From Niabella sp. (GTDB lineage: Bacteria; Bacteroidota; Bacteroidia; Chitinophagales; Chitinophagaceae), in the NCBI GenBank assembly GCA_017744795.1, contig JAGIAQ010000039.1, positions 1 to 34,869 of the forward strand: a stretch of DNA of 34,869 nt, given 5' to 3'. Positions within the stretch are counted from its first letter, which is position 1. Each line of letters starts with the position of its first letter. Shown piece after piece: positions 1 to 34,869 of the stretch. The position numbers were made by a program, and so were the translations under genes. The notes beneath the pieces are model-generated. The model saw nothing but the letters and a program-made list of their open reading frames with translations. It was not told the DNA's origin and searched no databases.

Positions 1-1289
1 TCCTTTAACAGCCGGCTCGTTGTTCGCCAGGAAATTCCTGAAGAATTTACCGTTACATTATAAGGGCCGGAAGTGATTTTTTGGTAGAAGCCCATCGTCT
101 GATAAGAATCGGTGGCAGCGTCATACGTTTCCGTCTCTGCTATCTGATATACATATAAACCGCGGATGTATGCTTTTTGTGATGATACAGCTGCTTTTAT
201 CATAAAATTGCGTTGCGCTTCATCTGAACCAATGTAGCCGTCCAGGGCTTTTCGAGGAATATTGCATTCTGTTATAATATAATCCTTTGTGTTACCATAT
301 TGATATTTCGCAAGTACTGATTCAAAACTATTTTTCCGGTCCACGATCGTTTTAGCTGCCTCATCGGAGTTTTTATTATTTCCCAAATAGTACATGGGGT
401 ATATGTGAAAGCTAACACAGTCAAATAAGGCACCGCCTTTATCCGGGTAGGCAGCGGTTGCTGCTCCGCCTGCGGGGTTATCTGTATTTCTTAATACCGC
501 ATCTAAAAATCCCTCATATCCGATACCTCCCAAACATACCAGCGCTGTCGGGTCAAGCTTTTTTACGATTTCATGAGTGATCCGCAGCATTCTCACATAA
601 CTTTGTATCGGCGCATAAAACCCAACCAGGTCGCAGGGGTCCGGATCCGCTTTTGTCCAGCTTTGCGTTGGGTACCAATTACTTGTAAAGTCCGGCTCGT
701 TCCATACTTCCCAAAATTTAACATAAGCTCCATAGGTCTTTACTACATCATATACATATTTCGCATAATAATTATTGGCATTAACGCTTCCGTCCTGGTT
801 CCAGATAGATGTGTAAAGGTTGGCAAAGGTTCCTGATTGATTTGCTGCACAATAGTGAGTTGTGTCCCGGTGCGCATCAGTTGGCCCATTTAGAAAAACT
901 ACGTTATCTTTTGCTCCCAGCTGCTGGTAATAGGCAAAGGTACTTAAACGGTTTGTGAGCCCCCATTGCGCCAGAAAGCTTTCATAGAGCGCCGGGCGCA
1001 AACTATTTACCCCAACCCCCGGCGTATTAGGAGAGCCAATAAGAATTTCTGCTAATTTCTCATCGGGCCAATTAGCACCATAGTAACCCATATTTGAGCC
1101 ATAAAGGAAGGGAGTGCCTGAAGATGGGGGAGGCGGTGTGGATACGTTATCATTTTTAGAAGAACCCGCAGCAGAAGAATCTTTGGGAATCGGATCGGTC
1201 TTGAAATTTTGAACTTTGGAACATGACAAAAAAGAAATAGTAAGTAATATAGCTATGATAAAACGAACTGGGGAGTAGGCGAAACGCAT
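1..1289 (-). CDS. Clan GH-A-like glycoside hydrolase lipoprotein, 3' end cut by window edge
   Basis: An open frame runs from the ATG at 1289 to the window edge with no stop, giving about 429 residues. It opens with a lipoprotein signal: basic start, hydrophobic core, lipobox SFLSC with Cys23. A Ser/Pro/Asp-rich linker follows, then a TIM-barrel-like glycosidase domain. The motif VWNEP puts a candidate acid/base Glu at residue 198, and IITECN puts a candidate nucleophile Glu at about 341, the usual clan GH-A pair on strands 4 and 7. The likely location is the outer membrane or periplasm, anchored by lipid. It lies downstream of, and on the same strand as, a polysaccharide flippase, which suggests a role in trimming or releasing an exported polysaccharide, as GH39 PslG does in Pseudomonas. 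The exact GH family and substrate cannot be read from sequence. Confidence 0.8.
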   Translation of the reverse strand, partial: MRFAYSPVRFIIAILLTISFLSCSKVQNFKTDPIPKDSSAAGSSKNDNVSTPPPPSSGTPFLYGSNMGYYGANWPDEKLAEILIGSPNTPGVGVNSLRPALYESFLAQWGLTNRLSTFAYYQQLGAKDNVVFLNGPTDAHRDTTHYCAANQSGTFANLYTSIWNQDGSVNANNYYAKYVYDVVKTYGAYVKFWEVWNEPDFTSNWYPTQSWTKADPDPCDLVGFYAPIQSYVRMLRITHEIVKKLDPTALVCLGGIGYEGFLDAVLRNTDNPAGGAATAAYPDKGGALFDCVSFHIYPMYYLGNNKNSDEAAKTIVDRKNSFESVLAKYQYGNTKDYIITECNIPRKALDGYIGSDEAQRNFMIKAAVSSQKAYIRGLYVYQIAETETYDAATDSYQTMGFYQKITSGPYNVTVNSSGISWRTTSRLLK

Positions 1290-1477
1290 GAAAATAAACG
1301 ATTTAAATTATTAATAACGATTTATAAGGAAAAAGTATATTTAATTATTTTAATGTTTAAGCTAGACAAAAATATTGCCAAATGTCCCAATAAAAAAATG
1401 TCCGCTAAATGGGAGGGACGTAAAGAAGTTTTTTTGAGAGAGATTTTTTTCCTTAACTAATTGAATATAATAATTAT
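1290..1477. other. AT-rich gap between flippase and glycosidase
   Basis: This is 188 bp of AT-rich sequence between two co-directional minus-strand genes. I see no convincing TANNTTTG element and no strong terminator hairpin. The two genes could share a transcript or the glycosidase could have a promoter I cannot recognise. Confidence 0.5.
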
Positions 1478-2815
1478 TTATATATTTATTGGGGGTTGCT
1501 TTTTATTTGTTAAATATTTCTTAACTAATTCAGGGTAAAATTGTACAGCGTAATAAACAGATCTCCTGGTATTGATATTAAAGTTTTTCTTTAAAAAATA
1601 TCTGGACAATAGAAAGCCTGCGAGCCCACTTACGAGACTGGAATACGCAGCTCCGAAGATTCCAAATGATTTTATTAATATTAAGTTAGATATGATGATT
1701 ACTACTATCAAAATCAATAAGATATAAAAATTTAGCTTGGATTTACCCGTTGAGTTCAGAATGGTGCCACCCTGCCGTATAAAAGGACTAATTACCCCGC
1801 CTAATAATGTAATTCTGAGAAGAGAAATTGATTCGTCATATTTTTCTCCCCCCAAAAAGTGGATGACTACACCTGAAAAAAGGAGTAAGCAAAAAATAAG
1901 TGGTATTTGAATGGCGAGAATAATCCCTACAGACTTTTCATAAAGATGCTTGATATCCGCCTCTCCTTTGGTTGCCGCTATTTTGGAGCTCTGCGGGTAC
2001 AAAATTGTTGCCATTGCCAGGGCCGGAATGTCTACTACACTAGAAATGCGGACGGCGATGTTAAAAATACCACTTGCTGTTTTTGAAAGCATTGATCCCA
2101 GCATCATTTGGTCAGTAGTACTCCAAAGCATTGTGCTTAAAGTAACTCCAAAAGTGAATTTCCCGAAATTAAAAATCTTTTTCCCCCAAATCTTATCAAA
2201 TTTTAAAGAATAGTGGATCCTTTTATAAGAGTACAATAAGGCTATCAGCATAGCTATACCAACGCTGAGAACTTGTACCAAAACAAACGTTTGTAACTTG
2301 GCGGGGGTCTTGTTAATCCAGCAATAAATTACAAAGCCTAAAAAAATAAATTGGCGGGCAGTATTGGAGAGGAAATTTCCTGTAAAACTTAAATGTGCTT
2401 GTTCGATACAATTCACCTGGTTCAGAATCGCAGAAAAGACCAGTGCAATCAGGTACAGGTGAAACATAGTGTTTATTTCCGCAGATTTCCAGCTATGGCC
2501 AAGCCAGGGGCCGATCGTCAGCAGCAGGATTGCGATCAGAACGGTCATTCCCATATTAATGACAAAGGTTGCGGTATTAATTTCTTTTTTGTCCTGGGGT
2601 TTACCTGATGCCAGAAACTTAACCAGTGCTTCCTGTGTAAGCCCATTGCGTGCAGTCTCTAAAACACTGACGGTTGCTAAAAAAAGAACCCATGTGCCAT
2701 ATTCTTCGGGAGATAACACCCGAACCAGGATATAAAGGCTAAGAAAACCAAAAAAAACAGTTAATAGTTGTTGGGCAATGTTAATGATCCCATTTTTTAT
2801 CCAGTAGTTAGGCAT
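1478..2815 (-). CDS. Polysaccharide flippase (Wzx/MATE-like oligosaccharide transporter)
   Basis: The product is a 445-residue, strongly hydrophobic protein with about 12 predicted membrane segments spread over its whole length and a short basic C-terminal tail. Length, the N-terminal pattern (an amphipathic start followed by a long helix containing ILVRVLSPEEYGTWVL) and the YG motif near residue 40 fit the polysaccharide biosynthesis/RfbX family. Family members move undecaprenyl-linked repeat units across the inner membrane. Neighbours are two lipoprotein glycosidases and an ATP-grasp enzyme, so it probably serves a capsule, exopolysaccharide or O-antigen-like polymer. No polymerase or glycosyltransferases are in view, so the locus is either compact or split. 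The stretch is clearly more AT-rich than the aromatic operon further right. Confidence 0.88.
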   Translation of the reverse strand: MPNYWIKNGIINIAQQLLTVFFGFLSLYILVRVLSPEEYGTWVLFLATVSVLETARNGLTQEALVKFLASGKPQDKKEINTATFVINMGMTVLIAILLLTIGPWLGHSWKSAEINTMFHLYLIALVFSAILNQVNCIEQAHLSFTGNFLSNTARQFIFLGFVIYCWINKTPAKLQTFVLVQVLSVGIAMLIALLYSYKRIHYSLKFDKIWGKKIFNFGKFTFGVTLSTMLWSTTDQMMLGSMLSKTASGIFNIAVRISSVVDIPALAMATILYPQSSKIAATKGEADIKHLYEKSVGIILAIQIPLIFCLLLFSGVVIHFLGGEKYDESISLLRITLLGGVISPFIRQGGTILNSTGKSKLNFYILLILIVVIIISNLILIKSFGIFGAAYSSLVSGLAGFLLSRYFLKKNFNINTRRSVYYAVQFYPELVKKYLTNKKQPPINI

Positions 2816-3194
2816 TGGACTTTCAATAGTTTTTGTATACTTATATGGCGCAAGTTATCTCAAATAACGATATATCGTTGTTTTTCCTCGCCAGGCATAA
2901 AATTTCATTCAAAATTCTGAGCAATAATATTGGAAAGGAGCCTTGTATTTTGTAAAACGCTGTATTAATTATGTTGTATACTGTTATTATCCTGCTTTTG
3001 TTTATAAAAGTTCTGTTGTCGTTTGTATCGGTATAGATAGTGGCTTTGCAGCATTTAATATATTGATTTTTTTTATAAAACATAGAGGATAAGCTTAAAA
3101 AGAGGTACCTTTGTTTGCCTCGTAGAAAATAAAAAAAAGTTTCTACAGGCGTATTAAAAAACGGGTTGAACGGATTACCACAAATGAGCGCTTT
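2816..3194. other. AT-rich divergent intergenic region
   Basis: This 379-bp gap lies between the divergent flippase and ATP-grasp genes. It is AT-rich and low in complexity. The only recognisable element is TACCTTTG at 3106-3113. A minus-strand open frame crosses it (2841-3380), but its composition is unlike a protein and it overlaps the start of the ATP-grasp gene, so I do not call it. Confidence 0.5.
3106..3113 (+). promoter_or_regulatory. Candidate Bacteroidota promoter -7 element for the ATP-grasp gene
   Basis: TACCTTTG matches the Bacteroidota -7 consensus TANNTTTG and faces the ATP-grasp gene, whose ATG lies about 80 bp downstream. I see no clear TTTG -33 element, so this is a single-box call. 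Confidence 0.4.
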
Positions 3195-4361
3195 ATGTTT
3201 TCGATACTGATCGTTTGCAGAGGAAATTGGGACACTCTTGCTGAAATGCCTTATGTCTTGAAGAAAGGCGGCGGTGATAAAGTAGATGTATATTGTTCGG
3301 ATCAATCCTGGCTTATCTGCAATAGTTATTATGATACCTGGTATAAAAGTGCGCTTGAAGATCAGGATTTTGTCCAACAATTAATAGAATTGGTGAACCG
3401 TAATCATTATGATTGGGTGATCGTTGGCGATGAGCCGGCTGTTGAATTACTGAATCGCACTATTAAATCTGATGACGATTTTTTAAAGATAATGCCCCTT
3501 ACAAAGCTGGAATGGAGATCAGTTTTGTCTTCAAAAATAGGATTGGCCAGGTTTTGCGAGAGTAATAGCATTGCTGCACCTGGCTACCAGATATATAACC
3601 AGGAATCTGATGGGGAGAAGATAAAGTCCAATTTAAAATTTCCGGTAGTACCTAAAATTGATTTTAGCTGGGGGGGAGAAGGAATGGTTGTTTGGGATAC
3701 ACCCGATGCTTTTGACAAAGCAATACCTACGATTCCCGTTAACAAAAATATACTGATACAAGAATATATAATCGGGAAAGAACATCCTGTGGAGGCTTTG
3801 TTTTTCAAAGGGAAGCTGCTTATGTATCAAACCTCTGAGATCACAAAATATAGCGGCAACAAATTCTCTATAACCACGCAGCGAAACTTTTTTGATTGTC
3901 CGGATATTAAGGAGCGATTAGTACAGTTGGGCGAAAAGCTCGGTTTGAACGGCTTCGTTAGTATCGCTTATATTTTTGATTCCAGAGATGGCAGTTATAA
4001 TTTAATTGAGGTGGATACCCGACCCAATTCCTGGACTGCCGCGGGTCGGTTTCTGTCGCCGGATCTTCTGAATGCCATCCGGCACATTACCGGGAAGAAT
4101 TATTCTGAACCGTTGGCGCAGGAAGGTATAAAAGCGTCAAAGAAGAATGTAGCTTTATTTTATAAGGATTTAAGAAGGACGTACTGGGATAAAGATCTCA
4201 AAACTGCTGCCCGGTGGGTCTTTAATATAAATGGGTACTGGCGGTATATTCCTTTCTATGATTTTACATTATTCAGAAAAGCGACCTCCAGTATTGTTAA
4301 GGAAATTTATACGGTTTATAAGGATAAATACTTCTCTAAAAAAGTTCAGAAAAGCGCTTAA
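3195..4361 (+). CDS. ATP-grasp domain protein, probable carboxylate-amine ligase
   Basis: The 388-residue protein begins with a Rossmann-like segment (ILIVCRGNWDT) and continues into an ATP-grasp fold. The glycine-rich ATP loop is at about residues 152-163 (PKIDFSWGGEGM), the adenine-contacting strand is ILIQEYIIGKEHPVEALFF, and the Mg-binding strand is near 269-280 (LIEVDTRPNSW, the counterpart of the usual E-N-P-R). ATP-grasp enzymes of this sort join a carboxylate to an amine or thiol through an acyl-phosphate. The C-terminal 80 residues are basic and aromatic. Its position among polysaccharide genes suggests it modifies a sugar or peptide part of the polymer, but the substrate is unknown. 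The start at 3195 gives a natural first beta strand; no strong ribosome binding site is seen. Confidence 0.75.
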   Translation: MFSILIVCRGNWDTLAEMPYVLKKGGGDKVDVYCSDQSWLICNSYYDTWYKSALEDQDFVQQLIELVNRNHYDWVIVGDEPAVELLNRTIKSDDDFLKIMPLTKLEWRSVLSSKIGLARFCESNSIAAPGYQIYNQESDGEKIKSNLKFPVVPKIDFSWGGEGMVVWDTPDAFDKAIPTIPVNKNILIQEYIIGKEHPVEALFFKGKLLMYQTSEITKYSGNKFSITTQRNFFDCPDIKERLVQLGEKLGLNGFVSIAYIFDSRDGSYNLIEVDTRPNSWTAAGRFLSPDLLNAIRHITGKNYSEPLAQEGIKASKKNVALFYKDLRRTYWDKDLKTAARWVFNINGYWRYIPFYDFTLFRKATSSIVKEIYTVYKDKYFSKKVQKSA

Positions 4362-5929
4362 TTCATTACATCTGTCTTTACAAACACCGGCTTTTCTGAT
4401 ACATCGAAATAAACGTTTCCCTTGTTAACAGAAAGATTTTGCGTTGAGCCCTGGTTTTTGCCCGGGGTCATCGTTGTCAGTTGAATGTTTTTTGCCGCCG
4501 CCGGAACGGGTAAGGCGTAGCCGGCTATTTTATAATCTTTACTGGTTTTTGCCCAAACTACATATACTCCCTTCGTTGAAGAGGCGTCTTTGAATTTATA
4601 GATCAGTACATTGGGATCGGGAGAGCGCAGCGTTCCGATAAAATACATATTAGTCAATACCTGTTTCAAAGTATAGACATAGTACCATGATTTTTTTGGG
4701 GTAAAATTTCCTTTAGGCCCTATCAGGCCACTGGAGGAAAACCAGGTTTTGTCGTTGGGGTTAACATCCCTGGAAACAAACATTTGCGCCCGGTCAACCC
4801 CGGCTGCTGCAAAGGCAAGATAGGCACGCACCAGCCAGATCGCCTGTACCTCCTGCAGATCCATAGAACCAATCGGAGGGGGGGCCAGCACCGATTGCGG
4901 GTTAGTGTCCCAGCCAAATTCCGAAACCCATACTTCTTTGCCGGGAAGGTTGTGATCGCGGTATGCAACAATGGCCGATAGTTTTTCTCTGAAATGAGCA
5001 TCTTCGGGGCTTAGCGCCGGACCGCCTCCCTGCCAGCTGCCGCCTTTAAACGCGTAAATATGAAAATTTAAAACATCGGCAGCAAATTTTTTGTCTTTTC
5101 GATTATTTTCAAACCAGGACTTCATTCGTTTAATATAATCTATGTTTACATCTACCAGTCCTCCCATTACTAATTTTAGTGACGGGTCTGCGTTCTTGAT
5201 GCCATATTGTTTACCATATTTATTCATTGTGTTGCAGTGTCCGTCATAATCGGCACTGGCCATTGCGGCGTATTCTTCCGGGAGAAATTCTGCATCACGT
5301 CCCCGCCATTTTTTATCCTGTTCATTCCAGTCCTCCACATAGTTCAGATAATTAAGACCCGAAAGCTTCGGTTGATTGCCAGCCAGCAGTAGATTTGCCT
5401 CCGGCACTTTAACGTTCCCATATCGTGCTGCAAACTGGTATGAGTAATTTGCTTTTGCATAATAGGAATAAGGGGATGCAGGATTGGCGCCGATTGAATC
5501 CAATGGTTTATTGTCCCCGTTAAAATCGCCGCTGTGCGGCAGCCAGTTTACCGATACCTGCAAACAGGGGGACACCTGAATAGCATTTTGTTTTAAGCTT
5601 CTGTAAAAATCATCACAGCTCCAGCCGGGGTAGCTGGGGGCAAACTGCATCTGATTATTGGGAAACCCGGGATAAGCACTGCTGTAATTGCCTTCGTCCC
5701 AGGCCCAATTGTGGTACTCTCTTATAAATCCAACCGCAGCCAGTTTATCTACAGGGTCGTCAATAAACCCGTTTGCCCCGATAAAGTGATCCATCGTAGT
5801 AACCCTTGTTCCCCGATGCACCGAATCACTTCCGGCTGCTCCCTGGCGTTCTTTTCCATTACCTATGTGGCAGGAAAATAAAAGAAAGGTGACGAAACCT
5901 GGTATCAGCAGCAGTTTATTAGTTTGCAT
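4358..5929 (-). CDS. Clan GH-A-like glycoside hydrolase lipoprotein
   Basis: This 523-residue protein has a lipoprotein signal peptide (LLFSC, Cys20) and a long TIM-barrel-like domain. VEDWNEQ gives a candidate acid/base Glu at 203 and WVSEFGWD a candidate nucleophile Glu at 337, so the spacing closely matches the truncated glycosidase at the left edge (198 and about 341). The last 100 residues look like a beta-sandwich, as in GH39-type and related enzymes. It is probably a lipid-anchored envelope glycosidase. The gene converges on the ATP-grasp gene and their stop codons overlap in TTAA. With its homolog-like partner it brackets the flippase, pointing to shared work on one polysaccharide. 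The precise GH family is uncertain. Confidence 0.8.
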   Translation of the reverse strand: MQTNKLLLIPGFVTFLLFSCHIGNGKERQGAAGSDSVHRGTRVTTMDHFIGANGFIDDPVDKLAAVGFIREYHNWAWDEGNYSSAYPGFPNNQMQFAPSYPGWSCDDFYRSLKQNAIQVSPCLQVSVNWLPHSGDFNGDNKPLDSIGANPASPYSYYAKANYSYQFAARYGNVKVPEANLLLAGNQPKLSGLNYLNYVEDWNEQDKKWRGRDAEFLPEEYAAMASADYDGHCNTMNKYGKQYGIKNADPSLKLVMGGLVDVNIDYIKRMKSWFENNRKDKKFAADVLNFHIYAFKGGSWQGGGPALSPEDAHFREKLSAIVAYRDHNLPGKEVWVSEFGWDTNPQSVLAPPPIGSMDLQEVQAIWLVRAYLAFAAAGVDRAQMFVSRDVNPNDKTWFSSSGLIGPKGNFTPKKSWYYVYTLKQVLTNMYFIGTLRSPDPNVLIYKFKDASSTKGVYVVWAKTSKDYKIAGYALPVPAAAKNIQLTTMTPGKNQGSTQNLSVNKGNVYFDVSEKPVFVKTDVMN

Positions 5930-6065
5930 ACCTTTAAAGTTAAATGATTTTCTTCCGATATGTTATCATATTCATGAATACAAAGGGCTAAAAAATATTT
6001 CTGGACCGGTGAAGTGCCTGCGGTCTTCGAAATTCCTTAGTGCTCAGTGGCAAAAAAACAACGGT
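5930..6065. other. Gap upstream of the second glycosidase
   Basis: This 136-bp gap separates the start of the minus-strand glycosidase from the stop of rluD. It should hold the glycosidase promoter, but no exact TANNTTTG match was found. Confidence 0.4.
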
Positions 6066-7139
6066 TTATTGTTCCCTGCCGGTATATCGCCGCCATTTTT
6101 CAATGACCTGTTCCATATCCTGTGGCAACGGACTGTCAAACAGGATATCCTGCTCTGTATCCGGATGCACAAAACCCAGTGTTTTGGCATGTAAAGCCTG
6201 CCGGGGGCAAAGCGCAAAGCAGTTTTCTACAAATTGTTTGTACTTGGTATAAACCGTTCCTTTTACAATTTTGTCGCCCCCGTAGAAATCATCATTAAAA
6301 AGCGGATGACCAATGTGTTTCATATGCACCCGGATCTGGTGGGTACGGCCTGTTTCTAAAATACATTGCACTAAGGTTACATAACCAAAACGTTCCAGTA
6401 CTTTATAGTGGGTGATCGCCTCCTTGCCATGTTCTCCTTCGGGATAGGCCTCAAATAATTTACGGAAACGCTGGTGCCGGCCCACATGCGCAACGATGGT
6501 TCCTTCATCGGCCTCCATATCGCCCCAAACCAGTGCAATATATTTCCGGCTTACGGTATGATCGAAAAACTGTTTGGCCAGGAAGCGCATGGCGTGCTCT
6601 GTTTTGGCAAGCACCAATAAGCCACTGGTATTTTTGTCGATGCGATGCACCAGGCCAAAACGAGGCAGGGTTGTTTCGGTAATAGCTGCGTTTTCCTGCT
6701 GCAGGTGATAGGCCACACCGTTTAAAAGCGTGCCGTCGTAATTGCCCGAACCGGGGTGCACCACCATGCCGGGCGTTTTGTTGATGATCATAACGGCATC
6801 ATCCTCGTATTCGATATTGAGGGGAATGTTTTGGGGAACGATATCGCTTTCATCGGGGGCTGTATCAGTATACACCACAATTTCCTGTGCGCCCTTTAGC
6901 TTGTAGTTCGGCTTTATTCCTTTGCCGTCAACCAATACCATTTTATTATGAATGGCCTGCTGGATCTTGTTGCGGGTGGCCCCCTCGATCCGGTTCATCA
7001 GGTATTTATCGATGCGGAAAGGCTCCTGGCCTTTATCCGTTTTGTACACAAATTTCTGGTACAGGGCGTCATTGCTATCCGTGCCTTCGGCAAAGTCTTC
7101 GGGTTCTTCCGCTCTGTTTATTAACATTGATTGATCCAT
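6066..7139 (-). CDS. rluD: RluD-family 23S rRNA pseudouridine synthase
   Basis: The product is a 357-residue RluA/RluD-type pseudouridine synthase. An S4 RNA-binding domain starts near residue 41 (FRIDKYLMNRIEG...KIQQAI). The catalytic domain carries VVHPGSGN and the signature HRIDKNTSGLLVLAK, with the catalytic Asp at residue 168. RTHQIRVH and GHPLFND follow. Family members convert uridines of 23S rRNA helix 69 or similar sites to pseudouridine in the cytoplasm. An in-frame ATG lies 25 codons upstream (7214), but a TACCTTTG promoter element sits at 7149-7156, between the two ATGs, so the shorter form starting at 7139 is preferred. An acidic N-terminal stretch precedes the S4 domain. The exact target uridine cannot be told from sequence. 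Confidence 0.93.
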   Translation of the reverse strand: MDQSMLINRAEEPEDFAEGTDSNDALYQKFVYKTDKGQEPFRIDKYLMNRIEGATRNKIQQAIHNKMVLVDGKGIKPNYKLKGAQEIVVYTDTAPDESDIVPQNIPLNIEYEDDAVMIINKTPGMVVHPGSGNYDGTLLNGVAYHLQQENAAITETTLPRFGLVHRIDKNTSGLLVLAKTEHAMRFLAKQFFDHTVSRKYIALVWGDMEADEGTIVAHVGRHQRFRKLFEAYPEGEHGKEAITHYKVLERFGYVTLVQCILETGRTHQIRVHMKHIGHPLFNDDFYGGDKIVKGTVYTKYKQFVENCFALCPRQALHAKTLGFVHPDTEQDILFDSPLPQDMEQVIEKWRRYTGREQ

Positions 7140-7148
7140 TGATTCCGG

Positions 7149-7156
7149 CAAAGGTA
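7149..7156 (-). promoter_or_regulatory. Bacteroidota -7 element for rluD
   Basis: On the minus strand this reads TACCTTTG and ends 9 nt before the ATG at 7139, implying a very short 5' untranslated region. It decides the rluD start. Confidence 0.6.
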
Positions 7157-7261
7157 CTGCATCTGTCGTATCTTGTATTAAAAGACGAGCGCATGGGGCT
7201 AAAAGCTGCCACAAATTCCATCGTTCTGCATGGCAGCATGATTTAAGGATACAACGAGATT

Positions 7262-7398
7262 ATTTTAACCACATAGGCACATAGAACTTTACAGATGCGA
7301 GGAAACATAAAAATACATTAGCAAGGTTCCCCACCACGGTGGGGAACCTATGTTGCCTTAAATGCTATGATTTCTATTGTATCTATGTGGTTTAAAAT
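7262..7398. repeat. Nested inverted repeat with a GC-rich core hairpin
   Basis: The outer arms (7262-7276, ATTTTAACCACATAG, and 7383-7398) are complementary apart from one extra T. The arm sequence resembles the AACCACAAAGGCACAAAG-type intergenic repeat of Bacteroidota. Inside lies a perfect 12-bp inverted repeat, AGGTTCCCCACC at 7324-7335 and its complement at 7338-7349, separated by AC. It lies between the divergent rluD and lipB genes. It is not followed by a clear T-tract on either strand, so a REP-like repeat is likelier than a terminator. Confidence 0.7.
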
Positions 7399-7449
7399 TA
7401 GCCTAAACGATTTAGTTGTACAGAATACAGGAATGCGTCATCTATTATC

Positions 7450-7520
7450 CTATCTGCAAAGACAATAAACACGAATTCTATGCGCCGCCGGCGCTATCGT
7501 GTTCATTGTTTTACAGATAG
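7450..7520. repeat. Long imperfect inverted repeat with GC palindrome tip
   Basis: Arms 7450-7474 and 7497-7520 pair over about 24 bp with a few mismatches and wobbles. The loop contains a second small palindrome, GCGCCG-C-CGGCGC (7482-7494). Together with the repeat at 7262-7398 this explains most of the 495-bp gap upstream of lipB. Function unknown; it could be a REP-type element. Confidence 0.65.
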
Positions 7521-7616
7521 ATGAATCATTTTATTCGTGCATTCGCGGCTTAGTCAATTTATGCGTTTGCCCGGGGCAGACGTTCAGACGGGGTTAAAAA
7601 GTTTAAACAACTTCAA

Positions 7617-7624
7617 TACCTTTG
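7617..7624 (+). promoter_or_regulatory. Bacteroidota -7 element for lipB
   Basis: TACCTTTG ends 10 nt before the lipB ATG at 7635. The implied transcript would start only a few nucleotides before the gene. No clear -33 TTTG is seen. Confidence 0.6.
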
Positions 7625-7634
7625 CAGATCAATT

Positions 7635-8378
7635 ATGAACCAGGAAGTATTTTTCAAAGATATTGGCACCATGCGCTATAAAGACGCCTGGGATTACCAG
7701 GAGCAATTGCTGCAGGAAAACGTAGCAATCAAAACGGCATTGCGGGCGGCAGAGGAGCGCGGTCAAACGACAAATGATAAACCACAAACTATAAATCATT
7801 TGCTGTTCGTAGAGCACCCGCATGTATACACCCTTGGTAAAAGCGGACATATTGAAAATGTTTTGCTGAGCGAAGAGAATCTGGCAAAACGCGGGATCGA
7901 TTTCTTCCGGATCAACCGGGGCGGGGATATCACCTATCATGGCCCGGGCCAGCTGGTGGGTTACCCCATCTTCGACCTGGAACGGTTTTATACGGATATC
8001 GGGCGCTACCTGCGCAATATCGAGGAAGTGATCATTCGAACCCTTGCTGAATACGGTTTAAAAGGAGAACGGTCGCCGGGCGAAACGGGTGTATGGCTCG
8101 ATCCTTTTACAAAAGGCCGCGAACGGAAGATTTGCGCTATCGGCGTGCGCACCAGCCGGTGGATCACTATGCACGGGTTTGCGTTAAATGTAAATACAGA
8201 CCTGGACTATTTTAATTTTATCATCCCCTGTGGTATTCAAAACAAACAGGTGACCTCCTTGCAGAAAGAATTGGGGCAGCAGCTGGATATGGAAGCCGTT
8301 AAGGAAAAACTGAGGAATCATTTTGAGGCCGTGTTTGAAATTTCATTGGTGAATAGCAAGTCGTTGTTGTCTCCTTAA
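7635..8378 (+). CDS. lipB: LipB octanoyl-[ACP]:protein octanoyltransferase
   Basis: The 247-residue LipB transfers octanoyl from acyl carrier protein to lipoyl domains, the first step of lipoate synthesis, in the cytoplasm. The family motifs are present: EHPHVYTLGKSG, RGGDITYHGPGQLVGYPI, then KICAIGVR with the catalytic Lys at 165 and IIPCGI with the nucleophile Cys at 199. No lipA is in the window. Residues about 44-55 (TTNDKPQTINH) are unusual for the family and are encoded by five 7-bp units of the form AAAYNAY (7765-7799), so they look like a repeat expansion accepted in frame just before the first conserved motif. The rest is of normal length. Confidence 0.95.
   Translation: MNQEVFFKDIGTMRYKDAWDYQEQLLQENVAIKTALRAAEERGQTTNDKPQTINHLLFVEHPHVYTLGKSGHIENVLLSEENLAKRGIDFFRINRGGDITYHGPGQLVGYPIFDLERFYTDIGRYLRNIEEVIIRTLAEYGLKGERSPGETGVWLDPFTKGRERKICAIGVRTSRWITMHGFALNVNTDLDYFNFIIPCGIQNKQVTSLQKELGQQLDMEAVKEKLRNHFEAVFEISLVNSKSLLSP
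7765..7799 (+). repeat. Five 7-bp repeats inside lipB
   Basis: AAACGAC, AAATGAT, AAACCAC, AAACTAT and AAATCAT follow one another exactly, all fitting AAAYNAY. The unit is 7 bp, so gain or loss of a single copy would shift the lipB frame. The encoded residues sit in a poorly conserved part of the protein. Confidence 0.75.
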
Positions 8379-8770
8379 GCTTTCAAGACGGTTCCTTTTA
8401 TAGCCAGGGCAAACGCATCTAAATCATTTCGGGAAAAAGGACAATTTATAGATTGAGTTGCTTCAATTGTTCAGTTTTTTCAGTGCTTTTCAGTGTTTCA
8501 GTGGCCAATATTAGCCACAGAAGCTCAGAAACACAGAAAGCTATTCGTTGTTACGGCAAAAACTTCAAAAAGAACGAAGACGGAATACTATTGAAAAAAT
8601 GTCCTTTTACATTTCTTATTCAATATTTCTTATTTTACATTCTCTGAGATTCCTTGCTTAAGGAAACGACATTGAACAACAAATAGGGGTTCCTTTATAA
8701 GTTATTCAATAACAACTGTTAGTTGTTGAATTTTTTTGAAAATTTTTTTTCTGGTTTTAAATTTTCATTT
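8379..8770. other. Intergenic region between lipB and the aromatic leader
   Basis: About 390 bp with no supported gene. Around 8460-8550 are repeat-like runs (CAGTGTTTCAGTGG and, in partial inverse, GCCACAGAAGCTCAG) that form an imperfect hairpin. At 8711-8727 a 7-bp AT-rich stem with loop GTT is followed by a T-run (8731-8737) and could be a weak terminator for lipB. A 64-codon open frame at 8453-8647 runs through the repeat and looks spurious. Confidence 0.5.
8711..8737 (+). terminator. Weak candidate terminator after lipB
   Basis: AACAACT-GTT-AGTTGTT followed within three bases by seven T. The stem is AT-rich and 330 bp beyond the lipB stop, so this is tentative. Confidence 0.3.
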
Positions 8771-8778
8771 TATCTTTG
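8771..8778 (+). promoter_or_regulatory. -7 element of the aromatic operon
   Basis: TATCTTTG fits TANNTTTG and ends 10 nt before the leader-peptide ATG, the same spacing as at lipB. Transcription would therefore start just ahead of the leader ORF, as expected for an attenuated operon. Confidence 0.6.
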
Positions 8779-8788
8779 GCACTCATTT

Positions 8789-8872
8789 ATGAAGTCAACA
8801 AGATTCTATACCTGGTTTTATTTTAGCTTTTTCTTTTTTGGAGCAAAGCCGGGCTCGCTTTTGTTGAAGTAA
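8789..8872 (+). CDS. Aromatic-rich leader peptide of the attenuator
   Basis: A 27-codon ORF (ATG at 8789, TAA at 8870-8872) is too short for ordinary gene finding. Residues 5-17 read RFYTWFYFSFFFF: seven Phe, two Tyr and one Trp, with 10 of the 12 residues from 6 to 17 aromatic. The tail is GAKPGSLLLK. It lies between a -7 box and an intrinsic terminator, ahead of seven genes that make aromatic amino acids. That is the signature of an attenuation leader, whose translation speed reports charging of tRNA-Phe, tRNA-Tyr and tRNA-Trp. The codons for A-K-P-G (8844-8854) also contain the RNA segment that competes with the terminator. The peptide itself probably has no function. Confidence 0.87.
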   Translation: MKSTRFYTWFYFSFFFFGAKPGSLLLK

Positions 8873-8915
8873 TTTAAATAAAATAAAATAACTCAGAATA
8901 AAAGAAGATCCCGGC
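8848..8915 (+). promoter_or_regulatory. Candidate antiterminator pairing
   Basis: GCCGGG at 8848-8853, inside the leader ORF, is complementary to CCCGGC at 8910-8915, the 5' arm of the terminator. After one mismatch, TC (8855-8856) can also pair with GA (8907-8908). The leader segment duplicates the terminator 3' arm, so the two structures exclude each other. A ribosome stalled on the aromatic codons upstream would leave this pairing free to form; a ribosome reaching the stop codon at 8870 should disturb it. A weak earlier hairpin (GCTTT 8826-8830 with AAAGC 8845-8849) may act as the 1:2 stem. Confidence 0.7.
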
Positions 8916-8937
8916 GAAGAAGGCCGGGATTTTTTTT
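8905..8937 (+). terminator. Attenuator terminator upstream of pheA
   Basis: ATCCCGGC (8908-8915) and GCCGGGAT (8923-8930) form eight perfect pairs around the loop GAAGAAG, with A/U and G.U pairs extending the base, and are followed by a run of T to 8937. It ends 25 nt before the pheA ATG, so its only sensible role is to stop transcription before the operon. Confidence 0.9.
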
Positions 8938-8962
8938 AACCCAATTGTAAAATAGTGGCGGT

Positions 8963-9844
8963 ATGACCCCAAAAGAATCGGAAATAACAAAGGATATTGT
9001 CAGTGGCCTGGTGGCAGAAGGGCCTGTTGCTATTCAGGGCTTCGAAGGAAGTTTTCACCAGATGGCAGCAAGATTCTTTTATGGTAAGGAAACCGAAGTG
9101 CTCTGCTGTAGTACCTTCCGGGATGTTATAGACGCGGCGAAGGATAAAAAAAGAACTGATGGCTGTATCATGGCCATCGAGAATTCAATTGCAGGAAGTA
9201 TTTTACCCAATTACAACCTGATCCAGAAAAGTAACCTGCATATTGTTGGGGAGATCTACCTGCAGATCAATCAGAACCTGCTGGTGAATCATAACGTGGA
9301 ACTGGAAGATATTAAAGAAGTGCATTCGCACACGATGGCATTACAGCAATGTTATGATTACCTGGATCAATACAAGTGGAAGCTGGTAGAGTCGGAGGAT
9401 ACGGCTTTAAGTGCAAAGCATATCGCCCAGTACAAATCGATACATACAGCAGCGATCGCTAGCTCATTGGCTGCTGAATTGTTTGACCTGAAAATGATCG
9501 CTCCGAAGATCCAGACGCAAAAAAATAACTATACGAGGTTTATTGTTTTGAAACGGCCGGAAGACGTACCGGGCACACAAACGGGCAATAAGGCATCTAT
9601 TAATTTTCAAACGGTGCACAAAGAAGGCAGCCTGGCAAGGGTATTGGGCGTTATCGCCATACATAAAGTAAACCTTACCAAATTACAAAGCTTTCCGATT
9701 CCCGGGTCGGAGTTTAAATACCAGTTTCATGCAGATATGGAGTTTGACAATCTGCTCTCCTTTGAACGGGTCATCGAAAAAATGAAACCCTTAACGGAGC
9801 AGATAAAAATTTACGGAGTTTACAATAAAGGTTTATGGAAGTAG
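8963..9844 (+). CDS. pheA: Prephenate dehydratase
   Basis: The 293-residue enzyme converts prephenate to phenylpyruvate, the committed step to phenylalanine. The catalytic domain shows VAIQGFEGSFHQMAA near the start, IMAIENSIAG, and the active-site motif NNYTRF with Thr191-Arg192-Phe193. Residues from about 205 form an ACT domain (ASINFQTVHKEGSLARVLGVIAIHKVNLTKLQS), the usual site of Phe feedback inhibition. There is no fused chorismate mutase, unlike the enterobacterial PheA; the mutase is carried on the DAHP synthase three genes downstream. The gene is first in the operon, 25 nt after the attenuator, and its last 10 bp overlap the next gene. Confidence 0.95.
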   Translation: MTPKESEITKDIVSGLVAEGPVAIQGFEGSFHQMAARFFYGKETEVLCCSTFRDVIDAAKDKKRTDGCIMAIENSIAGSILPNYNLIQKSNLHIVGEIYLQINQNLLVNHNVELEDIKEVHSHTMALQQCYDYLDQYKWKLVESEDTALSAKHIAQYKSIHTAAIASSLAAELFDLKMIAPKIQTQKNNYTRFIVLKRPEDVPGTQTGNKASINFQTVHKEGSLARVLGVIAIHKVNLTKLQSFPIPGSEFKYQFHADMEFDNLLSFERVIEKMKPLTEQIKIYGVYNKGLWK

Positions 9845-10992
9845 CAAAAAGATTACAGGGCGTGGGCGAATACTATTTCTCAAAAAAGCTGAGGGAAATA
9901 GATGCGTTGAATCAGCAGGGAAAAAATATCATCAACCTTGGTATCGGTAGTCCTGATCTGCCGCCGCATCCGGACGTGATCAAAGTATTGCAGGAAGAAG
10001 CGCAAAAGCCCAATGTGCACGGCTACCAGAATTATAAGGGGAGCCCGGTTTTGCGAAAAGCCTATGCCAGCTGGTATCAACGCTGGTACGGTGTAATATT
10101 GGATCCTGAAACCGAGATCCTGCCGCTGATCGGAAGCAAAGAAGGCATCATGCATATTTGCATGACCTATCTGAACGAAGGGGATAAGGCATTGGTGCCC
10201 AACCCCGGCTATCCTACTTATGCCAGCAATGTAAAAATAGCGGGCGGTGTTACTGTTACTTATGAACTGAATGTGGAGCATAACTATCAGCCCAACCTGG
10301 AAGCGCTGGAAGCAAGTGACCTGACAGGTGTTAAGCTTTTATTCGTTAACTATCCGCAAATGCCCACCGGGCAGCAGCCGGATCTTGCAGTATTTGAGAA
10401 GCTGGTCGCCTTTGCAAAAAAACACGGTATACTCATCATACATGACAATCCGTATAGCTTTATTTTAAATGATCATCCCATCAGCTTTTTGAGTATTGAA
10501 GGTGCGAAAGAGGTGGTGATCGAGCTTAACTCTCTAAGCAAATCGCATAATATGGCTGGCTGGCGCCTGGGCGTGCTGGTGGGTGCGGCAGACCGTATCA
10601 ACGAAGTGTTGCGCTTTAAAAGCAATATGGACAGCGGTATGTTCCTTCCGCTGCAACTGGCAGCAGCAAAGGCTTTAACGCTGGGCAAAGAATGGCATGA
10701 TGAAGTAAACGCAGTATATCGCGAGCGACGCGAAAAAGTATATGAACTGTTGGATCTCCTGGATTGCCGGTATGCAAAAGAGCAGGTGGGTTTGTTTATG
10801 TGGGCTGCCATTCCTGCAACCTACAAAGACGGATACGCACTGGCGGACGATATTTTATATAATGCCAATGTGTTTATTACTCCTGGTGGCATTTTTGGCA
10901 ATGCCGGTGATCAGTATATCCGCATTAGTTTGTGCGGGTCAACAGAACGGTTTGAAGAAGCGATCAAAAGAGTAAAGGAAATAAAGCAATAG
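9835..10992 (+). CDS. PLP-dependent class I/II aminotransferase, probably aromatic
   Basis: This 385-residue fold-type I aminotransferase has the N-terminal IDALNQQGKNIINLGIGSPDLPPHP and the PLP-lysine motif SLSKSHNMAGWRLG with Lys236. NPGYPTY and the C-terminal RISLCGSTERF (substrate-carboxylate Arg) also fit the family. Sequence flavour resembles LL-diaminopimelate and aspartate/aromatic aminotransferases, so the substrate cannot be assigned by sequence alone. Placement between pheA and tyrA, with a 10-bp overlap with pheA and 4 bp before tyrA, argues that it transaminates phenylpyruvate and 4-hydroxyphenylpyruvate, the last step to Phe and Tyr. The overlap suggests translational coupling. 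Confidence 0.88.
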   Translation: MEVAKRLQGVGEYYFSKKLREIDALNQQGKNIINLGIGSPDLPPHPDVIKVLQEEAQKPNVHGYQNYKGSPVLRKAYASWYQRWYGVILDPETEILPLIGSKEGIMHICMTYLNEGDKALVPNPGYPTYASNVKIAGGVTVTYELNVEHNYQPNLEALEASDLTGVKLLFVNYPQMPTGQQPDLAVFEKLVAFAKKHGILIIHDNPYSFILNDHPISFLSIEGAKEVVIELNSLSKSHNMAGWRLGVLVGAADRINEVLRFKSNMDSGMFLPLQLAAAKALTLGKEWHDEVNAVYRERREKVYELLDLLDCRYAKEQVGLFMWAAIPATYKDGYALADDILYNANVFITPGGIFGNAGDQYIRISLCGSTERFEEAIKRVKEIKQ

Positions 10993-10996
10993 TTTA

Positions 10997-11848
10997 ATGA
11001 GCGATCGAAAGCGCATAGCAATTATTGGGGTCGGATTGATCGGCGGATCAATGGCATTACAGTTACACGAAAAGAAACTGTCGACGAAGCTGATAGGGGT
11101 GGATGCCAACCCGGAACATGCTGCGCAGGCGCTGGAATATGAGCTGGTAGATGAATTGCTGCCGCTTGATGAAGCAATTGCTGCAGCGGAAGTTATTGTG
11201 CTGGCCATACCGGTAAATAAAATGGTAAGCCTGTTGCCCCAGGTGCTGGATCGGGTAACGGATCAGATCGTCTTCGACATGGGATCCACAAAATCCGCAT
11301 TGATCGAGGCGGTGAAAGAACATCCTAAACGCGGGCGCTATGTGGCTACGCATCCGATGTGGGGTACAGAGTACAGCGGCCCCAAAGCCGCTCAGCGCGG
11401 AGCCTTTGAAGGGAAGGCAGTAATTCTGTGCAATGCTAATGAGTCAGATCCGGATGCCCTCGACTGGATAAAAAAAATGTATTCTAAAATTGGGATGCGC
11501 CTGGTGGAAATGGAAGCTAAAGCTCATGACCTGCACGTGGCCTATGTGAGTCATATCTCACATATTACTTCCTTTGCACTGGCCAATACGGTTTTGGAAA
11601 AAGAAAAAGTGGAGAGCGCTATCTTTGAAATTGCATCGGCGGGTTTCGAAAGTACCGTGCGCCTGGCAAAGAGCAACCCGGAGATGTGGGTGCCCATCTT
11701 CCTTCAAAATAAGGAAAATGTGATCGATGTGCTCACCGAGCATATTGAGCAGCTCACGAAATTTAAAGAATCGATACAGTCCAATGACAGCAAGGGTTTG
11801 CAGGCATTGATCGATGATGCTAATAAAATAAAACGAATCATCAAATAA
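10997..11848 (+). CDS. tyrA: Prephenate dehydrogenase
   Basis: The 283-residue protein begins with an NAD-binding Rossmann motif (IAIIGVGLIGGSMA) and carries ATHPMWGTEYSGP, the family's conserved active-site stretch with a His, and SHISHITSFALA. It oxidatively decarboxylates prephenate to 4-hydroxyphenylpyruvate, the Tyr branch. The length fits a monofunctional TyrA with a helical dimerisation domain and no ACT domain, so feedback control may come from elsewhere. The start lies 4 bp after the aminotransferase stop; 16 bp separate its end from the next gene. An arogenate dehydrogenase activity cannot be excluded. Confidence 0.93.
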   Translation: MSDRKRIAIIGVGLIGGSMALQLHEKKLSTKLIGVDANPEHAAQALEYELVDELLPLDEAIAAAEVIVLAIPVNKMVSLLPQVLDRVTDQIVFDMGSTKSALIEAVKEHPKRGRYVATHPMWGTEYSGPKAAQRGAFEGKAVILCNANESDPDALDWIKKMYSKIGMRLVEMEAKAHDLHVAYVSHISHITSFALANTVLEKEKVESAIFEIASAGFESTVRLAKSNPEMWVPIFLQNKENVIDVLTEHIEQLTKFKESIQSNDSKGLQALIDDANKIKRIIK

Positions 11849-11864
11849 TTAATAATTTAAAAAA

Positions 11865-12956
11865 ATGAAAACGGCTGAAATGACGGATAAAGAAAGAACA
11901 CAACAGGTATGGGCAAAACGCCCGATCGTGATCAGCGGACCCTGCAGCGCTGAAACGGAAGAACAGGTAGTTGAAACGGCTAAACGCCTTGCTGCTACCG
12001 GAAAAGTAGATGCTTTACGTGCTGGTATCTGGAAACCACGTACCAAGCCAGGTATGTTTGAAGGCATTGGCGCCAAAGGATTGCCCTGGTTGCAGGCTGC
12101 AAAAAAAGCAACAGGCTTGCCTACCGCTATTGAAGTGGCAACCGCTAAACAGGTAGAGGACGCTTTAACGTTTGATGTGGACATTCTCTGGATCGGCGCG
12201 CGTACCACGGTAAACCCGTTCAGCGTTCAGGAAGTAGCAGATGCGCTCCGGGGTGTTGATGTGCCTGTACTGGTGAAAAACCCCATCAACCCCGACCTGG
12301 AATTGTGGGGCGGCGGCGTAGAGCGTATTGCACGTGCAGGTGTTAAAGACATTGGGCTGATCCACCGCGGATTCTCGTCTTACGGAAACACGCAGTTCCG
12401 GAACGCGCCCATGTGGCACCTGGCTATTGAAATGAAGCTGCGTTACCCTGAGCTGCCGATCATCAATGATCCTTCGCATATCTGCGGAAACCGCGATGGC
12501 CTGTTTGATGTGGCGCAAAAAGCCATCGACCTGGATTATGATGGGGTTATGATCGAATCGCATATTGATCCGGATAATGCCTGGAGCGATGCCAAACAGC
12601 AGATAACTCCGGAACGTTTAAAGGAAATGCTGGAAGCGATCGTATGGAGAAAAGAAAGTAAAGATAATTCCCAGCTGCAGGGCGGACTGGAAAAATTACG
12701 TCAGCAGATCAATCACCTGGATGATGAAATGCTGCAGATCCTGTCTCAGCGGATGAAGATCGCCGATAAGATCGGTCAGTATAAAAAAGAAAACAACCTC
12801 ACCATTTTACAAACCAACCGATGGCAGGAAATTTTAGATAAAATGATGGCCAAGGGTGAGAAGCTGGGATTGAGCAAAGATTTCATTATGAAATACCTGG
12901 ATGCTGTGCATTTGGAGAGCATCAATCATCAGAAAAATGTGATGGACGCCTCTTAG
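11865..12956 (+). CDS. Bifunctional DAHP synthase / chorismate mutase (AroQ type)
   Basis: The 363-residue fusion has a DAHP synthase domain of the KdsA-like (type I-beta) group at residues about 15-262: ISGPCSAE with the metal-ligand Cys27, AGIWKPRTKPG, GARTTVNPFSVQ, LVKNP, NDPSHICGNRD and MIESHIDPDNAWSDAKQQ. Residues from about 272 form an all-helical AroQ chorismate mutase (LEKLRQQINHLDDEMLQ, RMKIADKIGQYKK). It therefore catalyses the first step of the shikimate pathway and the chorismate-to-prephenate step. In such fusions, prephenate binding to the mutase domain can inhibit the synthase domain, so allostery may add to transcription attenuation. The residues expected for both activities are visible. 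Confidence 0.95.
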   Translation: MKTAEMTDKERTQQVWAKRPIVISGPCSAETEEQVVETAKRLAATGKVDALRAGIWKPRTKPGMFEGIGAKGLPWLQAAKKATGLPTAIEVATAKQVEDALTFDVDILWIGARTTVNPFSVQEVADALRGVDVPVLVKNPINPDLELWGGGVERIARAGVKDIGLIHRGFSSYGNTQFRNAPMWHLAIEMKLRYPELPIINDPSHICGNRDGLFDVAQKAIDLDYDGVMIESHIDPDNAWSDAKQQITPERLKEMLEAIVWRKESKDNSQLQGGLEKLRQQINHLDDEMLQILSQRMKIADKIGQYKKENNLTILQTNRWQEILDKMMAKGEKLGLSKDFIMKYLDAVHLESINHQKNVMDAS

Positions 12957-12970
12957 TTCATAGTTTGATA

Positions 12971-13023
12971 GTTCATAGATCATAGTTCATGGATCATAGC
13001 GCCATGAACTATGATCTATGAAC
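12971..13023. repeat. 22-bp perfect hairpin built from 7-bp units, between DAHPS/CM and aroB
   Basis: Arms 12971-12992 and 13002-13023 are perfectly complementary over 22 bp around the 9-base loop ATCATAGCG. The sequence on both sides is made of near-identical 7-mers (AGTTCAT, AGATCAT, AGTTCAT, GGATCAT). No T-tract follows, and the operon continues 17 bp later, so it is not an obvious terminator. In RNA it would be a very stable AU-rich stem that could mark a processing site or adjust aroB expression. Confidence 0.8.
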
Positions 13024-13039
13024 CATGAACCTTTTATAA

Positions 13040-14101
13040 ATGGAAAAAATAATAAAGTTCTCCAACGCGGCGACAAACTTTTATTTCGCCGCCGGCTTTA
13101 GTAAGCTGAAAGAGATCGCTGATAAAAAGGCAGCGGTGGTCATTACAGACGAGCATATTTTTAATGCGCACAGCCGTAAATTCAGCGGGTGGAAAACCAT
13201 GGTATTAAAACCAGGCGAGCAATATAAGGTGCAGGCTACTGTTGATAATGTGATTCAGCAATTGATCGGGCTGCAGGCGGACCGTAAAACGACCTTGATC
13301 GGAGTTGGCGGCGGTGTAATTACCGATATTACCGGGTACATTGCTTCCGTTTATATGCGGGGGCTTCGGTTTGGATTTGTTCCCACGTCTATCCTGGGTT
13401 TAGTGGATGCTTCTATCGGCGGTAAGAACGGCATCGATGTTGGCCCGTATAAAAATATGGTAGGCGTTATCCGGCAGCCGTCCTTTATCTTGCATGATAT
13501 GAGCCTGCTCAATTCGCTGCCGCAACTGGAGTGGGAAAATGGTTTTGCAGAAGTGATCAAACATGCCTGTATTAAGGATGCCTCCATGTTTGCAGCACTC
13601 GAAAAGAATTCGTTAGAAGATTATCAAAGCCGTAAAAAAACGATCTCTGAATTAGTGCAGCGGAATGCATTGATAAAGATCCGGGTGGTGCAAAAGGATG
13701 AGTTTGAAAAAGCCGATCGCCGTTTGCTGAACTTTGGGCATACCCTTGGCCATGCGATAGAAACGCAATACAACCTGATCCATGGCCATGCCATTAGCAT
13801 TGGTATGGTAGCAGCCTGCCGCATTTCAGAACAGCTGACTGGCTTTAAACAAACAGACCGTGTGATAAAACTTTTAGAAAAGTACAACCTGCCAACGCAC
13901 CTGGATTTTGATCTCCGAAAGGTTTTTGAGGTATTAAAAATGGATAAAAAGCGGGAGCTGAAAACAATGAATTTTGTGCTGCTGGATAAGATCGGTAAAG
14001 CGGTAGTACAGGCGATTCCCATGAAGCAACTGGAGCAGCTTATTACGGGTTTGAATCAGAAATCAGAAATAAAAAAATCAGAAATCAGAAATAAAAAATG
14101 A
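13040..14101 (+). CDS. aroB: 3-Dehydroquinate synthase
   Basis: The 353-residue enzyme makes 3-dehydroquinate from DAHP using NAD and a divalent metal, the second shikimate step. Motifs: GVGGGVITDITGYIAS (NAD loop), FVPTSILGLVDASIGGKNGID, KNMVGV, GFAEVIKHACIKD, and the metal ligands in FGHTLGHAIE and HGHAISIGM. The last 15 or so residues (QKSEIKKSEIRNKK) are not family sequence; they are encoded by two exact copies of a 22-bp repeat. The stop overlaps the aroA start in ATGA, so the two are probably translationally coupled. aroD/aroQ (dehydroquinase), aroE and aroK are not in this window. Confidence 0.95.
   Translation: MEKIIKFSNAATNFYFAAGFSKLKEIADKKAAVVITDEHIFNAHSRKFSGWKTMVLKPGEQYKVQATVDNVIQQLIGLQADRKTTLIGVGGGVITDITGYIASVYMRGLRFGFVPTSILGLVDASIGGKNGIDVGPYKNMVGVIRQPSFILHDMSLLNSLPQLEWENGFAEVIKHACIKDASMFAALEKNSLEDYQSRKKTISELVQRNALIKIRVVQKDEFEKADRRLLNFGHTLGHAIETQYNLIHGHAISIGMVAACRISEQLTGFKQTDRVIKLLEKYNLPTHLDFDLRKVFEVLKMDKKRELKTMNFVLLDKIGKAVVQAIPMKQLEQLITGLNQKSEIKKSEIRNKK
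14054..14097 (+). repeat. Two exact 22-bp tandem repeats at the aroB/aroA junction
   Basis: Copies at 14054-14075 and 14076-14097 are identical; each contains ATCAGAA twice followed by an A-rich run. The second copy ends at the base before the aroA ATG (14098). The repeat encodes the AroB C-terminal tail. Because 22 is not a multiple of 3, loss of one copy would move the AroB stop. Confidence 0.9.
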
Positions 14102-15441
14102 GGGTCACCATACATCCTTCTCAGTTGTCGGGTTCAATTTATGCCCCGGCTTCCAAAAGCTCCATGCAGCGGGCCTGCGCGGCGGCATTATTGGCTACTT
14201 CAAAAGTTGTGATCACCAATCCCGGTCACAGCAATGATGATAAAGCGGCGCAGGGGATCATAAAGGCGCTGGGTGCATCGATTACAAAAATTGATGCCGA
14301 TACTATTGAAATCGAAAGCGCATTCCTAAAAAACCCCGAGGGCATTCGGTCCAAAGAGGATGCTGTTAATTGTGGAGAAAGTGGTTTGAGCATCCGTATG
14401 TTCACGCCCATCGTTTCGTTATGTACAAATAGGGTTACCATTAATGGCGAAGGCAGCCTGGTAACACGCCCGATGGACTTCTTTGACCAGGTATTGCCGG
14501 GGCTGGATGTGGCCATCACTTCCCATAACGGTAAATTACCCCTGAAGGTAACGGGGCCGCTGCAGGCGAAAAATATTACGATCGACGGATCGTTGAGCTC
14601 ACAATTCCTTACCGGTTTATTGATGGCCTTCAGTGTGGCGCCCATCGCAGAACCGGTTATCATCAAGGTAACGGATTTGAAAAGCAAACCTTACATCGAT
14701 CTTACCTTGAATGTAATGAAACAGTTTGGGATGAACGTTCCTGAGAATAAGAATTATGAGGAATTTGTGTTCACAAAACCAGAAACCAGAAACCAGAAAC
14801 CAGAAACGATTAACTATACTGTTGAAGGCGACTGGAGCGGCGGTGCTTTCCTGTTGGTGGCAGGAGCGATAGCTGGTAATATACATGTGCGCGGATTGCA
14901 GCAAGGCAGCACCCAAGCCGACAAAAAGATCCTGGAAGCACTGATGGCCGCAAATGCAGGTATAGCAATGGATGCAAAGGGCATTACGTTACATGCGGCG
15001 CCCTTAACGGCTTTTGAATTTGACGCAACCGACTGTCCGGATCTGTTTCCTCCCCTGGTGGCGCTGGCTGCAAATTGCAAAGGCGTTACTTCGGTAAAAG
15101 GGGTAAGCCGGCTGGCGCATAAGGAAAGCGACCGGGGGCTGACCTTGCAGGAAGAATTTGGAAAGATGGGGATTAAAATAGACCTGGATGGTGACTGGAT
15201 GCGCATTCACGGAGGCCCGGTAAAAGGGGCTGTTGTACATTCCCGGCATGATCATCGTATTGCGATGGCCTGCGCTACTGCGGCGTTGAAAGCAGAAGGA
15301 ACCACTACGATTGAAGAAGCCCAGGCGATCAATAAATCGTACCCCGATTTTTATGATCATTTAAAACAGCTGGGGGCTACCGTTGAAGACGGGATCAATT
15401 ATATCGATTCATTAAAACAAACTTTTTCAGGTAACGAATAG
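14098..15441 (+). CDS. aroA: 3-Phosphoshikimate 1-carboxyvinyltransferase (EPSP synthase)
   Basis: The 447-residue enzyme adds the enolpyruvyl group of PEP to shikimate-3-phosphate. Conserved pieces: ASKSSMQRA (the family's SKS/R block), NCGESGLSIRMF (the PEP-site loop, here divergent from the common LGNAGTAMR), SLSSQFLTGLL, TDCPDLFPPLVALAA with catalytic Asp312, HKESDR with the Glu, and HDHRIAMACA. The divergent PEP loop may be a lineage trait. Residues about 227-237 (KPETRNQKPET) are encoded by four exact CCAGAAA units and look like an insertion on a surface loop before NYTVEGDWSGG. The start overlaps the aroB stop by 4 bp. A 150-bp gap follows before aroC. Confidence 0.94.
   Translation: MRVTIHPSQLSGSIYAPASKSSMQRACAAALLATSKVVITNPGHSNDDKAAQGIIKALGASITKIDADTIEIESAFLKNPEGIRSKEDAVNCGESGLSIRMFTPIVSLCTNRVTINGEGSLVTRPMDFFDQVLPGLDVAITSHNGKLPLKVTGPLQAKNITIDGSLSSQFLTGLLMAFSVAPIAEPVIIKVTDLKSKPYIDLTLNVMKQFGMNVPENKNYEEFVFTKPETRNQKPETINYTVEGDWSGGAFLLVAGAIAGNIHVRGLQQGSTQADKKILEALMAANAGIAMDAKGITLHAAPLTAFEFDATDCPDLFPPLVALAANCKGVTSVKGVSRLAHKESDRGLTLQEEFGKMGIKIDLDGDWMRIHGGPVKGAVVHSRHDHRIAMACATAALKAEGTTTIEEAQAINKSYPDFYDHLKQLGATVEDGINYIDSLKQTFSGNE
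14779..14806 (+). repeat. Four exact CCAGAAA units inside aroA
   Basis: Four consecutive perfect copies of a 7-bp unit lie in the coding sequence. Four copies total 28 bp, and the current number keeps the frame open; one copy more or fewer would shift it. Confidence 0.9.
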
Positions 15442-15496
15442 AAGCGGGTGCGGCCAACAGGTGCATCGCAACGTTTGTGACCAGTGTTCTGTTAAT

Positions 15497-15568
15497 CGTG
15501 AAATGTCATCCCGATAGTTATCGGGAGTGAAACGTGAGGGGGGTGCGTTTGTCGTCTCACGTTTCACG
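15497..15568. repeat. Hairpin cluster between aroA and aroC
   Basis: TCCCGATA (15509-15516) and TATCGGGA (15519-15526) form one palindrome, a motif often seen between Bacteroidota genes. Immediately after, GTGAAACGTGAG (15527-15538) pairs perfectly with CTCACGTTTCAC (15556-15567). CGTGAAA at 15497-15503 could pair with the same 3' arm instead, so two alternative folds exist. A CTCAAAT doublet follows at 15570-15583. Confidence 0.7.
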
Positions 15569-15591
15569 ACTCAAATCTCAAATCATAAGTT

Positions 15592-16584
15592 ATGAATTCG
15601 TTCGGGCAATTATTCAGAGTACAAATATTTGGTGAATCACACGGGGAATGCGTGGGAGTGGTACTGGACGGTATTCCCGCAGGTCTTCCGGTTCCGGTAG
15701 AAGATTTTTTGCCTGATATGGAACGCCGGAAAGGGGGTACTCAAAAAGGAGCCACGCCAAGAAAAGAGGATGATATCCCCATTTTTAAAAGCGGTGTTTT
15801 TAATGAAAAAACCACTGGCTTCCCGGTGATGATCTATTTTGAAAATAAGAATACCCGTAGCGGCGATTATGAAAAATTAAGAAGTTTCCCACGCCCCGGC
15901 CACGCAGATTTTGTTGCCCATAAAAAATTCGGAGGTTTTGAAGATTATAGAGGAGGGGGGCATTTTAGCGCCCGTTTGACAACGGGTCTGGTTGCTGCCG
16001 GCGTTATCGCAAAAAAATTACTGAAGAACATTGCTATCGACGCTACCATCATAGAAATTGGCGGTGACCCGGATACGGAACGTGGCCTTCAGAAGGCCAT
16101 CGACGCAAAAGATTCTGTAGGCGGGCTGATCGAATGTCGCGTGAAAGGCTTGCCGGTGGGCTTGGGAGAGCCTTATTTTGATTCGGTGGAGTCGCTGCTG
16201 GCGCATATGTTGTTTACGATCCCCGCCGTTAAAGGGGTGGAGTTTGGCAGCGGCTTTGCGGCTGCAAAGATGTTTGGCCTGCAGCACAACGATCCTATTG
16301 AAAATATGGATGGAAAAACATCCACCAATCATGCGGGCGGTATCGTTGGAGGCATCACCAATGGTAATGAATTGGTTTTTCGCATTGCCATAAAACCAAC
16401 AGCTTCCACGCCTAAACCGCAACACAGCCTGAACTGGGAAACCGGCCAGATGGAAGATTTTTCCGTGAAAGGGCGTCATGACCTTTGTGTGGCCCTGCGC
16501 GCGCCGGTGATCGTGGAGGCCGTAACGGCTATTGTGTTGGCCGATCTGATGCTGCAGGCGGGTCTTATTTCCCGGGTACTTTAA
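15592..16584 (+). CDS. aroC: Chorismate synthase
   Basis: The 330-residue flavoenzyme converts EPSP to chorismate with reduced FMN. Family signatures: the N-terminal FGQLFRVQIFGESHGECVGVVLDGIPAG, then RRKGGTQKGATPRKEDD, RPGHADF with RGGGHFSARLT, GFAAAKMFGLQHND, TSTNHAGGIVGGITNG and KGRHDLCVALRAPVIVEA. The length is slightly shorter than many AroC proteins (about 350-360), missing only a variable C-terminal tail. It closes the run of aromatic genes. It may share the operon transcript or have its own start, because the preceding 150-bp gap contains hairpins but no clear promoter. Confidence 0.95.
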   Translation: MNSFGQLFRVQIFGESHGECVGVVLDGIPAGLPVPVEDFLPDMERRKGGTQKGATPRKEDDIPIFKSGVFNEKTTGFPVMIYFENKNTRSGDYEKLRSFPRPGHADFVAHKKFGGFEDYRGGGHFSARLTTGLVAAGVIAKKLLKNIAIDATIIEIGGDPDTERGLQKAIDAKDSVGGLIECRVKGLPVGLGEPYFDSVESLLAHMLFTIPAVKGVEFGSGFAAAKMFGLQHNDPIENMDGKTSTNHAGGIVGGITNGNELVFRIAIKPTASTPKPQHSLNWETGQMEDFSVKGRHDLCVALRAPVIVEAVTAIVLADLMLQAGLISRVL

Positions 16585-16674
16585 TCCCTGCACGCTCATA
16601 AAACATAAAATTTGGCATGTTTTTTATGTTGTTTTAAGTATATCGGAACGTTCTTTCACTTAAAACAAAAAAAT

Positions 16675-16935
16675 ATGGGCATTTTATCTTGGATCATTTT
16701 CGGATTGATTGCAGGTGCAATTGCTAAAGCACTACACCCGGGTAAAGACCCCGGAGGTTGGATCGTTACCATTATTATTGGTATTGCCGGCGCTTTTGTG
16801 GGCGGTTGGATTGGGAATATGATGGGGTGGGGAGAACCGCACAGTTTCAGCATTAAAAGTTTTGCCCTTGCTATTCTGGGTGCGGTAATTTTATTATGGT
16901 TGTATGGATTAGCAACCCGAAAAAAAGAAGCTTAA
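16675..16935 (+). CDS. YeaQ/YmgE (GlsB) family small membrane protein
   Basis: The 86-residue protein is almost entirely membrane-embedded: three hydrophobic helices (LSWIIFGLIAGAIAKAL, WIVTIIIGIAGAFVGGWIG, FALAILGAVILLWLYGLA) joined by GKDPGG and a short polar loop, ending in RKKEA. This is the transglycosylase-associated (YeaQ/YmgE) family, which is linked to stress responses but has no known enzymatic reaction. The ATG at 16675 gives the family's normal length and the typical MGILSWIIFG start; an upstream in-frame ATG at 16612 would add a non-family Cys/Phe-rich tail. It is 90 bp after aroC and is followed by a strong terminator. Confidence 0.9.
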   Translation: MGILSWIIFGLIAGAIAKALHPGKDPGGWIVTIIIGIAGAFVGGWIGNMMGWGEPHSFSIKSFALAILGAVILLWLYGLATRKKEA

Positions 16936-16942
16936 ATTATTC

Positions 16943-16976
16943 AAATCATCCTGGCAAACGTCAGGATGATTTTTTT
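16943..16976. terminator. Terminator between YeaQ-like gene and purU
   Basis: AAATCATCCTG (16943-16953) pairs perfectly with CAGGATGATTT (16962-16972) and is followed by T to 16976. The upstream A-run makes it a candidate for both converging transcripts. Confidence 0.85.
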
Positions 16977-16980
16977 AAGA

Positions 16981-17814
16981 TCAGTTTTCAAACACCACCG
17001 TCTTGTTTTGGTCTACAATAACCCGGTCCTGCAATACCAGTTGCAGCGCTTTTGCCAGTACAGCTTCCTCCACCTCTTTGCCCAGCGTAACCATATCCTT
17101 AACAGAATGCGCATGATTTACCGGGATGATCTGCTGCGCGATGATGGGCCCCTCATCCAGGGTGTCCGTTACAAAATGCGCGGTGGCGCCAATCAGTTTT
17201 ACGCCTCTTTCATGTGCCTGCCGGTAAGGGTTTGCTCCAATAAAGGCCGGCAGGAAGGAATGGTGAATATTAATGATCCGGTGTGGAAAAGCGGCTATAA
17301 AGTCCGGGGAAAGGATCCGCATAAATTTGGCGAGAACGATATAGTCGAATGAATAATGGCTCAATGTCTGCACTAATTCCGTTTCAAAGCGTTCCTTGCT
17401 GATGTCATTGTGACCTACAAAATGAAAGGGGATCTCAAATTTCTCTGTCAACGGGCGCAATGTTTCGTGATTCCCGATCACGCATTCAACACTGGCGCCA
17501 AGCGTATTAAAATAATTCCGGAGCAGGATGTCTCCCAGGCAGTGGTATTCTTTGGTAACCAGTATGGCTATTTTTTTCTTTGACGCCGTATTCATAAAGA
17601 TCGAGCTGTTCTGCGGCAGCGCATTACTCAGCTCCGCTTTTACAAGATCCGGCTGAAAATTTTCATCCGCAACTTCAAGGCGCAGGTAAAACCGGTTGTC
17701 TGCAATGTTCACGTGTTCCCGCATGGAGATGATGTTGAGCCCGGCATTTGCCGTTACTTTCGAAACAGATGCCACCAATCCTACCTGGTCCGCGCATTGA
17801 ATTAAAATAATCAT
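16981..17814 (-). CDS. purU: Formyltetrahydrofolate deformylase
   Basis: The 277-residue enzyme hydrolyses 10-formyl-THF to formate and THF, balancing one-carbon units. Residues 1-75 form an ACT-like regulatory domain (LIQCADQVGLVASVSKVTANAGLNI). The rest is a formyltransferase fold, with KIAILVTKEYHCLGDIL, the catalytic NIHHSFLPAF (His) and TDTLDEGPIIAQ (Asp). The ACT domain separates it from PurN. The gene is divergent from bshC with a 72-bp gap and convergent with the aromatic operon. Confidence 0.94.
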   Translation of the reverse strand: MIILIQCADQVGLVASVSKVTANAGLNIISMREHVNIADNRFYLRLEVADENFQPDLVKAELSNALPQNSSIFMNTASKKKIAILVTKEYHCLGDILLRNYFNTLGASVECVIGNHETLRPLTEKFEIPFHFVGHNDISKERFETELVQTLSHYSFDYIVLAKFMRILSPDFIAAFPHRIINIHHSFLPAFIGANPYRQAHERGVKLIGATAHFVTDTLDEGPIIAQQIIPVNHAHSVKDMVTLGKEVEEAVLAKALQLVLQDRVIVDQNKTVVFEN

Positions 17815-17886
17815 GCACTAAAAATAAAACTATTTCATTTTAAAAATGTTATTGTATTTTTCGTTTGTTTTTGCAATCTGATCTAT

Positions 17887-19488
17887 ATGGACTGTAAGGT
17901 TTTGAATATTCCCTACCGGGAAACCGGTTATTTTGGCAAGTTGGTGCTGGACTATCTGGCCGGGAGCGAAAAATTAAAACCCTTTTATAATGATTTCCCT
18001 GGTAAGCAGGCCATTTTGGATGCGATCAGTCGTCGTCAGGGCGTTGCCACAAACCGTAGCCTGCTGACGGAGGTTTTGCAACAACAATATTCGAACGTGC
18101 AGCCATCGCAAAGCGTAAAGGAAAATATTGAATTGCTTCGGAAGGAAACAACTTTTACGGTTACCACTGCTCATCAGCCCAATATTTTTACCGGGCCCTT
18201 ATATTTTATTTATAAAATACTGCATGCTGTAAAACTGGCGGCTTATTGCAAACAGCAGTTCCCTGAGTTTGATTTTGTTCCGGTGTATTATATGGGCAGC
18301 GAGGATGCCGATCTTGAAGAACTGGGGCAACTATCGGTGAACTGCGAAAAGCTGGTTTGGAACACGAAGCAGGCAGGCGCCGTAGGACGCATGAAAGTGG
18401 ATAAGCCTTTGCTGGCGCTGATTGCCGCAATTGAAGCCCAGGTAAATGTGTTGCCTTTTGGATTGGAAATTACCCAGGCGATAAAGGACTTTTACAAAGA
18501 GGGAACATCCATACAGGAAGCCACCTTGCATTTCGTTAATTTCCTGTTTGCGGCTTATGGGCTTGTTGTGTTGATTGCTGATAATAAAGATCTGAAAGCA
18601 ACTGCTGCGGATATTTTCAGAGACGAACTGTTGCATAGCCGTTCGATAGAATTAGTGGAAGCGACAGCAAAAGAGCTGGGTGAAGCGGGTTATAAAGTGC
18701 AGGCCCATGGCCGTCCGATCAACTTATTTTATCTGACCGATGAAGGACGGAACAGGATCGAACGCACCGGTGAACACTGGAGCGTGGTCGATACCAAACA
18801 GGTATTTACCCGGGAGCAGATAATGAATGAGGTTGACACGAACCCCGGGCGGTTTAGTCCGAATGTGATCCTGCGCCCGGTATTCCAGGAACGCATTCTT
18901 CCGAATCTTTTATTCATTGGCGGCGGTGGGGAGCTGGCTTACTGGACGCAACTCAAAAAAGTATTCGGGCAATACAATGTGCCGTATCCCGTGTTGGTGT
19001 TGCGTAATTCATTTCTTTTTATGGACCGGCAACAGGCCCGGCTCAAAGAAAATTTAGACATTTCGATCCTACAACTTTTTCAATCCTCTTTCAAATTGAA
19101 AGGGAAGTGGATCCATAATAATTCTGAAAAAGATCTTGACATCAAAAAAGCCATGGAGGCCTTTTCGGCAATCTATGACGAGCTTAGAATGCAGGCGGCA
19201 CCGGTCGATGGCACCTTATTGCAGCATATTGGAGCGTTGGAAACCGGCACTATAAAAAGGGTTGAGGCGTTGGGGAAAAAGATGCTGCGTGCCGAAAAAC
19301 GGAATCATCAGGATGCTATGCAGCAGATTGATAAACTAAAAGACCAGCTGTTTCCCGGCAACGGATTGCAGGAACGTATTGAGAATTTTATTCCTTTTTA
19401 TGCACGCTATGGCAATGATTTTATTGAAACCCTTTACCAGCATTCCTTAGCGCTGGAACAGGAATTTGTCGTTTTGGAACAGGAATAA
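17887..19488 (+). CDS. bshC: Bacillithiol biosynthesis cysteine-adding enzyme BshC
   Basis: The 533-residue protein matches BshC in length and in motifs such as YFGKLVLDYLAG, VTTAHQPNIFTGPLYFIYKILHAVKLA, YMGSEDADLEELG, FSPNVILRPVFQERILPNLLFIGGGGELAYW and a C-terminal helical coiled-coil dimerisation region with KRVEALGKKMLRAEKRN. BshC is assigned to adding cysteine to GlcN-malate in bacillithiol synthesis, so this organism probably uses bacillithiol as its low-molecular-weight thiol. bshA and bshB are not in the window. The stop codon directly abuts the purE stop on the other strand. Confidence 0.94.
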   Translation: MDCKVLNIPYRETGYFGKLVLDYLAGSEKLKPFYNDFPGKQAILDAISRRQGVATNRSLLTEVLQQQYSNVQPSQSVKENIELLRKETTFTVTTAHQPNIFTGPLYFIYKILHAVKLAAYCKQQFPEFDFVPVYYMGSEDADLEELGQLSVNCEKLVWNTKQAGAVGRMKVDKPLLALIAAIEAQVNVLPFGLEITQAIKDFYKEGTSIQEATLHFVNFLFAAYGLVVLIADNKDLKATAADIFRDELLHSRSIELVEATAKELGEAGYKVQAHGRPINLFYLTDEGRNRIERTGEHWSVVDTKQVFTREQIMNEVDTNPGRFSPNVILRPVFQERILPNLLFIGGGGELAYWTQLKKVFGQYNVPYPVLVLRNSFLFMDRQQARLKENLDISILQLFQSSFKLKGKWIHNNSEKDLDIKKAMEAFSAIYDELRMQAAPVDGTLLQHIGALETGTIKRVEALGKKMLRAEKRNHQDAMQQIDKLKDQLFPGNGLQERIENFIPFYARYGNDFIETLYQHSLALEQEFVVLEQE

Positions 19489-20007
19489 TCAGGAAGGATC
19501 AAACGCGTTGGGTTGTCCTTTGGACCGGAGCTGTTCAACTTTTCCCAGGACTTCTGTTTCCATAGTTTTTTTATAGGCAGCTATTTTTTCGTTGACCGCG
19601 TCGTCGGATGCACCAATGATCTGGGCAGCAAGGATACCCGCATTTTTTGCGGCATTTAACGCAACAGTGGCTACCGGAACACCATTGGGCATTTGCAAAA
19701 TACTCAGCACCGAATCCCATCCATCAATAGAGTTGCTCGATTTTACGGGAACGCCAATTACGGGTAAAGTGGTTATGGAGGCCACCATGCCCGGAAGATG
19801 TGCCGCGCCGCCGGCACCGGCAATGATCACCTTCAATCCGCGTTCTTTTGCTTTGGTGGCGTACTCGATCATACGCAGGGGGGTGCGGTGTGCAGAAACC
19901 ACCGTTACTTCATATGCGATCCCAAACGTTTTGAGGACGGCTGCCGCCGGTTCCATAACCGGCAGGTCGCTGTCGCTGCCCATGATAATGCCTACCTGTA
20001 TTGCCAT
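19489..20007 (-). CDS. purE: N5-carboxyaminoimidazole ribonucleotide mutase
   Basis: The 172-residue PurE moves the carboxyl of N5-CAIR to C4, giving CAIR in purine synthesis. Motifs: [27 protein letters not shown] with the active-site His, [24 protein letters not shown] and [21 protein letters not shown]. Class I (bacterial) type. PurK, its usual partner, is not adjacent here. It converges on bshC with no spacer. Confidence 0.95.
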
Positions 20008-20044
20008 GCTGCAAAGAAAAGTAAAAAATCATAATTAACAGCGG

Positions 20045-20330
20045 GGAATCGTTTTTACCACGAAGCCGCTATGACGCAAAGAAAGGTGTCAGATGCGTAT
20101 TGGCGTGCTTCTGCGCCGTTGCATCGCTGCACCTCCGCGACAAACCTTCGAATCTTTGCTTGCCCCCTGCGCCGTTGCTCCTTTGCGTCCTTGCGTGAAA
20201 TAGCTTCCGCACCACTGCGCCGCTGCTTCGCTGCGTCTCCGCGTGAAGCTCTTGCGTCTTCGCATGAAATCTTAGCGTCCTTGCGTGAGATAATCTTTGA
20301 GCGAGATCTTCCTTCTATAAACCCCAAAAA
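20045..20330. repeat. Degenerate 9-bp-period repeat tract
   Basis: On the minus strand the sequence is a chain of GGACGCAAAG, GGAGCAACG and GGCGCAGAG-like units with a period near 9 bp and interspersed TTTCACGC. Because the period is a multiple of 3, it leaves a 90-codon open frame rich in R-K-D-A-K and Q-R-R, a well-known kind of spurious Bacteroidota ORF. This repeat fills most of the 340-bp gap between purE and pncB. Confidence 0.8.
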
Positions 20331-20335
20331 ATCGC

Positions 20336-20343
20336 TAGGTTTG
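20336..20343 (+). promoter_or_regulatory. Candidate -7 element directly before pncB
   Basis: TAGGTTTG matches TANNTTTG and ends only 4 nt before the pncB ATG at 20348, implying a leaderless or nearly leaderless mRNA. Confidence 0.45.
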
Positions 20344-20347
20344 AAAC

Positions 20348-21538
20348 ATGAACAAAAACGAACTCATTCTTCCGTCTGTTTCATTGCTGGATAACGATTT
20401 TTATAAATTCACCATGCAGTGCGCGGTGATGCAGCTGTTCCCAGATGTGCAGGCCCGCTACGCTTTTATTAATCGCGGTAAGCATGAATTTCCGGAAGGC
20501 TTTGGGGATGCATTGCAACAACAGGTGGAGCAGATGGCCGCCTTGAAGCTTACTAGAAAGGAGCGGGACTATCTTGTAAAGAACTGCCCTTATTTAAATG
20601 CAGCCTACCTCGATCTGCTTGCCGGCTATCAGTATGATCCGTCGGAAGTAAGTATCCGCCAGCAGGGAAAAGACCTGGAGGTAGTGGTGGAAGGGCATTG
20701 GTTCCGGACCATCCTGTGGGAAGTGCCGATCCTGTTTCTTATAAGCGAACTGTATTATAAAATGACCGGTCAGCAACGGGATCACGATGAGCAGGTAATA
20801 AAAAACACTATAGAAAAAACAAAGATCTATAAAGACCTCGATGTGCCGGTTGCAGAATTCGGCACCCGCAGAAGACACTCGTACCAGGTGCAGCAACTGG
20901 TGGTGGATACCCTGGCAAAACATGGAGGGAAAAGCTTTGTAGGCACCAGCAATGTGCACCTGGCGATGAGCTCCAACAAAAAACCGATCGGCACACATGC
21001 CCATGAATGGTTTATGTTTCACGGTGCCAAATATGGTTTTACAATGGCCAATAGCTTAAGCCTGGAGCATTGGTCGGATGTGTACCGTGGCGACCTGGGT
21101 GTGGCACTTTCTGATACCTATACCAATGATGTTTTTTTTGAACAGTTCGATAAAAAGTTTGCAAAGCTTTTTGACGGGGTGCGGCACGACAGCGGCGATC
21201 CTATCGTCTATGCCGAAAAAGTGATCGCCCATTATAAGAAACTAGGCATTAATCCGGCTTACAAGTTTATCATTTTTTCGGATGGATTAAATTCAGAAAA
21301 AGTAACAGAGATCACTCATGCAACAAAAGATAAAATAGGGATCTCCTTTGGCATTGGAACCAACCTCACTAATGACGTAGGGCTGGAACCAATGAATATT
21401 GTAATGAAGCTAACGGGCGTTCAATTAGATGGCCGGCGCTGGATCCCTACCGTAAAGCTTTCTGATGAAAACGGAAAACATACCGGTGAACCGGAAATGA
21501 TTGAACTGGCCAGGGAGGTTTTGGGCATTGAACATTAA
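20348..21538 (+). CDS. pncB: Nicotinate phosphoribosyltransferase
   Basis: The 396-residue enzyme joins nicotinate to PRPP, forming nicotinate mononucleotide in the NAD salvage (Preiss-Handler) route. Visible family motifs are LLDNDFYKFTMQ, EFGTRRRHSYQVQ, FVGTSNVHLAM, GTHAHEWFM (the phosphorylated His region), VRHDSGDP, FSDGLNSEKV and FGIGTNLTND. Length and order are normal for the bacterial PncB group. It stands alone between a repeat tract and a 226-bp gap. Confidence 0.95.
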   Translation: MNKNELILPSVSLLDNDFYKFTMQCAVMQLFPDVQARYAFINRGKHEFPEGFGDALQQQVEQMAALKLTRKERDYLVKNCPYLNAAYLDLLAGYQYDPSEVSIRQQGKDLEVVVEGHWFRTILWEVPILFLISELYYKMTGQQRDHDEQVIKNTIEKTKIYKDLDVPVAEFGTRRRHSYQVQQLVVDTLAKHGGKSFVGTSNVHLAMSSNKKPIGTHAHEWFMFHGAKYGFTMANSLSLEHWSDVYRGDLGVALSDTYTNDVFFEQFDKKFAKLFDGVRHDSGDPIVYAEKVIAHYKKLGINPAYKFIIFSDGLNSEKVTEITHATKDKIGISFGIGTNLTNDVGLEPMNIVMKLTGVQLDGRRWIPTVKLSDENGKHTGEPEMIELAREVLGIEH

Positions 21539-21764
21539 ATATATACGAATTAATTTATATTAAATATTTTATTTAAGCTTTTTCTAACGAAAAACCGGGC
21601 TGGTTGCAGTACCTTTGCGACGGTTTCAGGGAAAATTGTCTGTACTTTGTGAGCGGCTGAAATATCAATTGCGACTATTTTGTTCTGCTTAAATCCCCTA
21701 AATCGTACCAAACCTTATTATCGATTTTAATAATTAAAGTAATTAAAAAAGAGATTTTTTAACT
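21539..21764. promoter_or_regulatory. Upstream region of the L,D-transpeptidase-like gene
   Basis: A TACCTTTG box lies at 21610-21617, about 147 bp before the ATG at 21765, giving an unusually long possible 5' leader for this window. I see no recognisable riboswitch fold in it. Confidence 0.4.
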
Positions 21765-22526
21765 ATGGGGTCTGCTATTGTAAAAAAAATAGTGCCGGTA
21801 GTGCTGGTGATTATGGCGATGGTAACAAGTTCCTGGCGGTTTAATGAACCGGCAAATCTTGCAACATCCGAAAACGATTTTAAAGATATTACCGGATGGC
21901 ATTGGGGCAGGGGTTACGCTTTAGGAGGTGCATCATCCGCTTACGAATTGATGTACGACAGCCTGGGGCTGGATCTGAAGGGGCTTTCGGAACAAGCTTT
22001 TGTGGATGCCATGGAGGGTTTCGACGAATTGAAAAAAGAAGGTCTTCTGAAAAATGACTCGATCATAACCGTGATCGATTTTGATCAGCCCAGCATCAAT
22101 AAAAGATTGTATGTGGTGGATCTAAAACATTACCAGGTGTTGTTTAATACATGGGCTGCTCATGGAAGAAATTCAGGAAGCCTGATGGCAACTTCTTTTA
22201 GCAATGCCCTATCTTCAAATAAAAGCAGTCTTGGCTTTTATCTTACAGATGCGCCTTATTACGGGGGGAACGGCTATTCGCTTAAATTAAAAGGATTAGA
22301 ATCCGGTGTGAATGACAGGGCTATGGCCCGTGCCATCGTGCTGCACGGCGCGGATTATGTAAGTCAGTCGAGCATTGATGAACTGGGATACCTGGGGCGC
22401 AGCTTTGGTTGTCCCGCAGTGCCCCGGGCTTTGTGCCGCTCCATTATCGATGTCATCAAGGAAGGGTCGGTATTGTTTATCTACAATAGCGCTTATCATC
22501 TGGCAACCCGGTACACATTGGGCTGA
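21765..22526 (+). CDS. Murein L,D-transpeptidase catalytic-domain family protein
   Basis: The 253-residue protein starts with a signal-anchor or signal peptide (IVKKIVPVVLVIMAMVTSSW). Its C-terminal half holds IVLHGADYVSQ and RSFGCPAVP, the His and Cys (about Cys216) of a YkuD-like L,D-transpeptidase active site, here of the variant family where the domain follows a helical N-terminal region. Such enzymes form 3-3 cross-links or attach proteins to peptidoglycan in the periplasm. It has no LysM or other binding domain. A terminator follows, so it is probably monocistronic. Confidence 0.85.
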   Translation: MGSAIVKKIVPVVLVIMAMVTSSWRFNEPANLATSENDFKDITGWHWGRGYALGGASSAYELMYDSLGLDLKGLSEQAFVDAMEGFDELKKEGLLKNDSIITVIDFDQPSINKRLYVVDLKHYQVLFNTWAAHGRNSGSLMATSFSNALSSNKSSLGFYLTDAPYYGGNGYSLKLKGLESGVNDRAMARAIVLHGADYVSQSSIDELGYLGRSFGCPAVPRALCRSIIDVIKEGSVLFIYNSAYHLATRYTLG

Positions 22527-22556
22527 AGTCATTTTACGATCTGATATTTATTAATG

Positions 22557-22580
22557 CCAGGGTTATCCCTGGTTTTTTTT
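22557..22580 (+). terminator. Terminator after the L,D-transpeptidase-like gene
   Basis: CCAGGG-TTAT-CCCTGG followed by eight T. It lies between the transpeptidase-like gene and the acetylesterase and rules out an acetylesterase start at the in-frame ATG at 22554. Confidence 0.85.
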
Positions 22581-22631
22581 ATGTCTGCAATCAAAATAAA
22601 CGTAATTTTAAAACCCGAAAACAGATTGCCC

Positions 22632-24611
22632 ATGCCAAACAGATCATTAAAGACTACGCTTTGTTTTTTACTTCTTTTTACAGTTGCTCGCTCCGGCGCC
22701 ACGGTAAAGCTGCCGGCGCTATTTAGCAACAATATGGTTCTGCAGCGGCAAACGAATGCAGCCATATGGGGCACCGCCGCAGCCGGCAAAACGGTTAGGG
22801 TACAAACCTCCTGGAATAAACGCACCTATTGGGCTAAAGCCGATGCGGGGGGAAACTGGAATGTGAAAGTAGCCACACCGGTTTATGGCGGTCCGTATTC
22901 CATCAATATTACGGAAGAAAATACTATTACCCTGGAGAACGTATTGATCGGGGATGTATGGCTCTGTTCCGGTCAGTCGAACATGGAAATGCCGTTGTCC
23001 GGCTGGGGTAAAATAATGAATTACCAGCAGGAGATCGCCGCTGCCAACTACCCTGGTATCCGATTGCTGCAGGCATTACATGTAACCGCTAATACACCTG
23101 CAAACGACCTGGCGGTAAGAAACAACGGCTGGGATGTTTGCACGCCACAAACCATCGCTGAATTTTCAGCAACTGCTTATTTCTTTGCCCGGACAATTTA
23201 TAAAGAAACAAAGATCCCCATCGGGTTGATCCATAGTTCCTGGGGTGGCACAGTAGCAGAAGCCTGGACCAGTTTTGAAACGCTGCAAACGCTTCCGGAT
23301 TTTGCCGCAGCAGCCCAAAAAATAAAAGCTACGCCGGAGTTGAATAACGTATTATATGAGGAGCAAATGAAGGCGTGGAGCCTGAAGAAAAATCAGGCGG
23401 ATAGAGGATTGGTAGACGGCAAACCTGTTTGGGCGGCTGTGGATCTGAATACCGGCGACTGGCAGACGATGCAATTACCCGGTTTATGGGAAACGAAAGG
23501 ATACCCTGACCTGGACGGGGTGGTATGGTTCCGGAAAGAAGTAACAATACCTGAATCCTGGAGCGGCAAGGATCTTATTCTCAGTTTGAGCACGATTGAT
23601 GACGACGATATTACTTATTTTAATGGAGTACAGGTGGGCGCAACAACCGGTTATGATCATGACCGGGTTTACAAAGTGCCTGCCGGCCTGGTAAAAAAGG
23701 GAGCTAATTCTATCACGGTCCGTGTTACGGATAATGGAGGCGGTGGAGGCCTGTATGGGGAGGCTAAACAAATGTTCCTCGGCACAAAAGAAGGGCAGCA
23801 AATAGCTCTTTCAGGGAACTGGATCTCTAAAATTTCTTTTACGTTTAAAGATCTGCCACCAGCGCCGCAAAGCCCTCAAAATCCTAACCGCCCCGGGGTG
23901 TTGTATAACGCGATGATCCACCCGGTTACCCGGTTTGCTATTAAAGGCGTTATCTGGTATCAGGGAGAAGCCAATGCCGGCAGGGCCTGGCAGTACCGGG
24001 AGCTGTTTCCCGCGCTCATTCAGGACTGGAGGAAAAAATTTTCTTCGGGTGCGTTTCCTTTCTATTTTGTGCAATTAGCAAATTTCATGAAACGTGCCGA
24101 TCTGCCTGCCGAATCCCAATGGGCGGAACTCCGTGAAGCGCAATTAATGACCACCCGGCTTTCCAATACGGGGATGGCAACTATTATTGATATTGGTGCG
24201 GGCGATAACATTCATCCCAAAAACAAGCAGGAGGTGGGCCGGCGTCTGGCCCTGATCGCCTTAAATAAAGTTTATGGTAAACGGAATGAATATTCCGGTC
24301 CGTTGTACCGGTCGCAGCAAATAAACGGCAGTACTATTGTGTTGTCTTTTACGCATGCAAAGGGAATGAAAGCGAAAGACGGAGTGTTAAAAGGTTTTGC
24401 AATTGCGGGCTCCGATAAAAAATTTTATTGGGCAGAGGCGAGCGTTAAAGGCAATACGATCGTGGTCAGGTCGCCAGAGGTGAAAGCGCCGGTGGCCGTA
24501 CGTTATGCCTGGGCTGATAACCCGGAGGCCAACCTGGTAAACAGCGACGGGCTTCCGGCATCGCCCTTCAGAACCGATAATTGGGATGGGATTACAAAAG
24601 GGAAAAAGTAA
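22632..24611 (+). CDS. Sialate O-acetylesterase (SGNH/SASA) with jelly-roll insert
   Basis: The 659-residue exported protein has a signal peptide (KTTLCFLLLFTVARSGA) and an N-terminal beta domain. The SGNH hydrolase shows WLCSGQSNMEM with Ser116, GLIHSSWGGTVAEAW, VIWYQGEANAG and GAGDNIHPKNK (Asp/His). Between about residues 260 and 385 a galactose-binding-like jelly-roll is inserted (WFRKEVTIPESWSGKDLIL, FNGVQVGAT, ANSITVRVTDNGGGGG). Enzymes of this group remove O-acetyl groups from sialic acids or, in Bacteroidota polysaccharide loci, from acetylated xylan or pectin. The ATG at 22632 follows the terminator; the upstream ATG at 22554 lies before it. It precedes a second esterase by 54 bp. Confidence 0.9.
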   Translation: MPNRSLKTTLCFLLLFTVARSGATVKLPALFSNNMVLQRQTNAAIWGTAAAGKTVRVQTSWNKRTYWAKADAGGNWNVKVATPVYGGPYSINITEENTITLENVLIGDVWLCSGQSNMEMPLSGWGKIMNYQQEIAAANYPGIRLLQALHVTANTPANDLAVRNNGWDVCTPQTIAEFSATAYFFARTIYKETKIPIGLIHSSWGGTVAEAWTSFETLQTLPDFAAAAQKIKATPELNNVLYEEQMKAWSLKKNQADRGLVDGKPVWAAVDLNTGDWQTMQLPGLWETKGYPDLDGVVWFRKEVTIPESWSGKDLILSLSTIDDDDITYFNGVQVGATTGYDHDRVYKVPAGLVKKGANSITVRVTDNGGGGGLYGEAKQMFLGTKEGQQIALSGNWISKISFTFKDLPPAPQSPQNPNRPGVLYNAMIHPVTRFAIKGVIWYQGEANAGRAWQYRELFPALIQDWRKKFSSGAFPFYFVQLANFMKRADLPAESQWAELREAQLMTTRLSNTGMATIIDIGAGDNIHPKNKQEVGRRLALIALNKVYGKRNEYSGPLYRSQQINGSTIVLSFTHAKGMKAKDGVLKGFAIAGSDKKFYWAEASVKGNTIVVRSPEVKAPVAVRYAWADNPEANLVNSDGLPASPFRTDNWDGITKGKK

Positions 24612-24665
24612 TTTTCCGAAATAAGTTTAATTGGTTATTTTGGTAATGGATTAAAAATTACATTC

Positions 24666-25397
24666 ATGAAAAAAGCTATTTTTTCCTGGTACAGTCAGTC
24701 CCTGCAAAAAGAAATGCCGATTGTTTCCTACGGCGAATATGGTACGGTGTTCCTTTTGGTGCCCACCGCAGGCGCCGATTTTCTGGAATACGAGCGGTTC
24801 CAGCTGATCGATTCACTGGCGCCCTTTATTAATGCAGGCAAATTGAAGCTCTATTCCGTGGACAGCGTCAATAATGAAAGCTGGCTGAACAAGGAAATGA
24901 ATAACTGGGACAAGGCGCAGCGGCATGAACAATGGAATACCTATATCTATAATGAAGTGCTGCCCTATATTAAAAATGAATCCGGAGCAGATACGCCGGT
25001 TTTTATAAGCGGTGCCTCTTTTGGCGCGCTGCACAGCATGAACCTGTTTTTAAAACGACCTGATCTTTTGAGTGGAGTTGTGGCTATGAGCGGCGTTTAC
25101 GATCTTACCTATTACACTGATGGGTTTATGAACGACACGGTTTATTATAATAGTCCGCGGCATTATATGCCCAATTTAACGGATCATGATATTTTAGAAC
25201 AAATACGCAAAAGTCCGCATATTCATATTCTTACCGGCGCGGGTGCTTATGAAGATCCCCGGGCAGGAGGCGAGTTCGCCAAGATCCTGTATGACAAAGG
25301 TATTTACTATGAATTTGATAACTGGGGGGGAGACTACAAACACGACTGGCCCACCTGGCGGGCGATGTTGCCGCATTATATAGGAACGCGTTTTTGA
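24666..25397 (+). CDS. Alpha/beta-hydrolase esterase
   Basis: The 243-residue alpha/beta-hydrolase-fold protein has the nucleophile elbow SGASFGALHS (Ser118), an FLLVPTAGADFLEYE segment for the oxyanion region and a C-terminal KHDWPTWRAML with the probable catalytic His. It resembles the putative esterase (EstA/esterase D) family that includes carbohydrate acetyl or feruloyl esterases. There is no signal peptide, unlike its upstream neighbour. Proximity to the acetylesterase suggests they could act on related acylated glycans, but the substrate is unknown. Confidence 0.82.
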   Translation: MKKAIFSWYSQSLQKEMPIVSYGEYGTVFLLVPTAGADFLEYERFQLIDSLAPFINAGKLKLYSVDSVNNESWLNKEMNNWDKAQRHEQWNTYIYNEVLPYIKNESGADTPVFISGASFGALHSMNLFLKRPDLLSGVVAMSGVYDLTYYTDGFMNDTVYYNSPRHYMPNLTDHDILEQIRKSPHIHILTGAGAYEDPRAGGEFAKILYDKGIYYEFDNWGGDYKHDWPTWRAMLPHYIGTRF

Positions 25398-25458
25398 ATG
25401 CAGAATGCGCAACGCTTAACGCTAAATGTTATGGCCCATTGACTGTTGATTATTCGCT

Positions 25459-26100
25459 TCATCCTCCCGGCAGGTACGCCTCAAACTCGCTCCGCGAGAT
25501 CATCCGCGCCCCCATGCTTTCGAGGTAAGCAGAGTGCACCTGGCAGTCGATCAGCTGCACGTTCTCGCTTTTCAGCTGCGCGATATATTTTGTAAAAGCA
25601 TAACGGGATGCATTACTCACAAGGCTGAACATACTCTCTCCGCAAAATACAGCACCCATACGTATGCCATACAGGCCGCCCACCAGTTCGTTGCCCTGCC
25701 ACACTTCTGCGCTGTGGGCATAACCCATCTGGTGCAGTTCGGTGTAAGATCGTACAATTCCTTCCGTGATCCAGGTGCCGTCCTGGTCGGGCCGCCGTGC
25801 CTGCTGGCAATGGCGAATCACTTTTTCAAAAGCGGTATTTATGGTGAATTGAAAACTGTTTTTGTTCAGCAATGATCTAACGGTTTTGCTGATTTTATAC
25901 CCTTCAGGAAATAATACAAATCTTGGATCAGGGCTCCACCAGAGTACCGGTGGGGAATCATACCAGGGGAAAATGCCTTTTGAATAAGCCAACAGGATCC
26001 GTTCAGGGCTTAAATCACCTCCAATTGCCAGTAACCCATCGGGCTCTGCAAGATGCGTGGGCGGAAAATAAAGACGATCGGAAAGTGCAAAAACTGCCAT
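25459..26100 (-). CDS. aat: Leucyl/phenylalanyl-tRNA-protein transferase
   Basis: The 213-residue Aat attaches Leu or Phe from aminoacyl-tRNA to N-terminal Lys or Arg of proteins, creating N-degrons. Family motifs: GLLAIGGDLSPERILLAYSKGIFPWYD, WWSPDPRFVLFP, DGTWITEGIVRSY, SAEVWQGNELVGGLYG, FCGESMFS and DCQVHSAYLESMGA. The ATG overlaps the clpS stop by one base (TGATG), so translation of the two is likely coupled. This puts the enzyme that makes the degron and the adaptor that reads it in one operon. Confidence 0.95.
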   Translation of the reverse strand: MAVFALSDRLYFPPTHLAEPDGLLAIGGDLSPERILLAYSKGIFPWYDSPPVLWWSPDPRFVLFPEGYKISKTVRSLLNKNSFQFTINTAFEKVIRHCQQARRPDQDGTWITEGIVRSYTELHQMGYAHSAEVWQGNELVGGLYGIRMGAVFCGESMFSLVSNASRYAFTKYIAQLKSENVQLIDCQVHSAYLESMGARMISRSEFEAYLPGG

Positions 26101-26402
26101 CAGGTTACCAGTTCCTCAAGGGTTGCGGCAATTCCCCGGTCAAGAATCGCATTGCACATGGGTTCCAGCTCTTCATACATTCCCTCTTTCACGGCATATT
26201 TCCCTTTGTAATGAATGAATAAGGAACATTGCTCAGCCTGTTCATAGGTATGTCCGCATACTTCTATCAGCGTTTCAATAACCCAGTCAAATGTATTCAC
26301 CTCATCATTCCATACCACAAGCTGCCAGGAAGGGGCCTCGGCTGTTAAAACAGCCGTGTCAGATGCCGGTTTGGCGAATGGATGATCTAAAGAAAAAAGC
26401 AT
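26100..26402 (-). CDS. clpS: ClpS adaptor protein
   Basis: The 100-residue adaptor delivers N-degron substrates to ClpAP. After a Bacteroidota-type N-terminal tail, the core runs from WQLVVWNDEVNTFDWVIETL (the Asn-Asp that binds the substrate alpha-amino group) to CSLFIHYKGKYAVKEG. The ATG at 26402 is chosen over one six codons upstream because a TATCTTTG promoter box (26407-26414) lies between them. The stop overlaps the aat start by one base. Confidence 0.93.
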   Translation of the reverse strand: MLFSLDHPFAKPASDTAVLTAEAPSWQLVVWNDEVNTFDWVIETLIEVCGHTYEQAEQCSLFIHYKGKYAVKEGMYEELEPMCNAILDRGIAATLEELVT

Positions 26403-26406
26403 ATCG

Positions 26407-26414
26407 CAAAGATA
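26407..26414 (-). promoter_or_regulatory. -7 element for clpS-aat
   Basis: Minus-strand TATCTTTG ends 4 nt before the ATG at 26402 and sits downstream of the alternative ATG at 26420, fixing the clpS start. Confidence 0.55.
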
Positions 26415-26477
26415 AATCATTCTGAATAATTACTTTTTAAATCAGGATCTGTTGGAAAAAATTCAAAAAAGGGCTCT

Positions 26478-26492
26478 ATGTATTTAATACAT
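26478..26492. promoter_or_regulatory. Palindromic candidate operator upstream of the GMC oxidoreductase
   Basis: ATGTATT-T-AATACAT is a perfect 7-bp inverted repeat in the AT-rich divergent gap between clpS and the oxidoreductase. Its spacing suits a dimeric repressor, but AT-rich palindromes arise by chance, so the call is weak. Confidence 0.3.
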
Positions 26493-26615
26493 AATATTGT
26501 TCATGGGATTGTAAAAAAAATAATGGAGAATTGAATTTAAAGCAATATTTTTATAACGGTTTTTATGATGGTTGACAGACACTAACGATTTTGTGAATTT
26601 TTTAAAAACAATTTA

Positions 26616-28295
26616 ATGGCAGAAAATACTTACGACGCTATTGTTATTGGTAGTGGTATTTCCGGCGGTTGGGCTGCAAAAGAACTGACCGAGAAAGGAT
26701 TAAAAGTGATTATGCTCGAACGGGGAAAGAACATTGAGCATGTGAAGGACTATGTGAATGCGGGCAAAGCGCCCTGGGAGTTCCCGCACAGGGGAACCAA
26801 GACGCAGGAAATGATCAAAGACCACCCCGTATTGAACCGGGATTACCCCCTGAATGAAACGAACCTGGATTGGTGGGTGGATGAAAAAGAATCGCCCTAC
26901 ACAGAAATAAAGCGTTTTGACTGGTTCAGGGGCTACCACGTGGGCGGACGTTCACTAATGTGGGGAAGACAAAGCTGGCGCTGGTCTGACCTGGATTTTG
27001 AAGCCAATGCAAAAGACGGTATTGCCATCGACTGGCCGGTGCGTTATAACGAAATCGCACCCTGGTATGATCATGTTGAAAAATTTGCAGGTATAAGTGG
27101 TAACCGCGATGGAATTGCACATTTACCGGACGGACAGTTCATGCCGGCAATGGAAATGACCGTTGTAGAAAAAGATTTTTCTGCCAAAATAAAAGAATTG
27201 TACAAGGGCGAACGCCATGTAATTATGGGACGTACGGCCAATATTACCCAGCCGCTCCCTGGCCGCACCAACTGCCAGTACCGGAACAAATGCTGGCTGG
27301 GATGCCCATTTGGCGCTTATTTCAGCACCCAGTCCTCAACACTGCCGGCCGCAATGAAAACAGGTAATTTAACCGTGAGGCCTATGAGCATCGTTACCAA
27401 AATCTTATATGATAAAGATAAAAAGAGGGCTACCGGTGTGGAGGTGCTGGACGCAACAGATAATAAAACCTACACCTACAATGCAAAAATCATTTTCCTT
27501 AATGCGTCTTCATTAAACAGTACCTGGATTTTGCTGAACTCTGCTACGGATATATGGCCGGGCGGACTGGGAAGTTCCAGCGGCGAGCTGGGCCATAACC
27601 TGATGGACCACCACCTGGGTGTGGGTGCTTCCGGCCGGGTAGAAGGATATGAAGATAAATATACTTATGGACGTCGTGCCAACGGTATTTATATTCCCCG
27701 CTTCCGCAACCTGAACGGAGAAAAACGCGATTACATACGCGGATTTGGTTACCAGGGCGGTGGCGGCAGAGGCAGAGGTAATGCGTCTGCAGAAGAATTA
27801 AGCATTGGTGTTGGTCTGAAAGAGGCCCTTACCGAACCGGGCTCCTGGACCCTCAACATTGGTGGTTTCGGCGAAATTCTCCCCTATCATGAAAATATGG
27901 TATCGCTTGATAAAACGAAGAAAGACAAGTGGGGATTAAATGTATTGGCGATCGATTCAGAATGGAAGGACAATGAACGCAAAATGCGGGTGGATATGCA
28001 AAATGATGCGGTCGAGATGCTGGAAAAATTTGGCGCCAAAGATGTTAAGGGCAGAGATGGGGACGGCACTATTGGCCGTGGTATTCATGAAATGGGCACT
28101 GCGCGTATGGGAGCTGATCCTAAAACCTCTGTGCTCAATAAATTTAACCAGGTTTGGGACGCGCCCAATGTGTTTGTAACGGATGGCTCATTTATGACCT
28201 CGGCCAACTGTGTGAATCCGTCACTTAGCTATATGGCATTTACCGCCCGCGCAGTAGATCATGCCGTAAGCGAATTGAAAAAACAAAATCTTTAA
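26616..28295 (+). CDS. GMC family FAD-dependent oxidoreductase (glucoside 3-dehydrogenase-like)
   Basis: The 559-residue flavoprotein has the N-terminal FAD motif AIVIGSGISGGWAAKEL, the GMC loop GGRSLMWGRQSWRW, NKCWLGCPFGAYFSTQSS (a Cys pair typical of gluconate/glucoside dehydrogenase-like members) and a C-terminal HEMGTARMG...TDGSFMTSANCVNPSLSYMAFTARAVDHA, the FAD-binding GMC end. It lacks its own signal peptide, so export as a complex with the Tat-signal partner downstream is plausible. It is paired with a gluconate 2-dehydrogenase subunit 3 protein, as in LacA/LacC of Caulobacter, which oxidise the 3-OH of disaccharides. Substrate not proven. Confidence 0.88.
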   Translation: MAENTYDAIVIGSGISGGWAAKELTEKGLKVIMLERGKNIEHVKDYVNAGKAPWEFPHRGTKTQEMIKDHPVLNRDYPLNETNLDWWVDEKESPYTEIKRFDWFRGYHVGGRSLMWGRQSWRWSDLDFEANAKDGIAIDWPVRYNEIAPWYDHVEKFAGISGNRDGIAHLPDGQFMPAMEMTVVEKDFSAKIKELYKGERHVIMGRTANITQPLPGRTNCQYRNKCWLGCPFGAYFSTQSSTLPAAMKTGNLTVRPMSIVTKILYDKDKKRATGVEVLDATDNKTYTYNAKIIFLNASSLNSTWILLNSATDIWPGGLGSSSGELGHNLMDHHLGVGASGRVEGYEDKYTYGRRANGIYIPRFRNLNGEKRDYIRGFGYQGGGGRGRGNASAEELSIGVGLKEALTEPGSWTLNIGGFGEILPYHENMVSLDKTKKDKWGLNVLAIDSEWKDNERKMRVDMQNDAVEMLEKFGAKDVKGRDGDGTIGRGIHEMGTARMGADPKTSVLNKFNQVWDAPNVFVTDGSFMTSANCVNPSLSYMAFTARAVDHAVSELKKQNL

Positions 28296-28302
28296 TAAAA
28301 AT

Positions 28303-28319
28303 AAGACCTGTCAGGTCTT
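28303..28319. repeat. Small palindrome between the GMC subunits
   Basis: AAGACCTG-T-CAGGTCTT is a perfect 8-bp inverted repeat in the 40-bp gap between the oxidoreductase and its partner. It is a familiar Bacteroidota intergenic palindrome and lacks a strong T-tract. Confidence 0.6.
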
Positions 28320-28335
28320 TACTAAAATACAAACA

Positions 28336-28995
28336 ATGAACAGAAGAGAAGCTTTATCACGTGTAAGTATTTTACTGGGCGGAACCATTATTGGCGCCGA
28401 AGCTTTTTTATCGGGCTGTAAAACAGCGCCGTCAAAGACCGCTGCGTTTTCTGCTGAAGACATCGCAATGCTTGATGAAATAGGGGAAACGATCCTGCCG
28501 ACAACTCCCGATTCGCCCGGCGCTAAGGCAGCTCAGATCGGTAATTTTATGAAAACGATCGTAAATGATTGTTATACCGAAAATCAGCAAAAGGCCTTTA
28601 ATGAAGGTGTCGATAAATTTAAAGAGGCCTGCAATACCAAATACAAAAAAGATTTTGTTAGTCTGACCCCGGCGGAACGGACAGAATTCCTTACTGCACT
28701 GGACAAGGAAGCAAAAGATTATGCAAAATCTGACGACTACAAAAAGAAAAAAGAGGCATTTGATAAGCAGCAAGATGAATGGGTAAAGGCAGAAGAAGCC
28801 AAGAAGAATTTCGGTGCTTCTCACTTGAAAGAAAGCTACCCGCCGCATTATTTTGCTATGATGAAACAATTAACGCTTTGGGGGTATTTTACCTCCAAAC
28901 CCGGAGCCACTCAGGCACTGCGTTATATGGAAACGCCCGGCAAATTTGACGGCGCCTATCCTTACAAGAAAGGGGATAAAGCCTGGGCACTGTAA
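28336..28995 (+). CDS. Gluconate 2-dehydrogenase subunit 3 family protein
   Basis: The 219-residue protein starts with a Tat-like signal, NRREALSRVSILLGGTIIGAEAFLSGC, so it is probably exported folded and may be lipidated at the Cys. The core is the subunit-3 family pattern (ETILPTTPDSPGAKAAQIGNFM and the C-terminal YFAMMKQLTLWGYFTSKPGATQALRY). A Lys/Asp/Glu-rich helical stretch occupies about residues 110-160. In related enzymes this small subunit binds the GMC subunit and carries it through the Tat pathway. The third, cytochrome c subunit is not in the window. Confidence 0.88.
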   Translation: MNRREALSRVSILLGGTIIGAEAFLSGCKTAPSKTAAFSAEDIAMLDEIGETILPTTPDSPGAKAAQIGNFMKTIVNDCYTENQQKAFNEGVDKFKEACNTKYKKDFVSLTPAERTEFLTALDKEAKDYAKSDDYKKKKEAFDKQQDEWVKAEEAKKNFGASHLKESYPPHYFAMMKQLTLWGYFTSKPGATQALRYMETPGKFDGAYPYKKGDKAWAL

Positions 28996-29016
28996 GCATC
29001 TAGCTCCTTTATAATA

Positions 29017-29068
29017 AAACCCGATCCGGATTGAACGAATAAACGTTTCCGGGTCGGGTTTGTTTTTA
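29017..29068. terminator. Bidirectional terminator between the GMC pair and the ABC-F gene
   Basis: AAACCCGATCCGG (29017-29029) pairs with 29049-29061 over 13 positions with one G.U. T-rich sequence follows on the plus strand, and A/T-rich sequence precedes it for the converging minus-strand gene. Confidence 0.8.
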
Positions 29069-29081
29069 TTTGTAAAAATAA

Positions 29082-30959
29082 TTACCCGATCAATTCACTC
29101 AGCTCCAGCCAGCGCAATTCCTTTTCATCCAGTAATGCAGTTATTTCGCCGATGCGGCGCGATAATTTTTCCAATTCTTCAAATGCCAGTGATCCATCGC
29201 CGAGTTGCCCGGTGATAGCTTCCTTTTCTTTGTTAAGTGAATCAATTTCCTTTTCCAGCAATTCATATTCCCTTTTTTCTTTAAAAGATACTTTTTTAGA
29301 AGCAGGCAGGGGCGCCGGGGCAGTTGTTTTACTACCCGGATTTTCTTTTGATGTTATAGGAGCGGGCGTCGTCTTTTCCTGTAAACGGTACTGGCTATAG
29401 TTTCCAGGGAAATCTTTTATAACGCCATCGCCTTCAAATACAAATAAATGATCCACCAGGCGGTCCATAAAATACCGGTCGTGCGATACAATTAACAAAC
29501 AGCCCGGGTATTCGCTCAGGAAATTTTCGAGCACAGAAAGGGTCGGTAAGTCAAGATCGTTGGTGGGCTCATCCAGGATCAGGAAGTTTGGGTTACGAAA
29601 TAATATGGAAAGCAAATGAAGCCGTCTTTTTTCGCCACCGCTCAGTTTGCTGATATAGGTGTATTGCTTATCCGGATCAAACAGAAATAATTGTAAAAAT
29701 TGTGCGGCGCTTAATGTGCCTCCATTTGCCAGCGGAAAGTTTTCGGCAATGTTTTTTACAAATTCAATCACCCGCATATCTTCCTTTACCACCAGCCCCT
29801 GCTGAGAATAGTTGCCAAATACGATCGTGTCGCCAACGTTGATCTTGCCACTATCCGGCTGTTCAGCACCCTGTAAAATATTGATAAAAGTGGATTTGCC
29901 AGCACCATTCTTGCCAATAACGCCTACTCGTTCCCCTTTTTTAAAAGTATAATCAAACCCGTCCAGGATCTTTTTTGTACCGAAAGACTTGTACACCTTT
30001 TTTAATTCTACTACTTTGCCGCCCAACCGGTTCATCTTCATTTGCAGCTGCACCTGGTCATCCGTCACCTGCGTTTTGGCTACTTTTTCGATATTGTAAA
30101 AATTGTCTTCCCTGCTTTTGGATTTGGTGGTGCGGGCCTTGGGTTGCTTGCGCATCCATTCCAGTTCCCTCCGGTAAAGATTCCGTGCTTTGTCGATGGT
30201 GGCATTCATATTTTCCATGCGCTGCGCTTTCTGTTCCAGGTAGTTTTCATAATCGCCTTTATGAACATACAGCTCACCGCCTTCAATCTCCCAGATCTCG
30301 TCGCACACCGCATCTAAAAAATAGCGATCGTGCGTAACCAGCACCAGCGTTACATTTTCTTTTCCTAAAAAATGTTCCAGCCATTCCACCATGGCCACGT
30401 CAAGATGGTTGGTCGGCTCATCCATGATCAGCAATACATGTTTGTGTTCAAAACCGATATCGATCAACGTGCGGGCCAATGCCACCCGTTTTTTCTGGCC
30501 GCCGCTGAGGGTGTTTACTTTTTGATCCAGGTGGTGGATGTTCAATTTGCCAAAGATCTGTTTTACTTTGGAATCAAAATCCCAGGCATTCAGTTCGTCC
30601 AGTTTTACCAGGGCGGCGCTGATGCGGTCTGCATTTTCACTCTCACTCGCCAGCTCATATTCCCGTATGGCATGCACCGTTGGATTGTTATGAAAGAAAA
30701 TGTTTTCAGAAACAGTAAGGGATTCATTAAGATCGGGCTCCTGTTCAAAAAGAATTACTTCCACATCCTTATGGATCCAGAGTTTTCCCGCATCGGACGT
30801 TTCTTTTCCCGCAAGGATCTTTAACAGCGTGGATTTGCCGGTGCCGTTACGTGCCACAATTGCCACTTTATCTCCCTCCTCAATATGAAATGAAATACCC
30901 GAAAACAAGGGTTGTATCCCGTAGCTTTTTCCTAATCCTTCTGCTGAAACGTAGTGCAT
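29082..30959 (-). CDS. ABC-F family ATPase (Uup-like)
   Basis: The 625-residue protein carries two ABC ATPase domains and no membrane segments. Domain 1: Walker A ARNGTGKSTLLK near residue 37, signature LSGGQKKRVALAR, Walker B LLIMDEPTNHLD. The interdomain linker is basic (RRELEWMRKQPKARTTKSKSRE). Domain 2: GKNGAGKSTFINIL, LSGGEKRRLHLL, LILDEPTNDLD. A C-terminal coiled coil (about 560-625, EKREYELLEKEIDSLNKEKEA) is typical of Uup-like ABC-F proteins. They act on ribosomes or nucleic acid rather than in transport. Monocistronic, converging on the GMC pair. Confidence 0.9.
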   Translation of the reverse strand: MHYVSAEGLGKSYGIQPLFSGISFHIEEGDKVAIVARNGTGKSTLLKILAGKETSDAGKLWIHKDVEVILFEQEPDLNESLTVSENIFFHNNPTVHAIREYELASESENADRISAALVKLDELNAWDFDSKVKQIFGKLNIHHLDQKVNTLSGGQKKRVALARTLIDIGFEHKHVLLIMDEPTNHLDVAMVEWLEHFLGKENVTLVLVTHDRYFLDAVCDEIWEIEGGELYVHKGDYENYLEQKAQRMENMNATIDKARNLYRRELEWMRKQPKARTTKSKSREDNFYNIEKVAKTQVTDDQVQLQMKMNRLGGKVVELKKVYKSFGTKKILDGFDYTFKKGERVGVIGKNGAGKSTFINILQGAEQPDSGKINVGDTIVFGNYSQQGLVVKEDMRVIEFVKNIAENFPLANGGTLSAAQFLQLFLFDPDKQYTYISKLSGGEKRRLHLLSILFRNPNFLILDEPTNDLDLPTLSVLENFLSEYPGCLLIVSHDRYFMDRLVDHLFVFEGDGVIKDFPGNYSQYRLQEKTTPAPITSKENPGSKTTAPAPLPASKKVSFKEKREYELLEKEIDSLNKEKEAITGQLGDGSLAFEELEKLSRRIGEITALLDEKELRWLELSELIG

Positions 30960-30966
30960 GTGCTAA

Positions 30967-31000
30967 TTTGAAAATATGAAAATGTGGAAATGTGGAAATG
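30967..31000. repeat. Short tandem repeat upstream of the ABC-F gene
   Basis: TTTGAAAATATGAAAATG followed by TGGAAATG twice: an 8-bp-period microrepeat of the kind often found between Bacteroidota genes. Confidence 0.6.
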
Positions 31001-31053
31001 AAGGAAGAGCGATCTTCTGCAAGTTTAATATCTGCCTCACTTTTAAATAAATA

Positions 31054-31078
31054 AGCCCGCTCCGGAAAGAGCAGGGCT
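31054..31078 (-). terminator. Terminator after secG
   Basis: On the minus strand, AGCCC-T-GCTC and GAGC-GGGCT pair with one bulged T around TTTCCG, followed by TTATTTATTT. It lies just downstream of the secG stop. Confidence 0.65.
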
Positions 31079-31100
31079 ATCAAATATCTTCTGAAATTAC

Positions 31101-31523
31101 TTATTTCTTCTGAGCTCCCGGTTGTGCTGAGGAGGGTAAGGGGGCCGTTTGCGCAGGAGCTGTCTGGGTGCCGGGCTGTGTTGTTGTGCCGCTGCTAAAA
31201 GGTGCTGCGGGGGCGCCCTGTTGCGGCTGTGGTAATGCCTGCTGAACCGGCTGGGTGCTGATGTCCTGCAACCTTCCGTCAGAAGCCGCTTTTGATCCTC
31301 CGATAAAGAATGTTGCAAAAAGGCTTAGTAAACCAATTATTGCGGCAAAGACCCAGGTTCCTTTTTCCAGGATATCGTTTGTTTGCTTCACCCCCATAAA
31401 CTGGCTGCTCACGCCGCCAAAAGTTCCGGCCAAACCGCCGCCTTTCGGGTTTTGGATCAAAACAAAAAACCCCAAAACAACAGCGGCAATTAACAGTAAT
31501 ATTACAAAAAGCGTTACTAACAT
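31101..31523 (-). CDS. secG: SecG preprotein translocase subunit
   Basis: The 140-residue SecG has two transmembrane helices (residues about 3-24 and 57-77) flanking the conserved QNPKGGGLAGTFGG loop. The C-terminal 60 residues form a Gln/Pro/Ala/Thr-rich low-complexity tail not found in the E. coli protein but common in Bacteroidota. SecG helps SecYE translocation at the inner membrane. It is last in a tight minus-strand cluster, 4 bp after the TPR-like gene, and is followed by a terminator. Confidence 0.93.
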   Translation of the reverse strand: MLVTLFVILLLIAAVVLGFFVLIQNPKGGGLAGTFGGVSSQFMGVKQTNDILEKGTWVFAAIIGLLSLFATFFIGGSKAASDGRLQDISTQPVQQALPQPQQGAPAAPFSSGTTTQPGTQTAPAQTAPLPSSAQPGAQKK

Positions 31524-31527
31524 GTTC

Positions 31528-32340
31528 TTATTTCTTTAAATGTTCAATTTTGGCTGCAAAATAAGCCTTTTTGGAGGGATTTTGCAAACTTAATTTTTGG
31601 TAGATCTCAATGGCTTTTTGCCGGTTTCCCTGCTTTGCCCACACTTCGGCCATAGCCGCCGTTTCTTCATTTTGTCCGTCGAGCGAATTTTCTGCCATTT
31701 TTTCAACGGCCGCTTCAACGGTGGTATTTAATTTTATGCCGCTGGTAGCATCGGGGAGCCGGCGCATATCCTTCAGCCAGGACGTGAAACTTTTTAACTG
31801 ACTGCCAAAGCGATCGGTTGCTGGTACCTCATCACTCAATTTGATCCCCTGAGACGCAAAATAGTCCACCGTATAGTAGGGGGTAAAAAGCATATCGGCT
31901 TTAGCCGGATTTACGGGCTCAAATTTTAAACCCGGAATATTGACCGGGGTGGCGCCCGTCTCCTGAGCAGGAGCGGTCATTACTGCGGAGTGTATGATTC
32001 CATCTTCATGTGGATGCTCCACAATTTCAGCCTCATGATAATGATCCGGGTCGGCCGCGGGAGAAGCATCAGCAGTTGGTGAACTATGGGTGGTTATACC
32101 ACTATTACTGGTAAAAAACTGGTGCTGCAGCAGTAAAGGATCATTAAAATAAAGTAATGTTTTCTGCCATTGATTTTTCAACGACGGATCATCGGCTTCC
32201 TGCAAACGGGCAGCCAGGAGTAATTGCAACGCTGCAGCGTAGGGATACTTTTCGGCCAGCGTCTTCATTTCAAACACCGAAGAAGAAAAATACCGTTCCG
32301 GCAATACGGCCTCTACTATAGTATTAATAAAGTTGTTCAT
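31528..32340 (-). CDS. Uncharacterised TPR-like protein between lptE and secG
   Basis: A 270-residue protein of unknown function. The N-terminal 90 residues are helical (EAVLPERYFSSSVFEMKTLAEKYPYAAALQLLLAARLQ) and a TPR-like repeat lies at the end (AEVWAKQGNRQKAIEIYQKLSLQNPSKKAYFAAKIEHL). The middle is low-complexity with Ala, Glu and His. No signal peptide is seen, so it is probably cytoplasmic. The ATG at 32340 lies 5 nt after the lptE stop; one four codons upstream would overlap lptE. Its conserved-looking place among envelope genes hints at a role in lipid or protein traffic, but that is only context. Confidence 0.75.
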   Translation of the reverse strand: MNNFINTIVEAVLPERYFSSSVFEMKTLAEKYPYAAALQLLLAARLQEADDPSLKNQWQKTLLYFNDPLLLQHQFFTSNSGITTHSSPTADASPAADPDHYHEAEIVEHPHEDGIIHSAVMTAPAQETGATPVNIPGLKFEPVNPAKADMLFTPYYTVDYFASQGIKLSDEVPATDRFGSQLKSFTSWLKDMRRLPDATSGIKLNTTVEAAVEKMAENSLDGQNEETAAMAEVWAKQGNRQKAIEIYQKLSLQNPSKKAYFAAKIEHLKK

Positions 32341-32345
32341 ACGGA

Positions 32346-32873
32346 CTACCAATTTGAAAAGATTCTGTTGAAAATATCGTCGGACAGGCTTCGGAGCATT
32401 TCGCTCTCCAGGCTCTGTTCTGCCTGTTGTAAGGCCATGGACCCGCTATAATCGAAGCTTCGGGATACATCATATTTATGTACTTTCTGAGCTCTTTTGT
32501 CATCAACGTCAATATGAACACCTACGTTTAACCGGTTGCTGCTTGCCCGCTGGTTAGAGATACCCGAAGTGGAGAACGAGTACGTTGTAATGGTACAATT
32601 GATTTCCCAATCGGCATTATCGCCATTGGTTTGCGACATTTTTGTCTGGCTCACGATCTTTTGTTTTAATGATTCTGTGAGCTTGGGCGCCAGGCTGGGG
32701 TTAACGTAGGACGCTTTATTCTGTATGATGTTTACCTTAACCACTTTAACACTATCCGGAATACTTACATCTTTGAAGCGATACACGCTGCAACCCGTTT
32801 GAAGAAAGGCGGCAACGGCCACCAGCAGCAGGGCCGCCAGGAAAAAGAAACCTTTATAATTCTTCAATATCAT
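32346..32873 (-). CDS. lptE: LptE-family LPS assembly lipoprotein
   Basis: The 175-residue lipoprotein (signal FLAALLLVAVAAFLQTGC, Cys28) has the short LptE pattern: GCSVYRFKDVSIPDSVKVVKVNII, then TESLKQKIVSQTKM...WEINCTITTYSFSTSG and a C-terminal QQAEQSLESEMLRSLSDDIFNRIFSNW. LptE plugs the LptD barrel and helps insert lipopolysaccharide at the outer membrane. Its start overlaps the end of the sigma-54 activator by 20 bp. lptD is not in the window. Confidence 0.88.
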   Translation of the reverse strand: MILKNYKGFFFLAALLLVAVAAFLQTGCSVYRFKDVSIPDSVKVVKVNIIQNKASYVNPSLAPKLTESLKQKIVSQTKMSQTNGDNADWEINCTITTYSFSTSGISNQRASSNRLNVGVHIDVDDKRAQKVHKYDVSRSFDYSGSMALQQAEQSLESEMLRSLSDDIFNRIFSNW

Positions 32874-34107
32874 ACTCTTTTAATTTTCTGTACAGCGTAC
32901 GTTCGCTAATGCCCAGGTCCATGGAGGCGTCCTTTCTTTTACCCCGGTGTTTTTTAAGCGCCTTAATGATCAGTTCCTTTTCCTTTTCCATGATGTTCAG
33001 GCTTTCATCTACCTCTTCATGTGCGTCAATAGCATTGTCTATAAGAACAGGAGCCGCAGGCGCTGCAATGGCCAGCGGCAGCGGCTGATAGGTAGTGGTG
33101 GCCGGCAGGAAGCTGGCATCATGCCCGTTACCCAGGTCTTTTAATTCATTAATAAGCGCCGGGTTTTGTGTAGCTACAGAAGGGTTCTGCAATACCTCTA
33201 AAAACATTCGTTTTAACTCGTTCACATCTTTTTTCATATCAAAAAAGAGCTTGTACAGGATCTCTCTTTCGTTTTGAAATTCATTTGGGTGCGGTGCGGC
33301 GGACAGCGCCGGCAAACGATTATTGGAATAAGGCTGCAGGTAGCGGCTCAGTTCTTTTGCTGAAACCTGTTTGTTCTCGGAAAGTACAGAGATCTGCTCT
33401 GCAATATTCTTTAGCTCCCGGATATTGCCCGGCCAGGGATATTCCAGCAGGAGCGCACGGGCGTCTTCATCCAGCTGCACCGACTGCGTTTTATATTTGT
33501 CTGCGAAATCGGAAGCAAATTTTCTAAATAAAAGAACGATATCTTCTCTCCGCCCGGATAATGCAGGTACCCGGATGGGCACGGTGCTGAGGCGGTAATA
33601 AAGATCTTCCCTGAATTTGTTCTGTTCTACCAGTTTGAGCAGGTCTTTATTGGTGGCGGCTATTACCCGTACATCCGTTTTTTGCACTTTGCTTGATCCT
33701 ACACGAATGTATTCCCCCGCTTCCAGAACCCGCAGCAGGCGGGCCTGTGTGCCCAGGGGCATTTCACCGATCTCATCCAGGAAGATGGTACCGCCGTTCA
33801 CGGTTTCAAAATACCCTTTACGGGCATCCACCGCGCCGGTAAAAGAGCCTTTTTCGTGGCCAAATAACTCCGAATCGATAGTGCCCTCCGGTATGGCCCC
33901 GCAGTTCACTGCAATGAAGGGGTTGTGCTTGCGGGAGGAGAGGGAATGGATGATGGATGAAAAAGCTTCCTTTCCCACACCGCTATCGCCAATGATCAAT
34001 ACCGTAAGGTCTGTATTGGCTACCTGCACAGCCACTTGTAATGCATAGTTTAATTCCGGGGAGTTCCCGATGATATTAAACCTGTTTTTTATTGATTGTA
34101 GATCCAT
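32854..34107 (-). CDS. Sigma-54 interaction domain regulator with Fis-type HTH
   Basis: The 417-residue regulator starts directly with the AAA+ domain: Walker A IIGDSGVGKEAF near 40-48, the sigma-54 contact loop GSFTGA (normally GAFTGA) near 86, Walker B GGTIFLDEIGEM and ATNKDLLKLVEQ...FREDLYYRLSTVPI. A variable linker runs about 255-370. A Fis-type helix-turn-helix (IIKALKKHRGKRKDASMDLGISERTLYRKLKEYDIEEL) closes it. There is no N-terminal receiver, PAS or GAF domain, so activity may be controlled by a partner or by expression. It leads the lptE cluster and its 3' end overlaps lptE, suggesting that sigma-54 control and outer-membrane assembly are linked. Confidence 0.9.
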   Translation of the reverse strand: MDLQSIKNRFNIIGNSPELNYALQVAVQVANTDLTVLIIGDSGVGKEAFSSIIHSLSSRKHNPFIAVNCGAIPEGTIDSELFGHEKGSFTGAVDARKGYFETVNGGTIFLDEIGEMPLGTQARLLRVLEAGEYIRVGSSKVQKTDVRVIAATNKDLLKLVEQNKFREDLYYRLSTVPIRVPALSGRREDIVLLFRKFASDFADKYKTQSVQLDEDARALLLEYPWPGNIRELKNIAEQISVLSENKQVSAKELSRYLQPYSNNRLPALSAAPHPNEFQNEREILYKLFFDMKKDVNELKRMFLEVLQNPSVATQNPALINELKDLGNGHDASFLPATTTYQPLPLAIAAPAAPVLIDNAIDAHEEVDESLNIMEKEKELIIKALKKHRGKRKDASMDLGISERTLYRKLKEYDIEEL

Positions 34108-34117
34108 TAGTTGTTTA

Positions 34118-34869
34118 TTAATTCCAGACTTCTTTTAGAGTGGAACGGAATATATTGTTCAATTCTTCAAATGCCGGAGCCTTTCCGGCGTCAAAATTGC
34201 TTAAATAGTTTTCAAAATGAAGCAATTTTTCTTCAATAAAATCATCAATGATATTAATTCTGTTTCCTCTATCTAATTCCTCACCATTCTTTTTTCTTAT
34301 TAGCAACTTTTCAATTTCTTTTTTGAGGATCGGATTGCTAATTTCTCTTTCTACCAGAATATCAAACTCCATTGGCGCCATTTGCATTGTTCGCTGTATC
34401 CAGGAGCAAGCTAATATGGGGCGAAGTACATAGAGATACTTTTTTAATCTGACAATATTTTCTTTAAAATAGGCTTCATAATTGCCTTTGGCCATATGAA
34501 AATAATGGTAGAGGCAGGATTTTGGATTGAAATATTCTGAGGTCGATTTGCGTAACCATTCCGCTGTAGTATATTTCTCCAAATAAACCATTGGACTTCT
34601 CAGCCATTCCAATAATGGTGGGTTCGATTTTCTAAAAAGCAATAACGCTTTTCTTAATTCCCAGCCCGCCATATCAATATCTCCCGGTAACATTAATTCC
34701 ATATTGTCCTTATGATCCTGAATGGACAGATACCAATCATATTGATGAACATAAATAAACCGAACATCCCAATCGCTATCCTGCGAGGCAAAGCCCCAGG
34801 CTCGGCTTCCGGATTCGACCGCATAAAAAATGAATTGGAGAAGCTCGAAAAGGACAGGCAGATTAAGGT
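34118..34869 (-). CDS. RlaP/COG3541-type nucleotidyltransferase, 5' end cut by window edge
   Basis: The frame is open through the right edge; the ATG at 34702 is internal, since sequence upstream to 34869 continues with the family's key motif. The visible 249 residues include ESGSRAWGFASQDSDWDVRF, a pol-beta-type nucleotidyltransferase signature with G-S and D-x-D, and YDWYLSIQD. DIDMAGWELRKALLLFRKSNPPLLEWLRSP follows, then a helical C-terminal half. This is the COG3541/RlaP-like family, sometimes tied to RNA repair, with no established function for this member. It is on the same strand as, and 10 bp upstream of, the sigma-54 activator. Confidence 0.82.
   Translation of the reverse strand, partial: LNLPVLFELLQFIFYAVESGSRAWGFASQDSDWDVRFIYVHQYDWYLSIQDHKDNMELMLPGDIDMAGWELRKALLLFRKSNPPLLEWLRSPMVYLEKYTTAEWLRKSTSEYFNPKSCLYHYFHMAKGNYEAYFKENIVRLKKYLYVLRPILACSWIQRTMQMAPMEFDILVEREISNPILKKEIEKLLIRKKNGEELDRGNRINIIDDFIEEKLLHFENYLSNFDAGKAPAFEELNNIFRSTLKEVWN

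Follow-up and report, generated by a model that had tools for sequence, protein, structure and literature searches.

The region upstream of pheA in a Niabella-like member of the Chitinophagaceae very probably (at roughly 90%) carries a classical ribosome-mediated transcription attenuator, one that would sense charged tRNA-Phe and tRNA-Tyr and control the genes of the Phe/Tyr branch as well as those of the common aromatic pathway. The DNA analysed, referred to here as the window, is a stretch of 34,869 nt from Niabella sp. An attenuator of the ribosome-mediated type was proposed in a preliminary description of the window, and the comparison of genomes strongly supports this with regard to the open reading frame (ORF), the terminator and a co-varying antiterminator, the support being thinner outside the family; the part of the proposal that concerned tryptophan does not stand. 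The argument is built on the parts themselves, their conservation, the conservation of an RNA motif independently of reading frame, co-variation and spacing, all of which can be seen in the sequences. The leader ORF is predicted to be translated, and read-through into the operon would be expected to shift with the supply of phenylalanine and tyrosine.

The leader is followed by a series of genes on the plus strand, while lipB lies upstream of it on the same strand. The first structural gene is pheA, encoding prephenate dehydratase (8963–9844; PRK11899, E 2.2e-57, and PRK11898, E 4.9e-55, both below the curated cut-offs). Next are a PLP aminotransferase resembling LL-DAP-aminotransferase (9835–10992, also below curated cut-offs), tyrA, encoding prephenate dehydrogenase (10997–11848; PRK08507, 353.8 bits, above cut-off), and a DAHP synthase fused to chorismate mutase (DAHPS/CM; 11865–12956, below curated cut-offs). 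Three further genes have matches above cut-off: aroB, encoding 3-dehydroquinate synthase (13040–14101; TIGR01357), aroA, encoding EPSP synthase (14098–15441; TIGR01356), and aroC, encoding chorismate synthase (15592–16584; TIGR00033). Gene order and spacing suggest that the six genes from pheA to aroB and aroA are co-transcribed, and aroC is only a possible member of the same transcript.

Two of the gaps between these genes contain inverted repeats, which bear on where the transcript may end. The gap between DAHPS/CM and aroB (12957–13039) holds a long inverted repeat of TTCATAG-like units with a folding energy of -37.1 kcal/mol, and that between aroA and aroC (15442–15591) holds two, CCCGATAGTTATCGGG and one with GAAACGTGAG arms.

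The elements named in the preliminary description are real and lie far above chance expectation. A -7 box of the Bacteroidota sigma-A type, TATCTTTG, is present on the plus strand at 8771–8778 and ends 10 nt before the ATG of the leader ORF. The ORF has 27 codons (8789–8872, with the ATG at 8789 and a TAA ending at 8872) and encodes the peptide MKSTRFYTWFYFSFFFFGAKPGSLLLK. Codons 6–17 make up the Phe/Tyr run, and 10 of residues 6–17 are F, Y or W, just as had been described. When the 550 nt upstream of pheA were subjected to dinucleotide shuffling, 10 aromatic residues in 12 were never obtained in 2000 shuffles, and 8 were reached in 36 of them. The hairpin and T-run reported at 8905–8937 were also recovered, as an intrinsic terminator composed of AAGATCCCGGC, a loop and GCCGGGATTTT with a T tail, seen both in the fold and in the family alignment; its stem extends to 11 bp once A-T pairs are counted, at -17.9 kcal/mol. 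Folding of the leader region yields a strong T-ended hairpin (z -2.5 and -2.2).

The antiterminator in the window would be formed by two segments. Segment 2 (8848–8867), the 5' arm, consists of GCCGGG and an extension ending in TTTTGTTGA; segment 3 (CTCAGAATAAAAGAAGATCCCGGC, 8892–8915) is the 3' arm, and its end doubles as the 5' arm of the terminator. The two complementary hexamers singled out earlier, GCCGGG at 8848–8853 and CCCGGC at 8910–8915, are thus both in place, the second of them being the terminator 5' arm. The minimum free energy of the antiterminator is -19.5 kcal/mol, compared with the -17.9 kcal/mol of the terminator. Segment 2 is also predicted to pair with the upstream leader, with a probability of 0.998, in a bipartite arrangement. 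Segment 1a (TCAACAAGA, 8795–8803), which lies early in the leader ORF, pairs in the minimum-energy fold with TTTTGTTGA at 8859–8867, and segment 1b (CCTGGTTTT, 8811–8819), within the aromatic codons, pairs with AAAGCCGGG at 8845–8853 in a putative protector hairpin.

The comparison started from PheA matches in 103 of 147 family genomes and 41 of 149 class genomes, together with 8 named loci; genomes in which PheA has no match at E 1e-20 (44 of 147 in the family, 108 of 149 in the class) are excluded from the counts. Three of the 41 class matches belong to family members already counted, and two more were left out, one being partial and the other the weakest. The set comprises 147 regions that reach at most 550 nt upstream from pheA, 109 from Chitinophagaceae and 38 from other Bacteroidia (two Alistipes among them), and counts over these regions ignore relatedness, as some loci may come from the same or near-identical species.

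With a strict cut of 8 or more F/Y/W in 12 residues, 98 of 109 pheA regions from Chitinophagaceae and 17 of 38 from other Bacteroidia have a leader (115 of 147 overall). The same cut is passed by 2 of 147 reverse strands and by 0.37% of 2940 shuffles; among 44 regions ahead of hisG, trpE, ilvB and aspartokinase genes, one passes it. A laxer cut of 6 or more in 12 admits 132 of 147 regions, but also 8.2% of shuffles and 13 of 147 reverse strands; with an ATG start it retains 105 of 109 family regions and 25 of 38 others, and these 130 leaders are the basis of the later counts. Since 8.2% of shuffles pass the laxer cut, some of the 130 may be chance matches, mainly outside the family. By the laxer rule no leader is found in 4 of 109 family regions and 13 of 38 others, and one of these four family regions has a clear leader that starts with GTG.

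A covariance model of the leader built from the family (R1) was searched in 16 genomes of the same genus and nine from other families of the order. It gave one strong match in 15 of the 16, each beside pheA (E 1.8e-17 in the window's own genome), and none in the sixteenth, which is 74% complete. No second copy of the leader was found, the next same-genus matches among those listed having E > 0.005. In the nine genomes from other families the best matches are weak, at 7e-4 and up. Judged from these comparisons, the leader is kept throughout Chitinophagaceae, and part of the class Bacteroidia also has it. The comparison of pheA upstream regions that had been suggested for this family supports the attenuator reading: besides the F/Y-rich ORF, it recovers the T-tailed hairpin and co-varying pairings, which are set out below. 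Well outside the family, two Alistipes MAGs have an F/Y leader and a matching antiterminator before pheA.

The 12-residue core averages 5.4 Phe, 3.4 Tyr and 0.18 Trp across the 130 leaders. In 123 of 130, the best 12-residue stretch holds two or more Phe as well as two or more Tyr. The codons in the run are TTT (495) and TTC (202) for Phe and TAT (220) and TAC (218) for Tyr, so that third bases vary freely. Read in frame 0, the run is 41% Phe, 29% Tyr and 0.5% Leu (the aromatic total is inflated, as the run was picked for F/Y/W), whereas Leu makes up 50% of frame 2 in the same DNA. Because frame 0 is nearly free of Leu and frame 2 is half Leu, these sequences indicate that selection acts on the Phe/Tyr meaning of the codons and not on T-richness.

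The leader had been put forward as an F/Y/W leader, and sensing of all three aromatic amino acids would fit the single Trp (W9) of the window peptide and the occurrence of one Trp in the best 12 residues of 23 of the 130 leaders. Two Trp, however, are never found in that stretch, 107 of 130 leaders have none in it, and a separate WWW leader stands before trpE in 10 of the 10 same-genus loci looked at. Trp sensing by the pheA leader was rejected on these codon counts and on the separate Trp leader, and a sensor of all three amino acids is highly improbable. Phe and Tyr are upheld, and Trp appears to be incidental, so the earlier 'F/Y/W' should read 'F/Y'.

The promoter of the leader is unusually close to the ORF. 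In 77 of 105 family leaders a perfect TAnnTTTG ends 4–10 nt before the leader ATG, as opposed to 6 of the 844 remaining ATGs in these regions; the distance from box to ATG is 7 nt in 34 family leaders and 4 nt in 10. Aligning the regions on the -7 box reveals an upstream TTTG of the -33 type and an A-tract, neither of which was searched for. Since the box has been placed at -12 to -5 relative to the transcription start site (PMC9723704), the predicted 5' UTR is 0–6 nt; in the window the start site would lie near 8783 and the 5' UTR would be about 6 nt. Such a near-leaderless start would be unusual for the phylum, given that 5' UTRs in F. psychrophilum have a median length of 24 nt and that 5.5% of its mRNAs are leaderless (PMC9723704). 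Outside the family, none of 25 leaders has a perfect box 4–10 nt before the ATG, and in 11 of the 25 a box lies 15–35 nt away. The near-leaderless start, predicted for Chitinophagaceae and absent from the preliminary description, would be the most distinctive trait of the system.

On the 3' side of the aromatic run, the RNA motif of segment 2 is often GCCGGGAATGCTTTTGTTGA, and its partner ahead of the terminator is TCAACATAAAGAATCCCGGC or similar (alignment A1, 67 of 85 eligible family rows). Another lineage has the motif GCCGGGTTGTATTTGC with the partner CAGCATACAGTCCCGGC or CAACATACAGTCCCGGC. A CCGGG-type motif is located in 109 leaders, in frame 0 in 57, frame 1 in 15 and frame 2 in 37, at least three of these calls (all in frame 1) being wrong upstream matches; no motif of the listed kinds is found in 21 of 130 leaders. 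Because the motif falls in all three frames, the ends of the peptides differ while the RNA is kept. This suggests that segment 2 is kept as RNA regardless of reading frame.

The terminator and antiterminator both show co-variation. In the family alignment, 6 of 9 consensus pairs of the terminator have undergone two-sided change at least once. For the antiterminator, the CCGGG motifs of the two lineages are not in one register in the wider alignment (A2, 80 of 94 eligible rows), and for this reason a permutation test and a comparison of own with consensus arms were used instead of pair counting. The duplex between a leader's own segment 2 and arm averages -13.6 kcal/mol, compared with -11.06 (sd 0.18) when arms are permuted among species, and none of 5000 permutations is as low, although these controls do not correct for relatedness. 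In the 42 of 111 leaders without CCGGG, the own arm beats the consensus arm in 25, is worse in 6 and is within 0.5 kcal/mol in 11. Antiterminator and terminator are of similar strength (mean energies -18.9 and -17.3 kcal/mol, n = 96), and at least five pairs between segment 2 and the arm are found in 90 of 96 antiterminator folds.

Pairing of segment 2 with the leader has a mean probability of 0.72, compared with 0.46 in codon-shuffled leaders (higher in 104 of 109) and 0.62 after synonymous resampling (higher in 87 of 109), which gives moderate support to a protector (1:2) hairpin. The spacing of the parts is also constrained. The distance from the last aromatic codon to the motif is 8–12 nt in 97 of 109 leaders, and that from the motif to the stop codon is 0–23 nt in 99 of 109, with a median of 17. 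Given the usual footprints, stalling at an aromatic codon would keep segment 2 clear of the ribosome, and a ribosome at the stop codon would be on or against segment 2 in most leaders.

The features by which an attenuator is recognised are found together: a short ORF rich in codons for the operon's own product; a promoter upstream of it, marked by the -7 box and a predicted start site; an intrinsic terminator between the leader ORF and pheA, present in the window and as a T-tailed hairpin in 111 of 130 leaders (the other 19 have no hairpin that passes the strict T-tail rule); and a mutually exclusive antiterminator with co-variation, by controls that ignore relatedness. It might instead be supposed that lipB or antisense transcription simply ends at the hairpin and that the ORF arises incidentally from T-rich DNA, given that the region is AT-rich and that a simple scan listed the hairpin on the minus strand only. 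A conserved promoter, however, stands between lipB and the hairpin, so that with a plain terminator the operon would be shut off by its own hairpin, and T-richness alone would yield Leu as in frame 2, not Phe and Tyr. The frame shifts of the motif, the co-variation and the spacing also need a switch, and a plain terminator is very improbable.

In the attenuator proposed, transcription would start 0–6 nt ahead of the leader AUG, and a ribosome would load at or near the 5' end of the RNA without a Shine-Dalgarno sequence. These bacteria are not known to use Shine-Dalgarno sequences. When Phe-tRNA or Tyr-tRNA is scarce, the ribosome would stall in the aromatic run, presumably covering segment 1 and halting before segment 2, which begins 8–12 nt past the last aromatic codon in most leaders. 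Free segment 2 would then pair with segment 3, and the pathway genes would be read through. When both tRNAs are charged, the ribosome would continue to the stop codon, at or immediately past segment 2; with segment 2 blocked, no antiterminator would form and the terminator would end transcription near 8937. If the leader is not translated, segments 1 and 2 would pair, making termination the default.

Sensing might conceivably not involve tRNA charging. TnaC is a nascent-peptide or small-molecule arrest switch, and a switch of that kind might operate here. The short RNA or peptide might also act in trans, as reported for rnTrpL and peTrpL of Sinorhizobium. Termination would release a discrete mRNA about 155 nt long that is nearly leaderless, and such a case has been described (PMC7298713). 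Against either role, the C-terminus of the peptide is wholly different between lineages (KPGMLLLK, SSRVVFAKA, SRECFC) although the RNA is conserved, and F and Y replace each other among leaders. Arrest or action in trans in place of tRNA-charging sensing is thus very unlikely, and an additional trans role beside the sensing of charged tRNA-Phe and tRNA-Tyr may exist.

Leaders are also found before other amino acid genes in the genus. The loci looked at were 15 of 18 for hisG, 10 of 16 for trpE, 9 of 20 for acetolactate synthase and 10 of 24 for aspartokinase, the best full-length ones being chosen; the window's own hisG match is partial and was left out of the leader count. Upstream of trpE, a WWW leader is present at 10 of 10 same-genus loci, for example MNFVKNNNWWWHNNAFGVL. 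Its -7 box lies 5–6 nt before the ATG, or 8 nt before a second ATG in one case, and in two of the ten there is a further box 19 nt away. The Bacteroid-trp model RF01692 matched none of 60 Chitinophagaceae genomes under strict filters that lose weak matches, and the WWW leaders possibly form an unmodelled Trp leader family. Upstream of hisG, all 13 same-genus loci have a HIHHH or HTHHH leader, for example MKILVHIHHHFADLPM, with the -7 box 7–8 nt before the ATG in 12 of 13 and, in the thirteenth, 7 nt ahead of an in-frame upstream ATG. A T-tailed hairpin follows the His leader in the two sequences inspected, and at two hisG loci from other families the His-containing ORFs are more divergent.

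A Thr/Ile-rich ORF of the TTTTTTIITT type precedes a long aspartokinase gene (about 820 aa), presumably a fused thrA, at 9 of 9 same-genus loci. These ORFs have no -7 box within 30 nt, and the ORF is absent at the one aspartokinase locus from another family. Before ilvB, the rule finds no leader at any of 9 same-genus loci, a weak result, as ilvB need not head its operon. The window's own genome carries both a Trp leader and a Thr/Ile-rich ORF. With fair probability, Chitinophagaceae have a set of attenuators (Phe/Tyr, Trp and His) whose mRNAs begin at the leader AUG or no more than about 6 nt before it and use leaderless-type initiation; the pheA member would sense both Phe and Tyr on behalf of the entire pathway and would have relatives in further Bacteroidia families.

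Such a system would offer a concrete mechanism for the control of aromatic amino acid synthesis in a phylum whose promoters are unusual and which makes no use of Shine-Dalgarno sequences. The combination of frame-independent conservation with a near-leaderless start would make it a natural system for ribosome loading and coupling to RNA polymerase with almost no 5' UTR. Short leader peptides of this kind would escape the usual gene calling. The Phe/Tyr leader of Bacteroidota appears to be a classical type newly described, and its sensor family has hardly been described before.

A likely counterpart has been reported. In F. psychrophilum, structured 5' elements lie upstream of pheA and hisG, are present in other Flavobacteriaceae and match no Rfam family; the same study notes hints of attenuation by leader peptides ahead of amino acid operons (PMC9723704). 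The pheA element resembles the window leader in gene, phylum and possession of a structured 5' element; the main text gives no sequence, peptide or mechanism, and the comparison is one of descriptions only (PMC9723704). The two are likely the same element, and leader-peptide attenuation may explain what was reported without a mechanism. The preliminary description had taken the system as a candidate for an undescribed one, which is only partly right, as a structured 5' element at pheA is already on record (PMC9723704). Beyond this report, no description of a Bacteroidota Phe/Tyr leader was recognised in the literature searched, which covered few subscription journals.

Rfam has no gathering-level match in the window. 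Membership of RF01859 (Phe_leader) was rejected, the score of 31.2 bits (E 0.0015) being below the gathering threshold of 55, and the likeness is one of analogy only. The pheA leader of E. coli and other proteobacteria has a Phe-rich peptide, alternative hairpins and a terminator, followed by pheA, and the window shares this layout. It differs in that Tyr codons almost match Phe codons in constancy across its leader family, that tyrA and pathway genes follow, and that there is probably almost no 5' UTR. RF01692, likewise rejected with no window match at its gathering threshold of 49 bits, is a described Trp leader element of Bacteroidetes (PMC2864571, PMC6414381); it is similar in being an amino-acid leader element of this group (PMC2864571), but it stands upstream of trp genes (PMC6414381). 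The near-leaderless start has a precedent in the alphaproteobacterium Sinorhizobium meliloti. There, the transcript of the trpL attenuator is leaderless, starting at the leader ATG, but trpL is a Trp leader (PMC7298713), unlike the Phe/Tyr leader of the window.

Follow-up and report, generated by a model that had tools for sequence, protein, structure and literature searches.

The pncB–YkuD_2 locus

The window (the whole stretch of DNA analysed, 34,869 nucleotides, from genome G000, a member of a genus group with Niabella records) contains the pncB gene followed on the same strand by a gene for a protein of the YkuD_2 family (Table 1). With a score of 223.5 bits against a curated cut-off of 27, the match to the PF13645 profile identifies the product as a predicted L,D-transpeptidase-like cell-wall enzyme; this protein has no NCBIfam match, and a sequence search finds no solved relative at E 0.001. 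The N-terminus (MGSAIVKKIVPVVLVIMAMVTSSW) resembles a signal peptide, as judged by eye, and an in-frame stop codon lies directly 5' of the ATG, so that the start codon at 21765 looks right. Between the pncB stop codon and this ATG there are 226 nt, and purE is located beyond pncB, on the opposite strand. The YkuD_2 gene is followed by an intrinsic-terminator-like stem with a T-run, a type of site for which the scan is weak alone, with four in the window against 3.4 expected by shuffling. The listed start of the next open reading frame, 22554 (+), overlaps this site; the ATG at 22632 (+), which opens the signal-peptide-like sequence MPNRSLKTTLCFLLLFTVARS, is the likelier start.

Table 1. Features of the pncB–YkuD_2 region, with positions in the window
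Feature	Position	Strand	Remarks
pncB, nicotinate phosphoribosyltransferase gene	20348-21538	+	directly upstream of the YkuD_2 gene
Conserved promoter-upstream block	21539-21609	+	pncB stop to -7 box
TACCTTTG, putative sigma-A(Bfr)-type -7 box	21610-21617	+	fits TAnnTTTG; in 9/9 orthologs
Predicted 5' UTR, ~143 nt	21622-21764	+	start placed by box at -12 to -5
CAAACC, weakly conserved motif	21709-21714	+	letter comparison only; CAAACC, TAAACC, TAGACC or TAAATC in others; starts 44-57 nt before ATG
TTAAAAAAGAGATTTTTTAA, perfect 8-bp A/T inverted repeat, GAGA loop	21743-21762	+	2 nt before ATG
L,D-transpeptidase-like gene, 253 aa	21765-22526	+	PF13645 YkuD_2, E 1.4e-66
Intrinsic-terminator-like stem and T-run	22556-22583	+	terminator scan, letters checked

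A protein search detects matches in 47 of 59 genomes, including the genome of the window; of the 30 loci fetched, 15 belong to the genus (the genus search covered 17 genomes, with the G003 and G014 loci outside the 15 fetched). In nine of these 15 loci (G000, G005, G006, G008, G010, G011, G012, G015 and G016), pncB is directly upstream. Among the other six, five have purE as the adjoining gene and no pncB in the fetched flank, and G001 has neither. The nine pncB-linked loci are the orthologs compared throughout.

The promoter-like box and the conserved block upstream

The sequence TACCTTTG matches exactly the sigma-A -7 consensus of Bacteroidota, TAnnTTTG, and its end lies 147 nt before the ATG. 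A first-pass annotation of this DNA held that it is the only promoter-like box, about 147 bp from the ATG, and the letters bear this out, with a single plus-strand TAnnTTTG in the entire gap between the genes. The longer form, TAnnTTTGC, occurs at the matching place in each of the nine orthologs (related genomes, not independent trials), which indicates that the box is more than a chance occurrence. For comparison, a 400-kb sample of G008 was used (20 stretches of 20 kb, with crude ORF calls from ATG of at least 100 aa and upstream regions of at least 30 nt), in which TAnnTTTGC is found in 31 of 209 upstream regions, against 4.9 after shuffling; the antisense strand of the same 209 regions gave 23, so that part of this excess is not gene-strand-specific.

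A sigma-70 scan finds nothing near the box, and inspection of the window letters by eye shows no TTTG at the expected distance, around -33. The missing TTTG does not exclude a sigma-A promoter, because the -33 element is described, in the available text on Flavobacterium johnsoniae, as much less evident in that species (PMC6847099). The site thus resembles the sigma-A (sigma-ABfr) promoters of Bacteroidota in its exact TAnnTTTG, kept in nine orthologs, but differs from them in that, instead of a TTTG near -33, it has a conserved and apparently gene-specific sequence, TTTTTnGTAACAGAAAA, at approximately -43 to -28. With the -7 box present and the -33 TTTG absent, this is a candidate member of the sigma-A promoter class.

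The block between the pncB stop codon and the box consists of an AT-rich stretch followed by TTTTTCTAACGAAAAA (21579-21594), for which the genus consensus is TTTTTnGTAACAGAAAA. In the nine orthologs, the stop-to-box distance is 71-75 nt, and the mean pairwise identity of this segment, 0.77, is given here along with that of the pncB end (0.78), the 16-nt box region (0.80), the mid-leader (0.41), the last 27 nt before the gene (0.70) and the first 180 nt of the gene (0.57). Of 13 neighbouring gene pairs tried, four were skipped for insufficient length or genome number and nine were scored on five to nine genomes each. The best 60-column stretch reaches 0.84 in the pncB–YkuD_2 space, compared to 0.25-0.59 in six of the other seven scored non-coding spaces and 0.80 in the seventh (26421-26615, five genomes); one of the six, on the bshC side, has a 31-nt part shared by all nine genomes that is nearly identical, and its score is unfairly low, as the remainder of the space is missing from six genomes. 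The block upstream of the box is, then, well conserved and not unique in its neighbourhood.

The space with the top score, 0.93, was left out of this comparison, since it holds a small coding gene. The small gene at 16675-16935 (+), with 86 codons, resembles NCBIfam PRK10457 (89.9 bits against a cut-off of 129), shows across seven genomes a mean DNA identity of 0.93 in a 60-column stretch, and is preceded by a conserved TTTGGCATGTTTTTT stretch, which we take to be reminiscent of a sigma-54 promoter. The seventh space, 26421-26615, is a divergent intergenic region before a GMC oxidoreductase gene.

Run against the 17 genus genomes, a model of the block built on sequence only yields nine strong matches, all at the orthologous places, among the 150 candidates scored per genome; the next best match has E 0.001 (150 of 486-1211 first-look candidates scored per genome). 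The block was accordingly dropped as a regulon element, with no additional strong copy among those 150 of 486-1211 candidates per genus genome. Another proposal, TAAC together with TAnnTTTGC as a general promoter class, was rejected as well, since in all four genomes examined the reversed control had more matches. Because strong matches are confined to the nine orthologous places and the TAAC spacing is not enriched in those four genomes, the block is probably gene-specific, a candidate UP-like element or operator. A TTTAGGTTT-like upstream motif, considered for a relationship to the AAACC motif of the leader, was discarded by eye, given no joint change in the G000 and G016 letters.

The YkuD_2 gene might alternatively be transcribed mainly by read-through from pncB, with the box contributing little. 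The retention of the gene pair in nine of the 15 fetched loci is compatible with this scenario, and so is the fact that no terminator-like site is listed between the two genes; the strong conservation of the box and of the block upstream, and the five genus genomes in which the gene adjoins purE with no pncB in the fetched flank, speak against it and make it improbable.

The predicted leader between the box and the start codon

In the available text on F. psychrophilum (PMC9723704), the box occupies positions -12 to -5; taking the box at 21610-21617 in the same way, the transcript would start near 21622, with a leader of 143 nt. The same rule gives leaders of 117-160 nt in the nine orthologs. 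In each of the nine, 121-164 nt separate the box from the ATG, and an annotation error confined to one genome therefore does not explain the length. The long 5' leader proposed in the first-pass annotation, with a predicted start placed from the box, is supported by the shared placement of the box across these nine genomes. The accompanying contrast with a box-to-gene distance of 4-10 nt elsewhere in the window is selective: boxes located 4 nt (20336, +), 10 nt (7617, +) and 9 nt (7156, -) before an ORF agree with it, but those at 81 nt (3106, +) and 184 nt (8771, +) do not. In the G008 sample, TAnnTTTG is found in 67 of the 209 upstream regions, the nearest one no more than 100 nt from the ATG in 53 and farther in 14, against a chance level of 22.8 of 209 after shuffling, so that far boxes are often chance occurrences.

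The median 5' UTR is 24 nt (mean 65) in F. psychrophilum (PMC9723704) and 32 nt in Bacteroides thetaiotaomicron, where 13.5% of mRNAs exceed 100 nt (PMC7366714), as far as the available parts of these two studies go. The leader is long, but it falls within a known length class, that of the long (>100 nt) 5' UTRs of B. thetaiotaomicron (PMC7366714, in part); as a difference from these, no riboswitch, thermometer or leader peptide was recognised here. A literature search found no publication on this YkuD_2 leader.

The least conserved piece in the nine orthologs is the mid-leader, which also varies in length. What the leader conserves is its position rather than its sequence, and the conserved signals sit outside or at the edge of the stretch from the box to the ATG that had been flagged originally, namely at 21539-21609 and 21743-21762.

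The suggestion that an RNA regulator might lie in between is weakened by several results. An Rfam search at the gathering level has no match in the leader, and at a relaxed threshold yields three matches, far below the gathering scores, none of them credible. Folding of the G000 leader is indistinguishable from that of shuffled sequences (z -0.10 and, for the bare leader, +0.20). RNAalifold predicts no pair in the mid-leader, and the sole two-sided change is found in a five-pair stem inside the coding part. The comparison with homologs that the first-pass annotation had named as a check thus leaves the mid-leader unpaired and yields only a start-adjacent stem of six A-U pairs, with two one-sided changes to G-U and no two-sided change. 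A leader peptide was rejected: an ATG is present in seven of the nine leaders, with none in G000 or G012. The length of the leader and the negative folding z of the bare leader in eight of the nine orthologs (e.g., -1.36 in G016, -1.65 in G006 and, the lowest, -2.20 in G015) would fit a cis-regulatory RNA, be it a riboswitch, an attenuator or a leader peptide. Against the missing Rfam match, the G000 z near zero, and a mid-leader with 41% identity, variable length and no RNAalifold pair, such an element is highly improbable, and a riboswitch, in particular, is not supported by the leader sequences.

The other suggestion, a second, nearer promoter driving the YkuD_2 gene, could draw on two TAnnTTGY sequences in the G000 leader, at 21643 and 21676, this being the SM5 form of F. 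psychrophilum in the available text of PMC9723704. Both are absent from the other eight orthologs, and none of the nine leaders contains a second TAnnTTTG. A conserved second promoter of the TAnnTTTG or TAnnTTGY form is not supported by these comparisons, and we consider a nearer promoter quite improbable.

The start-adjacent palindrome and the proposed control of the gene

An A-run/T-run palindrome is present next to the start codon in all nine orthologs, with run lengths A6/T6, A6/T8, A7/T6, A7/T7 or A8/T6, and is to be counted as one conserved element in related genomes, not as nine trials. All nine orthologs, and none of 209 G008 control genes, have the pattern A6-N2..6-T6 at no more than 30 nt from the ATG. 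When the count of stem pairs covers the upstream 28 nt together with the first two letters of the ATG, the orthologs have 8-9, and at least 8 are found in none of 210 G008 regions; with the upstream letters only, the orthologs have 7-9, and the G008 controls reach 7 in five of 210 and 8 in none. A search of four genomes for the exact pattern finds one place in G000 and one in G015, both at this gene, and two in G008, one at this gene and the other inside an ORF. The single place in G012 lies between ORFs of at least 90 aa, and the YkuD_2 gene of that genome has longer A/T runs, outside the exact pattern.

In the full leader at 37 C, the stem is predicted to form with a mean probability of 0.52-0.94 in six of the nine orthologs, and of 0.03, 0.32 and 0.40 in G016, G011 and G006, respectively. 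The AT of the first ATG, if this is the start, lengthens or keeps a 9-pair stem in seven of the nine, and six of these seven have a paired arm whose last letters are the AU of the AUG. RNA thermometers are AU-rich hairpins that mask the start region, and the A/U-only stem beside the AUG is similar; unlike in thermometers, the predicted pairing does not fall steadily on warming (0.30 at 15 C, 0.70 at 25 C and 0.77 at 37 C in G000), and the predictions for the nine orthologs at 15, 25 and 37 C follow no consistent trend, which may speak against a simple thermometer.

Because the six consensus pairs include no two-sided change, RNA and DNA roles of the palindrome are indistinguishable. The palindrome and the TTTTTnGTAACAGAAAA site might be DNA operators of a dimeric transcription factor, acting by block or looping, with no role of the leader RNA itself. 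The symmetry of the palindrome, kept with no two-sided covariation, and the position of the conserved upstream block, before the predicted transcript start, are in line with this possibility. The two sites, however, share no obvious sequence by eye, and no further genomic copies point to a regulon (for the palindrome in four genomes, for the block among the 150 candidates scored per genome); we regard it as unlikely, if worth keeping in view.

The box, its spacing, the pattern of conservation and the rarity of the palindrome, all directly observed, are best compatible with transcription from one sigma-A-type promoter, a 5' UTR of approximately 143 nt, and control at the promoter, perhaps together with a start-adjacent A/U hairpin or A/T operator, an interpretation to which we assign an about even chance of being correct. 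Under this single-promoter interpretation, transcription would start near 21622 and probably end near 22580, where the terminator-like site lies. The main control would probably be exerted at the promoter, via the AT-rich block and the TTTTTnGTAACAGAAAA site, the latter serving as an UP-like element or as the operator of a regulator, and most of the UTR would be a weakly constrained spacer. Translation initiation is probably tuned by the A6/U6 palindrome that abuts the AUG, such that a weak hairpin would keep output low until opened by ribosomes or an RNA-binding protein. The distant box is a real, if ordinary, observation, and control is most likely located at the two conserved ends of the region.

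To our knowledge, Bacteroidota are a phylum without Shine-Dalgarno sequences. In F. johnsoniae, translation is tuned by secondary structure near start codons, according to the available text of PMC6847099. In a more specific version, which appears distinctly unlikely, the A/U-only hairpin would act as a translation switch particular to this gene: it would hold the start codon in a stem until a cold-shock-type protein or another RNA-binding protein opens it, so that cell-wall L,D-crosslinking would be set at the translation step. If the palindrome does control translation, it would make a simple system in which to study how Bacteroidota gate initiation when Shine-Dalgarno pairing is lacking; if not, the locus amounts to a conserved promoter with a long 5' UTR of ordinary kind.

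The adjoining pncB gene presents an arrangement of its own. The sequence TAGGTTTG (20336-20348, +) starts exactly 12 nt before the pncB ATG, and TAnnTTTG is found at the same -12 position in eight of the nine orthologs, that of the window included. Placing this box at -12 to -5 puts the predicted pncB transcript start on the A of the ATG itself, which makes the pncB mRNA a conserved candidate for a leaderless mRNA.
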